The notes beneath the pieces are model-generated. The model was not told where the DNA came from. It saw only the letters and a program-made list of their open reading frames with translations, and did no database searches. This document shows positions 1 to 64,000 of a stretch of DNA of 64,000 nucleotides, piece after piece. A program made the translations under genes and the position numbers. The DNA comes from Nitrospinaceae bacterium (GTDB lineage Bacteria; Nitrospinota; Nitrospinia; Nitrospinales; Nitrospinaceae): assembly GCA_028278405.1 (NCBI GenBank), contig JANQEK010000004.1, positions 1 to 64,000 of the forward strand, given 5' to 3'. Every line of letters starts with the position of its first letter. Positions within the stretch are counted from its first letter, which is position 1.

Positions 1-2114
1 GACTGCTCTTCTCCATCCACCGTCACCGTCCAACCCGGAAAATAAGAGTCCAGCAACACCAGGAACCCGTTACCCTCCTGAACAGTTTTCACCGTGACAT
101 GGTTGGGCCGGTAGGTCACCTCTTCCACCGTTCCCTGAAAATGGGGAGAAGGTGTAAAATCCACCGACTCGCTCAATAACACCGCCGATAACGGATCGAA
201 GGAGGAGTCATAATAAGTACTCAACAAATGATTTTCTTTGACAACTCTCATAGCGGGGACCATGAAAGCGCGAGGTAAGGTGTTGTTCAATATTTTTAAC
301 CGGTCTGGGAGAATGATCGGGCGGCCTTTGGAAAACATCGTGGGGCGGTCACCATCAATCCAATATTTTACATTACTTTTTCCCAGGATTTGGATCCTTT
401 GAGCCGGGGAGGATTTCTGAAGCCAATCATTCCAAATCTTGGGATTCTTTAACTCCAAACCGATACCCAAAATACCATTGGGATATTCCACACCCACACT
501 CATTCCATAATAAGGATAAAGGTGTTCCCGGGCGGCGTAGTATCCCCCCTCAACATGGGGTTCGTTGGGAAATCCTTTAAACATTGGAGTGTTTATCTTG
601 CCCGTATAAACTCGAAAGGGTTCTTTCCCGCTTTTAATTTGTGACAACAACCGGGGCGATGTTTGATAAAAATCGTCGCCCACGGTCGGCATCACCTTGT
701 ACCCATGCGTCGCCAGGTCAACACCCAGCAACAGTAGAACCGAGACATAAAATAAAGTCGCTTTCAGTTTTCCAAGATAAAACAGGATATATACGAAACC
801 AAAAGCAATGAGAATAGCAATGGACAATATCGTGTTTTTTTCAGGTTGAAAAAACTTAATGACAGCAACCGATCCGATAGCAAGAATCAAGGGCAGTAAA
901 ATCGAATGCAGTTTTATTTCCTGTTGCTGAGTCGACACGACCAATCGATCCAGGACAAGGCCCGACAAAAATACTAGGGCGAATGCAGAAAGATTAAAGA
1001 ATTTTTCAGGGAAGCGGAATAAATCCATCAAGGGCATCCATGAATAGACCCACTTGTATACCGGATTGTGGGCTCCGGACGCCAAAAAAACACCGATCAA
1101 AAAAACCCATAACCAAAATTGAACGGCTTTTTGCCGACGGAAATTAAGAGCCACCATTAAAAGCAAAAAAGAGATCAGGCCCATGTAAATACTTATGAAG
1201 AACGTGGTGATCCTCCCTTGAGCCCCACTACCGGAAAAGTACGCATCAAAATTCTTGGGCAGGATAAGTTCACTTAAATGCTTAAAGGCCATGGATCGAT
1301 AGGAATGAGCTTCAAAAGACAATCCCCCTTCTCTTAAAGAATACTCAACCAACTTGTATGTGGGCAGCAATTGCAGGGCCGATGTCCCCAATGCCAGGAT
1401 CACCATAACCGCCAGCGCACCGACTCGGCTGTATAAAGATAACGAAGGTTTTTCTTTCGGAATTAAAATCAAGGAATAAGCCAGAAGCAATAGCACGGTT
1501 AGAATGCACAACTCCGAGCTGGCCGCCAGAATCTGACATACCTGGGCGAAGGTTGCCGCAACAAAATACCGCTCTTTTTTTTCAACAATAAATTTTTGAA
1601 AAAGAAGGAAAATCAAAGGTAACCAGACCACCCCCAAAAACCAATTGCTGAGCATGGTGGACGCCAGGAAAAAACCGCTCAACAAAGCTGTCAACGCCGA
1701 GCACAATGCTGCTTGCTCGGTGAGCTTCCAGCTTCTAACCAGATAATAAGTGGATACGGTCAAAACAATAAAGTGAAACACGTAAAATAAATTCAGGGCA
1801 AGTGTGGTGCTTGGCAGAAAAAAGATAATGCTGGGCGGGTAAAAAACTCCCGTATGAAAGGCCGCCATAAAAGGAGCCCCTGAATCAATCGATGGAGTCC
1901 AAAAAGGGAGTGCGCCCGACTGAAATGTCTGGGCAAGGAATGATTTGATAGGATAAGTTATAAAAGCAAAATCGCTATAATACAGACCCCTTCCAAAAAG
2001 AAGAGGACTTAAAAAGACAATCAAACAAAGCAGCAGTATAGAAACGGCCCGGCAATCGCCTGATCCAACCTGATTCAATTTATCGAAATTGATCTTCAGA
2101 AAACCACTTTTCAT
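1..2114 (-). CDS. YfhO-family membrane protein, C-terminus cut by window edge
   Basis: This reading frame opens at an ATG at 2112-2114 and runs without a stop to base 1, so about 704 residues are visible and the C-terminus lies outside the window. It encodes a polytopic membrane protein: a short cytosolic start, many hydrophobic segments over the first ~480 residues, then a soluble part. Early text such as FLSPLLFGRGLYYSDF and a late PGWTVTVDGEE segment are typical of the YfhO/GT-C-like membrane family, whose members take part in glycosylation of surface polymers. The family assignment is by eye; substrate unknown. No strong ribosome-binding site precedes the ATG. It is co-directional with the glycosyltransferase-like gene and the pilins upstream, so glycan modification of a surface structure is a reasonable inference. 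Confidence 0.8.
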   Translation of the reverse strand, partial: MKSGFLKINFDKLNQVGSGDCRAVSILLLCLIVFLSPLLFGRGLYYSDFAFITYPIKSFLAQTFQSGALPFWTPSIDSGAPFMAAFHTGVFYPPSIIFFLPSTTLALNLFYVFHFIVLTVSTYYLVRSWKLTEQAALCSALTALLSGFFLASTMLSNWFLGVVWLPLIFLLFQKFIVEKKERYFVAATFAQVCQILAASSELCILTVLLLLAYSLILIPKEKPSLSLYSRVGALAVMVILALGTSALQLLPTYKLVEYSLREGGLSFEAHSYRSMAFKHLSELILPKNFDAYFSGSGAQGRITTFFISIYMGLISFLLLMVALNFRRQKAVQFWLWVFLIGVFLASGAHNPVYKWVYSWMPLMDLFRFPEKFFNLSAFALVFLSGLVLDRLVVSTQQQEIKLHSILLPLILAIGSVAVIKFFQPEKNTILSIAILIAFGFVYILFYLGKLKATLFYVSVLLLLGVDLATHGYKVMPTVGDDFYQTSPRLLSQIKSGKEPFRVYTGKINTPMFKGFPNEPHVEGGYYAAREHLYPYYGMSVGVEYPNGILGIGLELKNPKIWNDWLQKSSPAQRIQILGKSNVKYWIDGDRPTMFSKGRPIILPDRLKILNNTLPRAFMVPAMRVVKENHLLSTYYDSSFDPLSAVLLSESVDFTPSPHFQGTVEEVTYRPNHVTVKTVQEGNGFLVLLDSYFPGWTVTVDGEEQ

Positions 2115-2305
2115 TCAAGCAACTCATTCAGGACAAAATCAGCGGCCCCATAATTTTGCGAATATGAAGTTTCAGCTTCTTGGGTGGGATATCCAATAAA
2201 AACCAGGCGGCACGACAAATATCCCTTTAAATATTGTAACGAATAAAAAAATAAAAAGGATTTTTTCGATTGTCCGTCAGCTAATGATGGTAATTAACTG
2301 GATTG

Positions 2306-4579
2306 TCATCTGGCACGCTCATTTCCATTCGATTCCTGCCTGAAGGACACGAGTTCACGGATGTTGAAGATGTGATTTTGAGCTTTTAAGAAAGCGGCTT
2401 GCGAGGCTGAATTCATTTTTAAATCCCTCAGGGTTTTAGCTATTTCCAGATGCACTCTGAAGGACCCCGGGTTCAACGTCTCCGCCTTATGAAAGGAGTC
2501 CAACGCCGCTTGAAATTTCCCCTGCGCTCTCTGAAGCAGGCCGCTTCCCAACGACGCTTCAAAGCTCTCCGGCGCTTTTTCGTTGATGCGTTCCAACATG
2601 ATTTGAGCCTGTCCCAAGCGACGGTCAGCAATCAAACTGTCCAGATACTGAAACATCCATTGCGGATTATCCTTTTGCCCCAGAAATCCGCCTATGGTCG
2701 TGAGCACTTCCCTTTCCAATTCAAATCTTCCCGTATCATGAAAATATACTCTCGTTGAATAAATCCAGGCCTTTGGATTATTGAGCCAGTCCAAATCACG
2801 GCCGCTGTTTGGTCTGGAAAGCTCAGTTTCCAGCAAACGTTTGAACTCCTCCCAGGAATCTTTATGTGAAGATCCTCTGTCCGGAGCAGAAGAAGGGGGA
2901 GAACCATACCTCAATAAAATGTTTCGATACGGTTTCCAGCGGGAAGTGAAATCGGTCTGATCATACATTGTTGAGTTCTGCTCCATGACCACAGGAGTTT
3001 TTGTTGAGTTGCTCTCAATAAAATCCTGGGCATATTTCGATATCCCTTGGAGAGAATTAAAATCGTGTTTGTCCTTTTCGGGTAAATAAAGGTTCGGATA
3101 TCTTTTGGATGTGAGCATTCCCGTGCGGTGCGGTGAAATAAGGTCCCAAACCGTCACTGCGGTCACGTCATCCCTGAGGCGACGCACGTCCTGATTATAG
3201 TTGTAGAAGAACCAGGATAGACCACTGACAAACACTGCCTGGTCGGGTAGAGTCAGATACACTTGACGAGTCAGCGTTTCTGAAAGATGGTTCCATGAGT
3301 GATCCACCCGCGAATAATTTTTGTCTATCATCATCCAAGGAATAATCAGGGCAACAATCACAAAAGCCATTCTTCCCCAGCGGATACCCAGTGGGCCGGG
3401 TTTATGGAGAAGAGTCGTTTCGAGGGACTCAGAGTTATCCGACTGGGGTTTCCACCACCGGGTAAATACCAGGGTGTAAACAGCCAGCGCCGTTAGCATG
3501 GACACAATGATATAAGAGGGCAGGAATGCCTCTCCCCGCCAAGAGGTAAAAAATGTAACGTTTATTCCCACCATTACCGCGCAAAACAAAAAAAACGGCA
3601 GATTCTTTCTAAAACAAATCACCGCACCCGCCAGGAACCCGATTACTGATACCAGGGAAAGATTGTGGTAAACATCCTTCAAAAATATGGTGCACACATG
3701 CCTGACATTGAAAGACAGATTCGAAATCCAAGTCGTCACCGATTCCCATATTTCCACTAAGGCGCTTGTCGCAACGGTGGATGTGGGAGCCTGGTGCAAA
3801 ATATTGAAGTGTGTTCGAGAATCCTTCCGATCTGTGATTTGAAATAGAAATCCCTGCAAAGTCTCCGGGTTTCCCCAATCAAAAGTAGGTTCGGTTAATG
3901 AGCGAATCGGCAGATACATGTAGACCGAGAAGCCCCAGACAAAAAACAAGGCGCATAAGGAAAGATGTCTCCACCGATTATGACGGCACCAGAAAAAGAA
4001 CAGAATCAAAATGGCAGGGAGGTAAAAAGCCACCGTTCCATGGTTCCCGGCACTTAAACCATAAATCAGCGCCGCCGCGTACAGATAACGAACATCCTCC
4101 AACTCCTTCCATTTCAACAATCCTAAAATCACCAACACGGTAAACAGAGTGTGCAGGGTATACACTTCCGCCAGCATGGTGTTTCCCCAGAAGGGCATGC
4201 AAAACGCCATGAAGCCGACCGGAAGAAGCGCAGCCCACGAATGCGACTCCGAATGTTCCGGTCCTGTCAATACTCTCAAAAATGTAACTGAAACCAGATA
4301 CAGCGCCCCTAAAGTCAGACACGCCATCAGGCTGGAAAAGAGATTAATCTTGAAAGGGATGGCACCCATTGGGAAAAAAGTCACTGCCTTGGCCATCAAG
4401 TTGTAAATGGGAAATCCGGCCGGATGGCTGATACCCAGCGAAAAAGCGGTGCTGGTAAACTCTGGAGTATCTCTATAAAAAACCGTTGGGGAAATAGTCG
4501 CTAAATAAATGAACCAGGCAAGGAATAATAAACAAAAGATGGGAATATTTTTAGAATAGGCAGGACTTTCAGAACACAT
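2306..4579 (-). CDS. DUF2723/GT117-like membrane glycosyltransferase with C-terminal TPRs
   Basis: 757 residues. The N-terminal third matches the DUF2723 pattern (TMEM260-like, CAZy GT117): ATISPTVFYRDTPEFTSTAF followed by GISHPAGFPIY, with an acidic loop residue pair after the first membrane helix as in GT-C enzymes. About ten membrane segments follow, then a soluble region, and the last ~110 residues carry two or three TPR-like helical pairs (for example ALDSFHKAETLNPGSFRVH). Family members are protein O-mannosyl or related glycosyltransferases; acceptor and sugar here are unknown. It lies just downstream of a pilin gene, separated by a strong terminator, and next to a YfhO-like protein. 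The neighbourhood suggests, without proving, glycosylation of pilin or another exported protein. Confidence 0.8.
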   Translation of the reverse strand: MCSESPAYSKNIPIFCLLFLAWFIYLATISPTVFYRDTPEFTSTAFSLGISHPAGFPIYNLMAKAVTFFPMGAIPFKINLFSSLMACLTLGALYLVSVTFLRVLTGPEHSESHSWAALLPVGFMAFCMPFWGNTMLAEVYTLHTLFTVLVILGLLKWKELEDVRYLYAAALIYGLSAGNHGTVAFYLPAILILFFFWCRHNRWRHLSLCALFFVWGFSVYMYLPIRSLTEPTFDWGNPETLQGFLFQITDRKDSRTHFNILHQAPTSTVATSALVEIWESVTTWISNLSFNVRHVCTIFLKDVYHNLSLVSVIGFLAGAVICFRKNLPFFLFCAVMVGINVTFFTSWRGEAFLPSYIIVSMLTALAVYTLVFTRWWKPQSDNSESLETTLLHKPGPLGIRWGRMAFVIVALIIPWMMIDKNYSRVDHSWNHLSETLTRQVYLTLPDQAVFVSGLSWFFYNYNQDVRRLRDDVTAVTVWDLISPHRTGMLTSKRYPNLYLPEKDKHDFNSLQGISKYAQDFIESNSTKTPVVMEQNSTMYDQTDFTSRWKPYRNILLRYGSPPSSAPDRGSSHKDSWEEFKRLLETELSRPNSGRDLDWLNNPKAWIYSTRVYFHDTGRFELEREVLTTIGGFLGQKDNPQWMFQYLDSLIADRRLGQAQIMLERINEKAPESFEASLGSGLLQRAQGKFQAALDSFHKAETLNPGSFRVHLEIAKTLRDLKMNSASQAAFLKAQNHIFNIRELVSFRQESNGNERAR

Positions 4580-4590
4580 TCAGTGAGCTC

Positions 4591-4628
4591 AAAAAAGAAA
4601 CTCTTCCCGCCCATTGGGCGGGAAGAGT
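4591..4628 (-). terminator. Rho-independent terminator of the first pilin gene
   Basis: Near-perfect inverted repeat: bases 4600-4613 pair with 4615-4628 (14 pairs counting the loop-closing one, very short loop). Read on the minus strand it is followed by TTTCTTTTTT. It lies 44 bases past the pilin stop codon and separates the highly expressed pilin from the glycosyltransferase gene. Confidence 0.92.
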
Positions 4629-4671
4629 ATCATTAACGATCACTACTAAACTCCAAACAACCTGCTCTCAA

Positions 4672-5043
4672 TTAGTTGAGCGGTGTAATCGCGCCCAGCG
4701 AGTTGAGGCTGAAAGAACGCGTGGAGTTGGTATTTCCGCCATTACCAGTGAAGCTGGTTTCGGTACCTGACGCAGCAACACTTACGTCCGTAGACTGAAT
4801 GTAACCATAAGTCGTCAGAGTATATTGGGCAGCGTCACAAGTAGACTGAGATCCTGAGTCCGCCCAATAAGCCTTACAAGCCAGATAAACGTTATGCAGG
4901 TTGGCTTTAGCGTCAGAATCGTAGGCGCGTGATTTATACTGGTTGAACTGCGGAATAGCGATGGCCGCCAAAATACCAATGATGGCGATAACGATCAGCA
5001 GCTCGATCAAGGTAAAACCTTTTTCATTTCTAAATTTAGACAT
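4672..5043 (-). CDS. pilA: Type IV major pilin (prepilin), paralogue 1
   Basis: 123 residues from the ATG at 5041-5043, which has an AGGAGG ribosome-binding site eight bases upstream; a longer open frame reaches 5112 but lacks one. A short basic leader ends in Gly before the class III prepilin peptidase site: [20 protein letters not shown], with Glu at +5 of the mature protein. The hydrophobic N-terminal helix is followed by a short globular domain with two cysteines (LACKAYW and STCDAAQ) likely forming a disulfide, and a Ser/Thr/Asn-rich C-terminus. The mature pilin is the filament subunit of type IV pili, assembled by the PilMNOPQ machinery encoded at 15-21 kb. It is about 70% identical by eye to paralogue 2 in the N-terminal 60 residues. 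Confidence 0.95.
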
Positions 5044-5560
5044 GCTATTTACTCCTCCTAAAGACATCAATAATGTTTTCTTAAAACCAAAATCTCTTGG
5101 GACACTTCCCAAATTCCATTCTCATATTCGGTTTTGTCTTATAAGTTGCAATACCGATGCCATAAGCTCCCGGCATCTCAAAAAAAATATTTTTCTTTAA
5201 TTTTCATATAGTTACGACCACCCGGTTTGATTTCTCTCAAGGTACGAATCCCGGTAAACTCGTAAAATAGACAAATTATGTCACTCCTAAGGACAAAAAT
5301 TGCGAAACCCTATTTAGTCTAAGGAGTTACCCGGAACCATCCAGTTCATTCTGCGAGCCGCCTGACAGCGGAAGCCAGCCAAATTCCTTTACTCAGTTTT
5401 TTGAGTTAGTCGAAATTTGCTAGGAATATAAATCAAGGGGAGAGTCGAACTCCCTATCTTGGAATGACAATCTGATTTGCTGAAAATCGAGAATATTATA
5501 TCTGAGAAAACCATAAACTGAACAAACTTTTACTAACCAGAAGGATGTTACTACAACCTG
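5044..5560. other. 517-base intergenic region between the two pilin genes
   Basis: No credible gene. It holds the leader and sigma-54-type promoter of pilin 1 (5147-5162), about 93 bases of untranslated leader, and downstream of pilin 2 two short hairpins on the minus strand: GGGAG/CTCCC around 5437-5453 followed by a T-rich stretch, and an ACTCA/TGAGT arm pair around 5393-5408. Either could be a weak terminator of pilin 2. The rest (5163-5390) may carry activator sites for the sigma-54 promoter, but none was identified. Confidence 0.6.
5147..5162 (-). promoter_or_regulatory. Sigma-54 (RpoN) type promoter of pilin 1
   Basis: On the minus strand the sequence is TGGCATCGGTATTGCA, which fits the RpoN -24/-12 pattern TGGCAC-N5-TTGC, with exactly ten bases between the invariant GG and GC. 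Transcription would start near 5136, about 93 bases before the pilin ATG. Pilin genes of many bacteria are RpoN/PilR-dependent, which supports the call. No activator gene is in this window. Confidence 0.8.
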
Positions 5561-5965
5561 TTAGTTCAACCTATTAATAGTTCCTGCCTGGTCAATAGTA
5601 TAGGAATTGGTGCTATTCGTGTTGCGAGCTTCAGCGACAAAAGCCCAATCCACTCCCGAGGCATTTACACTGACATCACTTGATTGAATGTAGCCGTAGG
5701 TTGTTGAAGCCCAATACGTCGAAGTGCAATCCGCACTGGAACCCGAATCTCCCCAATACGCTTTACATGCAATATAAATATTGTGCAGATTCGCCTTGGC
5801 ATCAGAGTCGTAGCCGCGTTCCTTGTACTGATTGAATTGAGGAATAGCTATTGCTGCTAAAATCCCAATAATAGCGATCACAATCAATAATTCAATCAGG
5901 GTAAATCCACCTTGAGCACCGGCGGATTTTTCATTGAGACTTTTCAACTTACTTAGTACCTTCAT
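5561..5965 (-). CDS. pilA: Type IV pilin (prepilin), paralogue 2
   Basis: 134 residues from the ATG at 5963-5965, preceded by GGAGAGAGG; an upstream in-frame ATG at 5980 overlaps that ribosome-binding site and is less likely. The leader is about 21 residues, ends in Gly-Gly, and is followed by [18 protein letters not shown] with the conserved Glu5. Two cysteines (IACKAYW and SADCTST) sit in the same places as in paralogue 1. The tail differs strongly between the two. It has its own sigma-54 promoter, so the genes can be expressed separately. Which one is the main subunit cannot be told from sequence; the second could be an alternative major pilin or a co-assembled variant. Confidence 0.94.
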
Positions 5966-6016
5966 TACCTCTCTCCTCATCTTCTCCTCAAAATTGACTC
6001 CTCACCCGTCTTAGGA

Positions 6017-6032
6017 TGCAAGAGAAATGCCA
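6017..6032 (-). promoter_or_regulatory. Sigma-54 (RpoN) type promoter of pilin 2
   Basis: Minus-strand TGGCATTTCTCTTGCA: the same TGGCAT-N5-TTGCA layout as the element before pilin 1, with correct ten-base GG to GC spacing. Predicted start near 6006, giving a leader of about 40 bases before the ATG at 5965. Two independent matches at the right place and strand make chance unlikely. Confidence 0.82.
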
Positions 6033-6245
6033 ACTTTGCCATAGTCTTCAGTATAAGGATTAAGCTACAGCATATCAATAGGTTATAAAACAATTTCTCA
6101 TTACCCTAATTCCGGTACAGCGCCAGGGCCTCCGTCACACGGTATAAACTGACAAAAATGGTAACTGTGACAAGGTTGATGGCCTAAAATTGTTTTGATT
6201 CCATTCTATTTCAAGGTAAGGTTTACGGAATGAAAAGAATTGATA

Positions 6246-6950
6246 ATGAAAAACCCTAAAACAAATAAAACAGGTATTTTAGGAGGAACCTTTGATCCGG
6301 TCACTTTAGGGCACCTGGGCTTGGCGCGGGGTATTCAGGAAACGATGAATCTGGATCGGATATGGTTTATTCCCGCCTGGCAGTCCCCCCACAAACAGGA
6401 TCAACCCGTCACCGATGCCAACCACCGGACGAATATGCTGAAAGAAGCCCTGGCCCCGTTTCCGGATTTCGAGATTTCGACGATCGAACTTGATAAAAAA
6501 GAAATCTCCTACACCATTCATACTCTGACCGCACTTCAAAGCCAACACCCGGACACCGAATGGTATTTGATTTTAGGAATGGACACTTTTCGGGACTTTG
6601 CAACCTGGAAAAAGGCCCGGGAAATTTTAGAAAAAACTCATCTGGTGGTCTCCACCCGACCGGGTTACCCAAACGACCTCGTCCCAAAAATCCTGCACAC
6701 CCTGGCAGACGACCTCCCCGTTGCCTATCAGTTGCAACAACAAACCAATGGGGTACAGACCTATTTATGTCAGGAAACCGGGAAGACTCTCGTTTTTTGC
6801 AACATCGAACCGCTCGACATCTCTTCCAGTGAAATTCGGGAAAGGCTAAAGAGCGGTTTATCAGTCAAAAAGATGTTGCCACCCGAAGTTGAACGGTATA
6901 TCATGACCCATCATTTATACCAAGCAAATCCCCGACCGCAACCTGAATGA
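6246..6950 (+). CDS. nadD: Nicotinate-nucleotide adenylyltransferase
   Basis: 234 residues from the ATG at 6246; an in-frame TTG six bases upstream is possible but has no better ribosome-binding site. The enzyme adenylylates nicotinate mononucleotide with ATP to give deamido-NAD in NAD synthesis. Visible signatures are the nucleotidyltransferase phosphate loop GGTFDPVTLGHLG near residues 13-25 (GxFDP...GH), the SPHK segment, and the C-terminal SSSEIRERL motif, equivalent to the ISSTxIR motif of the family. Its length is normal. It is first in a forward cluster with rsfS, whose ATG overlaps the nadD stop (ATGA); nadD-rsfS pairing is common in bacteria. Confidence 0.96.
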   Translation: MKNPKTNKTGILGGTFDPVTLGHLGLARGIQETMNLDRIWFIPAWQSPHKQDQPVTDANHRTNMLKEALAPFPDFEISTIELDKKEISYTIHTLTALQSQHPDTEWYLILGMDTFRDFATWKKAREILEKTHLVVSTRPGYPNDLVPKILHTLADDLPVAYQLQQQTNGVQTYLCQETGKTLVFCNIEPLDISSSEIRERLKSGLSVKKMLPPEVERYIMTHHLYQANPRPQPE

Positions 6951-7303
6951 AAGCACCCTTAAGCAAGCTGCAACAATTGGTGGTGGATGCCGCTACTGAA
7001 AAGAAAGCCTCCGACATCATCATTCTTGACTTGAGAACCCGAACCGACTTGACGGATTATTTTATGATTTGCAGCGGTCGGTCCAAGGTGCAAGTCCAGG
7101 CAATTGCAGACAATATTCTGGAACGTTCTTATCAAAGCTCCTTCAAGGTATTTACCGTGGAAGGACATTCCACCGGTAACTGGGTCATTCTGGATATGGG
7201 AGATTTGATGGCTCATGTATTTCATCAGGAAACAAGAAGTCATTACGATTTGGAACGACTGTGGGGAGATGTTCCCGTTATCGCTGAAATGAGTGGTTCA
7301 TAA
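6947..7303 (+). CDS. rsfS: Ribosomal silencing factor RsfS (Iojap family)
   Basis: 118 residues, the usual size. RsfS binds protein uL14 on the large ribosomal subunit and blocks subunit joining when nutrients are scarce. The Iojap core is clear: DIIILDLRTRTDLTDYF, then MICSGRSKVQVQAIADNI, and a C-terminal GDLMAHVFHQETRSHYDLERLW, which is the family's hallmark ending. The ATG overlaps the stop of nadD by four bases, pointing to translational coupling. Confidence 0.96.
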   Translation: MKAPLSKLQQLVVDAATEKKASDIIILDLRTRTDLTDYFMICSGRSKVQVQAIADNILERSYQSSFKVFTVEGHSTGNWVILDMGDLMAHVFHQETRSHYDLERLWGDVPVIAEMSGS

Positions 7304-7323
7304 AATGTGGAGAATTCTAAAAC

Positions 7324-7719
7324 ATGAAGTACAAAAGTCTTCCGGAAATGAAATCCAAGTTGCAGGACATCCGTTCCCGATTACTGGGCGGAATCGAAAA
7401 AACTCTCAAAACGAGCCAGGATGAAGAGTTCACCCAGCTCGTTCCCGATACTACAGACGACGCATCCCGCTCCTTTTCACGCCAAATGCTACTCAACCTT
7501 GGGGAGCAGGATCGTGAAAGATTGATTCAGGTGGAGGAAGCTCTCTACCAAATGGAAAACGGCGGTTATGGAATGTGCAAATTATGCGAGAAATCCATTC
7601 CCGAAGCCCGGCTCAAGGTGGTCCCTTTTGCTCAGTATTGCGTTTCCTGCCTGAATGAAATCGAGCAGGACCAAAAAAATAACGGGCATAACGGATCGGA
7701 CCAATTCGAGGCTTTTTAA
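7324..7719 (+). CDS. DksA/TraR-family zinc-finger protein
   Basis: 131 residues. An N-terminal coiled-coil region (about 1-85) is followed by a four-cysteine zinc finger, CX2C-X17-CX2C (CKLC ... CVSC), in the context ENGGYGMCKLCEKSIPEARL typical of the DksA/TraR family. Such proteins reach into the RNA polymerase secondary channel and modulate initiation, often with ppGpp. The coiled-coil tip that carries DxxDxA in E. coli DksA reads DTTDDASR here (about residues 37-44), so the acidic tip is at least partly kept. It lies 20 bases after rsfS. It could equally be named a TraR/YocK-type protein. Confidence 0.88.
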   Translation: MKYKSLPEMKSKLQDIRSRLLGGIEKTLKTSQDEEFTQLVPDTTDDASRSFSRQMLLNLGEQDRERLIQVEEALYQMENGGYGMCKLCEKSIPEARLKVVPFAQYCVSCLNEIEQDQKNNGHNGSDQFEAF

Positions 7720-7814
7720 GTTCGCTTTGCCAGTCCATGCGTCGACCAAATCCCACCTGAAAGCCAAAATTGGGTATACTGTTATAAATCCATTTGTTTA
7801 GAGGCCGCCGCCAC

Positions 7815-9131
7815 GTGTCGTTACGATTGATCACTACTTTCGCATTTTTCACGCTCCTGACTTTGTATTTCACATTTCTCAATCCGGGAGATGTTGAAAT
7901 CCATCTGACGCGGAACATCTCTTTTCCCCTACCCATACCGGTGTTCCTGCTGCTTGCTGTCTTGATCGGAATACTGCTGACTTCTATCTTTACGGGTTAC
8001 AGCCAAATCAAAGACGGTTTCAAGCGGTTTCTGAAAACCCGCTCCCTGGAAAGCAAAACCCGTCGTCAGAAGCAACATGAAAAACTGTATCAAAAAGCTG
8101 AAAACGCCATGAAGGGCGGGCATCGGGACAAGGCGCTTTCACTATTCAGGAAAATATTAAATGGAAATCCAACGCATATTGCTTCTCTAATTCAAGCGGG
8201 CAACTTATATAGAGAAATGGGGAAAACCGTTCAGGCCCTCGAGGCACACCAAGCCGCGGTCGATGGCGACCCGGACAACATCCAGGCGCTCCAGTGTTTG
8301 GCAGAAGATTTTATCTCTGCAGGACAATTAAACAAAGCCATCGATGCTCTGAAACAAGCCCGCCATTTGGAGCCCGATTCCCTGCTGACCCTTCGCAGAT
8401 TGAGAGAAGCTTACCGGAAGCAGAAATCCTGGAATCTGGTTCTTGAAATTCAGAAATCCATACTTTCGCATGTCTCGAGTACCGTTGAGCTTGAACAGGA
8501 AAAAGAATATTCCAGTCAAATAGCCTACCTTCGAGGATGCGAGTTGATCGATCAACAGATGGTCGAACCGGCCATATCGGAGTTAAAGCGATCCATCAAA
8601 GAAAATCCAAAAGCACTTCCCCCTTATGTGAAGTTGGGAGACCTGTACCGGCAAAACGGAAATCTGAAAGCAGCGATCAAAATCTGGAAATCCGGTTTTG
8701 AAATCACTGGATCCCACATCTGCCTGCTTCGTCTGCGTGCAGCTTATGAACAATCAGAACAACCGGACAAGGTGATCAAACTGTATCAGGAAGCCGTAGC
8801 TGCTTCTCAGAACTCGAAAAAGGAGACGTTGGTCCTCACTCTGGCCGGCTTGTATCTCGACCAGGGTAAAATGGAAGAAGCCATGCAAACCTTATGGAGT
8901 ATTTCATCTCCTTCCATTCCGGCGCACCTTCTGCTCATCAAGGCGCATCAGGAAAAAAATGAACCCAAAAAGGCCGATCAAGTTATACACGCCGCCTTGA
9001 AAAAACTGACCGCTTCCATTTCCAAGTTCGTTTGTCGGCAATGCAATAGGGAATTTGACCAGTGGTCCGGAATATGTCCAGAATGTCAGACGTGGGACAG
9101 CCTCGATCCCGCCATACAACATACCCTCTAA
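7815..9131 (+). CDS. LapA-LapB fusion: membrane-anchored TPR protein with rubredoxin-like zinc ribbon
   Basis: 438 residues from the GTG at 7815, which has GAGG about ten bases upstream; an earlier in-frame TTG at 7794 lacks a ribosome-binding site. Domains in order: a LapA-like (DUF1049) part, about 1-85, with two membrane segments around the motif FLNPGDVEIHL; a long run of TPR helices (about 95-395), for example ALSLFRKILNGNPTHIASL; and a C-terminal CRQC...CPEC zinc ribbon. In E. coli LapA and LapB are separate neighbouring proteins that control LpxC turnover and hence LPS synthesis. Here both are in one chain. An LPS role is inferred from the family. Last gene of the forward cluster. Confidence 0.85.
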   Translation: MSLRLITTFAFFTLLTLYFTFLNPGDVEIHLTRNISFPLPIPVFLLLAVLIGILLTSIFTGYSQIKDGFKRFLKTRSLESKTRRQKQHEKLYQKAENAMKGGHRDKALSLFRKILNGNPTHIASLIQAGNLYREMGKTVQALEAHQAAVDGDPDNIQALQCLAEDFISAGQLNKAIDALKQARHLEPDSLLTLRRLREAYRKQKSWNLVLEIQKSILSHVSSTVELEQEKEYSSQIAYLRGCELIDQQMVEPAISELKRSIKENPKALPPYVKLGDLYRQNGNLKAAIKIWKSGFEITGSHICLLRLRAAYEQSEQPDKVIKLYQEAVAASQNSKKETLVLTLAGLYLDQGKMEEAMQTLWSISSPSIPAHLLLIKAHQEKNEPKKADQVIHAALKKLTASISKFVCRQCNREFDQWSGICPECQTWDSLDPAIQHTL

Positions 9132-9230
9132 TTTAAAAGGACGCGGGTAAAACAAGGTGCAATAAACGCTTCCCGGGAAGGCACAGCCGTGCCGACCCGA
9201 TTTGCGTCATGATGGATATGCGGGGAAACC

Positions 9231-9761
9231 TTAAGGATTCATCAGATTGGCATCCAGCAATTTGGTGCCATTGAGATAGGTCTTGGCTGAAAGCAAGCGG
9301 TTATTGTTCAACTGAAAGTAGAGTCCTCGCTGAGGGTACCGCATGACCTGTGCCGTTAACGAAGCGGGCAGACCGTATTCCCCGATCAGCATTTCATACT
9401 TGACCCCGAGCTTGATTGCGTTTTCGGATTTGAACGATCCCTTAAAAGTGGGCCCCACTTCGATCCCTTCAATTTTAGATCCCTTCGACATGGCTCGTAC
9501 CACCAAACCGTGCCGGGCATAGTTAATCTCGATGCTGTCGCGATCCCTCGACGTTCCACGCACCACTTTGATGTTGTCGGGAATACCAAGCAACACGATG
9601 GTATCTTTCAAAGGCATTCCGGGCTTCAGGTTCTCACCGATCACAATTTGACCCGGAGTCAGGGTCTTATCCCCCGGTACCGTCGATTTTTCCTGGGCAA
9701 TAGCCATGCTAGCCATCATGCTGATTAACAAGACCCAAAACATCGTTTTTCCGGTTCTCAC
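9231..9761 (-). CDS. Secreted hypothetical protein, BamE/SmpA-like repeats
   Basis: 176 residues from a GTG at 9759-9761 with AAGGAG six bases upstream; the frame stays open to an ATG at 9836 that lacks such a site and would bury the signal peptide. The N-terminus (MFWVLLISMMASMAIAQ) looks like a Sec signal peptide cut after AQA-type residues, so the product is probably periplasmic. The sequence LKPGMPLKDTIVLLGIPDN resembles the BamE/SmpA fold, in which 'xPGM...ll G.P' repeats occur, and a second weaker copy (AIKLGVKYEMLIGEYGLP) follows. No lipobox is seen. Function unknown. Convergent with the LapA-LapB gene; the 99 bases between them contain CTTCCCGGGAAG and GGCAC/GTGCC hairpins without T-tracts. 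Confidence 0.7.
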   Translation of the reverse strand: MRTGKTMFWVLLISMMASMAIAQEKSTVPGDKTLTPGQIVIGENLKPGMPLKDTIVLLGIPDNIKVVRGTSRDRDSIEINYARHGLVVRAMSKGSKIEGIEVGPTFKGSFKSENAIKLGVKYEMLIGEYGLPASLTAQVMRYPQRGLYFQLNNNRLLSAKTYLNGTKLLDANLMNP

Positions 9762-9966
9762 AATGTTCTCCTTTGGATTGAATGGAAACAGGTAACCCAA
9801 CCCCCGAAAGCTCATGACCTCGGACCCGGGTTGCATAACTTTTTAGGTTTCAATGTATTAAATTCAGTATAAGGGATTTGGGATGGATTGGTAGGACTTT
9901 TTGTACTTTTAACCTTAATAATTCAAAGACTTCTGAGGTTTCACCGCCTCCCGAGAGGGCTCTGAA

Positions 9967-11289
9967 TCAGGGTTCGAGAGGAGGCATATTCCGTCTGCGG
10001 TCGCGCTTTTTCCGGGTTTTATCGCGCTCAAACTCCCGCCAGCGCCGGGGATCTTCCCGTAGCTGCAGCAGGGTATCCTCGGGTTCCTCCTCCAGCCATA
10101 AGTCCTCTAAAACAGAGCCTTTTTTCGCTGTTTTCGAGGACTCCTTCGGCAGGTATTTACGGCGCTCCTCGGCCTCTTTCTGGGTCAGTCCCAGCTCCAT
10201 ATCCAGCAGATCCTTGCCCACGGATCCCTTTTTTCTGCGAGCCAGGGCCTCGCCCCGGAGTTTGATTTCCTTACTATTGACCAGTTTCGACTGCCAATCC
10301 TGAGGAATGCCGGATAACCCGTATACCGCTCCGGACCAGCAACCCACCAGAGCTCCCAGCTTGTCCGCTTCCCGCCCGAGATTCAATGTTCCAGTCAATA
10401 CGCTCGCAAAGTCCTGACTCGGCGTCAACAACCGCACCAGCGCCAACGGCAGAAGAGTCAACGCATGCCCCTGTGTCGCATGCATGATTTTCGTTCCGAT
10501 ATATGATGACGCATTGTCACATATCCAGGCGGGTAGTTTTTCTATCTGTCCCTGTGAATATTGATCGGCCAAACCGTACAACGTCCGGCTCATTGCCTCT
10601 GTATTTTTTTCTGCCAGTGTGTAGCGATCGGGATAATGTTCTCGATACCAGGTTTCGGCTGTCTTACAGAATTCCGCCGCTTCTTTCAAGAACGAGGCAC
10701 CATCCGATAGTCCCTCTTCATTGAGCAGACGCACGGTGATCCATCCCGTCACCGCCGCGCCGACTACTTCCCAGGGGTGGCGGCTCAACAGCAACGCCGT
10801 TTCAATACAGTACTGCATCAACGTCTTCGAGGGTCGTTGTTGATACAAAGCCAGTGGCACAGCCATTGAAAAATAACAGGCGAAGGCCGAAGCCTGATCC
10901 GCCTGCAACGGCTCAGGCCGGTTGGGAAGATCTGAAACACTTTTATAAAAACAGCCTTCAGGACGACGGAACACACCGAAATAGTTTTCCGGTCCATGGG
11001 CACTCAACCGCACCAGTAAATCGGACAAATCCTCGCCGTTTGGTTTTTTTGTTTTCAGGAGAGAGTCGCACATCGCCAGGGCGCGTTGCGTCTGCACACC
11101 GTACAAACCCGCCATGCGGTACTGCTTGATGCCCTTGCCGATGAACGGTCGTACGTCATGATACTTGTCGACCTGTTTGAAATACTGCTTCACGGTCTCC
11201 GGCTTGAGGCCTTTTACTGACTGCCCCAGCGCATCGCCAATGGCCATACCCACCCAACTGCCCAAGATTTTGTCATGCAAATCACTCAT
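9967..11289 (-). CDS. ADP-ribosylglycohydrolase-family protein
   Basis: 440 residues. The N-terminus SWVGMAIGDALGQSVKG carries the GDAxG motif of the ADP-ribosylglycohydrolase (DraG/ARH) family, enzymes that remove ADP-ribose from proteins or small molecules. The all-helical core extends to about residue 330. At the usual second metal-binding motif (GGDTDT...G..GA.YG) this protein reads GREADKLGALVGCWSGAVYG, so one acidic ligand seems kept and others changed; activity may be altered. The last ~110 residues are highly charged (many Lys, Arg, Glu) and look like an added tail. Isolated gene; no ADP-ribosyltransferase partner is visible nearby. Confidence 0.85.
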   Translation of the reverse strand: MSDLHDKILGSWVGMAIGDALGQSVKGLKPETVKQYFKQVDKYHDVRPFIGKGIKQYRMAGLYGVQTQRALAMCDSLLKTKKPNGEDLSDLLVRLSAHGPENYFGVFRRPEGCFYKSVSDLPNRPEPLQADQASAFACYFSMAVPLALYQQRPSKTLMQYCIETALLLSRHPWEVVGAAVTGWITVRLLNEEGLSDGASFLKEAAEFCKTAETWYREHYPDRYTLAEKNTEAMSRTLYGLADQYSQGQIEKLPAWICDNASSYIGTKIMHATQGHALTLLPLALVRLLTPSQDFASVLTGTLNLGREADKLGALVGCWSGAVYGLSGIPQDWQSKLVNSKEIKLRGEALARRKKGSVGKDLLDMELGLTQKEAEERRKYLPKESSKTAKKGSVLEDLWLEEEPEDTLLQLREDPRRWREFERDKTRKKRDRRRNMPPLEP

Positions 11290-11393
11290 ATTTCTGGGAA
11301 GGTATCACGAAGTAAACCCCCATTGCTACAACCCCTTTATATGCCTTATCCTGATTACAGATCATTTAATATTTGAATCAAAGGTTTGCGACA

Positions 11394-11687
11394 ATGAAAG
11401 ATGAAATAAAGGAAAGTTTTTGGCAATTCTTCCTTATTGATTTCATATTACTGTTTGCTCTTTTAGCTGGATTGATTGTTATTTATGGAACAAGGAAAGA
11501 CTGGAAGATCTTCGTCAACCCTTCTGAGGATTTCTGGTGGATGTGGTCAAATCACTGGGTTCGAGAATCTCTTGGCGAAGAAACATTAAAATCTTTATGT
11601 TATTTTTTCGGTCTGATGATGTCAGCCAATGCTTCCTGGATGCTAGTTGCCTCACTGTTGCCCAAACTTAAACTTTATTTTGGGTAA
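11394..11687 (+). CDS. Small membrane protein, unknown
   Basis: 97 residues from the ATG at 11394, with AAAGG upstream; an in-frame TTG at 11373 has no ribosome-binding site. Two hydrophobic segments are evident, FILLFALLAGLIVIYG near residues 20-35 and a C-terminal stretch ending MLVASLLPKLKLYFG. Between them lies an aromatic-rich loop (WWMWSNHW). The base composition is more AT-rich than its neighbours. I recognise no family. It is convergent with the metallo-hydrolase gene. Confidence 0.5.
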   Translation: MKDEIKESFWQFFLIDFILLFALLAGLIVIYGTRKDWKIFVNPSEDFWWMWSNHWVRESLGEETLKSLCYFFGLMMSANASWMLVASLLPKLKLYFG

Positions 11688-11709
11688 TCCTCTTATAGAT
11701 AGACCTTCT

Positions 11710-12480
11710 CTATTTCACAGAAATAAGAACAGAAGGGGTACTCTGGCGTGCGGTGAAGAGTGTGGCGGGATGATCGCCCATGACCCGGCGGGCGGAGTCC
11801 ATGGCAATTTCCGGATGGTTGTTGGATTCGCTGAGGTGCATCAACACCACGATCTTGAGGGAATCGTGTTTCACCTGCCGTAATAAATCCCCACAGGCGG
11901 CGTTCGACAAATGCCCGACATCGCTCTGGATCCTTTGCTTGAGCGGCCAGGGATAATGCCCATCCACCAGCATGCGCTCGTCGTGATTCGATTCCACCAA
12001 AAGTGTGTCGCAGTCCTGTAATTTTTGCACGATGCGAGAGGTGATGCGTCCCAAATCGGTGATATGTCCGAGTTTTTTCGATCCACAACGAACCACGTAA
12101 GCAACCGATTCCGCCGCATCGTGCGGGGTGGCGAAGGACTCCACCGTCAAGTCCCCTACATTGGCTTCGTCTTCCTGTTGAATCGTCCTCCAGTCGACGT
12201 CGGGATGGATGTGACGACGCATCGCTTCGCGTGTGCCGCGTGTGCCGTAAACCGGAGTTCCATGTTTTTTGGTGAGGGCGCCGGCACCACTGATGTGGTC
12301 GGAATGCTCGTGTGTGAGAAACAGGGCGGATACATCCTGCGGTTCACGCCGGATATGTTCCAGTCTTTTTTTGAGAACGCGAGGCCCAATACCAATGTCG
12401 ATCAGGATGCGAGCCTGCTCACTTTCGATATAGACGGCGTTGCCCTTGCTGCCGCTGGCGAGTATGGAAAATTGAAAAAT
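11710..12480 (-). CDS. MBL-fold metallo-hydrolase (YycJ/WalJ-like), apparent ATT start
   Basis: 256 residues if translation starts at the ATT at 12478-12480. The predicted N-terminus FQFSILASGSKGNAVYIESE is the standard start of YycJ/WalJ-type MBL-fold hydrolases, and the metal-binding motif THEHSDH sits at about residues 56-62. No ATG, GTG or TTG exists in this frame between the upstream in-frame stop at 12517-12519 and an ATG at 12222, and starting at 12222 would delete the THEHSDH motif. An AGGGGAGG ribosome-binding site ends three bases before the ATT. The gene begins 36 bases after the aldehyde dehydrogenase stop in the same frame. Likely a nuclease or phosphodiesterase of the beta-lactamase fold; substrate not deducible. 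Confidence 0.8.
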   Translation of the reverse strand: MFQFSILASGSKGNAVYIESEQARILIDIGIGPRVLKKRLEHIRREPQDVSALFLTHEHSDHISGAGALTKKHGTPVYGTRGTREAMRRHIHPDVDWRTIQQEDEANVGDLTVESFATPHDAAESVAYVVRCGSKKLGHITDLGRITSRIVQKLQDCDTLLVESNHDERMLVDGHYPWPLKQRIQSDVGHLSNAACGDLLRQVKHDSLKIVVLMHLSESNNHPEIAMDSARRVMGDHPATLFTARQSTPSVLISVK

Positions 12481-12516
12481 GGTCCTCCCCTTCCATTTTG
12501 AATTGTCGAGGTAACG

Positions 12517-14001
12517 TCAGTGTTCGATTTGCGCTTTCTGCAGTTTTCCGCTGTAATCGACGTAGACCGATTTCCATTCGGAGAAAATTTCGAGCGCCGC
12601 GGTTCCCGCTTCGCGGTGGCCATTACCGGTGCCTTTGGTTCCGCCAAACGGAAGTTGGATTTCCGCGCCGATGGTTGACGCGTTGATGTAAGTAATCCCG
12701 GTGTCGAGAGTTTCGATGGCTTTAAAGGCCCGGTTGACGTCGCGCGTGTAAATGGCGGACGACAATCCGAATTTGGAATCGTTGACGATCTCTACCGCCT
12801 GTTCGAGGCCGTTGCAGGGAATGAGTCCGACCACCGGGCCGAAAATCTCCTCCTGCGCGATACGCATTTTAGGCGCCACATCGCCAAAGATGGTGGGCTG
12901 GTAAAACGAACCGCTTTTGCAGTCTTTTCCAGAGGCGAATTTGCCACCGGTCAACAGTTTCGCGCCTTCGTTTTTTCCGATCTGAACGTAGTTATCCACT
13001 TTGGTGCGCTGAGTTTCATTGATGAGCGGACCGACATCGGTTTTGGCTTTCAGCCCATCGCCCAGCTTTAAAGCTTTCGTGCGTGTAACCAGCATATCGG
13101 TGAATTTTTTGGCAACTTTTTTATGGACAATAACTCGGCTGCAGGCCGTGCACCGCTGGCCGGTGGTTCCAAAGGCACCAAAGAGGACCCCTTCAACTGC
13201 CAGATCGAGATCGGCGTCATCCATCACAATAATTGCATTTTTACCGCCCATTTCCAACGAATACTGTTTCATGTTTCCCGCACAGGAAGACGCGATGACC
13301 GCTCCGGTATCGGTCGACCCGGTGAAGGAAACCAGATTGACCTTGTCATGTTCTGTCATAGGTGTTCCCACATCGGAACCGGAACCGGTGACCAGATTCA
13401 AGACTCCAGGAGGCAATCCGGCCTGTTCGAAAATTTTGACGAAGTTGAATACGGATAACGGCGTATCCGTTGCCGGTTTGATGACTACGGTGTTGCCGCA
13501 AACCAGTGCCGGCACCAGTTTCCAGGACGGGATGGCAATGGGAAAGTTCCATGGAGTGATGGCGGAAACAATACCAACCGGCATACGCACCGACATGCAA
13601 AATTTATTTTTAAGCTCGGAAGGAACCGTTTCACCGAGCAGTCGACGGCCTTCCCCGGCAGTGTAGTAGGTGAGATCGATCGCTTCCTGCACATCGCCTC
13701 GTGTTTCGCCGATGACTTTCCCCATTTCACGGGTCATGTCCTGGGCCAGCGTTTCTTTTTGCTGCAGGAGCAGTTCGGCAACCTTGAACAGGATTTCCCC
13801 GCGCTTGGGGGCGGGTGTGGCGCGCCATTTCGGGAGCGCTTCTTCGGCCGCCGCGATCGCTTCGTCGACATCTTTCTTATTGGATTTTTGGAAACGCCCC
13901 AGGACCTCGTTATGATTGGCGGGATTGATATTCTCAAACGTCCCGCCGCTGGTCGAGGCCTTCCATTTGCCGTTAATGTAGTTTTTGAATACTTTTGCCA
14001 T
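12517..14001 (-). CDS. NAD(P)-dependent aldehyde dehydrogenase
   Basis: 494 residues, full length for the ALDH superfamily, with GGAGG eight bases before the ATG. Motifs: [15 protein letters not shown] (substrate/cofactor region), [11 protein letters not shown] (Rossmann loop), [11 protein letters not shown] with the general-base Glu, the nucleophile Cys in [12 protein letters not shown], and [10 protein letters not shown] near the C-terminus. The reaction is oxidation of an aldehyde to a carboxylate with NAD(P)+. The style is closest to semialdehyde dehydrogenases of the GabD/2,5-dioxovalerate type, but substrate cannot be assigned. The metallo-hydrolase gene follows 36 bases downstream. Confidence 0.93.
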
Positions 14002-14195
14002 GGGACACCTCCGAGCATTCAGGTGTTAACCAGATTTTGATGGAGATGAAGGATCCGACGCATTCCAAAGCGAGCGGAAAAACCTTCAAGGCCGTTGAGA
14101 CGGGAACACTCAAACGGGAAGTGATTTCACATTCGAATATAGCAAAAGGCGAAGGGAAGTCAAGATGTAGTCAGAGAGCGGAAGGGATCTTAAAA

Positions 14196-15272
14196 TTATG
14201 CCAACAGGACCTTCTGGATATCCGCTTCAGCCACGCGGTCAACAATCTCCACGCGGCCGATGTCTTTGACCAAAATGAAGCGAATGTTCTTATCGTGTGC
14301 TTTTTTGTCCCGGTACATAGTTTGAATGTACTCCTCGACAGAAAATTCCGGGAGTTGTGAAGGCAAACCATATTGCTTCACAAGCGACTCAATCCGCTGA
14401 ACCGCTTCCTGGGAGCATTGACCGAGCTGGCAGGACAGCTTGGCGGCATAGACCATGCCGATAGCAATGGCTTCGCCATGCTTGAACCGGGAGTAATCAG
14501 TCAACGCCTCGATGGCATGTCCGATAGTATGGCCGAAATTCAAGACCATCCGGTAGTTGCTTTCCCGCTCGTCCCGCTCCACCACTTTGGCTTTGATTGC
14601 ACAGGATGTCTCGATGATATGCGCCAGACATTCGGTGTCCTGCGCCAGGATTTTCTCGGAATTCTTTTCAAGAAAAGCGAACAGCTTGGGATCTTCGATG
14701 ACGCCGTATTTGATGATTTCGGCCATACCGGCCCGGAATTCATCAGGAGGCAGGGAATGCAGGCTGTCGAGATCGATCACCACCAACTGAGGCTGATAGA
14801 ATGCACCGATCAGATTTTTCCCTTTGGGATGATTAACGGCAGTTTTCCCTCCCACACTGCTGTCCACCTGCGACAGCAGTGTAGTGGGAACCTGGATATA
14901 AGGTACCCCTCTCAAAAATGTGGCGGCGATGAAACCGGTCAGGTCGCCGATAACTCCGCCTCCTAGTGCCACCAGAAGTGTATTGCGGTCGTATTGCTTT
15001 TCGATCAGATGATCGTATACCGTTTGGGCATCCTGTAGAGTTTTATGGGTTTCTCCTTCCGGGATTTCCACGCATTCTATTGCCAACTCCGCGCTTTCAA
15101 GACCCTTGGACAGAGATTTTCCATAGAGTTGGCTAACAACGGGGTTCGTGACAACCAGAGCCCGGCGGGTGCGTTTCGGGTTAACAAGATGGTCGCCCAC
15201 GCGGGGAAGGAGGTTCCGGCCGATCAGGATGTCGTAGCTCCTGTCGGCCAGATCAATCCTCAGCTTCTTCAT
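14196..15272 (-). CDS. aroB: 3-dehydroquinate synthase
   Basis: 358 residues, normal length. AroB converts DAHP to 3-dehydroquinate, the second step of the shikimate pathway, using NAD and a divalent metal. Clear signatures: GGGVIGDLTGFIAATFLRGV, PTTLLSQVDSSVGGKTAVN, NLIGAFYQP, and the metal-ligand histidine segments FGHTIGHAIEAL and KHGEAIAIGM. Its ATG overlaps the stop of pilQ (ATGA), so it is the last gene of the pilMNOPQ-aroB operon. This arrangement is known from other bacteria, usually with aroK between, which is absent here. Confidence 0.97.
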   Translation of the reverse strand: MKKLRIDLADRSYDILIGRNLLPRVGDHLVNPKRTRRALVVTNPVVSQLYGKSLSKGLESAELAIECVEIPEGETHKTLQDAQTVYDHLIEKQYDRNTLLVALGGGVIGDLTGFIAATFLRGVPYIQVPTTLLSQVDSSVGGKTAVNHPKGKNLIGAFYQPQLVVIDLDSLHSLPPDEFRAGMAEIIKYGVIEDPKLFAFLEKNSEKILAQDTECLAHIIETSCAIKAKVVERDERESNYRMVLNFGHTIGHAIEALTDYSRFKHGEAIAIGMVYAAKLSCQLGQCSQEAVQRIESLVKQYGLPSQLPEFSVEEYIQTMYRDKKAHDKNIRFILVKDIGRVEIVDRVAEADIQKVLLA

Positions 15273-17233
15273 CGTTTGGTGAAGGACGTTTCGCTCCGCA
15301 CGATGGTTGGAGTGACGAAAATCAGCAATTCAGAAATATCGTCGTCCTCGGCCCTGTTTCTGAACAGGTATCCGACAAAGGGGATATCAGAAAAGAAGGG
15401 CACATTGGTACGGTTCTCTGACGTCGTCTTTTGATAAAGTCCGCCCAGTACCGTGGTGGCCCCATTGAACACCAGCACTTCTGTAAAGGCTTCCTTGGTA
15501 TTGATCGAAGGAATCCCGTCAACCGTTCTGGCAAAGTCAGCTGTGTTCTGGGTAGCCGAAATCTTCATATAGATATTTTCGTCTGCCGTAATATGAGGCG
15601 TAACCTTGAGTTCCAGACTCGCATCGACAAACTGAACTTTGGTTCCCTCGTTGGCCGAGGAAGTCTGTACCGGAAACCGCGAACCACTCTGAATTCTGGC
15701 TTCGATGTTGTCCAGAGTCGTTACTTTAGGTGTCGAAATGGTCCGGGATTTACCTTGGGCTTCCAAAGCTTCCAACTGGATATCCAAAGCGTGGTCTCCA
15801 TTCAATGTCGAAAGGAGCACACCAAACTGACCCGCAGGTGCGCTGGGAATACCCAAGTCTACAATAAATCCGGGATCGAGACCATTGGCCGCGATATCCG
15901 CATCATCCTGAAATCGGGTCGGACGGTCACCACCCGATCGGATCAAAGCCGGGAAGCCGTCTGTTTTACCAAAATCAACTCTCTCGGTAAACGCACCCCA
16001 GGAAATTCCCAATTCCTGCTGGAAGTTTCTAGTCACTTCGATGATTCTGGACTCGATCATCACCTGAGGTGTTTTCACATCCAGAGTTTTGATCACAGAA
16101 ATCATCTCATCTACTTTTTCAGGAATATCCGTCAAAATCAGAGTATTGGTGCGGGTATCTGCGGTAATACTTCCCCGTTGACTTTTCAATCCTCCCAAGT
16201 TTTGAACCATATCCGCGATAATGGCGTAGTTGATTCGGATCATCTCTGTAACCAGAGGTTCCGCCACTTGAGCAGCCAACAGAGTGGCATTGGGGACAAC
16301 ACGAATGATATTGCCCTCGCAGATCCTGCCCAAAGCGTTGTTTTCCAGAATCAATTCAAACGCCTTGTTCCAGGGAACATCTATAAGGCGAATATTAACG
16401 GTTCCTGAAACATCCGGAGACAGCACAAGATTGAATCCGCTGACTTCAGCAATAATACGAAAGATATTTTTAATGTTGGCGTTTTGAAAATCCATTGAGA
16501 GGCTATCCCGCTCACCGCTCAAAATCTGGAAACAGGAGTCGTTCCGGTCATCTTGAGGTTCGTCCTCCTTGGGAGCCGCTTCGGGTGCGGCCGACGCGAC
16601 CACCTCAGGTTCTGAAGCGGGCTCGGCAGGTTCCTCGGATGTTTCCGGCGCTGCAGCTTCCACTGCCGGAACTTCGGTATCTTTCAATCGAATATCCATC
16701 ACATAAGAACTGGGACGAAGAATTTCATAAGAAGCGGCTTTCGTGAGGCCGATTTCCAGACGCAGAACTTTTGCTTCTTCAAAATACAGAGGTCGAATAG
16801 TATTGACGACTCCCTGGTTCACTTCCAAAACCCCGGTTAATTCACCTTTTTCCATATTTGGAAAATCGAGAACCAGGCGAAGCGGGTCGACCAGTTTGAA
16901 GGCGGTATACTCTAAAGCCTGGGAAGAACGCAATTTGATGGAAACCTCATTGTCTTCCTCGGCTGTTTGCAAATCGACAATTTTTGAAAGTGCTCCTCCG
17001 GCTTCAGCATCCCCCGAGGCTTGAGCCATGAGCATTCTTTCGGCTTTAGTGCCTTTTGCCGGTTTGATTTCGATCGATTTCCTGGCGACCGGCTTTTTGG
17101 CGGACACCAATTTTCCGATCTCCTTCGAACCGGTTTCCGCTTGGGCAACAGGAGTGTGCGCAAGAGTCAAACCCGCTCCAAGGGATATGGCAATCAAACC
17201 CAACATGAATTGATTTTTAATTTTTATATTCAC
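15269..17233 (-). CDS. pilQ: Type IV pilus secretin PilQ
   Basis: 654 residues. A signal peptide (about 1-32, ending VAQA) is followed by one AMIN domain (about 70-165, DNEVSIKLRSSQALEYTAF...), an Ala/Glu/Pro-rich linker (about 188-225), the secretin N-domains (about 240-370, SMDFQNANIKNIFRIIAEV and NLGGLKSQRGSITADTRTNT), and the C-terminal secretin pore ending in SELLIFVTPTIV. PilQ forms the outer-membrane channel through which the pilus passes, with AMIN binding peptidoglycan. It starts nine bases after the pilP stop. E. coli-type PilQ proteins often carry two AMIN domains; I see one. Confidence 0.96.
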   Translation of the reverse strand: MNIKIKNQFMLGLIAISLGAGLTLAHTPVAQAETGSKEIGKLVSAKKPVARKSIEIKPAKGTKAERMLMAQASGDAEAGGALSKIVDLQTAEEDNEVSIKLRSSQALEYTAFKLVDPLRLVLDFPNMEKGELTGVLEVNQGVVNTIRPLYFEEAKVLRLEIGLTKAASYEILRPSSYVMDIRLKDTEVPAVEAAAPETSEEPAEPASEPEVVASAAPEAAPKEDEPQDDRNDSCFQILSGERDSLSMDFQNANIKNIFRIIAEVSGFNLVLSPDVSGTVNIRLIDVPWNKAFELILENNALGRICEGNIIRVVPNATLLAAQVAEPLVTEMIRINYAIIADMVQNLGGLKSQRGSITADTRTNTLILTDIPEKVDEMISVIKTLDVKTPQVMIESRIIEVTRNFQQELGISWGAFTERVDFGKTDGFPALIRSGGDRPTRFQDDADIAANGLDPGFIVDLGIPSAPAGQFGVLLSTLNGDHALDIQLEALEAQGKSRTISTPKVTTLDNIEARIQSGSRFPVQTSSANEGTKVQFVDASLELKVTPHITADENIYMKISATQNTADFARTVDGIPSINTKEAFTEVLVFNGATTVLGGLYQKTTSENRTNVPFFSDIPFVGYLFRNRAEDDDISELLIFVTPTIVRSETSFTKR

Positions 17234-17242
17234 AATACGTCC

Positions 17243-18802
17243 TCACTTCTTTTCATCTGGTTGGGGGAATTCAATAAATTCGGTACGGGTGACAACGGAA
17301 CCATCAAAACTCCGAAGTTGTTCCAAGACAACCACTCTTTCCTCATCAATGGATTGGACCACTCCGAAGTTTGGCCCTACAAAGGAACCGACTCGGATGG
17401 TGTGGCCTTTGTTATCCGACGTTTCGATCAGGCCTACGGTTGCCTTTTCATCCCAAATCACTCCTGCAAAGGTCAATTCATTCAATTTAGATTGCAATGG
17501 CGTTTGAAGCAGCAGCTCCGTCTCTTCCCTGGCCTTGGCGATTAACTTTTTATACTGAGCGATTTCTTCCTGAACCTCAGACGGTTTCATTCCGCTCAAT
17601 CCTTGTTTGTTTTTAAACAAGGCACCATAGTATTCCAGATCCGAGTACAACCGGGGATTAAGCTCTTTGATTCTGCGGTACAGTTCCAAAGGTATTGCCG
17701 GCAAGCCTCCCAGCTGAGCATCGAAATCCTTGGGGTCGGTTTTCTTTGCCGTGTCTCCAGCCTTATCCTTGCCTTTACCCTTAGATTTCTTCTTGCGTTT
17801 TTTACGCTTATCCTTATCGAGAGTGATGAGAGGGTCAAAAGGATCACGGTTGTCCGAAAACAGATGCCGGAGTCCTGGCGCAAACACCACTCGGGTGGTT
17901 TGGATAGTCTCGTGCTGTGATTTAACCACCTTCAGAATAACTTCCATGTGTCTCAAGGCTTTCCGGTTAATGGTAGCGAACCCGGCCAGATTTCCCTCGC
18001 GATCCACTTTTCGGAACCATTTACCTGCAGACGATTCATAAAACTGGATCAGTTTGCTTAACTCACGATTGGAAAGCGAGCGATAGTTGTACATGTATTT
18101 AAGCAACATCAGGGACCGAAGCTGTTCACGCAGATTAGACCTGAGACGGTTGATAAAGGTCTCTGCATGAGGCGCGCTAAATTCCGCATTGACTGGATTT
18201 GTCAGCCGAAGCACGGTGGCCTGCAGATCAATCATCTCATCCGTCAGCCCCATTGCTGTTTCCAGTTGATCAAGCAGACGGATCCGGTTTTTCTTGGGAG
18301 GCTTTTCGATGATCTTTTGCAGATACCTTTGATAAGTTCTCTGGCTCGCTCTCAATGATTTAACATTTAGATTGACCACCTTTCGCCCAACGGACGACCG
18401 GAAAAACCGTATACTCCGGGTTACGTATGTCCCGTTATAGTTACTCGTGATTTTTCTTAACTTTTGCTTGTAGAAGTTGTTCGCCTTGAATGTTCCCTTA
18501 TAAATATCGTTGATCAATGCAATATGCTCAGAGGACATCCCCAAATACTGCAAAACCTTGGGGCGGGTCAAAATGGATGATTTCACCCTTCTCCTGGAAA
18601 GAAAGTTTCTTTCCTTGTTGAACCCACTGACGTTATAAAGCTGTCGGGACAGGCTTTTTCTGGTTTTCGAACTGCTTTTAGCAATCGCCTGTCCGCTGCC
18701 GAACCAGGAAACGGCAATCCAAACCGCAACCATAAAGGCGGCCATCAAGCTTTTTTTACTGTCCATCCGCTGATTCAAAAGTTGCATGATCGTTAGTTTC
18801 AT
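17243..18802 (-). CDS. pilP: PilP with large DUF2059-like N-terminal extension
   Basis: 519 residues, about three times a usual PilP. A hydrophobic segment near residues 18-41 (AAFMVAVWIAVSWFGSGQAIA) may be a signal peptide. Residues ~45-310 are helical and contain two DUF2059-like blocks (RSIRFFRSSVGRKVVNL and SKLIQFYESSAGKWF). Then comes the PilP motif RDPFDPLITL (about 322), a lysine-rich linker (KKRKKKSKGKGKDK), a helical stretch, and the C-terminal beta-domain of PilP (FAGVIWDEKATVGLIE ... GPNFGVVQSI). PilP links the inner-membrane PilN/PilO complex to PilQ. Position between pilO and pilQ, with 5- and 9-base gaps, supports the assignment. Confidence 0.88.
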   Translation of the reverse strand: MKLTIMQLLNQRMDSKKSLMAAFMVAVWIAVSWFGSGQAIAKSSSKTRKSLSRQLYNVSGFNKERNFLSRRRVKSSILTRPKVLQYLGMSSEHIALINDIYKGTFKANNFYKQKLRKITSNYNGTYVTRSIRFFRSSVGRKVVNLNVKSLRASQRTYQRYLQKIIEKPPKKNRIRLLDQLETAMGLTDEMIDLQATVLRLTNPVNAEFSAPHAETFINRLRSNLREQLRSLMLLKYMYNYRSLSNRELSKLIQFYESSAGKWFRKVDREGNLAGFATINRKALRHMEVILKVVKSQHETIQTTRVVFAPGLRHLFSDNRDPFDPLITLDKDKRKKRKKKSKGKGKDKAGDTAKKTDPKDFDAQLGGLPAIPLELYRRIKELNPRLYSDLEYYGALFKNKQGLSGMKPSEVQEEIAQYKKLIAKAREETELLLQTPLQSKLNELTFAGVIWDEKATVGLIETSDNKGHTIRVGSFVGPNFGVVQSIDEERVVVLEQLRSFDGSVVTRTEFIEFPQPDEKK

Positions 18803-18807
18803 AACTT

Positions 18808-19449
18808 TTACTTAACTTTCTCAGAACCTTCGATATACGCAAAGGTGTTCGCTGTAATTTTAGTTTGCAGAGCTTTTACATTTTCCCTCTTCTTTTCACC
18901 GTCTTCATCGGTGACGATCCTGACCGCCGGCTGCATGTCCATTTTAAAATTTTCCACTTTAACAACCCGCAGCAAATTCTGAAGCGAATCGAAAAATCCC
19001 GCTGTCTTATGATAATTTCCGACAATAGTTACCGACACAGGAATAGATTTGTAAAAGCCTTCTTTCTTGGCCGGTTTCATTTTAAAGGAGACAATATCCA
19101 CACCCAGGAAATCCCCTATGTTCGAAATTTTGTGAATCAGGTGTGGAATTTCTTCCGCCAGAGGCAGTTGTCTTTTTTTCTCTCCCAGAGTTCCAAAGAG
19201 CGCTGCCACCTGCTTGGTGATTCTTTCCTTTTTCGCACCCTCTGCCAAATACAGTTCAAGCTTTTTTTCTGTCTCTGCTAATTTTTTATCAAGCTTGGCT
19301 TTTTCTTCCGCATTGGGACTGAACACCATAAAATACATGGTGCCGCAAATAACCGCCACGATACCCACAAATATCCCGAAGTAATGCGCAGGCTTAAAGT
19401 TAGCCAGGGTCTCGTAGGGTATTTTGTCAAATATCTTATTCAGGTTCAT
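18808..19449 (-). CDS. pilO: Type IV pilus inner-membrane protein PilO
   Basis: 213 residues from the ATG at 19447-19449; the frame extends further upstream but those codons overlap pilN. One membrane helix (HYFGIFVGIVAVICGTMYFM, about 21-40), a coiled coil with many Lys/Glu (about 45-90), and a periplasmic ferredoxin-like domain (VDIVSFKMKP ... VSVTIVGNYHKTAGFFDSLQNLL). PilO pairs with PilN to form the alignment complex connecting PilM to PilP/PilQ. It starts 10 bases after the pilN stop. Confidence 0.93.
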   Translation of the reverse strand: MNLNKIFDKIPYETLANFKPAHYFGIFVGIVAVICGTMYFMVFSPNAEEKAKLDKKLAETEKKLELYLAEGAKKERITKQVAALFGTLGEKKRQLPLAEEIPHLIHKISNIGDFLGVDIVSFKMKPAKKEGFYKSIPVSVTIVGNYHKTAGFFDSLQNLLRVVKVENFKMDMQPAVRIVTDEDGEKKRENVKALQTKITANTFAYIEGSEKVK

Positions 19450-19459
19450 ACATCCAGCC

Positions 19460-20107
19460 TCATGCCGCGGGTTTCGTTTTAATGAAGTGACAGTAAATTT
19501 CGAACTTCTGTACCGGTTGCTTGTCCATCCATTGCCTTTTCGACATATTGAGGACCACCGCATCGATATAGGGAATGGATCTCAATTGTTCCAGGAAATG
19601 AACGATTGACTGATCACCCATACCCACTCCCTTTAATTCAACAAACTTGTCTTTGGGCCCTTTCTTGTTTCTATTATTCTGGCCCTTTTTGTCGTAGGAG
19701 ATAAACAAAAATGGGACTTTTTTACCTTGGATCTCCTTCATAGTCATCTGCTTGATCGACGTCAACCAAACGCCCTCCGGAACCGCCTCACCCATATCTT
19801 CCAAAAACTCAGTTGTCCGGGCCTGGTCCGACCGCAACTTGTCGATGCCTGTAATGATTTTCGTGTATTGGCCCTGCTGTTTTTTCAGCTGCTGGACCGC
19901 ATTGTAATCCGGAGTCGCAGCCGCAACCTTTGCCTGGACTTCGGACAATTCACCTTCAATAGTCCAGATCCACATTTTTTGAAGCATCCAGGTTCCACAA
20001 CATATGAGAAGAACAACCAGACTGGCTGCTGCCACCATGGCAAGCTTTTTCTGTATGCCGACATCCCGGACAATTCTTTTATAATCGTATAAATTGATCG
20101 TAATCAT
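19460..20107 (-). CDS. pilN: Type IV pilus assembly protein PilN
   Basis: 215 residues. The N-terminal cytosolic peptide MITINLYDYKR corresponds to the conserved INLLP-like PilM-binding segment of PilN. It is followed by a membrane helix (AMVAAASLVVLLICCGTWML, about 23-42), a coiled coil, and a periplasmic domain (PEGVWLTSIKQMTM ... GDQSIVHFLEQLRSIPYI). A run of basic residues (KKGQNNRNKKGPKDK) interrupts the periplasmic domain. The ATG overlaps the stop of pilM by four bases. Confidence 0.94.
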   Translation of the reverse strand: MITINLYDYKRIVRDVGIQKKLAMVAAASLVVLLICCGTWMLQKMWIWTIEGELSEVQAKVAAATPDYNAVQQLKKQQGQYTKIITGIDKLRSDQARTTEFLEDMGEAVPEGVWLTSIKQMTMKEIQGKKVPFLFISYDKKGQNNRNKKGPKDKFVELKGVGMGDQSIVHFLEQLRSIPYIDAVVLNMSKRQWMDKQPVQKFEIYCHFIKTKPAA

Positions 20108-21183
20108 ATATAGTCAAACCTTCTTGTTGCGAGACCGATAGCCACCGTAGCCATTGGAGCCATTTGGCTTAAACTTTGTGTATCGAATTTTCTTGCTCCC
20201 AATCGAACTGCTTCCAGCGGATTGAAGATTTCCACGGAAACCCCAAGCCGGTCTGCCAGAAATCCGTCCACACCAGGAATCATTGCCCCACCTCCGCAGA
20301 GAAAAGCCTGTTCCACCTGACTGTTGGATGTGGTACTGAAAAATTCAAATGACTTGTGAAGTTCTTCCAAAATGGGTTCAAAGGATTCAATAATGAATTC
20401 AACGACCTCCTCCTTATCCGCCCCTTCGGGAATGGCGCCGACCTTAATGTTCTCCGATTCCCTGTATTCCAATTCATACTTGTCCATCAGTTTGTTAGTG
20501 CAGGCGTCCTGCCCCTCAGGAATATCCCGGGTGTAAGAGGTCACGCCATCCATCAGAATATTGAGATGGGTGAAAGCACCGCCCAGATCGATAATGGCGA
20601 CAGAACCCATATCCTGAAGATTTCTGGAAATACTGATGGCATTCACCATGGCAAAAACATCCAGATCAATAATGACCGGTTTGAGTCCGGCCGCAGTCAA
20701 CACGTTGGAACGGCTATCAATGATTTCATTCTGCACCGCCACCAGAAGAATTTCTTGTTTCTCTTCTTCTTCCTCAAATTCATGCTCTTCGAGAGCGGGC
20801 GTCCCTTCCAAAACCTGGAAGTCAATTCGAACGTCATCGATATCAAAAGGAATGTACTGCTCCGCTTCTTGCGGAATAAATTCTTCCAGTTCCTCATGTG
20901 ACATCACGGGAACTTTGATTTTTTTGATCATGACCGCCTCGCCTGCGACCGAAGCCACGGCATAAGGAGTATCTACATTCTCCGCTTTGACCAGACGAGC
21001 CAGGGCATCTGCTACATGATCCTCATCCTGAACCACCCCGTCGATGACCGATTCGGATTCCAGGGGCATCACTCCAAAATTCGATAACTCATATTTTCCC
21101 GGTGTCCCCATCAAACGGCCCACTTTGATGGAATTGGACCCGATATCCACGGCGAGAAGAGGCATTTTGGCTGAAAGAAACAT
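20104..21183 (-). CDS. pilM: Type IV pilus assembly ATPase-like protein PilM
   Basis: 359 residues from the ATG at 21181-21183, with AGGAG eight bases upstream. It has the actin/FtsA-like fold signatures: VDIGSNSIKVG (phosphate 1), AIIDLGGAFTHLNI (phosphate 2) and LCGGGAMIPGVDGFL near the C-terminus (adenosine site). PilM is a cytosolic protein that binds nucleotide and the N-terminal peptide of PilN, connecting the assembly complex to the motor ATPases. An acidic loop (EEHEFEEEEEKQE) is an insertion. First pil gene of the operon; 242 bases separate it from the HTH gene upstream. Confidence 0.95.
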   Translation of the reverse strand: MFLSAKMPLLAVDIGSNSIKVGRLMGTPGKYELSNFGVMPLESESVIDGVVQDEDHVADALARLVKAENVDTPYAVASVAGEAVMIKKIKVPVMSHEELEEFIPQEAEQYIPFDIDDVRIDFQVLEGTPALEEHEFEEEEEKQEILLVAVQNEIIDSRSNVLTAAGLKPVIIDLDVFAMVNAISISRNLQDMGSVAIIDLGGAFTHLNILMDGVTSYTRDIPEGQDACTNKLMDKYELEYRESENIKVGAIPEGADKEEVVEFIIESFEPILEELHKSFEFFSTTSNSQVEQAFLCGGGAMIPGVDGFLADRLGVSVEIFNPLEAVRLGARKFDTQSLSQMAPMATVAIGLATRRFDYI

Positions 21184-21425
21184 CAATTTGCTCCTAAATT
21201 CTTCTTACGTTCATTCTTTGAATCCGAAACTTCCATTTTCAAGGCTCCGTTCTGGAAACCCTCAAGGAACTTTTATTCCTTGGTTAAAGCAATGGATTGT
21301 TTTCCCACATCTACCAAATCTGTCTTGATCGTCTGGATGCTTTACTGGCCAAGTAAATAATCCGCAGGGATCAAGTTCAAACTGAGCGGGATTGACTCCT
21401 CCAAGAAAACCCCAAACCTTGATTT

Positions 21426-21674
21426 CTACTTACTTTTTCCCCTGCCTTTTTTCTTTTTAGTCCCAGCACTCGATTCGTCCAAAAATATCTTGGACCGGTC
21501 ACCCAACTTGTACCCCAAGGCTAAAATTATCTTGCGCTTGGTGTCCAAACGACAATCGTTCCCCTTCTCGATCCGGTCGATGGTCTGCACGGTGACGCTG
21601 GCCTTACGGGCCAGTTCCGCCTTGCTCATCATCTTGGATTCGCGAATTGTGCGAACATTGTTGAATTGGGACAC
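21426..21674 (-). CDS. Small XRE/Cro-type helix-turn-helix protein
   Basis: 82 residues from a GTG at 21672-21674, with GGAGGGGA upstream; a TTG fifteen bases earlier lies inside that site. One HTH_3 domain: NNVRTIRESKMMSKAELARK, then ASVTVQTIDRIEKGNDCRLD, leading to a short dimerisation helix (KRKIILALGYKLGD). The tail is very basic (GTKKKKGRGKSK). It lies directly upstream of pilM in the same direction and could be its regulator or merely the first gene of the transcript. DNA upstream (21720-21880) is AT-rich and probably contains its promoter. Confidence 0.85.
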   Translation of the reverse strand: MSQFNNVRTIRESKMMSKAELARKASVTVQTIDRIEKGNDCRLDTKRKIILALGYKLGDRSKIFLDESSAGTKKKKGRGKSK

Positions 21675-22072
21675 TCGACTCCCCTCCAAAATTCAATGGG
21701 ATGTGTTGCCTAATTTTCTCTAACTAACTGTTTTTGTTACTGGATATTTTCAATATAAGGGAACTCATATTAAGAGTCAATAACATTTTCAAATTTAATC
21801 ATATGCGATGTTAAAGCCATCAAATTAGCAGTAAATTTATATAAATTTAGGTGAATCATATTAAATATGCGATTCCCGTTTCAGCCCTGTTTTATGCGGG
21901 GAAACGCAGGTTCGGGAGGAAAAAAATCCAAAAAATTATTCTCTCGCTTTGTCCCAAAATTTGCTTCTGTTGAGGCGCAAATTCGACCACTTTTTTCAAT
22001 CATTTATAAACCCAATCCGACCCTATAATTCCCGGTTGGATAATCCGGAAACTTTGGTAAAATCTTTACTCT

Positions 22073-23431
22073 ATGAAACAGGCTTATATGGAAACCTTCG
22101 GCTGCCAGATGAATGTGGCGGATACCGATCGCATGGAGCTGCTATTGTTCCAGTCGGGATACCTGCGTACCCCGCATGTGGAGGACGCCGACTTGGTTCT
22201 CGTAAATACTTGTTCTATAAGGGATAAAGCAGAGCAGAAGGTGTTTTCCCTGTTTGGAGGCCTGAAGCCCTTAAAACAGTCCAATCCCGATCTCATCCTG
22301 GGAGTTGCCGGCTGCCTGGCCCAACAGGAACAGACGGCTTTAATCAACCGCATTCCCTTTCTGGATTTTGTTGTCGGGCCCGACGCCGTCGAATCCATCC
22401 AGCACATTGTCCAGCGCGTGAATCAAGGAGAGGGGCCGGTAATATGGACTGAATTCGATTCTCACAAAAACTATTCCATACCCGAGCAACCGCTGATCAA
22501 AAATCCCGGTCCCAGCGCCTTTGTGAACATCATCAAAGGGTGCGACAAGTTTTGTAGTTTCTGCGTGGTTCCTTATACCCGCGGACGGGAAAAGTCGCGG
22601 GAGGCCGAAGAAATCTATGCGGAAATCCGGCAACTGGTAGATAAGGGCGCGAAGGAGATCATTCTTCTCGGTCAGAATGTCAACGCCTACGGTAAGCGCG
22701 GCTTGCAACAACCTTTGGCCTTTCATGAACTATTGTATGGGGTTTCAGAAATTGAAGGGGTTGAACGGCTGCGTTTCACTACCAGTCATCCGATGGATTT
22801 CACGCCCGAGTTGATCCAGGCCTATTGCGACATCGATATTCTTATGAATCACCTGCACCTGCCGGTTCAGTGCGGAAACAACCGTATCCTGGAATTAATG
22901 CGCCGCAGTCATACGATTGAATGGTACATGGACCTGATCGAGCAACTGAAAAGCAAAGTGCCGGATATTGCTTTATCCACGGATATCATTGTCGGCTTTC
23001 CCGGAGAAACGCGTGAAGAGTTTGAAGAAACTCTGAACTTGATGGAGCAAGTCAAGTTCAGCAGCAGTTATATGTTTGCCTACAGTCCAAGACCCAACAC
23101 CCCGGCCCTGGAAATGGCGGATGATATTCCATACGAGGAAAAACAGGATCGCCTACAGCAAATCATTCAGCTTCAAAACCGTCTCACTAAGGAAAACGGT
23201 CAGGCGTTTATTGGCAAGGAGGTCGAGGTGCTGATTGAAAGCACGACATCCCGGAAAGGCATGTCGTTCAAAGGTCGGAACCCTCATTATTGGTCTGTGA
23301 TGTTTAAAGGGGGGGAGGATCGCCTCAAGCCGGGAGATGTCGCCCGTGTCCGGGTGGAGGAAACCAGTGGACATGTGTTGAGGGGAAGTTGGGCGGCGAA
23401 TCGCCGCCGCTCCGCACGGGGCGAACTTTAA
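22073..23431 (+). CDS. miaB: tRNA-2-methylthio-N6-dimethylallyladenosine synthase
   Basis: 452 residues. MiaB is a radical-SAM methylthiotransferase that adds a 2-methylthio group to i6A37 of tRNAs reading UNN codons. The N-terminal UPF0004 domain carries three cluster cysteines (TFGCQMN, NTCSIRDKAEQ, VAGCLAQQ). The radical-SAM domain has CX3CX2C in GCDKFCSFCVVPYTRGRE, and HLPVQCGNNRILELMRR and STDIIVGFPGET follow. A TRAM domain closes the protein (GKEVEVLIE ... GDVARVRVEE). Length and order match the family. It is convergent with the next gene. Confidence 0.97.
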   Translation: MKQAYMETFGCQMNVADTDRMELLLFQSGYLRTPHVEDADLVLVNTCSIRDKAEQKVFSLFGGLKPLKQSNPDLILGVAGCLAQQEQTALINRIPFLDFVVGPDAVESIQHIVQRVNQGEGPVIWTEFDSHKNYSIPEQPLIKNPGPSAFVNIIKGCDKFCSFCVVPYTRGREKSREAEEIYAEIRQLVDKGAKEIILLGQNVNAYGKRGLQQPLAFHELLYGVSEIEGVERLRFTTSHPMDFTPELIQAYCDIDILMNHLHLPVQCGNNRILELMRRSHTIEWYMDLIEQLKSKVPDIALSTDIIVGFPGETREEFEETLNLMEQVKFSSSYMFAYSPRPNTPALEMADDIPYEEKQDRLQQIIQLQNRLTKENGQAFIGKEVEVLIESTTSRKGMSFKGRNPHYWSVMFKGGEDRLKPGDVARVRVEETSGHVLRGSWAANRRRSARGEL

Positions 23432-23510
23432 AACCCTGGGATGCGAAGATAACGTTTCATTCGAGGGAATCAGACCCTGCAAGATTGCCACTAGGCGCTA
23501 GCCTGGCGGG

Positions 23511-24959
23511 TCAGTAAACTCCCAACCGATAAAATATAGTCTCTTCCAGATAATCCAGATTGGGCTGCACCATCTGCAGAGCCAGGCGAAGATCGTGGAT
23601 GGTTTTGAGATCAGGGGGCTCGGGGCGATTCGAAAGATGGTTCAGACCTTCCAGACAAAAACCATCCAAGTCCGCCATGTGTTCCAGCACTTCTTCGGGT
23701 AAGTCTTCCAGGCGCACTTCCTGGGCTTCAATGTATCTCAGCATCTCGATCAGGCGTAATTTCATGTAAACGATTTTGTTGCGCAACTGGGATATCAGCC
23801 TGGGCTCCGGACCTCTCAATTCATCGCAGATAAGATCCAGCAGTTTGCGCAGCATCCGATAAAACGCCTGGTGTTGTTTCTGGTCATAAAAACAATCCTT
23901 TTTAGCACCGAATAAAAGATCGAACACCGACTCCAGATTGAATTCCTCCGTTCCCATCATGGAATAGAGAATGGCCTTGAATTCTTTTTCAGAGAAGGCC
24001 AGTCCCATGTCTTCAAAAATTTCCTGGAGTGACCCGGTCCGTCCTTCCGGAGTATGATGCACCGTTTCCAGGGCATAGGACTTAATCGGAGAATCCCCGT
24101 CCATTGCCAAATAAACACCGGCATCTTCATTACGCATCACGGCAATTCTTTGCATTGACTCCACGAATCCGGTTAGCGAAAACGCGGCAATTTGCATTAA
24201 CCCGGAATCCAGATTGAACAGTCCCTGCAGTAATTGCTTCTCCAAAGACAAAGCCGTCGCCTCTGCCCCGCCCATTCCCACGATCAACTCATCTTCAAGG
24301 GCAACCTGCAGGGATCGGGTTCGCAGCCGATTGGCGCTCCACAGAGAAGCCGGGTACGCATCAACGGAAAAAATTCCCTGGTAGTAGTCCACTAACCGAA
24401 CCCGCAGCCGGTCTTCCGGATGAAATTCCAACTGGGCCAGCAGGTCACGGATATCCCAGACAGTCAGATTCAAAGTGCTTTTCCCGGGCATCCACTGGTT
24501 GACCTTGATTTGATAAGGAAAATGTTTTTCATGGGAGTACTGGTAATGATTGATGACCTCTTCAATAAAAAAGGATTGCCTCTTTTTGGGAATTTCGCGG
24601 CCGTGCGGATCCAAAAAAGTCAATTCCTCTTCTTCCAGATCCGGAGAAATAAAAGGCACGAGATGGTGACCGGGAATCATCTGCCGATGTTGCAACTCCG
24701 CCTTTCCTAATTGAATCTCCAGCGGTATATGTCCGATACGATCCAGCACGGCCTGATACGGTATGAAATTTTCACCGCCTGCCTCGATCACATGGGAATG
24801 GTTCGTCAATGTTTGCTTCAGATGATCCAGTGTTGCCGGCGCAATACGGCGGCGCCAATGGCTTTGAATGGATTCGATATATTCATCCACTGAAAAGGGT
24901 TCACGGGATTCCCGAATCAGGTTTTCAGCCAGAGTTTGCAGTGTCAATTTAGAGGGCAT
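23511..24959 (-). CDS. Conserved-looking protein of unknown function
   Basis: 482 residues, well-formed gene with ordinary base composition for this genome, so very likely real. I do not recognise its family. The first ~75 residues look like a winged-helix-type domain (SVDEYIESIQSHWRRRIAPATLDHL...). The middle (about 150-260) is beta-rich (STLNLTVWDIRDLL; LRVRLVDYYQGIFSVDAYP) and the last ~230 residues are helical (LRNKIVYMKLRLIEMLRYIE). There is no signal peptide or membrane segment, so it is probably cytosolic. It stands alone on the minus strand between miaB and a divergent small gene. Confidence 0.75.
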   Translation of the reverse strand: MPSKLTLQTLAENLIRESREPFSVDEYIESIQSHWRRRIAPATLDHLKQTLTNHSHVIEAGGENFIPYQAVLDRIGHIPLEIQLGKAELQHRQMIPGHHLVPFISPDLEEEELTFLDPHGREIPKKRQSFFIEEVINHYQYSHEKHFPYQIKVNQWMPGKSTLNLTVWDIRDLLAQLEFHPEDRLRVRLVDYYQGIFSVDAYPASLWSANRLRTRSLQVALEDELIVGMGGAEATALSLEKQLLQGLFNLDSGLMQIAAFSLTGFVESMQRIAVMRNEDAGVYLAMDGDSPIKSYALETVHHTPEGRTGSLQEIFEDMGLAFSEKEFKAILYSMMGTEEFNLESVFDLLFGAKKDCFYDQKQHQAFYRMLRKLLDLICDELRGPEPRLISQLRNKIVYMKLRLIEMLRYIEAQEVRLEDLPEEVLEHMADLDGFCLEGLNHLSNRPEPPDLKTIHDLRLALQMVQPNLDYLEETIFYRLGVY

Positions 24960-25237
24960 GCGGAAGGTTAACTCGGGTAAGATTAAAGGATATAGATACG
25001 GAAAAAAGGGAACCGATATTCCCTGTGCCAGGTGGGTTTAACAGTGCGCCTGGAATCAGGCGCCGAACTCTATCCGCCCGAATCTTAACATAAACTGTTG
25101 CACGCGCAAGCCTTTATTCGCTTCATTTAGAATTTATGTTGGAAGCCAGGAAAGGGGGTTGATTTTGCCACGCCAGATCGGTAAATTCATGGTACTCGAT
25201 ACCTAAAAAATTTGTCGCATGTACAGGGAGTTTTTTA

Positions 25238-25495
25238 ATGGACCATTCACACAATATTGAAATCACCTATCGCAAAATCTTCGGGCGTTTGAATACCCGC
25301 AAAAAATTCGCCATTCAATCAATTGAAGGCAGCAAAATCACCATTGAGCAGGATGAGGAAATCTGCGGCCAGAAAGAGCCGCGGAAATTTGAATTCAACA
25401 GCGAAAAAGAGTTGGAACAGTTTGTCACGCAGGAAAATCAGATTGAGCGGGATATCAATTCACAGTTATCCGGCGACAGTATGCCGTATCGTTAA
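25238..25495 (+). CDS. Small hypothetical protein
   Basis: 85 residues, with GGGAG upstream of the ATG. The composition is charged and mixed alpha/beta: ITYRKIFGRLNTRKKFAIQS, then a strand IEGSKITIEQDEEI and an acidic helix NSEKELEQFVTQENQIERDI. No membrane segment or signal peptide; one cysteine. No family recognised. It lies between divergent and convergent genes and appears to be transcribed alone. Confidence 0.6.
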   Translation: MDHSHNIEITYRKIFGRLNTRKKFAIQSIEGSKITIEQDEEICGQKEPRKFEFNSEKELEQFVTQENQIERDINSQLSGDSMPYR

Positions 25496-25511
25496 TTTCC
25501 CCGATAACTGC

Positions 25512-26765
25512 TTAGGCGAATTTTTTGAGGACCAGGGCCGAGTTTTTGGACCCGAATGAAATGCAGTTGCTGATCGCCACCTGAACCGACCGGTCCCGGC
25601 TTTCATTGGCAATGTAATCCATGTCGCAATCCGGATCCGGATTTTCCAGATTGATGGTCGGCGACAACACCCCGTCCCGCAGAGAAAGCGACGTCACCAT
25701 CGCTCCCAACGCTCCCGAAGCACCTTGGGGATGACCCACCATGGATTTGGTGGAACTCACCGGTACCTTCATGGCATAACCATTCAAAGCTCCCTTGACC
25801 GCTAATGTTTCTATCCGGTCGTTGATGACCGTGGAAGTGCCGTGGAAATTGATGTACTCCACTTCATCTTCGTTAATGCGTGCGTCCCTCATAGCCAACT
25901 GCAGCGCACGCGTGGATTGCCGACCATCCGGCATAATCGCCACCCGGTGATACGCGTCACAGGTTGTGCCGTAACCCAGGACCTCTGCATAGATCGGTGC
26001 GTTCCGTTTTTTGGCGTGCTCCAGTTCTTCCATCACCAGCATCCAGCTACCCTCGGCGAGCACAAACCCTTCGCGGTCGCGATTGAAAGGACGCGAACCG
26101 CGCGCGGGCTCATCGTTGAAATGCACCGGATTGGCCTTCATGCGCTGAAACCCCGTCATCATGGCCGGAGTCACACAGGCTTCAACCCCACCGGTCAACA
26201 TCCAATCCTCCTGACCGGAACGAATGGCATTGAAGGCATAACCCATCGCGTCGGTCGAGCTGGTGCATCCGTTGGAGATCACATGACTGCGGCCCTGGAG
26301 TCCGAAGAACATGGAAATTTCGCTCGATAACATGCCCACCAGAGAATTGGAAATGGCATAGGGACTGATCTTGTGCATTTCCTGGGAATAATAGTGAGCA
26401 AACTGCTTTTCAGAAAAATCGAAGCCGGAACCCCCGGTACCCACCAGGACCCCCAGGCTTTCAAAATCCTCTTCGTCGAATTCATCGAAATCGATTCCGG
26501 CATCCTCCAAAGCTTCCTTGGCAGCAGCCACACCCATAGGAACGGCTCGTGGGAGTTTTTTCAGATCTGCCTGAGAATAATGCTCACCCGGATCAAAATC
26601 CTGCACTTCTCCCGCGATCTGACAATCCAGACCGGAAGGATCAAAACTGCTGATACGGTTGATGCCGCTGACTCCGTTACAGGTATTTTCCCAAAACTGA
26701 CTTTTGCCGGTTCCGTTGGGGCTGACCACCCCCAATCCGGTGAAAACAACTCGTCTTGACGTCAT
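25512..26765 (-). CDS. fabF: Beta-ketoacyl-ACP synthase II-like (FabF family)
   Basis: 417 residues. The thiolase-fold condensing enzyme triad is intact: Cys167 in SNGCTSSTDAMGY, His308 in NFHGTSTVINDRIE, and His345 in SMVGHPQGASGALGA. The N-terminus RVVFTGLGVVSPNG is standard. FabF elongates acyl-ACP by condensation with malonyl-ACP. There is no acpP or fabG beside it, so it may be a secondary or specialised synthase rather than the housekeeping copy; an acidic insert (DFDEFDEEDFES) is unusual. AGGAA lies before the ATG. Divergent from nagZ. Confidence 0.9.
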   Translation of the reverse strand: MTSRRVVFTGLGVVSPNGTGKSQFWENTCNGVSGINRISSFDPSGLDCQIAGEVQDFDPGEHYSQADLKKLPRAVPMGVAAAKEALEDAGIDFDEFDEEDFESLGVLVGTGGSGFDFSEKQFAHYYSQEMHKISPYAISNSLVGMLSSEISMFFGLQGRSHVISNGCTSSTDAMGYAFNAIRSGQEDWMLTGGVEACVTPAMMTGFQRMKANPVHFNDEPARGSRPFNRDREGFVLAEGSWMLVMEELEHAKKRNAPIYAEVLGYGTTCDAYHRVAIMPDGRQSTRALQLAMRDARINEDEVEYINFHGTSTVINDRIETLAVKGALNGYAMKVPVSSTKSMVGHPQGASGALGAMVTSLSLRDGVLSPTINLENPDPDCDMDYIANESRDRSVQVAISNCISFGSKNSALVLKKFA

Positions 26766-26973
26766 GTCTTATTCCTAAAATCCTTTCTTCCTCGTGTCAT
26801 TTTGTAGATTTTATCACACCGGTTTTACACCGGACAAAACAAATTCCAAGGGATCAGGAAAGTCTCAAAAAGGTCTTTGCGCTGAGGCCGGCTAACGATT
26901 TGAAATATCCCGGATTGATGCTACCCTGTTCCGGTTGAATATGGGTTCCACATAGCTTTCCGGAGTTCTTCTT

Positions 26974-28068
26974 TTGAATCACCCGACTTCTATTCCTGAA
27001 TTGACCGGCCAAATGCTGATGGCTGGATTCGAAGGCACCACCGTTACCCCGGAAACTGAGGATTTGATTTGTAACCATCATGTCGGTGGGTTGATTCTGT
27101 TCAGCCGTAATTATGAAAACCCGAAGCAGTTGCACACGCTGATTGGGGATCTTCAAAATATCGCATCGTCCACATCCACCGGTCTGCCCTTGTTCATTTC
27201 AGTTGATCAGGAAGGCGGCCGGGTGGCCCGGTTAACAGAGCCCTTCACCAAGTACCCGCCGTTGTGCTGCCTGGGTCATGCACAATCGGAATCTCTGGCC
27301 TACCGGTTCGGGCAATCGTTGGCGTCAGAACTTGCTGATGTAGGAATCAACATGGATTATGCACCCGTGCTCGATGTCCATACCAATCCGGAAAATCCGA
27401 TCATCGGCGACCGCGCCATTGCTTCCGACCCGGAAATGGTAGCGAGACTGGCTAATTCGTTTATCAAGGGATTCAAAGACAAAGGCATGATCCCTGTGGG
27501 AAAGCATTTCCCTGGTCATGGTGATACCCATTTGGATTCGCATTTGGATTTACCCAAAGTCGAACGGGACGCTGCAACTCTGGAAGCAGTGGAACTGGTT
27601 CCTTTCCGGGAAACCATCGCCCAGGGCCTAGATGTGATCATGACCGCGCATGTGATCTACACCGCCTGGGACCCGGAAAATACCGCTACTTTTTCAAAAA
27701 CAATTCTACAGGATATTTTGAGACAGAAGCTGGGGTTCCAGGGAATCATCATGTCCGACGATCTGGAAATGAAAGCTGTGGAAAATTATTTTCCTTTCAA
27801 CGACTTTCCCCGGATGGGCATTGAAGCGGGATTGGACATGTTTTTGATCTGCAATAGCGTTGAAAAAGTCAAAACATTGCATGATTGTTTGATTCAAGAA
27901 GTGGAAAGCGGAGTTATACCCAAGGCCCCCATTCAACAATCGGTGAAACGCATTCTCAAATTAAAAGAGAAACTCATTCCCACTCCCTCCACTCCCCCCG
28001 ACCCGGAACACTGGCAGAAAACCCATGCGCCCCTCGCCGGCGAAATGCAATCCCATATACCGGGCTGA
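26974..28068 (+). CDS. nagZ: Beta-N-acetylhexosaminidase (GH3, NagZ-like)
   Basis: 364 residues from a TTG at 26974 with GGAG eight bases upstream; the next in-frame ATG (27013) would remove the first helix. Glycoside hydrolase family 3 motifs: SVDQEGGRVARL, the catalytic loop KHFPGHGDTHLDSH (about residues 177-190) with the His/Asp acid-base pair typical of NagZ, and MSDDLEMKAV with the Asp nucleophile (about 260). NagZ removes N-acetylglucosamine from anhydromuropeptides during cell-wall recycling. No signal peptide, in agreement with a cytosolic role. Slightly shorter at the N-terminus than some homologues. Confidence 0.93.
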   Translation: MNHPTSIPELTGQMLMAGFEGTTVTPETEDLICNHHVGGLILFSRNYENPKQLHTLIGDLQNIASSTSTGLPLFISVDQEGGRVARLTEPFTKYPPLCCLGHAQSESLAYRFGQSLASELADVGINMDYAPVLDVHTNPENPIIGDRAIASDPEMVARLANSFIKGFKDKGMIPVGKHFPGHGDTHLDSHLDLPKVERDAATLEAVELVPFRETIAQGLDVIMTAHVIYTAWDPENTATFSKTILQDILRQKLGFQGIIMSDDLEMKAVENYFPFNDFPRMGIEAGLDMFLICNSVEKVKTLHDCLIQEVESGVIPKAPIQQSVKRILKLKEKLIPTPSTPPDPEHWQKTHAPLAGEMQSHIPG

Positions 28069-28694
28069 TCGGTACAGAAAATATTGAGGAACCATCGCAT
28101 AGAATCCCCATAAAAAATTCTCTCTCTCGAAAAGCAATATCCCTGTTAACCCAAATTCGATTAACCCAAAAAATTTGAAATGCCCCCGGGTAGTTATAGT
28201 TATAAATTCCGGTCTGGATTAACAAAACAATCAAAATCCTGGCTCTCCAGAGATACAATTGGATGATATGCCGTTTGCCGGGGAATTTTGCATAGTTAAA
28301 GCTCATGACAACCGGAATTAACTCAAATTTAGTAAATGAATCGCGTCCATGAACACACAAAAAATACCCAAAATTGAGTATTCGAATCCACGATTTTTTT
28401 ACATTTCATGATTTCGGAAAACCAATTTTTGAGTTTCGTTTATTAGGGGACAACGAACTTCCTGTGGCCTGAATCCCTTTTTTTTTCAGAGGTTTGGAGG
28501 ATTTTTAAGTTGACATGGACACCCAAAAAAATTAAAGTGTGGGCTCTCTTCAAAGGTCAAGAGTCGACATCGTTTAATTGACCTGGCATTTCCTGTAGGG
28601 CCATCGACTCAAATAGCTTTAATTTCGAAATACCAAATATTTACCCCTTTTAGGGTAAAAATGGCTTTTGAATCTTTTATTGGCGGACCGAACA
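28069..28694. other. 626-base AT-rich region between nagZ and an HTH gene
   Basis: I see no convincing gene. The segment is clearly AT-rich. Around 28153-28175 a TTAACCCAAA decamer occurs twice in quick succession. At 28510-28538 there is a weak promoter-like pair (TTGACA, 17 bases, TAAAGT) on the plus strand. At 28640-28659 a palindrome precedes the regulator gene. The remainder shows nothing I can interpret. Confidence 0.5.
28640..28659. promoter_or_regulatory. Palindromic operator-like site before the HTH gene
   Basis: TTTACCC - six bases - GGGTAAA, a perfect 7+7 inverted repeat ending 35 bases before the ATG of the downstream HTH protein. Symmetric sites of this size in front of a Cro/CI-type regulator often serve autoregulation. 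It has no T-tract and is too short to be a good terminator. Confidence 0.45.
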
Positions 28695-29117
28695 ATGCAA
28701 GACAAAAAAGGAGGGGCGGCAAAAAACCTGGGGACTCGCCTCAGGCAATGGAGAAAAACCCTGCCGCTCAAATCGTTTGAACTGGCCAAGTTGATTAAAA
28801 TCTCACAAGGCTCTTTATCAGACATTGAAAACAATAAATCCCTGCCTTCGGCAGATACTATCGCGAAGTTATACCTTCACTCCGACTTGAACATTATCTG
28901 GCTGTTGCTGGGCAAAGGCCCAATGACACGCAAACGCTCTGAGGCATCGGACTTGGACGAGGGGGCTCTGGTTCAGGAATCCGTCCAGGATTATGGGGAC
29001 GATCAGAAACTTAGAGAAGTGATTGAGAAAGCGGTACGGATTTACCGCCGAGGTAATCAGGAAAAAAGAGCACACCTGATCGGCTTTCTCAACGGTGCTG
29101 ATCCGGGGGACAATTAA
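28695..29117 (+). CDS. XRE-family HTH transcriptional regulator
   Basis: 140 residues from the ATG at 28695 (an in-frame TTG at 28668 is possible). The N-terminal HTH is clear: NLGTRLRQWRKTLPLKSFEL, then AKLIKISQGSLSDIENNKSL, PSADTIAKLYLHSDLNIIWL, a pattern close to phage CI-like repressors ('LGKGP' after a WLL motif). The C-terminal ~55 residues are charged and helical (KLREVIEKAVRIYRRGNQEK), probably for oligomerisation; there is no peptidase domain. No phage genes adjoin, so it may be a domesticated or metabolic regulator. A palindrome lies just upstream. Confidence 0.82.
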   Translation: MQDKKGGAAKNLGTRLRQWRKTLPLKSFELAKLIKISQGSLSDIENNKSLPSADTIAKLYLHSDLNIIWLLLGKGPMTRKRSEASDLDEGALVQESVQDYGDDQKLREVIEKAVRIYRRGNQEKRAHLIGFLNGADPGDN

Positions 29118-29154
29118 TACTTCCGGTCCTGCTAGTAGCGTCTCTTTACAATTG

Positions 29155-31305
29155 CTACCGCTTTTTTATTTCCAAGCCGGCTTGTAACTGCCGACTTTGA
29201 CCCGGCTCCAGCCGTACTCTCCAGCTACCTGCGATGCAGGAACCTTGATAAACGCTCTCGAAACCCTCTTCAGATTGTGAAACCGTTTCCACCGGAAAAC
29301 GCCATAGCTCGACAGAAGGACTGTATTTCAGTTGCAATTCAAACCCGAAGAACTCATCTCTCATACCCAGGGTGTGAATATCAGACAATACTCCCTTACT
29401 AGCCATTCTTGAGTCTTCCAGACGACCTTCGGGTAAAACATAGGTCCGGTCAAGCGCATCCCCCGCCAGCAGGGTAAAGTTGTGCTCGACCATCCAAATG
29501 AAATCCAACGAGTCTTCTCCATTATTCTGGAGACTGTACTCCACTTCCAGAGCAGCTTTTCGTGGATCACAGGTATAAGTCTTCTCTACGAGAAGACATT
29601 TGTTGTGGGAATGATTACTGGTATTTTCTCCCTTCAGACGCAACACGAAGGGAGCTTGGGAATCCACGGGATCTTCTCCCCGTTCCCACAAATAGGGCTG
29701 GCTCTCAAATGAGACAAGCTCCTCATATTGATTGGTCGTTAACTGTTCGAAAGTGGTCCCGGGCGCCAGACAACGGTCCATAAAGGAATATCGCTCCCAA
29801 CGGTCGTAGATCAATTTTTTCTGGAGTCCTTTTTCCTTGAAGCGCACCCGATCGTGGATTGAGTGGGGTTGACTGCCCTCGTGCGTATCATTTTCATGCG
29901 CTTCCAGAATGTCTTGATGGTACACCTCGGGTCGGCGACGCAGAACATTGCTCAAATTGAAACAAGCCAGACGGAAATCGAGTTCCAACAAGACTCCTCC
30001 TCGAGACGGTGCAATAAATGCATTCATCTCCGGGTTGCTGACAATCACCTCATCACATCCGTCCCGGTTGAAGTCAACCACGTCCACACTCAATCCCCGG
30101 TCTGTCCCGAACAGAAGTTCGTCGGCACTGTTTTCCGCAGCAATCAGTTGAGTGTACAACGCATGGCGGAGGTAGTTCAGATACAACCCGCCGAACAGGC
30201 CGTGCCAGTAGGCACAATTGCACTGGCTCCGGTACAGGGCACGCAGAGCGCCGCTGGACTCCTGATGCCCGGGAGGCAGCTGCTTCACTTTTTTACCGGC
30301 ATACAGCATGCGCTTGTGCAGGTGGTTGCTCTCTTCATACTTGGTAAAAAAGTTGTCCCATTGCCCTCCCCGCAAAAATACGCTGGTCAATGCTTCATCG
30401 ACGGCTACGGTTTTCAATTCCTTTTGGAGTTTCTGAAAACGCATGCCCGCCTCGTAAGGCAGGGACCACTCCATCATTTCCTCATACGAAGCCATAGGCA
30501 GGTACACTCGTCCCGCAGGCGGATGCGTGGCCAGATACTCGGCAAAAGTCGCTGTTTCCAGCCAATCCGATTGCCCCTCCAAAGCAGTAAAAAAATTGTA
30601 AAGATACTTTTCCTTATAGACCCATTGATGCGTTTCCGGCCAGCCTCCGAATTTTTCACCGTCATCGGCATACGTCACCGCATCAAATCTCCATTCTTCC
30701 CGATAACGACGCAAATGGTCGAGGGTTACTTCCGGCAATTCAAACGGAATGGAATAGCGCAGGGTTTTACTGATAGGGAAAACGCCTACCGAGAACCCCT
30801 CAGTTTCCGTCAGGTAATATCCATGCATTTTCTCTTCTGTCAGGCCGGCATAATAAAAATGCGTATCGTCCACAATGGTGTAACGGATACCCGCCTGCGC
30901 GATGATTTTCGGCAGATGGGGCGACCAGATGCGCTCTGTCAACCAGAGTCCTTGCGGCCTGCAACCGAATTCCGATTCGAGAAACGCGTTCATCATCCGA
31001 ATCTGCCCGACCGCATCTTCCTCCGGCAGGCTGGACAGAATCGGTTCGTAAAACCCTCCGCTGAGAAGTTCCAATTGACCGTTCTGCACCAGGCCGCGAA
31101 TCACTTCCAGATACTCCGGCCGGTGCGCCTGCAGCCATTCCAGCAGGCACCCGCTGAAATGAGCCGTGGTTTTCAGATTGGGGAATTGTTGCAGGACTTC
31201 AAAATACGGTTGGTAGCATTGACCATATAATTCTTCAAACACATGGTCGAAGTTTCCCAGGGGTTGGTGATTGTGAATACCAAAGAGAAATTTTAATTTT
31301 TTCAT
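29155..31305 (-). CDS. GH57 4-alpha-glucanotransferase/alpha-amylase-like enzyme
   Basis: 716 residues from the ATG at 31303-31305 (start of MKKLKFLFGIHNHQPLGNFD). Glycoside hydrolase family 57 signatures: HNHQP near the N-terminus, GLWLTERIW with the Glu nucleophile (about 124), and YADDGEKFGGWPETH with the acid Asp (about 213). The DUF1925 and DUF1926 accessory domains of glucanotransferases occupy the rest (for example RGGVLLELDFRLACFNLSNV). Such enzymes transfer or hydrolyse alpha-1,4-glucan chains in glycogen or maltodextrin metabolism. No signal peptide, so cytosolic. It lies 52 bases after the ABC transporter gene and is probably co-transcribed with it. Confidence 0.9.
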   Translation of the reverse strand: MKKLKFLFGIHNHQPLGNFDHVFEELYGQCYQPYFEVLQQFPNLKTTAHFSGCLLEWLQAHRPEYLEVIRGLVQNGQLELLSGGFYEPILSSLPEEDAVGQIRMMNAFLESEFGCRPQGLWLTERIWSPHLPKIIAQAGIRYTIVDDTHFYYAGLTEEKMHGYYLTETEGFSVGVFPISKTLRYSIPFELPEVTLDHLRRYREEWRFDAVTYADDGEKFGGWPETHQWVYKEKYLYNFFTALEGQSDWLETATFAEYLATHPPAGRVYLPMASYEEMMEWSLPYEAGMRFQKLQKELKTVAVDEALTSVFLRGGQWDNFFTKYEESNHLHKRMLYAGKKVKQLPPGHQESSGALRALYRSQCNCAYWHGLFGGLYLNYLRHALYTQLIAAENSADELLFGTDRGLSVDVVDFNRDGCDEVIVSNPEMNAFIAPSRGGVLLELDFRLACFNLSNVLRRRPEVYHQDILEAHENDTHEGSQPHSIHDRVRFKEKGLQKKLIYDRWERYSFMDRCLAPGTTFEQLTTNQYEELVSFESQPYLWERGEDPVDSQAPFVLRLKGENTSNHSHNKCLLVEKTYTCDPRKAALEVEYSLQNNGEDSLDFIWMVEHNFTLLAGDALDRTYVLPEGRLEDSRMASKGVLSDIHTLGMRDEFFGFELQLKYSPSVELWRFPVETVSQSEEGFESVYQGSCIAGSWRVRLEPGQSRQLQAGLEIKKR

Positions 31306-31357
31306 AATGCTGCAACGGCAGGGAAAACACAGGAGCGGGTATACGAAGAAAGCCTGT

Positions 31358-33106
31358 TTATCCTTCGTTTTCCACCGGGACGGGATCCTCGAACGCTCGC
31401 AGGGTGTAGAGCTTGTAATACAGACCCTCCCGGGCAATCAATTCCTTATGGTTTCCGGTTTCTACGACCTTCCCTTTGTCGAGTACGATGATCCGGTCCG
31501 CATTATGAACCGTGCTCAACCGGTGCGCGATGATGAGCGTGGTGCGCCCCTTCATCAGATTTTCCAGCGCATCCTGAATCAGCGTCTCGGATTGATTGTC
31601 CAGGGAAGAAGTCGCCTCGTCCAGAATCAGGATTTTCGGATTTTTCAGCAAGGCACGTGCGATAGCGATTCTCTGTCGTTCACCGCCAGACAGCTTGACA
31701 CCCTTCTCTCCCACCACGGTGTCGTAACCCTGAGCCAGGTTATGGATAAAATCATAGGCATTCGCGAAACGGGCGGCCTGGTCCAGCTCTTCATCGGTGG
31801 CATCCAGTTTGCCGTACAGGATGTTTTCCCGGATGGTCCCGCCGAACAGTAACGTCTCCTGCGGCACCAGAGCCACATGATTCAAAAACGTCTTGAGCTC
31901 GGTTTCACGGATATCATGTCCGTCGACGCGAATCGCCCCGGAATCCACATCGAAAAACCGGTGTACGAGTTGGATCACCGTGGACTTGCCCGCGCCGCTG
32001 GGCCCGACCAGTGCCACCTGCTCTCCCGGCGGAACCTGGAAAGAGACTTCTTTCAATACTGGCTTTTCTTTTTTGTAGCCAAAGGAAACCCGATCGAATT
32101 CGATACCGCCTTGAACCTTGTCGAACACCACAGGATTTTCCGGATCTACGATCAAGGGACGGGTTTCCAGTATTTCGTAAACACGGCGAATAGCTCCCAG
32201 TGCTTCCTGCACCTGCGTGTAGAGACGCACAAAGGTTCCTATCGGTCCCGCAATGATAATTGCATACAGAAAAAATGCCGCCAGTTCACCCGGTGTGGTG
32301 ACTCCGGCCATGACCTGCCGTCCGCCATACCAGATCAACAGTGCGGAAACCAGAAAAGTCAGAAACAGAACAAAGGGGCCGAAGAAAGCGGAAACTTTTA
32401 CTTTTTTCACTTCGGCATCGAATGCGCTTTCAATCCCTTCCTCAAACCGTTTTTTTTCGTACTCCTCCCGGTTGTAGGATTTGACCACCTTGATGGAAGA
32501 GAACACTTCCTCCAACACCACCATGGTGCGGGCCAACTGGTCCTGCACCTGTCCCGCCAGAACTCGCAGGCGTTTGCCGAAAATACGGGCGAACAGCATC
32601 AGCGGCGGCAGAACGATCAGAATCAGGCCCGATAATTTCCAGTTGAGATAAAAGACGATGGCCAGCCCGCCGATCAATGTAATGGTTTGGCGCAGCACTG
32701 CTACCGGAATGGACACCAGCGCTTTTTGAATCACCGAGATATCATTACTCATCCGGGAGATGATTTCTCCCACACGACGCTCCTGAAAAAACCGCAGGGA
32801 CAAGCTTTGGATGTGATTGAACAGATCCATGCGGAAATCAGCGGTCATGCGATTGCCCACAAACCCAAGGATATAATTCTGGGTAATGCCGAACACCATC
32901 TGAAACGCGATCACCCCGATAATGTCCAGCGTCAGGCTGTTGAGCGCCGCTGCATTCTTTTCCACGACGACTACGTTGATCATGTTCCGCACAATCAAGG
33001 GAAGTACCAGCGTGATGACCGAAGTCACGACGAGACACAAAAAGGCGAAGACGATGCCTTTGCTATACGGTTTGGCGTACCGCAGTATTTTTGAAAAATC
33101 TTTCAT
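31358..33106 (-). CDS. MsbA-like ABC exporter (fused membrane and ATPase domains)
   Basis: 582 residues, typical half-transporter. The N-terminal ~320 residues form six membrane helices (first: GIVFAFLCLVVTSVITLVLP) with an EAA-like RRVGEIISRMSNDI coupling helix. The nucleotide-binding domain follows with Walker A GPSGAGKSTVIQL, Q-loop VALVPQETLLFGG, signature LSGGERQRIAIARALL, Walker B ILILDEATSSLD and the H-loop IIAHRLSTV. It works as a homodimer exporting lipids, glycolipids or drugs; the similarity to MsbA/LmrA is general and the substrate is unknown. 26 bases separate it from the decarboxylase beta gene upstream. Confidence 0.93.
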   Translation of the reverse strand: MKDFSKILRYAKPYSKGIVFAFLCLVVTSVITLVLPLIVRNMINVVVVEKNAAALNSLTLDIIGVIAFQMVFGITQNYILGFVGNRMTADFRMDLFNHIQSLSLRFFQERRVGEIISRMSNDISVIQKALVSIPVAVLRQTITLIGGLAIVFYLNWKLSGLILIVLPPLMLFARIFGKRLRVLAGQVQDQLARTMVVLEEVFSSIKVVKSYNREEYEKKRFEEGIESAFDAEVKKVKVSAFFGPFVLFLTFLVSALLIWYGGRQVMAGVTTPGELAAFFLYAIIIAGPIGTFVRLYTQVQEALGAIRRVYEILETRPLIVDPENPVVFDKVQGGIEFDRVSFGYKKEKPVLKEVSFQVPPGEQVALVGPSGAGKSTVIQLVHRFFDVDSGAIRVDGHDIRETELKTFLNHVALVPQETLLFGGTIRENILYGKLDATDEELDQAARFANAYDFIHNLAQGYDTVVGEKGVKLSGGERQRIAIARALLKNPKILILDEATSSLDNQSETLIQDALENLMKGRTTLIIAHRLSTVHNADRIIVLDKGKVVETGNHKELIAREGLYYKLYTLRAFEDPVPVENEG

Positions 33107-33132
33107 AAAAAAATTTTGAGCGAAAAGTCGCT

Positions 33133-33693
33133 CTATCCGGTAATCGATTCCATAAACCGGTCGCGAATTTCCTCGGGCGTATGGGTCACCCGGCCTTGAG
33201 AGGAATCGAACCCCGGCTCGACCTTGATGAGCAGAAAAACCGGTCCCTCAGCCTGATACAATTTCTCATAAGCGGGCTGAACTTCTTCCGGTCGGGTCAC
33301 ACGCATCACCTGCTTGTATCCCGCGCTGAGCGCCACCTCCTCCAGTCGAATTTCATGCGACAGGGTTCGCTGGCTTCCAGTCGATTCGTACACTTCGTTG
33401 TCGATTACAATATGCATCAGGTTTTTCGGTGCACAGGAAGCAATCATCGCCAGGGTACCCATCGACATCAATACATTGCCGTCGCCGTCCAGAATCAGCG
33501 TTTTCCGGTCCGATTGCGCCAGCGCCACCCCCAACCCGATAGACGACGCGAGCCCCATCGATCCGATCATATAAAAATTTTCCTTGCGGTCGGTCACGTT
33601 GAAAAACTCACGGCTGATGAAGCCATTGGCCAGTACCGTCGGTTCATTCTTCATCAAGGGCGCCAGCTTGCGAAACGCTTCAATGCCTTTCAT
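33133..33693 (-). CDS. Sulfopyruvate/phosphonopyruvate decarboxylase-type subunit beta
   Basis: 186 residues from the ATG at 33691-33693 (AAAGGA upstream). It holds the thiamine-diphosphate-binding half: GSMGLASSIGLGVALA, LILDGDGNVLMSMGTLAM, and PKNLMHIVIDNEVYESTGSQ, the GDG...DN motif. This is the organisation of ComE (coenzyme M synthesis) and of the C-terminal half of phosphonopyruvate decarboxylase. These enzymes turn sulfopyruvate into sulfoacetaldehyde, or phosphonopyruvate into phosphonoacetaldehyde. The ATG lies inside the end of the alpha gene (14-base overlap), as expected for subunits of one enzyme. Which substrate is used cannot be decided. Confidence 0.85.
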   Translation of the reverse strand: MKGIEAFRKLAPLMKNEPTVLANGFISREFFNVTDRKENFYMIGSMGLASSIGLGVALAQSDRKTLILDGDGNVLMSMGTLAMIASCAPKNLMHIVIDNEVYESTGSQRTLSHEIRLEEVALSAGYKQVMRVTRPEEVQPAYEKLYQAEGPVFLLIKVEPGFDSSQGRVTHTPEEIRDRFMESITG

Positions 33694-34180
33694 CGAACAT
33701 TCCTTTCTTGACCAACAATGTGTAGGGGACCTTTTCGTTCCTAATTTTTTTGAGGGCGGCATCCAGCACCTGTTGCAAATTATTTTCTTCCAATACCGAG
33801 TGCTCCATACCCGACGTCTCAAGCAACTGTTCGTTGATATCGCCCATGATAATATGCTCCGGAGCATCTTTGCCGCCGCAGCCCCGCCAGCTCATGATGA
33901 CCAGCACCGGAATTTTATAAATGAGATTGAGAGAAGTGAATGCGTTGAGACTGTAACCGAATCCCGAATTCTGCATCAGCAGGACCGGTTGCCTTCCGCC
34001 CATGTAAGCCCCGGCGCACAACCCCACTCCGGCGTCTTCGCGCACGGAAGGAATGTACCCGATTTCCCGATCGGCTTCGAGTTCGGCGATCAGACCGGAC
34101 AACAGCGAGCAGGGAACTCCGGTGAAAAAATCAAAACCGTTTTCCCGTAATTTATCGACAAAGCTTTTTGATGAAAGCAT
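33680..34180 (-). CDS. Sulfopyruvate/phosphonopyruvate decarboxylase-type subunit alpha
   Basis: 166 residues. It holds the pyrimidine-binding half of a TPP enzyme: FFTGVPCSLLSGLIAEL, then SVREDAGVGLCAGAYMGGRQ with the conserved Glu that activates TPP, and LLMQNSGFGYSLNAFTSL, all close to the N-terminal half of phosphonopyruvate decarboxylase and to ComD. It pairs with the overlapping downstream beta subunit. No PEP mutase, PEP synthase-like sulfolactate gene or other clear phosphonate/coenzyme M gene is visible nearby. An epimerase-like gene is 71 bases upstream. Confidence 0.85.
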   Translation of the reverse strand: MLSSKSFVDKLRENGFDFFTGVPCSLLSGLIAELEADREIGYIPSVREDAGVGLCAGAYMGGRQPVLLMQNSGFGYSLNAFTSLNLIYKIPVLVIMSWRGCGGKDAPEHIIMGDINEQLLETSGMEHSVLEENNLQQVLDAALKKIRNEKVPYTLLVKKGMFDERH

Positions 34181-34251
34181 TCGAATATGAAATATGAAGT
34201 GCTTGACTCACGTGCCGTTCCGACCGGCCGCCGCGACTCAACAGCGTCCGA

Positions 34252-35190
34252 TCACCATTTATCGAGCAGGCGTTCGCCGCCGTACGTTGTCTGTAGTTTA
34301 TGTACCAGCTTGATGTATTCCTTGATCCCCTCAGTCCCCTGGAATTTAACTCCCAGATCTTTGGCTGCCTGGTTGGACATCGGCACTCCCTCTTCTCCCT
34401 TGATTCCCTCGATTTCGCCGAATGAATCGATGAGGTCGACAATCATCTTTCCGAGATCCAGATTGTGTATATGGCCGTCAACCAAATGATAGGTTTTCCC
34501 CGAACAGTCCGGGTTGCCGATCACTTTCTCCAGCGCCTGTGTGACTGAATCAATGGAAACGTATTTCGTGCTTCCCTTCAGATCTACATTGTAATTGGTC
34601 GCCAGGTAATCAATCGTGTTAAACCATTCCGATTTGTCGATTTGCGGTTTCACGCCGTAGATGGTCACCGGACGCAGAATCGTCACATTGAATGCACGGC
34701 TCCGCTGATAAAAGGAACAGAATGATTCGATCGAAGACTTGATCGCACCATACAAACTGCCCGGTATCACGGGATGTGTTTCATCGAGCGGATGTTCGGC
34801 GTCGACGGTTGGCAGTATCTGACCGAATACGGTACAGGCACTCATGAACACCACTTGTTGGACCCGCGCCTTACGTGCCGCTTCGAGCAAATCAAATGAA
34901 CCGTTCACATTGACTTTGACCAGCTCATCCGCCGTTTGTACGGGACCGGGATAATGTGCCAGATGAACCAGGACATCCATGCCATCGACCAGTTTGGCCA
35001 GTGATTCCTTGTCCTCCAACCCGCCGATCACATAGTCCACATCTTCAAAGGCTTTAAGATGATCGACCACGCTTCCTTCGCGAATCAGGGCGCGCACATT
35101 GGGTTGTCCGCCTTCCCTGTTTTCTTCACACAGTTTCTTGATCAAATGGGACCCGACCATGCCGGTGATCCCGGTAATCGCCACATTCAT
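34252..35190 (-). CDS. NAD-dependent epimerase/dehydratase (extended SDR)
   Basis: 312 residues from the ATG at 35188-35190, with GGAGG upstream; codons above that ATG are in frame but lack a ribosome-binding site. The Rossmann motif is GITGMVGSHLIKKL (GxxGxxG); later signatures are LVHLAHYPGPVQ, the catalytic Tyr/Lys pair in GSLYGAIKSSIESF (YxxxK) and LRPVTIYGVKP. Extended SDRs of this type act on nucleotide sugars, but reductases and dehydrogenases are also common. The gene stands before the decarboxylase subunits in the same direction. It might act on the aldehyde product, which is only a guess. Confidence 0.85.
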   Translation of the reverse strand: MNVAITGITGMVGSHLIKKLCEENREGGQPNVRALIREGSVVDHLKAFEDVDYVIGGLEDKESLAKLVDGMDVLVHLAHYPGPVQTADELVKVNVNGSFDLLEAARKARVQQVVFMSACTVFGQILPTVDAEHPLDETHPVIPGSLYGAIKSSIESFCSFYQRSRAFNVTILRPVTIYGVKPQIDKSEWFNTIDYLATNYNVDLKGSTKYVSIDSVTQALEKVIGNPDCSGKTYHLVDGHIHNLDLGKMIVDLIDSFGEIEGIKGEEGVPMSNQAAKDLGVKFQGTEGIKEYIKLVHKLQTTYGGERLLDKW

Positions 35191-35400
35191 TCCAACCTCC
35201 AAATACTTTATTATCAAGCAGTTATATCTGCTTTGATGAAAGATTCCAGCCCATAAAAACCCCGGCCCAGGCGAGCCCCCATACGACGGAGCACATCCAC
35301 AGGCCGGACTGGTGCCACACTAAAATTGAATGGGTCAATTATGATTGCAGGCCATGGCGAAGTCAACCGATTTTCCCTTCAAACAGAGGGAATTAGCGGT

Positions 35401-38034
35401 TTACGAGGCGTGCGTTTGGACGGCCGCCTGGGCGGCGGAAAGCAGTGCGGTGGGAACACGGTAGGGAGAGCAACTCACATAGTCCAGCCCCAACTGATGA
35501 AAAAACTCGATGGAAGCCGGGTCACCGCCGTGCTCTCCGCAAACTCCGAGGTGAAGTTTTTTATTGGCGGCGCGTCCCTTCTCAATGGCCAAGGCGACCA
35601 GCGACCCCACACCTTTCTGATCGACACTGACAAACGGATCCACCGCCAGTACTCCATTCTCCAGATAATAGGAAAGGAACGTACCCGCGTCATCCCGACT
35701 CAGGCCCAAAGTCGTTTGCGTCAAATCGTTGGTGCCAAAGGAAAAGAAATCAGCTTCCTGGGCGATTTCATCAGCGGTGACAGCGGCGCGCGGCAGTTCA
35801 ATCATGGTGCCGACCTTGTAGTCCAGCTTCACTCCCGACTTGCTGATCACTTCCTCAGCAATCGCGTCAATACTCTCCCGGACCACTCTGAATTCATTGA
35901 CATGATTCACCAGCGGAATCATGATCTCCGGCATCACCTTGCTTCCCTTTTTGACCAGTTTGCAGGCCGCCTCAATGATGGCACGCACCTGCATTTGATA
36001 AATTTCGGGAAACACGATACCTAACCGGCATCCGCGCAGTCCCAGCATCGGATTCTGTTCTTTCATCGAATCGATTTTTTTTGTCAATTTGGTAGCGGGA
36101 ATACGCATCTGCTTGGCCATGGCTTTGATTTCTGCCGGGGAGCCGGGGAGAAATTCATGCAGAGGTGGGTCCAGCAATCGAATCGTTACCGGCAAACCGT
36201 CCATCACCTTAAATATTTGAACGAAATCGGAACGCTGAATCGGTAGAAGTTTTTTGATGACCTCTTCCCGCGCCTTTTCCTTATCCGCGATGATCATTTT
36301 GCGCACCAGAAGAATGCGCTCTTCGTCGAAGAACATATGCTCGGTACGGCATAAGCCGATGCCCTGCGCGCCGAATTCCCGCGCTACCAACGCATCATGC
36401 GGCGTGTCCGCGTTGGCTCGCACATTGAGCCCGCGCATCTTGTCCACCCATCCCATCAACTGCCGGAAATAACTGGTCACCCGTGGCTGGGTCAACGGGA
36501 TCTGCCCCAGCATCACCTGCCCTGTGCTCCCGTCGAGAGTAAGCGGGTCGAGTTCTTTTAGAACGGCACCATTGAGCAGAGCTTTTTTCTTACGCGGCTC
36601 TACCTGCAGTTCGCCCAATCCTGAAACGCAGGGTTTGCCCATGGCGCGGGCGACCACTGCCGCATGCGAAGTCATGCCGCCCTTGGCCGTTAAAATCCCC
36701 TGCGCGACACTCATACCATGAATATCTTCCGGGGACGTTTCCATCCGCACCAGAATGACACGCTCCTTTTTTTTCGAAAGCTCCATCGCCCGCTCGGGGG
36801 TGAACACCACTCTGCCGGTTGCCGCTCCCGGCGAGGCACCCAATCCTTTACCGAGAATCTTCTTCTTCACTCCAGGATCCACCATGGGATGAAAGATCTG
36901 ATCCACCTGCGTTGCGGGTACACGCAGGATGGCTTCCTGCTTGCTGATCAATCCCTCGTTCACCATATCCACAGCCACCCGGATTGCGGCAGCGGCTGTG
37001 CGCTTGCCCGCCCGCGTCTGGAGCATATACAACTGATTCTCCTGCACGGTGAACTCGATATCCTGCATATCCTTGTAGTGGCTCTCCAGTTTCTTGTAAA
37101 CACTGGTCAACGTTTCGTATACCTCCGGCATGTCTTTTTCCAACTGGTCGATGGGACTGGGTGTGCGGATGCCGGCCACCACGTCCTCACCCTGGGCGTT
37201 GATCATGTATTCCCCATAAAACTTCTTTTCCCCGGTCGCCGGATTCCGTGTGAACGCCACACCGGTCGCGGAACTCGGCCCCATATTACCGAACACCATC
37301 GACTGCACATTGACCGCCGTACCCCAGTCGTCAGGGATTCTATTCAAACGCCGATACGTAATCGCCCGGTCCGTATTCCACGAATTGAACACCGCCTCCA
37401 CAGCCAGCTTTAACTGATCCATCGGTTTGTCGGGAAATGGTTTGCCGGTTTTGCGTTTGACCAGGGCCTTGAAATCCTTGATCACCATTTTCAAATCGCC
37501 GACTCCCAGTTCGGTGTCGAATTCGAATTTCTGTTTGGTCTTCCGGCGGTGCAGGATGGCCTCGAAATATTCGCCGTCAATACCCAACACCACATTGCCG
37601 AACATGGCAATAAACCGGCGGTAACAGTCATAGGCAAACCGGCCGTTCCCGGTTTTCCCGGAGAGGGCCTTGAGCGTATCCGGATTGAGGCCGAGATTGA
37701 GGACCGTATCCATCATCCCCGGCATGGACGCGCGCGATCCAGACCGCACGGACACCAACAGAGGCTCTTCTTTGCCGCCGAATTCCTTGCCCATTACCTT
37801 TTCCAGGGTTTTCAGGTTGTCCAGGACTTCATTCCACAGCGCCGGGGGGAGTTTTTTCTTTTTTTTAAAGTAATAGGTGCAAGCTTCGGTGGTGATGGTG
37901 AAGCCGGGGGGAACATTGATGCCGAGATTGGCCATCTCAGCCAGATTGGCGCCCTTGCCGCCCAGCAACTCGCGCATTTCCGCTTTGCCTTCGGTCTGGT
38001 CGGCGCCAAAAAAGTAAACGTACTTACTGGTCAT
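35401..38034 (-). CDS. ppdK: Pyruvate, phosphate dikinase
   Basis: 877 residues, normal length. It interconverts pyruvate + ATP + phosphate and PEP + AMP + pyrophosphate. N-terminal ATP-grasp: GGKGANLAEMANLGINVPPG and SVRSGSRASMPGMMDTVLNL. Central swivelling domain with the phospho-histidine in KGGMTSHAAVVARAMGKPCV. C-terminal PEP-binding barrel with FGTNDLTQTTLGLSRDDAG and the catalytic Cys in GVCGEHGGDP. In autotrophs it feeds PEP into gluconeogenesis. It sits 79 bases after glyS; 210 bases separate it from the epimerase gene. Confidence 0.97.
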   Translation of the reverse strand: MTSKYVYFFGADQTEGKAEMRELLGGKGANLAEMANLGINVPPGFTITTEACTYYFKKKKKLPPALWNEVLDNLKTLEKVMGKEFGGKEEPLLVSVRSGSRASMPGMMDTVLNLGLNPDTLKALSGKTGNGRFAYDCYRRFIAMFGNVVLGIDGEYFEAILHRRKTKQKFEFDTELGVGDLKMVIKDFKALVKRKTGKPFPDKPMDQLKLAVEAVFNSWNTDRAITYRRLNRIPDDWGTAVNVQSMVFGNMGPSSATGVAFTRNPATGEKKFYGEYMINAQGEDVVAGIRTPSPIDQLEKDMPEVYETLTSVYKKLESHYKDMQDIEFTVQENQLYMLQTRAGKRTAAAAIRVAVDMVNEGLISKQEAILRVPATQVDQIFHPMVDPGVKKKILGKGLGASPGAATGRVVFTPERAMELSKKKERVILVRMETSPEDIHGMSVAQGILTAKGGMTSHAAVVARAMGKPCVSGLGELQVEPRKKKALLNGAVLKELDPLTLDGSTGQVMLGQIPLTQPRVTSYFRQLMGWVDKMRGLNVRANADTPHDALVAREFGAQGIGLCRTEHMFFDEERILLVRKMIIADKEKAREEVIKKLLPIQRSDFVQIFKVMDGLPVTIRLLDPPLHEFLPGSPAEIKAMAKQMRIPATKLTKKIDSMKEQNPMLGLRGCRLGIVFPEIYQMQVRAIIEAACKLVKKGSKVMPEIMIPLVNHVNEFRVVRESIDAIAEEVISKSGVKLDYKVGTMIELPRAAVTADEIAQEADFFSFGTNDLTQTTLGLSRDDAGTFLSYYLENGVLAVDPFVSVDQKGVGSLVALAIEKGRAANKKLHLGVCGEHGGDPASIEFFHQLGLDYVSCSPYRVPTALLSAAQAAVQTHAS

Positions 38035-38113
38035 TTCCGGTTTTCACGGGGGACGTTTGTATTTGGATATCGGCAAATAGTAACATTAAAGATGCTGGAA
38101 GCGGAGCAAGGAA

Positions 38114-40189
38114 TCATTTTTTTTCACTTTTTTTCAGTACGATCTTCGAAAAATCGGCCAACGGAGAAAACAGGCCGGCAATCGACTTGAGCAGGGCCAT
38201 CCGATTGGCCTTGAGCGCCGGGTCATCCACGTTGACCATCACATGATCAAAAAAATCATCCACTTCGCTCTTGATCACGGCAATCTTCTCCAGGGCTGAT
38301 GAGTATTCCCCCGCCTGCGTGTGCCTCTCCACCGTCGACTTGATTCCGGCAAACTTTCTGAACAACGCTAATTCCGCTTCCTCTTTCAGAAGATCCTGAT
38401 TCACATTTCCGGACATGTCGCCTTCGATGATACGGTCCACACGCTTGAAGGCGGTGGCCAGGTCTTCAAAGTACGACTGCCGTTTCAATTCGGACAGGGC
38501 TTTGGCTTTTGCCTCCGCACTTTTAAACGAAGCGATATGAGTGGCCAGCACGGCGTCGATCACGTCGTATTCATACCCTTCCCCTGCCAGCATCGATTTA
38601 AATCGCTGGTTGAACAACGCCTTGCAATGGGAAGAAATCTCTTCTTCAGTAAGCTTTGCTTTTTCACTCAGGGTCTGGATTCCCTGATCGATCAACCATT
38701 CGAGATCGAGGCTGAAATTGTACTCGCTCAATATCTGCATGATGCCCAGGGCATGACGCCGCAAGGCGTACGGGTCTTCGGACCCGGAGGGGATCAATCC
38801 GACGCCGATACAGCCGACGATGGTGTCCAGTTTGTCTGCCACCGCCACCACGGCGCCAATCTGGGTGGAGGGAACGGCATCTCCTGCAAAGGCCGGCCGG
38901 TAATGTTCCTTGATGGCCTGTGCCACTTCCGGGCTCTCGCCGCTGTGCTCGGCGTAATAGCCACCCATGATGCCCTGCAATTCCGGGAATTCGAACACCA
39001 TCAGCGTGACCAGATCGGCCTTCGACAACAATGCGGCGCGCCGGACGGTTTCTTCCTCCTGCGGACACACCCTTCGCGACACCTTTACGGCAAGCGATAC
39101 AACACGCAAAAGTTTCTCATACAACGTTCCGAGATCTTTCTGGAACACTACGCCGTTGAGATCGTCGACAAAATCCCCCAGTTTGCGTTTGCGGTCTTCG
39201 TCATAAAAGAAACGGGCATCCTCCAAACGCGCCTTTAGTACGCGCTGGTTGCCGCGGGGGATATCCTGGCCCCTCGCCTTCATGTTACTGATGGTAATGA
39301 AATACGGCAGAAGCTTGTCGCCCCGCCACACGGGGAAGTATTTCTGGTGCACCTTCATGGTGATAACCAGTAATTCCTTGGGGAGCTCCAGATAAGCTTT
39401 ATCGAATTCACCCCGCACCGCCACCGGAAATTCGACGAGATGAGTCACCGTGTCGAGCAATTCAGTGTCTTCCTTTACCTTACCGCGCACCTCTTTTGCG
39501 ATGGCCTTGACCTGGTCCCGGATTGATTCCCTGCGCTCTTCGGGATCGACCATGACCTTGTGCTTTTTGCATTCCCTGATGTAGCTTTTAAAACTATCGA
39601 ATTTGAATTTTTGCGGGCTGAGGAAGCGATGCCCCTGAGAGGTGTTGCCAGCCTTTATGCCTTCGAATTCGAATTTCAGTTTTTTGCCGTCGAACAGGGC
39701 TGCGACCCAGTGAACCGGTCGCGCGAACGGGACCTTGCGCGATCCCCAGCGCATTTTCTTGGGGAAGGTGATATCGGCGATCCATTGCGAAAGGTACTCA
39801 TTTAATATATCTACGGTTGGGCGTCCTTTAATTGCTGACTGTGCACTTACCACGATTCCTTTGGGTGTTTCAGCAGTAGTCAATAACTCGACCTCAATCC
39901 CCTTACCTTTGGCAAAACCAATAGCCGCTTTTGTGGGGTTGCCATCAGAGTCAAATGCTATATTGACATTGGGGCCTAGATAGGTCTCGACCACATCCTG
40001 TTGGCGTTTGTCGACATCCGGAACATGCACGACCAGGCGCCGCGGCGTGCCCATCACCTGCGGCGTGCCCGCATTCACCCGGCCTTTTTCGAAAAACTCT
40101 GCGAGCCTGCGCCTCATGTCCTCCAGCGCCGGTTCAATATACCCGGCAGGGATTTCTTCTGTACCGATTTCTATCAATAAATCCGGCAT
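38114..40189 (-). CDS. glyS: Glycyl-tRNA synthetase beta subunit
   Basis: 691 residues, standard length. The N-terminus MPDLLIEIGTEEIPAGYIEP is diagnostic for the beta subunit of the tetrameric (alpha2-beta2) glycyl-tRNA synthetase. Further landmarks are ARPVHWVAALFDG, a HD-like domain around EHSGESPEVAQAIKEHY, and DPYALRRHALGIMQIL. The C-terminal anticodon-binding part ends with HVMVNVDDPALKANRMALLK. The beta subunit binds tRNA and supports the catalytic alpha subunit (glyQ, at 57.2 kb on the opposite strand). The usual glyQS pair is split here. Confidence 0.97.
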   Translation of the reverse strand: MPDLLIEIGTEEIPAGYIEPALEDMRRRLAEFFEKGRVNAGTPQVMGTPRRLVVHVPDVDKRQQDVVETYLGPNVNIAFDSDGNPTKAAIGFAKGKGIEVELLTTAETPKGIVVSAQSAIKGRPTVDILNEYLSQWIADITFPKKMRWGSRKVPFARPVHWVAALFDGKKLKFEFEGIKAGNTSQGHRFLSPQKFKFDSFKSYIRECKKHKVMVDPEERRESIRDQVKAIAKEVRGKVKEDTELLDTVTHLVEFPVAVRGEFDKAYLELPKELLVITMKVHQKYFPVWRGDKLLPYFITISNMKARGQDIPRGNQRVLKARLEDARFFYDEDRKRKLGDFVDDLNGVVFQKDLGTLYEKLLRVVSLAVKVSRRVCPQEEETVRRAALLSKADLVTLMVFEFPELQGIMGGYYAEHSGESPEVAQAIKEHYRPAFAGDAVPSTQIGAVVAVADKLDTIVGCIGVGLIPSGSEDPYALRRHALGIMQILSEYNFSLDLEWLIDQGIQTLSEKAKLTEEEISSHCKALFNQRFKSMLAGEGYEYDVIDAVLATHIASFKSAEAKAKALSELKRQSYFEDLATAFKRVDRIIEGDMSGNVNQDLLKEEAELALFRKFAGIKSTVERHTQAGEYSSALEKIAVIKSEVDDFFDHVMVNVDDPALKANRMALLKSIAGLFSPLADFSKIVLKKSEKK

Positions 40190-40282
40190 TAAGTGGTCCT
40201 TTTAGAGTCAACCAATAACGCCGGGTATTTATCAGACATAGGAGACAAAGTCAACGGCGGGTCATATCGGTGCCTTTATCAA

Positions 40283-40328
40283 TAAAAAAGACGCCTTGGT
40301 TCCCATTAAAGAGAAACCGGAGGCGCCT
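40283..40328 (-). terminator. Terminator of the outer-membrane protein gene
   Basis: On the minus strand an imperfect stem pairs GGCGCCTCCGGTTTC with GGGAACCAAGGCGTC, with one bulge and G-T pairs, followed by TTTTTTATTG. It lies 25-70 bases past the stop of the beta-barrel gene and before glyS. Confidence 0.65.
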
Positions 40329-40353
40329 TATAAAATGCAAAATATCTGTCAAG

Positions 40354-40935
40354 TCAGAACATGTAGCGTATACCCACATTTAAGTCGTGGATCAGAACAT
40401 TTTCTTCAAATTCAAATGTTCCCAGGAAACGGTATCCCGCCGTCAGGGCAAAATTGGAATCGATCGCATACCCGACACCCAGCATGAACTGATAAGCCAC
40501 ATTGGTGTTGCCACCGGTAACCCTGAAAAAAGGGCCGTTGCCTTCCAGATCAGAATCAATAATTCCCAATCCCGCACCCACAAAGGGAGTCCAATCGGAA
40601 TTCGACCTTTCAAAATCGTAATACCCGTTGGCCATAAAGCTTAATACGGAAATATCGCCGTTGCCGGGACCGGTAAACCCGGGGATACCCAACTCATCGA
40701 TATCAGCCGATCGATATCCGATTTCACCTTCCACCCGGAATTGACCCACATCCATTCCTAATGCGAACAAGAAACCGTATCCGGGATCGAAATCGGCGGT
40801 AACTCCAGAATCGTCAATTTCCATCAAATTGTTCAATCCCGCACTGGCTGCAAAGTAAATTTTCTGTCCCGCCGCCTGGGCCGAACCGGCCATGAACATC
40901 ACAGCAATAACCACTGCCATCATAAAACGATTCAT
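40354..40935 (-). CDS. Outer-membrane beta-barrel protein
   Basis: 193 residues from the ATG at 40933-40935 with AGGAGG upstream. The signal peptide (MNRFMMAVVIAVMFMAGSAQA) is followed by alternating strands with aromatic girdles (KIYFAASAGLNNL, YGFLFALGMDVGQFRVEGEIGY, SVLSFMANGYYDF). The protein ends in aromatic Phe (VGIRYMF), the recognition signal for BAM insertion. The eight-stranded barrel style (OmpW/OmpX/Opa-like 'outer membrane beta-barrel domain') fits the size. Function unknown. Good ribosome-binding site and own terminator suggest strong independent expression. Confidence 0.88.
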   Translation of the reverse strand: MNRFMMAVVIAVMFMAGSAQAAGQKIYFAASAGLNNLMEIDDSGVTADFDPGYGFLFALGMDVGQFRVEGEIGYRSADIDELGIPGFTGPGNGDISVLSFMANGYYDFERSNSDWTPFVGAGLGIIDSDLEGNGPFFRVTGGNTNVAYQFMLGVGYAIDSNFALTAGYRFLGTFEFEENVLIHDLNVGIRYMF

Positions 40936-41124
40936 CGTCACCCTCCTGTTATGATTGGAACTTGCGGTTTCAATCACGCACTATAGGATTATTGCCTTTA
41001 GGGGTCAAATTTTTTGTCATTCTGAGCTTACTCTAGAAATCAAATACTTTGAAATTCGCCTCCTTGCGGAACAAGGCTGCCTTTGATACCTTGAAACAAC
41101 TCGATCCCAACTGAAGGCAACATC

Positions 41125-41394
41125 ATGCTGACGGATGAAGAAGCGTTTGAGCAATATGGCGAAGAGCCTCTTTACTTCTCTCACTATTACAATTTTGTAT
41201 TTATTTATAAGAGTAAAGAACTGGACAACGGCAATCGCATCTATCTGCAGTTGGGCGGGAATATGGAAAAGGTGTCGGCCATGTCGGTGGACGTCGAAGA
41301 GTATCTGACACTCAACGAGAATGCTGAGCGCGAATTCGCCTACATCAAAAACGCTGACAACCAAGTCATCTGGAAGCACGGCGAAAAAAAATAA
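41125..41394 (+). CDS. Small hypothetical protein
   Basis: 89 residues; GAAGG lies upstream of the ATG. Soluble, acidic to neutral, with repeated aromatic residues (YFSHYYNFVFIYKSKELDNG) suggesting beta-strands, and a C-terminal charged tail. No signal peptide, cysteines or known motif. Convergent with a membrane-protein gene 34 bases away; the gap has an AAAGGA/TCCTTT stem. Base composition is ordinary for the region. Confidence 0.6.
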   Translation: MLTDEEAFEQYGEEPLYFSHYYNFVFIYKSKELDNGNRIYLQLGGNMEKVSAMSVDVEEYLTLNENAEREFAYIKNADNQVIWKHGEKK

Positions 41395-41428
41395 TCTAAA
41401 AGGATCGTTCTCCTTTCTATGCTTAAAC

Positions 41429-42757
41429 TTATTTGACTGCAGCGGAACTAATCAGTTCCCATATTTTATTTCCCACACCACTTAACGTGGGACCGATGAT
41501 GGCTCCAAAAAGGGCGACGATCCCCAAAAGGAGTTTGGGATTCCCCTTTTTTTCATCTTTCTTGGAACCTCGCATTTGCTCCAAACGGCTTTTATATGCT
41601 GTCTGGTATTCATCCAGAGCGTCTTTTTCCAAGTCACCGGCATCGATATCGGAGATAGTTGATTGAATATCCTCGATCTCTTTATCAATCTTATCAAGAT
41701 ACTCCACATGCTGTATTCTCGGATCCTGCTCACGGCACTTTTCATAAGCCGGTCTCAAAGTTTCCAATTCTCCCGGCAGATTCCCGGTGCGTGCTTGTTC
41801 GAAGTCAGCTGCCAGCATTAACCCGGGATATTCCTTAAAAAAATTCTGGAGTTCTAAATCAATCTTGTCTTGAATCTCTGAGAACTTTGTCTGTTTAGTG
41901 GCCAGAGGATCCGGGAAGTGGAGCACATCAAGAATGTTTTCAATTTTGCCTGACTGACTGTCAGCCAATGTTTGTAGCAAAGCTTTTCTTCTTTGAACGC
42001 CCACGACATATGGAAGAATATAAGCCAAGACCAACAACGCAACCAATGCAATGACCACAATCCAGGAAAGGGTCATAGGAATCTGGCCAAGCCCAACATC
42101 CTGATCCATCTTGGCCAATCCAAACGCCCATAAAATAACTGAAGCGATTAGTCCATAGCTGACAAAATCGCTTATTTTGTTGACCAGAACACGGGAACGG
42201 GATTCCTCATTCAAACTGGCTGAAATCAAAATTAATGCCGCAGGTATTATTTGCATGACCATTCCGGACATCAACATGATCAGGGTGGCACGGAATATTC
42301 CCAACGTTGCCGCAGAGGAGGGGACATCATTGCTGAAATATATCCAACCGGCCGCAATGGGATATAGAAGAAAAACGATTCCCAGGATAATCTGTACTAA
42401 AGGAAACCAGGTATGCCGCAAAGGGATTTGCATACCATCCCATAAAATCTGGGCCCCCCAACTGGTTTTTGGACTCCCCAGTACCGCCCACAAAATACTG
42501 GAAACAAAAAACCCCAATACTCCGCCCGCTATCAACAGGCCATAAAACATAAAATCGTAATATCGGGTCAGTAACCAAACAGATAGAAAAATAAAAAAAA
42601 CACCGTATATACTTACGAACAAACTGAAAAAGAATATGTTCTTTTGCTCGTAAACGACTTTTATAGTCTTCTGGGTTAACTTGTTGCTGAAATAAATAAA
42701 AAGGGCGTAAAAGATCAAAAAAACAATATATATGCAGATTTTTATAAAGAGAGCCAT
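41429..42757 (-). CDS. Polytopic membrane protein of unknown function
   Basis: 442 residues from the ATG at 42755-42757 with GGAGG upstream. About eight hydrophobic segments occupy residues 1-270 (IYIVFLIFYALFIYF; IFFFSLFVSIYGVFFIFLSV; FVSSILWAVLG; LIMLMSGMVMQIIPAALILI; SWIVVIALVALLVLAYILP). Then comes a charged, probably coiled-coil cytosolic region with EYLDKIDKEIEDIQSTISDI, and a last helix (LLLGIVALFGAIIGPTLSGV). I recognise no family. The gene is alone on its strand; upstream (42758-42978) is the AT-rich divergent region shared with mnmG. Confidence 0.78.
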   Translation of the reverse strand: MALFIKICIYIVFLIFYALFIYFSNKLTQKTIKVVYEQKNIFFFSLFVSIYGVFFIFLSVWLLTRYYDFMFYGLLIAGGVLGFFVSSILWAVLGSPKTSWGAQILWDGMQIPLRHTWFPLVQIILGIVFLLYPIAAGWIYFSNDVPSSAATLGIFRATLIMLMSGMVMQIIPAALILISASLNEESRSRVLVNKISDFVSYGLIASVILWAFGLAKMDQDVGLGQIPMTLSWIVVIALVALLVLAYILPYVVGVQRRKALLQTLADSQSGKIENILDVLHFPDPLATKQTKFSEIQDKIDLELQNFFKEYPGLMLAADFEQARTGNLPGELETLRPAYEKCREQDPRIQHVEYLDKIDKEIEDIQSTISDIDAGDLEKDALDEYQTAYKSRLEQMRGSKKDEKKGNPKLLLGIVALFGAIIGPTLSGVGNKIWELISSAAVK

Positions 42758-42978
42758 ATTTTCCTCCAACAAATTGTTTTCTTTGTCAGAAACCCTTTGC
42801 TAGCTGAACTCTTTTCATGCTCAATTGTCGATTGCGGAAAATAAACATCTCAATCTGACTGTTCGGACATCCAAAACATATGCCAAACTTGGAAGTTTGT
42901 CAAATTCCCACAACGACGGACAATAAATAAAATGAAAGGATTGCCCTCCCTTCTATAAAAGGGGTATATTGTAAAACC

Positions 42979-44850
42979 ATGAAAAATTACGATGTCATAG
43001 TCATAGGAGCCGGGCATGCCGGGTGCGAGGCAGCGCTGGCGTCAGCGCGGATGGGATGCGCCACGCTGTTGCTAACGCTCGATTTGGACAAGATTGCCCT
43101 GATGCCCTGCAATCCCGCTATTGGCGGGGTCGCCAAGGGCCACATGGTTTACGAGATCGACGCTCTCGGCGGGCAAATGGCGCACGTCATCGACCGCACC
43201 GGCATTCAGTTTCGCATGCTCAACGCGTCCAAGGGACCTGCCGTACAGGGCAACCGCGCTCAGGCGGACAAACACCAGTACAAAACCGAAATGCGCCGCG
43301 TGCTGGAAGCGCGGGGTAACCTCACTATTGCCAGAGAAGAAGCTGAAGGACTGATCGTTGAAGGTGGAGCAATCCGTGGACTCCGCACGGCACAGGGCAA
43401 CGAATATTCGGCAGGCGCGGTGGTCATCACTACCGGAACCTTTCTGCGCGGTCTCGTGCACGTCGGTATGAACAGTCATCCCGCCGGACGCGTCGGGGAA
43501 AAACCCTCGAACAAACTTTCAGAATCGTTTCTGGCCTGCGGTTTTGAAGTGGCGCGATTGAAGACAGGCACTCCTCCGCGGTTGCTGCGCGACACAATCG
43601 ACTTTTCAAAATGCACCGTTCAGGACGGCGACGCCGACCCGAAACCGTTTTCGTTCCAGACTGTATCGGTCGACCAGCGCCCGAAAGTTCCGTGCCACCT
43701 GACTTACACCAACGAAAATACGGCCCGGATCATCAAAGACAACATGCACTTGTCGCCGTTGTACAGCGGAATGATCGAGGGCGTGGGACCGCGTTACTGT
43801 CCGTCGATCGAAGACAAGGTGGTGAAGTTTCCCGACAAAAACACACATCACATCTTCCTCGAACCGGAAGGGCTGGACACCGACTGGATTTATCCCAACG
43901 GCATTTCCACCAGCCTGGCGGAGGAAGTACAGATCCAGGTGGTGCGCTCGATCCCCGGACTGGAAGACGCCGAAATCGTAAGACCCGGTTATGCGGTGGA
44001 ATACGACTTCATCCCGCCGACGCAATTGAAGGCGACACTGGAAACCAAGCGCGTGCGCGGTTTGTTTCATGCCGGACAGCTCAACGGCACGTCCGGCTAC
44101 GAAGAAGCGGCGGCGCAGGGACTCATGGCCGGTATCAATGCAGCGTTGCAGGCGCAGAAGCGTGACCCGTTTGTACTGACGCGCATGGACGCGTATATCG
44201 GCGTGTTGATCGACGACCTCGTCACCCAGGGCACGAAAGAACCGTACCGCATGTTCACTTCACGCGCAGAATACCGTTTGCTGCTCAGGCAGGACAACGC
44301 CGATTTGCGCCTCATGGGTAAGGGTTTTGATCTCGGTTTGATTCCTAAAGATGTTTATCAGGCATCGTTGGACAAACACAAAGCCGTGGAACAGGAAGTG
44401 GATCGTCTCAACCGCACGACGGTGGTGCCCAACAAGCCGACTCTCGCGCAGTTGTCGCAGATCGGCATCTCCGATCTCAAAGGTCCGACCACGCTGGGCG
44501 GTCTGTTGCGGCGTCCGGAGATTCGCTACCCGCAGCTGATCGATGTATTCAACGGTGCCTCCGTTTCCAAAGCGGTGGCCGAACTGGTGGAGACGCAGGT
44601 GAAATATGAAACGTTCATCGAGCGGCAGAACCAGATGGTCGCCAAACAAAAGAAACTGGAGAACTACGTCATTCCGGTGGACATGGATTATGGCAGCGTT
44701 TCCGGCTTGTCCAACGAAGAAGTACAGAAGCTGGAGGAAATCCGCCCGGCGACTCTGGGCCAGGCCCTGCGCATATCCGGGGTGACTCCGGCGGCCGTCG
44801 GTATCCTTATGCTCCTCCTGGAACGTCGTCCCACAGCGCCAGCGGCTTGA
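42979..44850 (+). CDS. mnmG: tRNA uridine-5-carboxymethylaminomethyl modification enzyme MnmG
   Basis: 623 residues. With MnmE it installs the cmnm5 group on wobble uridine 34 using FAD and glycine. Signatures: the FAD loop [77 protein letters not shown], and [29 protein letters not shown]. The C-terminal tRNA-binding domain includes [18 protein letters not shown]. Standard length. mnmE is not in the window. A DUF4911 gene follows nine bases downstream. Confidence 0.97.
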
Positions 44851-44859
44851 CCTTCCCTC

Positions 44860-45081
44860 ATGCACACCGATTCCGTTCAATGGATCCTTGAAGTCAACAA
44901 GAGCGACATTGCTTATATCGTGGGGTTGTTTGAAGCTTACGACGACTTCGCGGTGGTGCGCACGCTTGATCCGGGGCGAGGTCATATCGAACTCATGATG
45001 TCTCCGGACTACGTTGACGAAGTGGCACAACTGGTAGAACGTCTGGCAGGAGAAGTTTCTCTGCGCATCCTCAAGCAATGA
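44860..45081 (+). CDS. DUF4911-family small protein
   Basis: 73 residues. Features of DUF4911 are an N-terminal strand (WILEVNKSDIAYIVGLFEAY), then DFAVVRTLDPGRGHIELMMS and a final helix (VDEVAQLVERLAGEVSLRIL). The fold is probably ACT/ferredoxin-like; function unknown. It is translated nine bases after mnmG, so the two are almost certainly co-transcribed, a linkage that may hint at tRNA or growth-related function. It is convergent with apt (10-base gap). Confidence 0.85.
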   Translation: MHTDSVQWILEVNKSDIAYIVGLFEAYDDFAVVRTLDPGRGHIELMMSPDYVDEVAQLVERLAGEVSLRILKQ

Positions 45082-45091
45082 AGAAATATTT

Positions 45092-45610
45092 TCAGAATTG
45101 GACTAACGAATAAATCGGCAGGTTTTTCAATTTTTCACGGCCGTTGAGAAAACCGAGTTCGATAATGAAAGCCGCTTCGATGATCTCCGCTTTGAAATTT
45201 TCGCGGACCAGATCGACGGTTGCCGCCATGGTCCCGCCGGTAGCGAGCACGTCATCGATCACCACCACACGTTCGCCTTCCTTCAAAGCGTCCTGATGAA
45301 TCTCGACCGTATCGGTACCATATTCCAGGTCGTAGGTCTGCTGAAAGGTTTTGTACGGAAGCTTGCCCGGTTTGCGCACCATGACGCATCCCGCACCCAA
45401 TGCATAAGCGAGAGTTGCGGCGAAAATGAAACCGCGCGCCTCGATGCCCACCACACGATCGATCTTCTTCCCGGTATACCGTTCCTTCAAGTGGTCCACT
45501 GCAGTGGCGAACTGTACGGGATCGCCTAACAGCGGCGTGATGTCTTTGAAGATGATCCCTTCCTTGGGAAAGTCAGGGATGTCCCGGATGATCTTTTTCA
45601 GCGCTTCCAT
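45092..45610 (-). CDS. apt: Adenine phosphoribosyltransferase
   Basis: 172 residues from the ATG at 45608-45610 (AAAGGA upstream); in-frame codons further up belong to the upstream gene region. It makes AMP from adenine and PRPP in purine salvage. Motifs: [40 protein letters not shown], the adenine-specific [11 protein letters not shown], and the PRPP loop [19 protein letters not shown]. Length is typical. The lipoprotein gene 45684-46448 lies upstream in the same direction, 73 bases away. Confidence 0.97.
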
Positions 45611-45683
45611 CGCTATTCCTTTCAAAGGATTCAGTTGTATCAACAGTTGTTTAAGAAGTGTCCGGCTTAAAGGCGGAAGAATA

Positions 45684-46448
45684 TCATCTTTTGAGGTACA
45701 GGAGGGGATTTTTAGGATGGGTATCGTTGCGGACTTCGAAATGGACATGCGGTCCGGTAGCCCGTCCAGTTTTGCCGACCCGCGCGATCATCTGCCCGCG
45801 CTTCACCTTGCTCCCTTTTTTAACGAGGTTGCGCGAATTATGGGCGTATACCGTGGTCAGGTTGCCGGGATGCTTAATAATGATCATCAGGCCGTATCCC
45901 GTGGGACCCCAGCCGCTGAACTCGACTTTTCCCTCATTGGCGGCCCGGATCGGGGTTCCCCGGCGCGCGCCGATGTCGATCCCATGATGGTTTTTGCCGT
46001 TACGCGTGCCGAATCGCGATGTCAGCACCCCACCCCGCACCGGCCACAGCAGTCTTCTTTTGGCGGCCATTTTTTTCTTTTTGGCGACTCCTTTGCCTTT
46101 GGCTACGAATTTCTTTTTTTTGGGAAGAGAATGTTTGGCCACACCGGGGACTGTCGGTGCCACGTACACCACCCGGTCGGCGTTGGGAATCCAGAGGTGG
46201 TGGCCGACATCCAGTTCTGACGGGTCCTGGATTCCGTTGATTTCCTGCAGCTCCTTCGCACTGAGGCCGTAGGCTTTGGCGATGGAATATAAAGTCTGCC
46301 CTTTCTGGACGGGGTGATAGATACCCTCCGAATTGTGGTGATAGTAATCCAACGACTCGTAATAGGGCACACCACCGCAATTGGCGAGGGTCAAACCCAG
46401 GGCCAGGCACAGGGAAAAACGCACCAGAAGCTGTCGGAGGGAGATCAT
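45684..46448 (-). CDS. LysM/M23 peptidase-like lipoprotein (NlpD/MepM type)
   Basis: 254 residues. The signal sequence ends in a lipobox (TLANCGG, Cys about 24), so the protein is membrane-anchored. A LysM domain binds peptidoglycan ([20 protein letters not shown] ... [10 protein letters not shown], about 47-92). A Lys-rich linker ([17 protein letters not shown]) joins it to an M23/LytM domain (about 133-254). There the zinc ligand pattern is kept as HHGIDIG (HxxxD) and HVHFEVR (HxH), and the second-shell His in TVYAHNSRN is present. It is likely an active cell-wall endopeptidase or an NlpD-like amidase activator. Confidence 0.93.
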
Positions 46449-46643
46449 GGCAGGTTAACATTAAGTTATTGTTAATAAATAGCTTATGATATTCAAAAGC
46501 GTCGTGTCAAGGCGATTCACGGCTTTACATGGTCTGCAACATCCTGTATAAACCGGGATTATCGCGATGCCGCTTTACCGCCGTTCCAAGCTGCCCTGGA
46601 ACCGGGGAAGAAAGATAATCCATATACCAACCCGAGAATTCAT

Positions 46644-47783
46644 GTGACTCGCCTGATCCTGATTGGTTTCATCACTTCGGCCCTGTTTGGAACCGCTACC
46701 GGATGCGGTCCCAGCGCCAAGGACCCGCAACCTTTCGGCATTCCCTCCGCATACAAGGTCGGCAAAAAACCCGCCACGCTGGTCGCTCACGACATGAACA
46801 ACGACGACTTTCCGGACCTTCTGGTCCCGAATACGGACGACCACACGCTGATGTTTTTCGAAGGCAACGGTGACGGCACGTTCAAGGAACCGTTCGTGAT
46901 GAACACCGGCAGGGAGCCGGTTGCTCTGGCCGTAGCGGATTTCAACGGCGACCGCATTGCTGATGCCGCGATTTGCAATTACGGCGACGGCAACTTCTCG
47001 GTTATCCTCGGACAGAAAGACGGCGTGTTCAAGATGCTCGATCCGGTCAAAACCGGCAAGCTTCCGATCGCCGTAACCACCGGTGATTTCAACAACGACC
47101 GCAAGGCGGATCTGGCTGTGACGTTGCGGTTTGACAAGTTGATTATTTTTCTCGGGAACGGCGACGGCACCTTCAAACCGGCGGAAGCCTACCATGCCCC
47201 CGGAACACCGGCGCGGCTGGTCTCGGGCGATTACAACGGCGACAACAACCAGGACCTCGCTATCACCTTCAATGCCATGAAGATGAACTTTATCCGCATC
47301 TACTTTGGCAACGGTGACGGTACCTTCCAGGTCCCCAAAAAAGTGTTCGGCGGCAAGCAGGCGAGTTTTATCACCCAGAGCGACATGAACGGCGACAACC
47401 ATCTGGATTTGATCATCTCCAGCGCGACGGCGGACAGCCTCACCATTTTTCTGGGAGACGGCAAAGGCGGATTCAAAAGACAACAGGACTTTGCCGCGGA
47501 AAAGGGGCCGGGCTATATTGTGCCGGGGGAGTTTACCGGAGATAAGGTGCCGGATTTGATCGTCGGCAACGTGCGCGATGGTGATATCTCGCTACTGCAG
47601 GGTCGGGGCGACGGGTCGTTCATCTTTCCGCACTTCAATTATCCGGTGGGACGCCAACCACGCTCCATCGCCGGCGCCGACTTCAACAAGGACGGATTGA
47701 AGGATCTCGCAGTGCTGCTTTACGATTCCGCCACCCTTCAAATCTTCATGCGCAAAATCGACAATCCGCGAATTGAATCCTAA
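46644..47783 (+). CDS. FG-GAP/VCBS-repeat lipoprotein
   Basis: 379 residues from a GTG at 46644. The signal peptide MTRLILIGFITSALFGTATG is followed by Cys (lipobox-like ATGC), so it is probably a lipoprotein. The mature part has about six FG-GAP/VCBS repeats of roughly 50 residues, each with a calcium-binding DxNxDxxxD loop: DMNNDDFPDLLV, DFNGDRIADAAI, DFNNDRKADLAV, DYNGDNNQDLAI, DMNGDNHLDLII, DFNKDGLKDLAV, alternating with GNGDGTF turns. This predicts a seven-bladed propeller on the cell envelope; ligand unknown. The long opposite-strand frame here is a shadow of these repeats. Confidence 0.92.
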   Translation: MTRLILIGFITSALFGTATGCGPSAKDPQPFGIPSAYKVGKKPATLVAHDMNNDDFPDLLVPNTDDHTLMFFEGNGDGTFKEPFVMNTGREPVALAVADFNGDRIADAAICNYGDGNFSVILGQKDGVFKMLDPVKTGKLPIAVTTGDFNNDRKADLAVTLRFDKLIIFLGNGDGTFKPAEAYHAPGTPARLVSGDYNGDNNQDLAITFNAMKMNFIRIYFGNGDGTFQVPKKVFGGKQASFITQSDMNGDNHLDLIISSATADSLTIFLGDGKGGFKRQQDFAAEKGPGYIVPGEFTGDKVPDLIVGNVRDGDISLLQGRGDGSFIFPHFNYPVGRQPRSIAGADFNKDGLKDLAVLLYDSATLQIFMRKIDNPRIES

Positions 47784-47786
47784 ATT

Positions 47787-47817
47787 ATTCAAAAAAATAT
47801 CCATCAAAGATGGATAT
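47787..47817 (-). terminator. Terminator of the AT-rich cassette
   Basis: Inverted repeat ATATCCATC (47797-47805), loop AAA, GATGGATAT (47809-47817). Read on the minus strand it is followed by TTTTTTTGAATAA. It lies 34 bases past the stop of the last cassette gene and touches the end of the FG-GAP gene, so it insulates the cassette. On the plus strand the T-tract is missing. Confidence 0.8.
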
Positions 47818-47850
47818 ATAAACACTAGCAAACTACAGCTTTTTCTGTTG

Positions 47851-48681
47851 CTATTTAATTGAGTTTTTTAACTTAATAATTTCTGAAACAATTCTTGGGC
47901 CGCCCATCATTCTTTCAGCAAATTGCTTTTCTCTTTTTTCCTTTTCCGCAACGGTAGGAACAGGATGGTCAAGAAGGTTACGGGCATTTCGAAAAGAATG
48001 AAGATCTACCTTAAATGCTTCCGTAATCGTGGGTCTTCCTGTATGTTGATTTTTTGAGGCCAAAGCATTGATTTTCCCAGACCAATCAATTTTATTATTC
48101 TCTACATTTGATAAAACTAAGTTACATCGACCCTTTTTAATAGCTTTAATTAAAAGATTGTGAGTGAGTCCTTCTGCTAATTCACACATATCTCGAAGCG
48201 CATCATGCCTCTCACCACCATTAAATTTTTCAATAAGAGAAGTTACCTGGTGCTTTTTATTTCCATAATTTAAGGTGGGATCTGGAGTCACACATAATGC
48301 TGGATTATTAGATTTCAACATAAAATCTAAATTTTCTGAATCATGATTGACTAATATTAAACCAATATTATTTTTTTTTAGTTTCTGCAACATTGCAGAA
48401 GGAATAGCCTGGCCTTCCTTAACAGCAATATGAAATTCACAATAAATTCTCCGTGCGCCTAACCAATTTTTGAATAGAATAATTCTATTATCTAAATCAG
48501 GCTCTGCTAACACTTCTATCAAGTAAGCGAATTTACGTTTCCAGCAGATCAAGGTAGTTACAAATTCAGCTTCATGATGAATTTCAGTTTCACATTTAAC
48601 ATCAAAACGACGCTTGCTATAATATTTTGCAACGATTTCGGCAGTGGATTGGGCTTCCTCCGGTGTAAATTCGTATGGCAT
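47851..48681 (-). CDS. Unknown protein with HEPN-type RNxxxH motif (cassette gene 3)
   Basis: 276 residues, starting three bases after the ParB-like gene. No annotated family recognised. N-terminal ~115 residues are alpha/beta (FVTTLICWKRKFAYLIEV ... KNNIGLILVNHD), recalling a restriction-endonuclease-like fold, but the (D/E)xK lysine is not visible (IEVLA), so a nuclease there would be degenerate. The C-terminal ~115 residues are helical and contain DLHSFRNARNLLDHP. Here R234-N235-LLD-H239 fits RNxxxH, the catalytic motif of HEPN ribonucleases, often found in toxins and abortive-infection proteins. Base composition is strongly AT-rich. Role as a toxic effector is inferred from the motif and the neighbours. 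Confidence 0.75.
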   Translation of the reverse strand: MPYEFTPEEAQSTAEIVAKYYSKRRFDVKCETEIHHEAEFVTTLICWKRKFAYLIEVLAEPDLDNRIILFKNWLGARRIYCEFHIAVKEGQAIPSAMLQKLKKNNIGLILVNHDSENLDFMLKSNNPALCVTPDPTLNYGNKKHQVTSLIEKFNGGERHDALRDMCELAEGLTHNLLIKAIKKGRCNLVLSNVENNKIDWSGKINALASKNQHTGRPTITEAFKVDLHSFRNARNLLDHPVPTVAEKEKREKQFAERMMGGPRIVSEIIKLKNSIK

Positions 48682-48684
48682 TTT

Positions 48685-49632
48685 TTAACGACCGAGAATC
48701 CTATTAATTTCTTCAGACAATCCTCTAAGGCTTTTTTTCAGTTCTGGGGGAAGTTCTTCCGAACTCTTAATTGCCCGCATTAGTTTGATGAGCCCATCAA
48801 TCTTACTATTAAGATCACGAGCTTGATAACTATTGGAGACAGTGTCCTCGTAGGCCTCGCTAATCTTATAGCTTTTATTAGTGATTAACTCCTCAATAAC
48901 AGGCTTGACCACTTCTTTATCTACCCCAGCCCGTTCACCACGGGCAATTTTGCTAACTTCCCTAAATTTCACAACATTATCGACTGTTCCTGACTTATAC
49001 TTTTGCACCATCGAATCTAAATATTGTCGATGAGATATCTTATTAAAAATCTCTGGAATATATCTTTGGATAGCATTTTGAGATTTAATTATTTCGATAA
49101 AAAGATCCGCCTTAACTTTCTGTTGGTCTCTTGGTTTCTTAGCTTCCTCCATCAGCATTTTTTGATATTTTTTTGGCAGCCTTAAAAGATCCTGTGCGCG
49201 CTTAACAGTCGAAAGCGGAACACCAGTAACTCCGGCTAAATCATTGGGCCCATGAGGCTTTTTCTTTTGTTTAAGTAACTCCCTTATCTCCTCAAGCTTA
49301 TACGCCATAGGCATAATGTCCCAATCCACACGTACGTTATGGATATTAAACATCATTAGTAAATTATTTAGTGGGCTTGGCTTCGGCAAAATAATAGCTG
49401 GCATTGTTTTTAAATTGAGTTTTTTTGCACAACGCCATCGTCTTTCTCCGTCAACAAGAGTAAACCTACTCCCATTTTTGTACAAAGTGATTGGAACTTG
49501 AATTCCTACGTTTTCAATCGAAGTTAATAGCTCCAATAACTCCTTTTCTCGAAAAATCATTCGGGGATTATCTTTATTTCTTGAAATTTTTTGCGGAGAG
49601 ATATATTCCAAGTTTTCGGTTCTAGCCACCAT
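48685..49632 (-). CDS. ParB-like nuclease-domain DNA-binding protein (cassette gene 2)
   Basis: 315 residues from the ATG at 49630-49632 with GAGG upstream. Residues ~8-85 are a ParB/Srx (ParB N-terminal) domain: NPRMIFREKELLELLTSIEN, then GIQVPITLYKNG and LVDGERRWRCAKKLNL, the GERRxR CTP-binding motif. Residues ~130-160 resemble the ParB helix-turn-helix (NDLAGVTGVPLSTVKRAQDL LRLP). The rest is helical and charged. There is no ParA ATPase nearby, so plasmid or chromosome partition is unlikely. A regulatory or DNA-sliding role within the cassette is more plausible. AT-rich, unlike the surrounding genes. Confidence 0.88.
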   Translation of the reverse strand: MVARTENLEYISPQKISRNKDNPRMIFREKELLELLTSIENVGIQVPITLYKNGSRFTLVDGERRWRCAKKLNLKTMPAIILPKPSPLNNLLMMFNIHNVRVDWDIMPMAYKLEEIRELLKQKKKPHGPNDLAGVTGVPLSTVKRAQDLLRLPKKYQKMLMEEAKKPRDQQKVKADLFIEIIKSQNAIQRYIPEIFNKISHRQYLDSMVQKYKSGTVDNVVKFREVSKIARGERAGVDKEVVKPVIEELITNKSYKISEAYEDTVSNSYQARDLNSKIDGLIKLMRAIKSSEELPPELKKSLRGLSEEINRILGR

Positions 49633-49649
49633 GCTACCTCTATATTTTT

Positions 49650-50480
49650 TTAGGTATAAATTACTAATTCTTTACAAGATCCTCTATACAAAGAATTACC
49701 AGCAATAACACTATGCCTATTAACTCTCTTAATGAAAAAGTTATTTTTATATAGTTTACGAATTAATAAATTGTTTGCATTTGTGCATAAGATTTTTACT
49801 CCCCTCTTCTTAGCAGCCAATAAGCATTCACTTAATCGAATTTGATCCTCCCACTGAAAGAGCCTATCATTATATTTTATAAATCCATTGTCATCATGCT
49901 TAACTGTATAGGGAGGATCAACAAACAAAAAATCATCTTTCTCAGCTTTTTGAACTATTATTTCAAAATCCGAAACTAAGAGTTTTGCTCCTTTAAGCAA
50001 TCTTGAAATTTTTCCAAAATCATCTGTATTCAAGATCACATTTGTTTTTGTTCCAATCGGCACATTAAAAACCCCTTCCCTATTTACTCTATATAGACCA
50101 TTCCAACATGTTCGATTCAAATAAATAAACCTTGCTGCACCTTTTTTTAATTCATCAAAATTTCTTGAACGAATCTTGTAGTAATAATCCTCGCTGTGAT
50201 CTTTATGATATTTTTTTAAAATATTCCATACCGATTCCCAATCAGTTTTAATACCACGATATGTATCGATTAAATCGCGATTAATATCTGAAAGGATAGC
50301 TTTTTGGGGTTGAAGATGAAAAAATACTGCTCCGCTTCCTAAGAAAGGTTCAATATAGCGGTTAAAGTTTTTTGGAAACAACTCTGGATACTGTGTAATA
50401 AGCCATCTTTTTCCGCCAGCCCATTTTAAAAACGGAACAACTTTGTCTTTGGTAATATGATAATTATTTTTTCGAGGCAT
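49650..50480 (-). CDS. Dam-like DNA adenine N6-methyltransferase (D12 class; cassette gene 1)
   Basis: 276 residues. Motifs of the alpha-type (D12/Dam) adenine methylases: FLKWAGGKRWL at residues 17-27 (SAM binding), RYIEPFLGSGAVFFHL, AILSDINRDLIDTY and the catalytic DPPY at 188-191 (FLFVDPPYTVKHDD). The family methylates adenine in short sites such as GATC. No strong ribosome-binding site is visible before the ATG. First gene of a tight, AT-rich three-gene unit; 17 bases separate it from the ParB-like gene. No classical restriction enzyme follows, so it may be an orphan methylase, an antitoxin-like component, or part of a new defence system. Confidence 0.93.
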   Translation of the reverse strand: MPRKNNYHITKDKVVPFLKWAGGKRWLITQYPELFPKNFNRYIEPFLGSGAVFFHLQPQKAILSDINRDLIDTYRGIKTDWESVWNILKKYHKDHSEDYYYKIRSRNFDELKKGAARFIYLNRTCWNGLYRVNREGVFNVPIGTKTNVILNTDDFGKISRLLKGAKLLVSDFEIIVQKAEKDDFLFVDPPYTVKHDDNGFIKYNDRLFQWEDQIRLSECLLAAKKRGVKILCTNANNLLIRKLYKNNFFIKRVNRHSVIAGNSLYRGSCKELVIYT

Positions 50481-50565
50481 AAATAAATTTCAATTAAGAA
50501 TAACTAATTGTTACAGATACTTAAAAGGCTCGACCTATACTTTAGAAAAATAATAAATTCGACTG

Positions 50566-50593
50566 ATTATATATGAAAAATTTGACATACCAA
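50566..50593 (-). promoter_or_regulatory. Sigma-70-like promoter of the cassette
   Basis: On the minus strand TTGGTA (50588-50593), a 16-base spacer, then TATAAT (50566-50571), 86 bases before the methylase ATG. The -10 is perfect, the -35 matches four of six positions. The whole area is AT-rich, so chance matches are possible, but position and direction fit. Confidence 0.55.
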
Positions 50594-50621
50594 TTTTTTA
50601 AATTAGCGTAGCTTCAATAAG

Positions 50622-50659
50622 AATACTCCCCAAAAAGCTACAACAGAAATGGGAGTATT
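50622..50659. repeat. Inverted repeat in the cassette upstream region
   Basis: AATACTCCC (50622-50630) and GGGAGTATT (50651-50659) are perfect inverted copies separated by 20 bases. It lies between the ExeA-like gene's end and the cassette promoter. It could be a weak terminator of the upstream gene on the minus strand, an operator for the ParB-like protein, or an insertion boundary. There is no long T-tract. Confidence 0.5.
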
Positions 50660-50774
50660 ATTGTAAGTACTGAAATATTAAAGGGGAAAAGGAAAGAGGC
50701 AAAATAGCTAAACTTCTCTACGATGTTTTGATGAAGCCTTAAACTCCCTCAAAATAGCAGCGAGTGAGCCGTTT

Positions 50775-52841
50775 TTACCCTCCAGTGAGTTTCGGGGCGT
50801 CGTAGGAAGGCAGGCGGTTGTAGAGGATCATCTGTGTTTCGGTGTCGAGGCGGCCGTGGTCCTTGAGATTATAGTAACGCTGGAACTTGGCCACAGCATC
50901 GGTTGTGCGGCGCCCAAACTTGGAGTCGGTGGTTCCTTCATAAAAACCCAGAAGGTTCAACTGCTGTTGCAGCCACTTGGCGGGGTTGCCTCGATCACCG
51001 GTTTTCATACTTGCAGGTAATTGTTCAAAGTTTTTCCAGGGTACCCAGGCCTTACGGCTCCACAACGATTCAAACAGAGACAGCGACATTTCAAATGTCT
51101 CGCTGGATTGGAAGATTCCCACATTGCCCTTGAGTCCCACCAGCGCCAGGTAACGTGCGCCCTTGCCTTCCGGAAGGTTGAGTTCCACCAGGGCCGGATA
51201 ATTGAGCGTGGTCAACCGGTTCAGGTTGCCGTTCGATTCGTAGACGGAAATCCCGTAATCCGCTTTCAAAATTTTCTGCGCTTTAGGCGTAAAGGTGACC
51301 GTTTCTTTCTTGAACGCACGCCATTTTTTCAGAACCTGACGGGCAGCTTCGATTTTACTTTCACCGGTTGTTAATTTGGACAATTCTTCGACCAATTCTT
51401 TTTCCCGAGAAAGCTGCACCAGAGCTTGCGATGTTTCTGGAGCAGGCTCAGCCGGTGACGGTGTGCTGCCTACGGCGGCCAAGGTACGGGTTTGCGGTGA
51501 CGCCTGGGGCACCAGTTGTCCCGGCCGGGTCAGATCCATCGGGGTCCGTTCGATCATTTGTGTGAGGTTGTCCTGGGGCGGGGGTACCGGATCGGGCCAG
51601 GGGTACTGGGTTTTAAAATAGAATCCGATCGCCGCCAACCCACCGATGACCAGTAACGCGGGGGCCAACTTGCGGAACCAGTTTTTTCCGGGAAGTTTTG
51701 GCTGGATGTCTTCCAGCCTCTCCACTGCCATATCGATCACGATGCGGTCGATTTTTTTTACACCCTGCAAATGCGCTTCTGCCAGTGCCTGGTCGGCCAG
51801 GCGGTTGATCAACCGGGGGAGTCCGCCGGATGCGCGGAACACAGCATCAGCCGCCTGACGGCTGAAGGCGACCTTGCCCTTGCCGCCTGCAACATGTAAA
51901 CGGTGCTGGATATAACCATGCGTTTCTTCAACATTCAACGGCTCCAGTTCCCACTGGGCACCCGTGCGCTGCCGAAGCGATGCCATGGAGGGCCGGTTCA
52001 GGATTTTGTTCAACTCCGGCTGACCCACCAGAATGATCTGGAGCAGTTTATCTTTTTCAGTTTCGAGGTTGGACAGAATGCGCAACTCTTCCAGTATCCC
52101 GGGGCTGAGGTCCTGCGCTTCATCCACCACCACGACGACACGCCGTCCCTCTTGATTCTTACTGATGAGAAACTTCCTGAGTTGGAACAACAGTTCCTTT
52201 TTATTGGCGCTGTGCGCCGGAAGGTTAAACTCGGCGTTGATGAATTGCAGCAGCTCCACCACGCTTTCGCAGGGATGAACCAGATAGGCAAAATCGATAC
52301 TCGAATTCAACTCCTTTAAAAAACTGCGGCAGAGAGTGGTTTTACCGGTTCCTGTTGCACCTGTGATTTTGACGATTCCTTTATCGCCCTGAAGAGCAAG
52401 CACACACTGAGCCAGCATTTCCTTGTTGCGGGAGCTCAGGTAAAAGTATTCCGGGTTGGGGATGAGCTCAAACGGCTTGGCGCTCAATCCAAAGAAGTCC
52501 ATATACGTCCGGATCAATTTGCGCTTGGCGATCATTCCCTCGACCTCGCCCACTGCACGCGGAGGAGCCGGAGTCTTTTCTGATAAATCCGTATCCTTGT
52601 CAAAGAGCATCCGCGCATTGTATTCCCTGCGCTTGGCCTCATCCGAAAGCAGGTCGTATGCCTCCTGGACCTGTTCGATCTGCTCGGTCAGCGACCCCTT
52701 CAGAGGACCCGGCTTGGGGCGCTCCTGGGGATGATCGAAATAACGTATCCAGTTCAAATAGGATTCTTTGACTTTGCGTGGCGAAGCCTGGGGTGAAATA
52801 CCCAGAGCCTTGTAGTAATCGGTGTGTTTGACGGGGGACAC
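50775..52841 (-). CDS. J-domain/ExeA(GspA)-like ATPase/peptidoglycan-binding fusion protein
   Basis: 688 residues. Order: an N-terminal J-like domain (about 5-80; DYYKALGISPQASPRKVKES ... QEAYDLLSDEAKRREYNARM) whose HPD tripeptide reads HPQ; an ExeA/GspA-type AAA ATPase (about 110-385; NPEYFYLSSRNKEMLAQCV, Walker A GATGTGKTTL, Walker B VVVVDEAQDL); one membrane helix (LAPALLVIGGLAAIGFYF, about 393-410); a Pro-rich periplasmic linker; and a C-terminal peptidoglycan-binding domain (WLQQQLNLLGFYEGTTDSKF GRRTTDAVAKF). GspA proteins energise passage of secretins or pili through the peptidoglycan, so it may serve the PilQ pore. The J domain probably cannot stimulate DnaK. Confidence 0.88.
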   Translation of the reverse strand: MSPVKHTDYYKALGISPQASPRKVKESYLNWIRYFDHPQERPKPGPLKGSLTEQIEQVQEAYDLLSDEAKRREYNARMLFDKDTDLSEKTPAPPRAVGEVEGMIAKRKLIRTYMDFFGLSAKPFELIPNPEYFYLSSRNKEMLAQCVLALQGDKGIVKITGATGTGKTTLCRSFLKELNSSIDFAYLVHPCESVVELLQFINAEFNLPAHSANKKELLFQLRKFLISKNQEGRRVVVVVDEAQDLSPGILEELRILSNLETEKDKLLQIILVGQPELNKILNRPSMASLRQRTGAQWELEPLNVEETHGYIQHRLHVAGGKGKVAFSRQAADAVFRASGGLPRLINRLADQALAEAHLQGVKKIDRIVIDMAVERLEDIQPKLPGKNWFRKLAPALLVIGGLAAIGFYFKTQYPWPDPVPPPQDNLTQMIERTPMDLTRPGQLVPQASPQTRTLAAVGSTPSPAEPAPETSQALVQLSREKELVEELSKLTTGESKIEAARQVLKKWRAFKKETVTFTPKAQKILKADYGISVYESNGNLNRLTTLNYPALVELNLPEGKGARYLALVGLKGNVGIFQSSETFEMSLSLFESLWSRKAWVPWKNFEQLPASMKTGDRGNPAKWLQQQLNLLGFYEGTTDSKFGRRTTDAVAKFQRYYNLKDHGRLDTETQMILYNRLPSYDAPKLTGG

Positions 52842-53064
52842 AGGACGTTCTCCAGAAATTCATGGACCCATTCCAATAAAAGGGCGGTTTTTAGCCGCCG
52901 TAACAATATACAAATTCTGGAAGGGGCTGTAAACAAAAAATGAAGAATAAGTCCTTAAAAAACAATGATATGGATAAGCGCCGATAAAGCTTAGGGGGTT
53001 GACCATGGAAAGCGGATCGGGTTAGGGTGTGGCCCAGAATTCATACCCATTGGATCCGATCATC

Positions 53065-53259
53065 ATGACCTCAAATACCCCGCGGCAAACCAAATGTCCC
53101 ATTTGCAATAAACCGGCACTTAAAAAGGACAATGCTTTTTTCCCGTTCTGCTCCGAGCGGTGCCGATTGGTTGATCTTGGGAAATGGCTTGATGGAGATT
53201 ACGCCGTGCCCGGCAGTGATTCTCCTTCATCACCCGACTCCCCTGACGGGGAGGGGTAA
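53065..53259 (+). CDS. yacG: Zinc-finger protein YacG (DNA gyrase inhibitor family)
   Basis: 64 residues from the ATG at 53065; an in-frame GTG at 53029 would add 12 residues. The family zinc site is clear: [13 protein letters not shown] then [17 protein letters not shown], followed by a Ser/Pro/Asp-rich tail. YacG binds the GyrB subunit and inhibits gyrase in E. coli. The size is typical. It is convergent with the DsrE-like gene; the short stretch after the stop has a GC-rich element resembling the 60.6/63.6 kb repeats. Confidence 0.9.
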
Positions 53260-53270
53260 CTTGCGAAACG

Positions 53271-53738
53271 CTAGGGCTTGATGTAGAGGTAGCCCTGTTC
53301 CTGAAGGTCGGCAATACGTTTGACGGCAACCGGGTGCTCGGTAGGTTGAAATCCCGGCGTTAATTTGTCCAAGGGACGCTTGAATAGTTTCATGGACACC
53401 TGGCACATTTCCGGTTTGACGCCTATATCCAGAATCTTTTTCAGTTTAGCTTTGAGGACGGGATCAACGGTTTCCCGGTCAAACAACATCAAGGCCGGTC
53501 CGTGCACCACCACTTTGACATCGATTTTGTCCATCCCGCCTTCCGCCTCGATGTGCTTGTTGATCAGTGCCATGGCATACTTTGCGGTACCGACATTCGA
53601 TCCGTCAATGTGATACAAAACTTTCAATTTACCATCGGACGTACGATGGTTGTCTGCTCCCGCCTGGGCGGCAACCGTTCCAGCCAGCAAAAAAATTCCG
53701 ATCCATAGAATTCGCAAAACTGTTTGGTGACCCAACAT
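53271..53738 (-). CDS. Periplasmic DsrE-like protein
   Basis: 155 residues. A signal peptide (about 1-26, VLRILWIGIFLLAGTVAAQA) is followed by a DsrE/DsrF-like alpha/beta domain: KLKVLYHIDGSN, AMALINKHIEAEGG, KIDVKVVVHGPALMLF, then the conserved-position Cys in VKPEMCQVSMKLF. The family includes sulfur carrier subunits; exported single-domain members have no clear role. The single cysteine lies where DsrE active cysteines sit, so persulfide handling is possible, though unproved. Monocistronic. Confidence 0.82.
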   Translation of the reverse strand: MLGHQTVLRILWIGIFLLAGTVAAQAGADNHRTSDGKLKVLYHIDGSNVGTAKYAMALINKHIEAEGGMDKIDVKVVVHGPALMLFDRETVDPVLKAKLKKILDIGVKPEMCQVSMKLFKRPLDKLTPGFQPTEHPVAVKRIADLQEQGYLYIKP

Positions 53739-53858
53739 AATGTCCTCCTGAAACTGCGTTCCAAATATTTATAAACATGCCCCCATTCATAGAGGAATAG
53801 AGTGTTTAACCGAGTGTATCACGGCTGGAAGATCGGCAAGCAAAATCCGAACAACTTA

Positions 53859-54242
53859 TTAGGACTTGTCTGGACGGGGAATGGCGGGCAGGTCGTTGTA
53901 ACTCAGCTTAAATCCGGGATGTGCGTATTTGTACAAAAGGTCGATCACCTGCCGGATAGCGGCGACGTGATATTTGCGTTCATGGGCGCCGTCGAAATGC
54001 GGGTCGTCCTCCTCGATGGAAATGGTTCCCGGGTTGAGGTAGTTGAGATAGAACGCTCCCAGCGGACGGAACTTTTCCAACGGTTCGTCTTCAGGACAGG
54101 AATTAACGATAACCATGTGGACATCCTGACCCGGCGTGGAGTACACCTCGAACAGGCCGCCTTCCTTGATGGTGTTGCGACGGCAATAGTCCAGAATGCG
54201 GTGCGCGTCCTCGACCGAAACTTCCCTGTAAACAACGTGCAT
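53859..54242 (-). CDS. Small hypothetical protein
   Basis: 127 residues from the ATG at 54240-54242 with AGAGG upstream. The frame stays open to 54539, but that part lies opposite the next gene and lacks gene-like features. It is soluble, with mixed alpha/beta character: MHVVYREVSVEDAHRILDYC, HMVIVNSCPEDEPLEKF and an acidic loop TISIEEDDPHFDGAHERKY that could bind metal. No family recognised. Divergent from the next gene, sharing a ~120-base upstream region. Confidence 0.62.
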   Translation of the reverse strand: MHVVYREVSVEDAHRILDYCRRNTIKEGGLFEVYSTPGQDVHMVIVNSCPEDEPLEKFRPLGAFYLNYLNPGTISIEEDDPHFDGAHERKYHVAAIRQVIDLLYKYAHPGFKLSYNDLPAIPRPDKS

Positions 54243-54365
54243 GAGCGCCTCTTGGCCGTTTTCGTAACCTCGATTATGGGTTTTGGCGGCCCGGTTTGCA
54301 AACAAATAAAATAATGATATGGTTAATGAAAATGCACTTTTAGGCCTTGGTACCCAGGTGACATC

Positions 54366-54965
54366 ATGAATGATCGATTGGAAATGTTGTTGGAAAAATT
54401 CCGCGTGCTGGAGAGGGAACTGGCGACGGAATTTCAAAAAAAGCAGGAGGAGTTCTTCTACGAAATTCGTAAGAAAAAAATCCGGTTCCAGCGTGAAATC
54501 AAGCTGGAGCACAAGCTGTTGATCATTAACGCATTTCAATACATTCGCAGGGCCCGGCCCCTGGCAATTCTCACTCTGCCGGTCATCTGGTCCTGCGTGA
54601 TCCCAGCCCTATTGATGGATATCGTGATTACGATTTATCAGGCGATTTGTTTTCCTGTATACGGCATCCCAAAAGTGCGCCGGGGTGATTTTATCGTCCT
54701 CGACCGTCACCACCTGAATTATCTGAATTTTATTGAAAAGATGAATTGCGTGTATTGCGGATACTTCAACGGTGTGGTGGCCTATGCGCGAGAAATGGCG
54801 GCACGCACCGAACAGCACTGGTGCCCGATCAAACACGCCCGACGGGTGGGTGATATCCACAGTCGTTATAAATATTTTTTCGATTACGGCGACGGCAAAC
54901 GCTACCGCCAGGAAATTGAAGCCGCGCGCCGTGATTTCGAAGACCTCAAACAAAAAAATTCATGA
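54366..54965 (+). CDS. Membrane-associated protein with coiled coil and cysteine motif, unknown
   Basis: 199 residues. Residues 1-60 form a charged coiled coil (RLEMLLEKFRVLERELATEF). A hydrophobic hairpin follows (RPLAILTLPVIWSCVIPALLMDIVITIY, about 65-92). The second half has NCVYCGYFNGVVAYAREMAA and WCPIKH, giving CxxC plus another Cys and His, which may bind a metal or haem. Such NCxYCGYxNG sequences occur in conserved hypothetical proteins that I cannot name. It has no signal peptide. 28 bases separate it from the DUF2059 gene downstream, so the two are probably co-transcribed. Confidence 0.75.
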   Translation: MNDRLEMLLEKFRVLERELATEFQKKQEEFFYEIRKKKIRFQREIKLEHKLLIINAFQYIRRARPLAILTLPVIWSCVIPALLMDIVITIYQAICFPVYGIPKVRRGDFIVLDRHHLNYLNFIEKMNCVYCGYFNGVVAYAREMAARTEQHWCPIKHARRVGDIHSRYKYFFDYGDGKRYRQEIEAARRDFEDLKQKNS

Positions 54966-54993
54966 AAATGCAAACCCCAGTCGGAGTCCTGTG

Positions 54994-55518
54994 ATGAAAG
55001 TCAAACTTGTTTCAACCTTTGCCGGAGTTGCTGCCGTTCTCCTGTGCCTGATTGTTGTCAACCCGGCGTTTGGTGTTACCCCGAACCTCGGCAACACAAA
55101 AACCGAGGATATCCGGAGACTCCTGAGGGTTTCAGGTATTTACGATCAATTGAACATCGTAAAAAACAATTTGCTGAATCAGTATTCGATGGGGTTTGCA
55201 GGTTCTTACCCCGACGCACCGGACGCCTTCTGGGAAGAATACTATCAACTGATCGGCCAAAGGGATGTTGACACACTGGTGGAACGTATTATTCCGGTAT
55301 ACGACAAAAACATGTCACACGAGGTAATCCGTAAACTCATCGAGATGTTTGAGACACCGTTCTGGGAGGAATGGAAAGTGAAGATGCCTGCTATCAGCCG
55401 GGAGGCTGGAGTAATCGGCAGCGAATGGGGACAGGCGCTGCTCCAGTCCGACGCCTTTAATCAAAAACTGAAGGCGCTCATGCAGAAACACGACCTCGAA
55501 AACTTAAACAAGAAGTAA
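54994..55518 (+). CDS. Exported DUF2059-family protein
   Basis: 174 residues from the ATG at 54994 (GGAG upstream); a longer frame overlapping the previous gene is not used. The signal peptide is MKVKLVSTFAGVAAVLLCLI up to about residue 27 (NPAFG). The mature protein is helical with DUF2059 traits: DIRRLLRVSGIYDQLNIVKN and EVIRKLIEMFETPFWEEWKV. The molecular role of DUF2059 proteins is unknown. Related sequence blocks occur in the N-terminal extension of PilP in this window, which makes an envelope function likely. Confidence 0.82.
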   Translation: MKVKLVSTFAGVAAVLLCLIVVNPAFGVTPNLGNTKTEDIRRLLRVSGIYDQLNIVKNNLLNQYSMGFAGSYPDAPDAFWEEYYQLIGQRDVDTLVERIIPVYDKNMSHEVIRKLIEMFETPFWEEWKVKMPAISREAGVIGSEWGQALLQSDAFNQKLKALMQKHDLENLNKK

Positions 55519-55644
55519 CGGTCCGCACATAATAAACGGTTTTTCAATTCCCTTTTGTTCGACACACCACTCGATTCACTTTCGACAAATTCTCCATTCG
55601 TTTTATACTAATAAAGTAAAAACATCATAGCTTCGGAGTTTTTG

Positions 55645-56109
55645 ATGTTCGAAGATTTAAAAAATATATTCGAAATTCCCATCGCCAAACAGGATCAGAA
55701 AAAGGTGGCCCAACTGATTCAATTTATCGGCAAGATGTCACTCAAGGGCGGAGGCAAGGTGCCGCTTCTACATATTCTAAACATCGCCGGTTTCGAGAAA
55801 AAGGAAGGCATGCGCATTCAAAAAATCAGGGGCGATCTTATTCTGCAAAGCCAGAAGGGAAAACTGGAGGGCCTGTTCTTTAATACGGGTCAAAAATTGC
55901 GCGAGAAGATTCCCAACGTGCCGATGTTCACACCGGAGATCATCGGTGAAAAGAAAATCGGCGGTAACTTCAAAGTCTCCAAAAATCAGCTGAACCTCAC
56001 CAAAATTCAGGGACTCACTGTTTTCAAAACCGTCGGCGAGGACCTGTTCGACCTCAAATTCAAAGTCCAAAGAGTCGTCCTCACTCCGAAAACGATCGCG
56101 GTAATATAA
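55645..56109 (+). CDS. Hypothetical protein
   Basis: 154 residues from the ATG at 55645 with CGGAG upstream (a TTG directly before it is in frame). It is soluble and basic with a regular alpha/beta pattern: MFEDLKNIFEIPIAKQDQKK, GKVPLLHILNIAGFEKKEG and repeated short strands (RIQKIRGDLILQSQKGKLEG, KIGGNFKVSKNQLNLTKIQG). There is no signal peptide or cysteine. I recognise no family. Monocistronic between the DUF2059 gene and the globin gene. Confidence 0.62.
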   Translation: MFEDLKNIFEIPIAKQDQKKVAQLIQFIGKMSLKGGGKVPLLHILNIAGFEKKEGMRIQKIRGDLILQSQKGKLEGLFFNTGQKLREKIPNVPMFTPEIIGEKKIGGNFKVSKNQLNLTKIQGLTVFKTVGEDLFDLKFKVQRVVLTPKTIAVI

Positions 56110-56251
56110 ATCCGCTCGTGGCACAATCTGTTTTTTTAAGTATTGGAACATCCCCCTTCTATTTGTTTCCTCTGCAGTAGTTGACTTTACGACCGTTTCC
56201 CGGTTAAATACCCGCCATGAACCTTCAGCCAGAAGAGCAATACCAATTTTA

Positions 56252-57172
56252 ATGAACGAAACGATGCAAATCGACTACTCGACTCTAAAAACCAACTATC
56301 GATTTACTAAAAATGATGAAACTCTGCTACTGGATATGAAGTCGGAGCTGGAATCATTTGCGGATGAGTTTTATGAGGGGTTTTTCGAATTTATCTGGAG
56401 TTTTGGAGAAACCGCAGAGTTTCTCAAAGATGAGGCTGTGATTGCCCGGCATCGCGGCAAGATTCGTGAATGGTACATAAATTTATTCAGTGGCACTTAT
56501 GACATTTCCTACTTTCTCAAACTCTGCAAAATTGGTGAAATACACGTCAAACTGGGACTTCCCACTCATTATGTAAATGCAGCATTCAATTATGTTCGTG
56601 TTGTTACCCTGGGCCGCATCCATAACAAATACTCCGGTAGTGATGACTTAACAGATCGACTTAAGGCCGTTGAAAGAATTATCGATATCAATCTCGACGT
56701 GTTAACAAGTTCATATCGGGAAGAAGAGATGAGTCGTTTTTTGTCTCTCTCAAATATTGAAAAAACACTGCTGGGCTTTCTGAAAAAAATCAGTTCTTAT
56801 TTCAACTATTTACTGGCCGGTGCGTTGGTGTTGGTGGCATTTTTTTCGATCGGACTGTTCGGATATGATGTTTATCTTCTGTTTTCCGGACAGACTTCCA
56901 TAGAACAGGGCATTTTAACGACTCTCGGTAGCCTTTTGATCCTGTGGGCGGCCATCGAACTGATTCATGAAGAGATGAAACATCTTCGCGGTGGGAGTTT
57001 CGCCCTGGAAGCGTTTATCGCGCTGGCCATCGCGGCACTCATTCGAAAGATACTGATATTTTCTTTGTCACCCACAAAGACCATGGATGTTTTACTTTAT
57101 GGAGGCCTGGTGCTTTGCCTGGGTATATCCTACTGGCTGATTGTGCAGAAAATAAACCCTTTGAAAAAATAG
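56252..57172 (+). CDS. Protoglobin domain fused to a PsiE-like membrane domain
   Basis: 306 residues. Residues ~1-160 look like a globin-coupled-sensor/protoglobin domain: NYRFTKNDETLLLDMKSELE, DEFYEGFFEFIW, and IGEIHVKLGLPTHYVNAAFN with His98 as the probable proximal haem ligand. Residues ~175-300 hold four membrane segments (LLAGALVLVAFFSIGLFGYD; ILTTLGSLLILWAAIELIHE; FIALAIAALIRKILIF; VLLYGGLVLCLGISYWLIV) resembling the PsiE (phosphate-starvation-inducible) family. A haem-based gas or redox sensor linked to a membrane domain of unknown output is the natural reading. glyQ starts three bases after its stop. Confidence 0.8.
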   Translation: MNETMQIDYSTLKTNYRFTKNDETLLLDMKSELESFADEFYEGFFEFIWSFGETAEFLKDEAVIARHRGKIREWYINLFSGTYDISYFLKLCKIGEIHVKLGLPTHYVNAAFNYVRVVTLGRIHNKYSGSDDLTDRLKAVERIIDINLDVLTSSYREEEMSRFLSLSNIEKTLLGFLKKISSYFNYLLAGALVLVAFFSIGLFGYDVYLLFSGQTSIEQGILTTLGSLLILWAAIELIHEEMKHLRGGSFALEAFIALAIAALIRKILIFSLSPTKTMDVLLYGGLVLCLGISYWLIVQKINPLKK

Positions 57173-57175
57173 AAT

Positions 57176-58042
57176 ATGAACTTTCAGGATGTGATTTTAA
57201 AATTGGAGAAATACTGGGGATCACGCGACTGCGTCATCCACCAGCCCTACGATATTGAATCCGGTGCGGGCACCTTCAACCCGGCAACGTTCTTTCGCGT
57301 ACTGGGACCGGAACCCTACCGCGCTGCTTATGTCGAACCGTCGCGGCGGCCCACCGACGGACGTTACGGTGAGAACCCGAACCGCCTCCAGCATTACTAT
57401 CAATACCAGGTGATCCTCAAGCCGTCACCGGAGGACGTACAAAATCAGTACCTCGATAGCCTCAAGGCCTTGGGCATCGACCCGCTGAAACACGACATCC
57501 GTTTTGTCGAGGACGATTGGGAGTCGCCAACTCTCGGCGCGTGGGGTCTCGGTTGGGAAGTGTGGTTGGATGGTATGGAGATCACCCAGTTCACCTATTT
57601 CCAGCAGGTAGGGAGCATCGACCTCGATCCGGTTTCGGTGGAACTGACATACGGGTTGGAGCGCATCACCATGTACCTGCAGAACGTCGACAACGTATAT
57701 GACCTGCAATGGAGTGATTCGGTGAAGTACGGCCATGTGCATCTGGAAACGGAGAAACAGTTTTCGAAGTACAATTTCGAAGCGTCCGACAAGGACCGAT
57801 TATTCCAGTGGTTCGACATGTACGAGGCCGAAGCGAAAGCCCTTTTGGCTCAGGACCTGATCCTGCCCGCCTACGACTACACCCTGAAGTGCTCGCACGC
57901 CTTCAATCTGCTCGACGCGCGCGGCGCTATCAGCGTCACCGAGCGCACCGGCTTCATCGGCCGGGTGCGGAAACTGGCGAGGCTGTGCGCTGAGGGTTAC
58001 GCCCGCCAGCGCGAAGAACTCGGCCACCCTCTTCTAGCGTAA
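57176..58042 (+). CDS. glyQ: Glycyl-tRNA synthetase alpha subunit
   Basis: 288 residues, normal length. This catalytic subunit charges tRNA-Gly together with GlyS. Class II motifs are evident: [60 protein letters not shown], and [20 protein letters not shown]. It starts three bases after the globin-PsiE gene, an odd partner, and lies about 17 kb from glyS on the other strand. Confidence 0.97.
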
Positions 58043-58052
58043 ATCCAGAGCA

Positions 58053-58094
58053 CAAAAAAACCGGATGCGGCGCTAGCCGGTATCCGGATTTTAC
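58053..58094 (-). terminator. Terminator between glyQ and tRNA-Leu (bidirectional, stronger on minus)
   Basis: CCGGAT (58061-58066) pairs with ATCCGG (58082-58087), with an inner GGC/GCC pair. On the minus strand, after the tRNA gene, the stem is followed by TTTTTTTG; on the plus strand, after glyQ, by ATTTTACTTT. It can therefore end both transcripts. Confidence 0.78.
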
Positions 58095-58113
58095 TTTGTC
58101 CTCCGCGGAGGAG

Positions 58114-58200
58114 TGGTGCCGAAGAGAGGACTCGAACCTCCACGGAGTTGCCCCCACATGGTCCTGAACCATGCGTGTCTACCAATTCCACCACTTCGGC
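58114..58200 (-). tRNA. tRNA-Leu (anticodon CAG)
   Basis: 87 bases on the minus strand, from GCCGAAG at the 5' end (58200) to an encoded CCA (58114-58116). The acceptor stem GCCGAAG pairs with CTTCGGC and A is the discriminator. The D-loop has TTGGTAGA, the anticodon stem-loop is CATGG-TTCAGGA-CCATG with CAG in the middle, and a long variable arm (class II, GGGGGCAACTCC) and T-arm GGAGG-TTCGAGT-CCTCT follow. It decodes CUG. It has its own downstream terminator. Confidence 0.97.
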
Positions 58201-58401
58201 GTGTGAACGTGACGCTTAAAATATCATACCCACCACCAAATTGAAAAAAATTTTTTGACCTCCGAAATGCCCATTAAACTGTTCAATTGATTGCCTCTAC
58301 TCTGATGATATCGCTTGCTTTCATAAACACAGCATCGGATAATTGCGGGGACCGAAAACGGTCTTGGAGAATGCCTCGACAACTTCTTTCCCGGGGGGGA
58401 T

Positions 58402-58578
58402 ATGATTCGCTCACGTTCTGATGATCGCGTAGTGCAACAACCCGTGTTTACAATCTCACATACCAGACAGGAAAAAATCTGCAAAGAAGTGTATGACTAC
58501 CTGATCCAAATCAAGATCGGAAAACTGAAAGCGGCAATCCAACAACTCAATGCAATCGTCAAACGAATGCTCCAATAG
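58402..58578 (+). CDS. Possible small protein, 58 residues
   Basis: An open frame from the ATG at 58402 to TAG at 58576-58578, preceded by a G-rich ribosome-binding-like GGGGGGA. The product has a basic N-terminus (MIRSRSDDRVVQQ) and an amphipathic helical half (KICKEVYDYLIQIKIGKLKA). It fills an otherwise empty stretch between tRNA-Leu and the UPF0104 gene, with which it is convergent. No family known; chance ORFs of this size occur, so confidence is limited. Confidence 0.35.
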   Translation: MIRSRSDDRVVQQPVFTISHTRQEKICKEVYDYLIQIKIGKLKAAIQQLNAIVKRMLQ

Positions 58579-58584
58579 CCTGCA

Positions 58585-59610
58585 TCAAGCCTCTTCTTCG
58601 ATCTCCACCAGCTTTTTGACAGAAATGTGATCGTGAAGAATGAAATAAACGCCGCCTAAAACGATCACTGCAAAGTTTACGCCCCAGGCCACGAATCCGA
58701 AACTCACCGTCGCTACCTCGGCTTCGCCCATGATCTCGTGCAGGGCAATCAACACCCCGGCATTGAATGAGCCCAGAAACGCCGGAGTCGGCAATACGGT
58801 AATCAGGATACAAACCATCACCGTCAACAGGATCAGCGATGTCGCAGATTTGTCCTGTAATCCATAGGCCCAATACAGCGGATAATACTGCAGGATAATC
58901 AGCGCCCACACGCCCGCCGTCGCCACTGCGATAAACACCAACGCCTTGATATTCCGGAATACACCCAAGCCCTGGCTGAATGTTTCCGTCATCTGAATCA
59001 GTTTGTATTGCCACCTCTCGGAAAACGGTTTGATCAGCCAGTGCACCAGCGACATCGCTTTTTCATAATGGAAGGTCAGCAAATAAATGAACGCGATCAA
59101 AACCAGCACCAATACCAGGCTGAAGATTCCAAACTGAAACGCCAGATCCCTGATCGAGATGCCCGACCACGCGATGTTGCCGTCAAAGATTTCTCCGTGA
59201 AAGACCAGAATCCAAGAGAAGAGGAATAATAGAAGAATCATGTCGAACAGGCGTTCGACCACGATGGTGGCCAGTGAACTGGCGAAGGACAACTCGAATT
59301 TCTTGCCCAGAAGGTAAGCCCGGATAAATTCCCCTGCGCGCGCCGGTAGAACCCCGGCCATGAACCCGACCATGAGCGGCGAAAACAAATCCCACGTTCT
59401 CACTTCCCGTACCGGCAACAGAAGTACCCGCCATCGGATTGCCCGCGCCACGTAAGTCAAACACATCAATACAAACGTGGGCAACAACCAGACATAATTG
59501 ATGCGTCGGAACGAATCCATCAACTCCGCCACCGATACATTCCACATCGTATAATAAACGGCGGCAAAGGCTACGATCAGGCCGATGATCAACTGTCCGG
59601 ATTTTTTCAC
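58585..59610 (-). CDS. UPF0104/lysylphosphatidylglycerol-synthase-type membrane protein
   Basis: 341 residues from a GTG at 59608-59610, which overlaps the ribF stop (GTGA). About seven to eight membrane segments; diagnostic text is YVARAIRWRVLLLPVREVRT and GFMAGVLPARAGEFIRAYLL, followed by ATIVVERLFDMILLLFLF, the pattern of the LPG_synthase_TM/UPF0104 family. Homologues flip or transfer lipids (MprF flippase half is related), but single-domain members such as this one are unassigned. Co-transcribed with ribF. Confidence 0.88.
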   Translation of the reverse strand: MKKSGQLIIGLIVAFAAVYYTMWNVSVAELMDSFRRINYVWLLPTFVLMCLTYVARAIRWRVLLLPVREVRTWDLFSPLMVGFMAGVLPARAGEFIRAYLLGKKFELSFASSLATIVVERLFDMILLLFLFSWILVFHGEIFDGNIAWSGISIRDLAFQFGIFSLVLVLVLIAFIYLLTFHYEKAMSLVHWLIKPFSERWQYKLIQMTETFSQGLGVFRNIKALVFIAVATAGVWALIILQYYPLYWAYGLQDKSATSLILLTVMVCILITVLPTPAFLGSFNAGVLIALHEIMGEAEVATVSFGFVAWGVNFAVIVLGGVYFILHDHISVKKLVEIEEEA

Positions 59611-60539
59611 AGCGGATTCCTGGATAAAATCGTTTTGGCGGTTGTGATGTCTTTCTGAATCTGTGCAACCAGATCCTCCGCCGATTGAAACTGGATTTCC
59701 CCACGAATCCGTTCGATAAACGTAATCTCGATTTCCTCTCCGTAAATGGAGTCGCCGAAATCGAATATGTGCACTTCGACACTCAGGGTGTCTCGATTGA
59801 ATGTTGGATTGAAGCCGATGTTGACCACACCGGAATACACCTTGCCTTCAGAAGTCACGTAAACCGCATAGACACCGGTACCGGGAATCTGCACCTTGCT
59901 GGTATCGATGTTGGCGGTTGGGAACCCGATACCACGTCCTGTCTTGTGTCCGTGCACAACAGGACCCTGAATGGAATAAGGGCGGCCGAGAAAATCGCGG
60001 GCACGGACCACGTCCCCTTCCTCGAGCAATTCTCGAACATAGGAACTGCTGACCCGGTGACCTTCAAATTCGATTGGGTCGATCACGTGTACCTTGAAGT
60101 GAAACTCCTCTCCCATTTTTTTCAGGTAAGCGATGGTGCCCTCGCGTCCCCGGCCGAACGCGTAATCGTAGCCCACCACAATTTCCTTCACGCCGATCTT
60201 GCCGACCAGGATATTTTCGGCGAATTCACGCGGATGCTGGTCGGCGAAATTCTGGTTGAAGTCGGCGCAGACGACCTGATCAATGCCGCACTGCTCGATC
60301 AGTTCCATTTTCTTGCGGAAACTCGTCAGCAGAAGCGGGGCTTTGTCCGGAGCGATGATTTTTAATGGATGCGGCTCGAAGGTGAACACGATGCCGGTGC
60401 CGCTGTTCTCTCGGGCGATCTCCGCCACCCGGCGGAAGATAATCTGGTGCCCCAGGTGCGCGCCGTCGAAATTTCCGATCGACATCACCGGATAGGGTCC
60501 GGGCTCCGGAATATGTTTGGTGCCGCGAATAATCTGCAT
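59607..60539 (-). CDS. ribF: Bifunctional riboflavin kinase/FAD synthetase
   Basis: 310 residues, standard size. The N-terminal FAD synthetase part has SIGNFDGAHLGHQIIFRRV (nucleotidyltransferase loop) and VVGYDYAFGRGREG. SSSYVRELLEEGDV marks the end of that domain. The C-terminal riboflavin kinase part has GPVVHGHKTGRGIGFPTANI and GVVNIGFNPTFN, then VEVHIFDFGDSIYGEEIEI. It makes FMN and then FAD from riboflavin and ATP. A terminator-like hairpin ends about 13-25 bases before the ATG, pointing to possible attenuation. UPF0104 follows with a 4-base overlap. Confidence 0.97.
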   Translation of the reverse strand: MQIIRGTKHIPEPGPYPVMSIGNFDGAHLGHQIIFRRVAEIARENSGTGIVFTFEPHPLKIIAPDKAPLLLTSFRKKMELIEQCGIDQVVCADFNQNFADQHPREFAENILVGKIGVKEIVVGYDYAFGRGREGTIAYLKKMGEEFHFKVHVIDPIEFEGHRVSSSYVRELLEEGDVVRARDFLGRPYSIQGPVVHGHKTGRGIGFPTANIDTSKVQIPGTGVYAVYVTSEGKVYSGVVNIGFNPTFNRDTLSVEVHIFDFGDSIYGEEIEITFIERIRGEIQFQSAEDLVAQIQKDITTAKTILSRNPL

Positions 60540-60552
60540 AGTTGGATTAGAC

Positions 60553-60592
60553 CGAAAAGAAAAAGCAGGAGTGGGTCCACCCGGCTCCTGCT
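60553..60592 (-). terminator. Terminator-like hairpin in the ribF leader
   Basis: AGCAGGAG (60564-60571) pairs with CTCCTGCT (60585-60592), and inside it GGGT (60573-60576) pairs with ACCC (60579-60582): a long, nearly perfect stem. On the minus strand it is followed by TTTTTCTTTT, and the ribF ATG comes only 14 bases after the T-tract. No gene lies upstream on that strand for it to terminate, so attenuation of ribF or the end of a short RNA are the options. Confidence 0.7.
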
Positions 60593-60652
60593 CCTGCCCG
60601 GAGGGGGAAACGGCTGACCGCTAACGGCAACCGAAATCCCTGAGCGCAAACG
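60591..60652 (+). repeat. Dispersed intergenic repeat, copy A
   Basis: Starts with CTCCTGCCCGGAGGGGGAAA, identical over 20 bases to copy B at 63563. It then has GCTAACGGCAACCGAAATCC and CTGAGCGC, which match copy B with scattered changes. Non-coding. Confidence 0.7.
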
Positions 60653-60675
60653 GGGAATCCCCGTTAATATTTTTT

Positions 60676-60714
60676 GACGGTTAATGGCAATCGATTATCG
60701 TAGAGCACAAACAG
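60676..60714 (+). repeat. Dispersed intergenic repeat, degenerate copy C
   Basis: GACGGTTAATGGCAATCG...ATCGTAGAGCACAAACAG aligns with the second half of copy A (GACCGCTAACGGCAACCGA...CTGAGCGCAAACGG) with about ten differences. It looks like an older tandem duplicate. Confidence 0.5.
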
Positions 60715-60954
60715 AATACTTCCAGCCAAAATAGTTCCGGGCCTTGCCCGGTCCTGCGCGACAAGTCCTTATTTTATGGTAGCCAAGAAGCCAAGAGGTG
60801 TCAATGAAGGGACCCGAGCAATTGGAAGCTAAGCGCTGGAAGTAGGGGAATAGGCAAATTTTAAAAATAGTCAGGGTTGTTAATTTATTGGATCTCTGAA
60901 ATAATCGCAAACAATCCTAGCCTATTCGCTCAAATTCTTAAAAGGTGATCAGCT

Positions 60955-63198
60955 GTGAACGATGAGAACCCTAAACCTATTTCCCCAAGGAAATCTATAC
61001 CGAATTGGGGAAGAAAAACAGCTAAGGCACTCTTTATATTAACTCGCGAGGAACAGATAGCTGAGACCAGTGAAATTCCAAACCTCCTTTCCCAAGACGA
61101 ACTGGTAAAAAAATTAACCAATGGAGAATCCCTCGAAGGTGCGGAGATCGGTGATATCAATTTATCCGAAAAAACATTTAAAAAAGGGTTGGATTTTTCT
61201 GGCTCCATAATTCACGGGAATATCAACTTTAGATCCTGCAAATTTATAGGAGAAATCGAGGTAAAGTTTATCGCGACCAAATTTGTAGGTAGGGCTTGGC
61301 TGGATTTCTCCAATGCAAAATTTTTAAATAAGTCTGTGGTGGATTTTTCTGGAGCTCAGTTTTCAGTTTCTGCTCTGTGCGACTTTTCCTTAACTCAGTT
61401 TTCAGACGAAACCTCGGTTGACTTCTGCACATCCCCATCAACAAATGAGGCTGCCCAATTTTCAAACGGTGCATGGCTAGATTTTACCGAGGCGAAATTT
61501 TCGGGAAAGGCTGGAGCATATTTTTTTGAAGCTCAATTTTCGAATAATACCGCTGCAGTTTTTTTTAATACCAAATTTTTGGGTGAGGCCAAGGCAATAT
61601 TTAACATGGCAAAATTCTCTGAAAATGCCAAAGCAGATTTCCGGATGACTCAATTTAGAAAAAAATCTTTGGCATCATTTGACCAGACTGAATTCTCGGG
61701 AAAGGCCGAAGCAGATTTCTCTAATACTCAGTTTTCAAATAAAGCTCAAACAAGTTTCTATATGGCAAATTTTTCAGATAAAGCACAAGCAGTTTTCTAT
61801 GGAGCCAAATTTTCTAGAAAAACTAAAGCAAATTTTTCTAGCACCGAATTCTCTGATACAACTCAGTTAAATTTCTCAAGATCAGAATTTATTGGGCAAT
61901 CTATTGTGAAGTTTTCCAAAATTAAATTTTCAGACAGAACTAAATCAACTCTTCTCGGTGCTCATTTTTCAGGTAAAACTCGAGCAGATTTTTCTAATGC
62001 AAAGTTTACCGGCGAAGCTGCAGCTGTAATCTCCATGGCGCATTTTTCTGATGAGGCCGGAGCGATTTTCACTATGGCTCATTTTTCTGACAAGGCTAAG
62101 ATAAGTTTTACAAAAGCTAAATTTTCTAAAAAAGCCTGGATATTTTTCGGATTTACAAATTTTCGTAATGGCGCTATAGGGGATTTTTCAAGGGTAGAAT
62201 TTTCAGATATGACTGAGGCAAGCTTCTCGAATTCAGAATTTATTGATAATAGTCAATTTATATTTAAGACAAGAGCCCTGTCATCCTTAGGGAACTATCA
62301 ATTTAGAGACTTACATTGCTCAGAAATTTCGATCATTCGCTTCGAATCAGTAAATTTAGGCAGCGTATCATTTTTTCAAACAGATATCGAAAATTTCACA
62401 TTTAAAAGCGTCTCGTGGACAATCAAAAAAAAAGGAGGAATCTCACGATTCGTGCTAAAGGATGAGGATTTGTTTGAAACGATTAAAGAAAGCAAATTAA
62501 AAAAAATAAATAGAAATAAAACTCTTAAAAAAAAGGAAAAAAAAGCAGAAAAATGGAAGTTAAAAATCGAATATTACCGTCAAGTAGAAATTTTGTACCG
62601 GCAATTGAAACGCAATTATGAAGACAAACGTGATTATCACGGAGCGGGGGACTTTCATTTCGGCGAGCTGGAAATGCGCCGTAAGCAAAAAACGCTATTA
62701 GGACAATGGACTTCTCTGATCCTGCCGTATCGTCTATTTTCCGGCTATGGAGAAAAATGGGGCCGGGCTTTTCTCTGGTTTTTTTTCGCGGTATTCCTGT
62801 TCTCCGTCCTCAATCTGTATTGGATTCATCCTAAACCGACTGGCAAGCAAACCGAGGCAGCCAAAACTACCGAAGATCAAACAGCGGCGGCCAAACCTAA
62901 CAGGAATTCTCCCAAAATCGAAAAGCAAACGATATCAAAAACGGAGACAACTCAACCTCCCTCGAGTCCTTCCAAAACTTGGGAACAAATGCATTGGGCA
63001 GGTCAGTTAGTAGAATCCTTTCTGTTCACTTTTAAATTGATGACTTTTCAACGCGACCTGAAGTATGAAGCTGTCAATGAACTGGATAAGGTGTGGCGGG
63101 GTCGTTTCGGCAGATTTGTTCTCAACCTCGAATTCTTGATCGGTCCCGCCCTGATCGCCTTGATGTTATTGGCTATCCGGCGCCAGTTCCGGCGATGA
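60955..63198 (+). CDS. 13-residue-repeat (pentapeptide-like) solenoid with channel-like membrane C-terminus
   Basis: 747 residues. After a ~75-residue N-terminus come about 25 tandem units of 13 residues (about 75-430), such as ADFSNTQFSNKAQ, TSFYMANFSDKAQ and AVFYGAKFSRKTK. Phe recurs with 5- then 8-residue spacing, so this is a variant of pentapeptide-repeat beta-solenoids. A Lys-rich coil (about 500-545), a helical RQVEILYRQLKRNYEDKRDY segment, a membrane helix (GRAFLWFFFAVFLFSVLNLY, about 603-622), a Pro/Thr/Lys-rich linker, a pore-helix-like VESFLFTFKLMTF and a last helix (LNLEFLIGPALIALMLLAI) follow. Related proteins couple pentapeptide repeats to two-helix ion channels; here the GYG-type filter is missing. 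The repeat part is AT-rich, the end is not. Confidence 0.8.
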   Translation: MNDENPKPISPRKSIPNWGRKTAKALFILTREEQIAETSEIPNLLSQDELVKKLTNGESLEGAEIGDINLSEKTFKKGLDFSGSIIHGNINFRSCKFIGEIEVKFIATKFVGRAWLDFSNAKFLNKSVVDFSGAQFSVSALCDFSLTQFSDETSVDFCTSPSTNEAAQFSNGAWLDFTEAKFSGKAGAYFFEAQFSNNTAAVFFNTKFLGEAKAIFNMAKFSENAKADFRMTQFRKKSLASFDQTEFSGKAEADFSNTQFSNKAQTSFYMANFSDKAQAVFYGAKFSRKTKANFSSTEFSDTTQLNFSRSEFIGQSIVKFSKIKFSDRTKSTLLGAHFSGKTRADFSNAKFTGEAAAVISMAHFSDEAGAIFTMAHFSDKAKISFTKAKFSKKAWIFFGFTNFRNGAIGDFSRVEFSDMTEASFSNSEFIDNSQFIFKTRALSSLGNYQFRDLHCSEISIIRFESVNLGSVSFFQTDIENFTFKSVSWTIKKKGGISRFVLKDEDLFETIKESKLKKINRNKTLKKKEKKAEKWKLKIEYYRQVEILYRQLKRNYEDKRDYHGAGDFHFGELEMRRKQKTLLGQWTSLILPYRLFSGYGEKWGRAFLWFFFAVFLFSVLNLYWIHPKPTGKQTEAAKTTEDQTAAAKPNRNSPKIEKQTISKTETTQPPSSPSKTWEQMHWAGQLVESFLFTFKLMTFQRDLKYEAVNELDKVWRGRFGRFVLNLEFLIGPALIALMLLAIRRQFRR

Positions 63199-63273
63199 CT
63201 GCCCCCTTGTGGATAACCGGGGAGTCTGATATGATCGCCTCATACACCAATTTCAACCCTGTCAGGGTGTTTT

Positions 63274-63561
63274 ATGTTTGATATCGGTTTCTTCGAAATC
63301 ATGATCATTATGACGATCGCGGTGATCGTCATTGGCCCGAAAAATCTTCCCAAGCTGGCGCGTGCCATCGGCCGCGGGTGGGGCGAATTCCAGAAAACGT
63401 TCAACGAACTGAAGCAGGACGTGATGGACGAAACCGAAGGCGTAAAACAAACCGCCGGACTCGATCAACTCGAACAGGAAGTTTCCGCCGCCACCAAGGT
63501 GGATGTCGACGTCAACCTCGACATGAACGAAGAACCGGACATCAAACCCGACCAGAACTGA
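63274..63561 (+). CDS. tatB: Sec-independent translocase protein TatB
   Basis: 95 residues, AGGG before the ATG. The N-terminus [20 protein letters not shown] is a membrane helix; [20 protein letters not shown] is the hinge and amphipathic helix, with the GPxxLP motif characteristic of TatB more than TatA. The tail is acidic. TatB binds twin-arginine signal peptides with TatC. tatC is not the next gene (a DUF2231 protein is), so it may lie elsewhere. TatA remains an alternative name. Confidence 0.9.
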
Positions 63562-63562
63562 A

Positions 63563-63625
63563 CTCCTGCCCGGAGGGGGAAATTGCCAAAGGCTAGTGGC
63601 AAGCGAAAGTCGCTGAGCGCCACTC
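63563..63625 (+). repeat. Dispersed intergenic repeat, copy B
   Basis: Directly after tatB. Shares a 20-base identical start with copy A (60591), then contains TTGCCA...TGGCAA (63583-63602) and AGCGA-AAG-TCGCT (63602-63614) hairpins and CTGAGCGC. It has the look of a REP-like element of unknown role. Confidence 0.7.
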
Positions 63626-63664
63626 GAAAAATCCTTTCCGGCCAACCCTCAACACCAACATCCT

Positions 63665-64000
63665 ATGCTGAGCACTCCCACCCTGCATCCATTTTTTTCG
63701 CATTTTCCACCCGCCCTGTTTCTGGCCGGACTGGCGATGCTGGGTCTGGCGCGGCGCCGTCCCGACTCACGTTGGGTGCAGGCCGCTTGCCTGAATTTCA
63801 GTTTGGGATTGTTGACGGCGATCCTGGCCGTGTTGACCGGTATGTTTGCCGCCGACCTTTCACAGTGGCCGATTGTCGAAGTAGAGGGTCACCAGGGATA
63901 TTCGTTTGCGTCAGTCATTTTTTATATCTTCTGTACGGTCTTTGTGTACACCCAGCCCTTCAAACCGGCGGCTCTATTTTTTTACGGACTTACCGTGCTG
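63665..64000 (+). CDS. DUF2231-family membrane protein, C-terminus cut by window edge
   Basis: 112 residues visible from the ATG at 63665 to the window end, no stop reached. The start MLSTPTLHPFFSHFPPALFL shows the HPxxxHFPxAL motif of DUF2231 membrane proteins (often described as putative haem-related or cytochrome-like membrane proteins). Three membrane segments can be seen: LFLAGLAMLGLA, LNFSLGLLTAILAVLTGMFA with the conserved G-M/D area, and FASVIFYIFCTVFVY. The histidines could bind haem. No close partner except tatB upstream. Confidence 0.75.
   Translation, partial: MLSTPTLHPFFSHFPPALFLAGLAMLGLARRRPDSRWVQAACLNFSLGLLTAILAVLTGMFAADLSQWPIVEVEGHQGYSFASVIFYIFCTVFVYTQPFKPAALFFYGLTVL

What the first reader, a model, noticed from the sequence alone, without database searches (positions are those of the whole stretch)
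60955..63198. 13-residue solenoid with a channel-like end lacking a selectivity filter
Roughly 25 units of 13 residues with Phe at 5+8 spacing differ from the regular 5-residue ladder of pentapeptide proteins. The C-terminus resembles two-helix channel domains (TM, pore helix, TM), but has TFKLMTFQRD where TxxTxGxGD is expected. The long repeats, AT-rich DNA and hinge-like Lys linker suggest a mechanosensing or binding scaffold with a degenerate or novel pore.
Basis: partly seen in the sequence, partly recalled or inferred. Interest (0 to 1): 0.57.

Follow-up and report, generated by a model that had tools for sequence, protein, structure and literature searches.

The report
Beta-solenoid protein with filterless channel domain
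A bacterial gene encodes a long coiled protein arm joined to what looks like the pore of a potassium channel without its potassium filter, one of a scattered and apparently undescribed group of such proteins.

Summary
The ORF (60955-63198, 747 aa) carries about 27 units of 13 residues with Phe spaced 5+8 (46 F-F pairs at distance 13; shuffles average 8.4, maximum 18). Its C-terminus has TM1, pore helix and TM2, with TFQRD where a K+ channel has TxGYGD.

The repeats are pentapeptide-type (Ala at i-2 of Phe) stretched from the commoner 5+6. Relatives mix 5+6 and 5+8 and score as Pentapeptide_3; the window protein scores nothing. AlphaFold2 gives a confident beta-solenoid.

The C-terminus is homologous to K+-channel pores. 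A 10-member filterless profile matches intact-filter pentapeptide channels from the same phylum (E 4.6e-20; transmembrane part alone 1e-9). 59 of its best 60 PDB sequence hits, and all 50 structural rows shown, are pore-loop channels. Filterless relatives span seven phyla. A Lys/Arg sits at or beside the filter Tyr/Gly in 28 of 42 filterless rows.

The gene is an AT-rich insertion between ribF and tatA, absent from that site in six same-genus genomes. Function is inferred: a solenoid-controlled membrane effector or scaffold whose pore, if open, should not be K+-selective. The closest characterised kind is HalA of Hailong phage defence, but the HalA test fails here. Mechanosensing is unsupported.

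The parts
60955..63198 (+). whole ORF, 747 aa, GTG start
   Evidence: purifying selection seen in the relatives L029/L030 (dN 0.31, dS 1.96)
60940..60948 (+). AAAAGGTGA, ribosome-binding-like stretch upstream of the GTG
   Evidence: sequence; inference
61228..62265 (+). 13-residue (5+8) Phe repeats, residues 92-437, about 27 units; the modelled solenoid spans residues ~60-500
   Evidence: periodicity; Ala at i-2; AF2 pLDDT mostly 85-97
62473..62691 (+). helical linker, residues 507-579 (with YRQVEILYRQLKRNYEDKRDYHGAGDFHFGELEMRRK)
   Evidence: helices 507-520, 526-557, 561-579; conserved across the family; 87% identity L029/L030
62755..62823 (+). TM1, residues 601-623, directly after SGYGE
   Evidence: conserved SGYGE
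62824..62994 (+). Lys/Thr/Pro-rich loop, residues 624-680, low confidence, longer than in relatives
62995..63042 (+). pore helix, residues 681-696
   Evidence: (pLDDT 86-89)
63043..63057 (+). TFQRD, residues 697-701, at the position of the K+ filter TxGYGD
63091..63192 (+). TM2, residues 713-746, with conserved GPxLIALMLLAIRRxFRR end
60806..63219 (.). approximate extent of the stretch absent from the ribF-tatA site in same-genus relatives

Best explanation
This is a membrane protein with a cytosolic pentapeptide-type beta-solenoid (13-residue units, most likely two per 26-residue coil), a conserved helical linker and a pore domain of the K+-channel fold that has lost (or never had) the K+ selectivity filter. 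It belongs to a widespread, patchily inherited family in which the filter TxGYGD is replaced, most often by T-x-x-Lys/Arg. Shown by sequence and model: anatomy, homology to K+-channel pores, absence of the filter, conservation of that absence. Inferred: it assembles as a tetramer like other channels of this fold, with solenoid arms in the cytosol; the fast-evolving, length-variable solenoid binds a ligand; the conserved linker and TM2 pass that event to the membrane domain. The likeliest output is opening of a pore that is not K+-selective (non-selective, anion, or basic-residue-gated), used as a stand-alone stress or defence effector.
For: Homology: profile-profile A6 (10 filterless) against A5 (3 intact-filter pentapeptide channels, same phylum) E 4.6e-20; TM-only score 54 (E 1e-9) against at most 18.8 in 60 column shuffles; 59 of the 60 best PDB sequence hits of A6 are K+ channels (KcsA, Kv4, K2P), best E 0.03. 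Fold: AF2 of the C-terminus, built from filterless rows only, gives TM1, pore helix, TM2; 49 of the 50 Foldseek rows shown are K+ channels, all E >= 0.54; the 50 VIA-align rows shown are all pore-loop cation channels, top SthK Z 11.7, rmsd 2.7, 92 aa; MthK pore Z 10.8, rmsd 2.5, 82 of 82 residues. Conserved filter loss: K/R at +2..+4 of the filter block in 28 of 42 filterless rows against 0.077 per residue around it. Selection: L029/L030 identity is linker 87%, TM2 88%, pore and filter 72%, solenoid 44%; dN 0.31, dS 1.96. Patchy: 15 of 297 genomes of L034's phylum, 2 of 95 of L033's, 82 of 72,556 plasmid records. Solenoid model mostly pLDDT 85-97.
Against: The window protein and its three nearest relatives alone match the intact channels only weakly in the TM part (E 0.0046 over 27 columns), so the link runs through the wider family. 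Foldseek E-values are all above 0.5 and a helix hairpin is easy to match. Tetramer, conductance and ligand are untested. No conserved neighbour or signal-making partner was seen at the loci read, unlike Hailong. 14 of 42 filterless rows have no basic residue in the block. The defence role rests on distant kinship to HalA and on patchiness.
Confidence: 0.5

Rival explanations
1. Non-conducting pseudo-channel: the pore fold survives only as a tetrameric membrane anchor that displays four solenoid arms as a binding scaffold.
For: The filter is absent in all 42 filterless rows aligned and the pore-loop region varies freely in one branch; no partner gene is conserved.
Against: A mere anchor would not be expected to keep TM2 (88%) and the pore/filter segment (72%) far better than the solenoid (44%) in L029/L030, nor a recurrent basic residue at one spot.
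Confidence: 0.32
2. Ordinary pentapeptide-repeat protein with an unrelated two-helix membrane anchor; the channel likeness is chance.
For: Pfam Ion_trans_2 does not match the window protein even at E 1-10; some of the wider family carry quite different second segments (TPFSW types L006, L008, L012, L017; TM-only E 0.37).
Against: all point to the same fold and family, and TxGK/TxGR rows (L054, L055, L066, L073, L076) bridge TxGYG and TLLK/TLQR.
Confidence: 0.08
3. Mechanosensor: the solenoid arm acts as a spring gating a pore.
For: Long elastic-looking repeat and a channel fold.
Against: Nothing specific supports it: no mechanosensitive-channel family appeared in the listed rows, and repeat number varies greatly among relatives (5+8 units 4 to 21 in the window-type four).
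Confidence: 0.04
4. Decaying copy of a K+ channel gene that lost its filter by drift.
For: AT-rich, strain-specific gene.
Against: Open over 747 codons; relatives keep the same anatomy without the filter; dN/dS about 0.16 in L029/L030, with dS near saturation.
Confidence: 0.02

Closest known systems
HalA, effector of the Hailong anti-phage system (NCBIfam NF051894; Tan et al. 2025, doi 10.1038/s41586-025-09058-z, not held here)
   Same: A curated HalA model matches the intact-filter sister L094 over pentapeptide repeats, linker and channel (2.4e-10, residues 252-521) and, weakly, the filterless L076 over linker and pore (1.7e-3). PMC13275509 (passage read) calls HalA an ion channel blocked by poly-dA adducts of HalB.
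   Different: The window protein has no HalA hit; 0 of 76 genomes of the phylum pass the cut-off; no HalB-like gene next to it (neighbours ribF and tatA); no filter. That HalA itself has a K+-type filter is recalled only.
2TM potassium channels (Ion_trans_2, PF07885; KcsA, MthK)
   Same: TM1, pore helix, TM2 fold; sequence profile similarity.
   Different: No TxGYG; no Pfam match for the window protein; cytosolic pentapeptide-type solenoid joined by its own linker.
Pentapeptide-repeat channels with intact filter (L020, L021, L023; L093 Aeromonas caviae; L094, L099 haloarchaea)
   Same: Solenoid, YRxLK...E linker, GYGE-like motif and 2TM pore.
   Different: TLGYGD, TIGYGD or TLGLGD filter; N-terminal Cys/His knuckle in those whose N-terminus was read; mostly regular 5-residue repeats in L020, L021, L023.
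Pentapeptide_3 repeat proteins (PF13576)
   Same: Phe repeats with Ala at i-2; relatives score above the cut-off.
   Different: 5+8 spacing instead of 5+6 or 5+5; the window protein is not recognised.

Membership tests
K+ channel (2TM/P, Ion_trans_2) | TM1, pore helix, TM2 arrangement | tested here: met
   AF2; VIA-align (MthK pore 82 of 82 residues, Z 10.8, rmsd 2.5)
K+ channel (2TM/P, Ion_trans_2) | selectivity filter TxGYG/TxGFG | tested here: not met
   TFQRD in its place; alignments
K+ channel (2TM/P, Ion_trans_2) | match to Pfam PF07885 | tested here: not met
   (L020, L021, L023 do match)
K+ channel (2TM/P, Ion_trans_2) | sequence homology of the pore domain | tested here: met
   through the wider family; weak with the window-type four alone
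K+ channel (2TM/P, Ion_trans_2) | tetramer and K+ conductance | not testable with these tools
   needs purification and electrophysiology
Pentapeptide repeat protein | Pfam Pentapeptide-family match | tested here: not met
   no such hit at E up to 1; relatives met
Pentapeptide repeat protein | small residue at i-2 of a buried Leu/Phe | tested here: met
   Ala at -2 of 23 of 52 periodic Phe, 0 of 5000 shuffles as high
Pentapeptide repeat protein | uninterrupted 5-residue spacing | tested here: not met
   5+8 spacing
Pentapeptide repeat protein | right-handed quadrilateral beta-helix | tested here: inconclusive
   fold search lists tailspike and pectate-lyase-like beta-helices (Sf6 tailspike Z 23.2, rmsd 3.1, 322 aa); an unlisted family is not excluded
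HalA (Hailong) | NF051894 above its cut-off of 250 bits | tested here: not met
HalA (Hailong) | adjacent HalB nucleotidyltransferase | tested here: not met
   neighbours are ribF and tatA

The most novel reading that the evidence does not exclude
A large, overlooked family of HalA-like membrane effectors has rebuilt the K+-channel filter around a conserved Lys/Arg. In the tetramer a ring of four positive charges at the filter would make the pore a built-in plug or an anion-permeable gate, opened when the cytosolic solenoid meets its ligand. If so, ion selectivity has been changed naturally within one scaffold, and the TxGK/TxGR rows record steps between TxGYG and TLLK/TLQR.
Probability: 0.2. 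Interest if true: 0.75.

Novelty: new variant of a known kind. Interest (0 to 1): 0.52.

Why it matters
The K+ filter is among the most conserved motifs in biology. A widespread natural family that keeps the pore fold, TM2 and the coupling linker but replaces the filter, often with a Lys/Arg, offers a direct test of what the channel fold can do without it. If these are membrane effectors related to HalA, they would also extend a recently described kind of phage defence. In the library searched no paper was found that describes the filterless group; subscription papers are mostly not in it.

Tried and rejected
Whole-protein family scans gave nothing useful; weak Hyphal_reg_CWP and CBM_6 matches of the repeats were set aside as repeat likeness. 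phmmer of the window protein against the PDB gave only chance-level hits. The A2 search of the 77 genomes was run twice with different limits; the second added nothing. Filterless relatives were not found in the phage collection. Neighbour genes were read by eye for a shared partner at 14 related-loci loci and 6 loci of G099, and as annotations at a few plasmid loci; none was seen; no PADLOC scan of neighbours was made. HalA was not among the PDB rows shown, which does not show that its structure is absent. PMC8145042 was searched for passages on membranes and channels: 'channel' does not occur in it; HglK is the bacterial membrane PRP in the passages shown. PMC7159879 and PMC12419801: passages only. 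PMC13275509: passages only.

The claim that the 13-residue repeat is unique was rejected: a Yimella plasmid protein has 16 units of 5+8 against 1 of 5+6, in another architecture, and L076 has 10 against 2 (listing).

Rows dropped before the 48-row alignment and the 28 of 42 count: of 50 profile hits, 44 passed a length limit; L025, L032, L051, L052, L062, L069, L072, L074 and L077 were on my list of truncated or poor rows, and after both filters 41 were left, to which 7 plasmid-collection proteins were added. Of those dropped, L074 (TMGK) would have counted for the basic residue. The sample was drawn with profiles made from the window family, so the count leans to its kin. Alignments differ by one residue on whether the basic residue faces the first filter Gly or the Tyr (my reading of the TxGK rows).

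Full report
OBSERVATION. The ORF is at the stated coordinates and is open for 747 codons. In residues 76-440, 46 Phe pairs lie 13 apart, with 23 at distance 5 and 24 at distance 8; 2000 shuffles average about 8.5 and never pass 18. About 27 units run from residue 92 to 437. Only a short stretch is still a DNA repeat, so the copies are diverged.

THE REPEAT. No Pfam, NCBIfam, PHROG or PADLOC model recognises the protein. Ala stands two before 23 of 52 periodic Phe (0 of 5000 shuffles), the pentapeptide-repeat signature. Wider relatives mostly use 5+6 (11-residue) spacing and score as Pentapeptide_3. The three nearest relatives, L028, L029 and L030, mix 5+6 and 5+8 units (6/4, 5/10 and 4/8). The 13-mer is therefore most simply a pentapeptide-type repeat lengthened in every second face (inference). 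AlphaFold2 gives a solenoid mostly at pLDDT 85-97. VIA-align puts it near tailspike and lyase beta-helices (Sf6 tailspike Z 23.2, rmsd 3.1, 322 aa, similar residue span), which fits a coil of about 26 residues, two units per turn (inference). Foldseek superpositions were poor, and the solved pentapeptide fold is neither shown nor excluded. By sequence, the family profile does find Qnr-type pentapeptide proteins (best E 1.2e-4).

THE C-TERMINUS. Nearest relatives occur in three other genomes of the phylum (Nitrospinota), with 46-51% identity over linker and membrane domain. Proteins of the same phylum with regular pentapeptide repeats carry the same linker and an intact filter: L020, L021 and L023 (TLGYGD), which match Ion_trans_2; they occur in 3 of 77 genomes. 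The ten-member filterless profile matches them at E 4.6e-20; with the shared linker cut away the score is 54, against at most 18.8 in 60 column shuffles. The window-type four alone give only E 0.0046 in that test, so the wider family carries the link. Independently, 59 of the 60 best PDB sequence hits are K+ channels (best E 0.03). A model built from filterless sequences alone superposes on pore-loop cation channels, although each Foldseek E-value is weak.

THE MISSING FILTER. The block that replaces TxGYGD reads TFQRD here, TLQK or TLQR in the nearest relatives, and TLLKPD, TLLKPY or TLLKPT in four named bacteria (L031, L033, L034, L037). It reads TLGK, TLGR, TIGR, TFGK or TIGK in genomes of L034's phylum, six copies of the family being found in one of them, G099. 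A Lys or Arg lies at +2..+4 in 28 of 42 filterless rows, against 0.077 per residue around it, where about 9 rows would be expected (rows are related, so this is not a probability). 14 of 42 lack it. The tree of 48 C-termini, whose named filterless rows carry labels of seven phyla, keeps the intact-filter group together (100/99) and the window type together (100/98), but it is unrooted and deep forks are open; which state is ancestral is not shown.

EVOLUTION AND SETTING. In six same-genus genomes ribF and tatA (identified) flank the same site. Three are empty (31-45 bp between aligned flanks) and three carry a similar gene of the UbiA family (one of them identified). The window's gene is AT-rich (0.39 against 0.54) and has no relative in the seven same-genus genomes searched, so it was probably acquired. 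The family is patchy: 15 of 297 genomes in L034's phylum and 2 of 95 in L033's. It is carried on plasmids (82 of 72,556 records, mostly Streptomyces). In L029/L030 the solenoid diverges (44% identity) while linker (87%), TM2 (88%) and pore segment (72%) are held. No shared neighbour was seen by eye at 14 related-loci loci and 6 G099 loci.

FUNCTION. Shown: anatomy, homology, conserved absence of the filter, selection on linker and TM2. Inferred: tetramer, cytosolic solenoid sensing, signal to the membrane. HalA of Hailong is the nearest characterised kind: its model matches the intact-filter L094 at 2.4e-10 and the filterless L076 at 1.7e-3. HalA is described as an ion channel blocked by DNA attached to HalB (PMC13275509, passage; the primary paper was not held). 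The window protein fails the HalA test, so it may work like HalA but is not filed as one. A non-conducting scaffold remains a serious rival.

VERDICT. A real feature, a new variant of a known kind: a stretched pentapeptide-type solenoid fused to a K+-channel-fold domain without its filter, representing a wider filterless family for which the searches made here found no description.

Noticed in passing
window 60768-60790 and the ribF-tatA site in L079-L084: The ribF-tatA gap is an insertion spot in this genus: empty, a UbiA-family gene, or the window gene. A short repeat (core CTTATTTYATRGTAGCCAAGAAG) lies there, and in L080-L082 BLAST finds similar short copies near both ends of the UbiA insert.
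   Followed up: partly
L027:3334-6411 (IMG/VR contig): A pentapeptide channel-like gene lies between two ORFs that match successive parts of one terminase large subunit (phrog_2 250-434 and 474-598), as if inserted in a phage packaging gene; its C-terminus matches phrog_15350 of unknown function.
   Followed up: partly
L101:1850-3262 (Yimella plasmid): A different architecture (hydrophobic N-terminal segments, no channel end) with 16 units of the same 5+8 spacing; Pfam gives TibC_1st and Pentapeptide_3.
   Followed up: no
L006, L008, L012, L017 (Nitrospinota): A second Nitrospinota type: 13-residue repeats, the same kind of linker, and TPF/SPF sequence where the filter would be; its TM part shows no channel similarity by itself.
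   Followed up: partly
L031, L033, L034, L037, L027, L117-L122 N-termini: Many wider-family members start with a Cys/His knuckle (ending C-I-x-H-S/N...DK) shared with intact-filter channels; the window-type proteins lack it.
   Followed up: no
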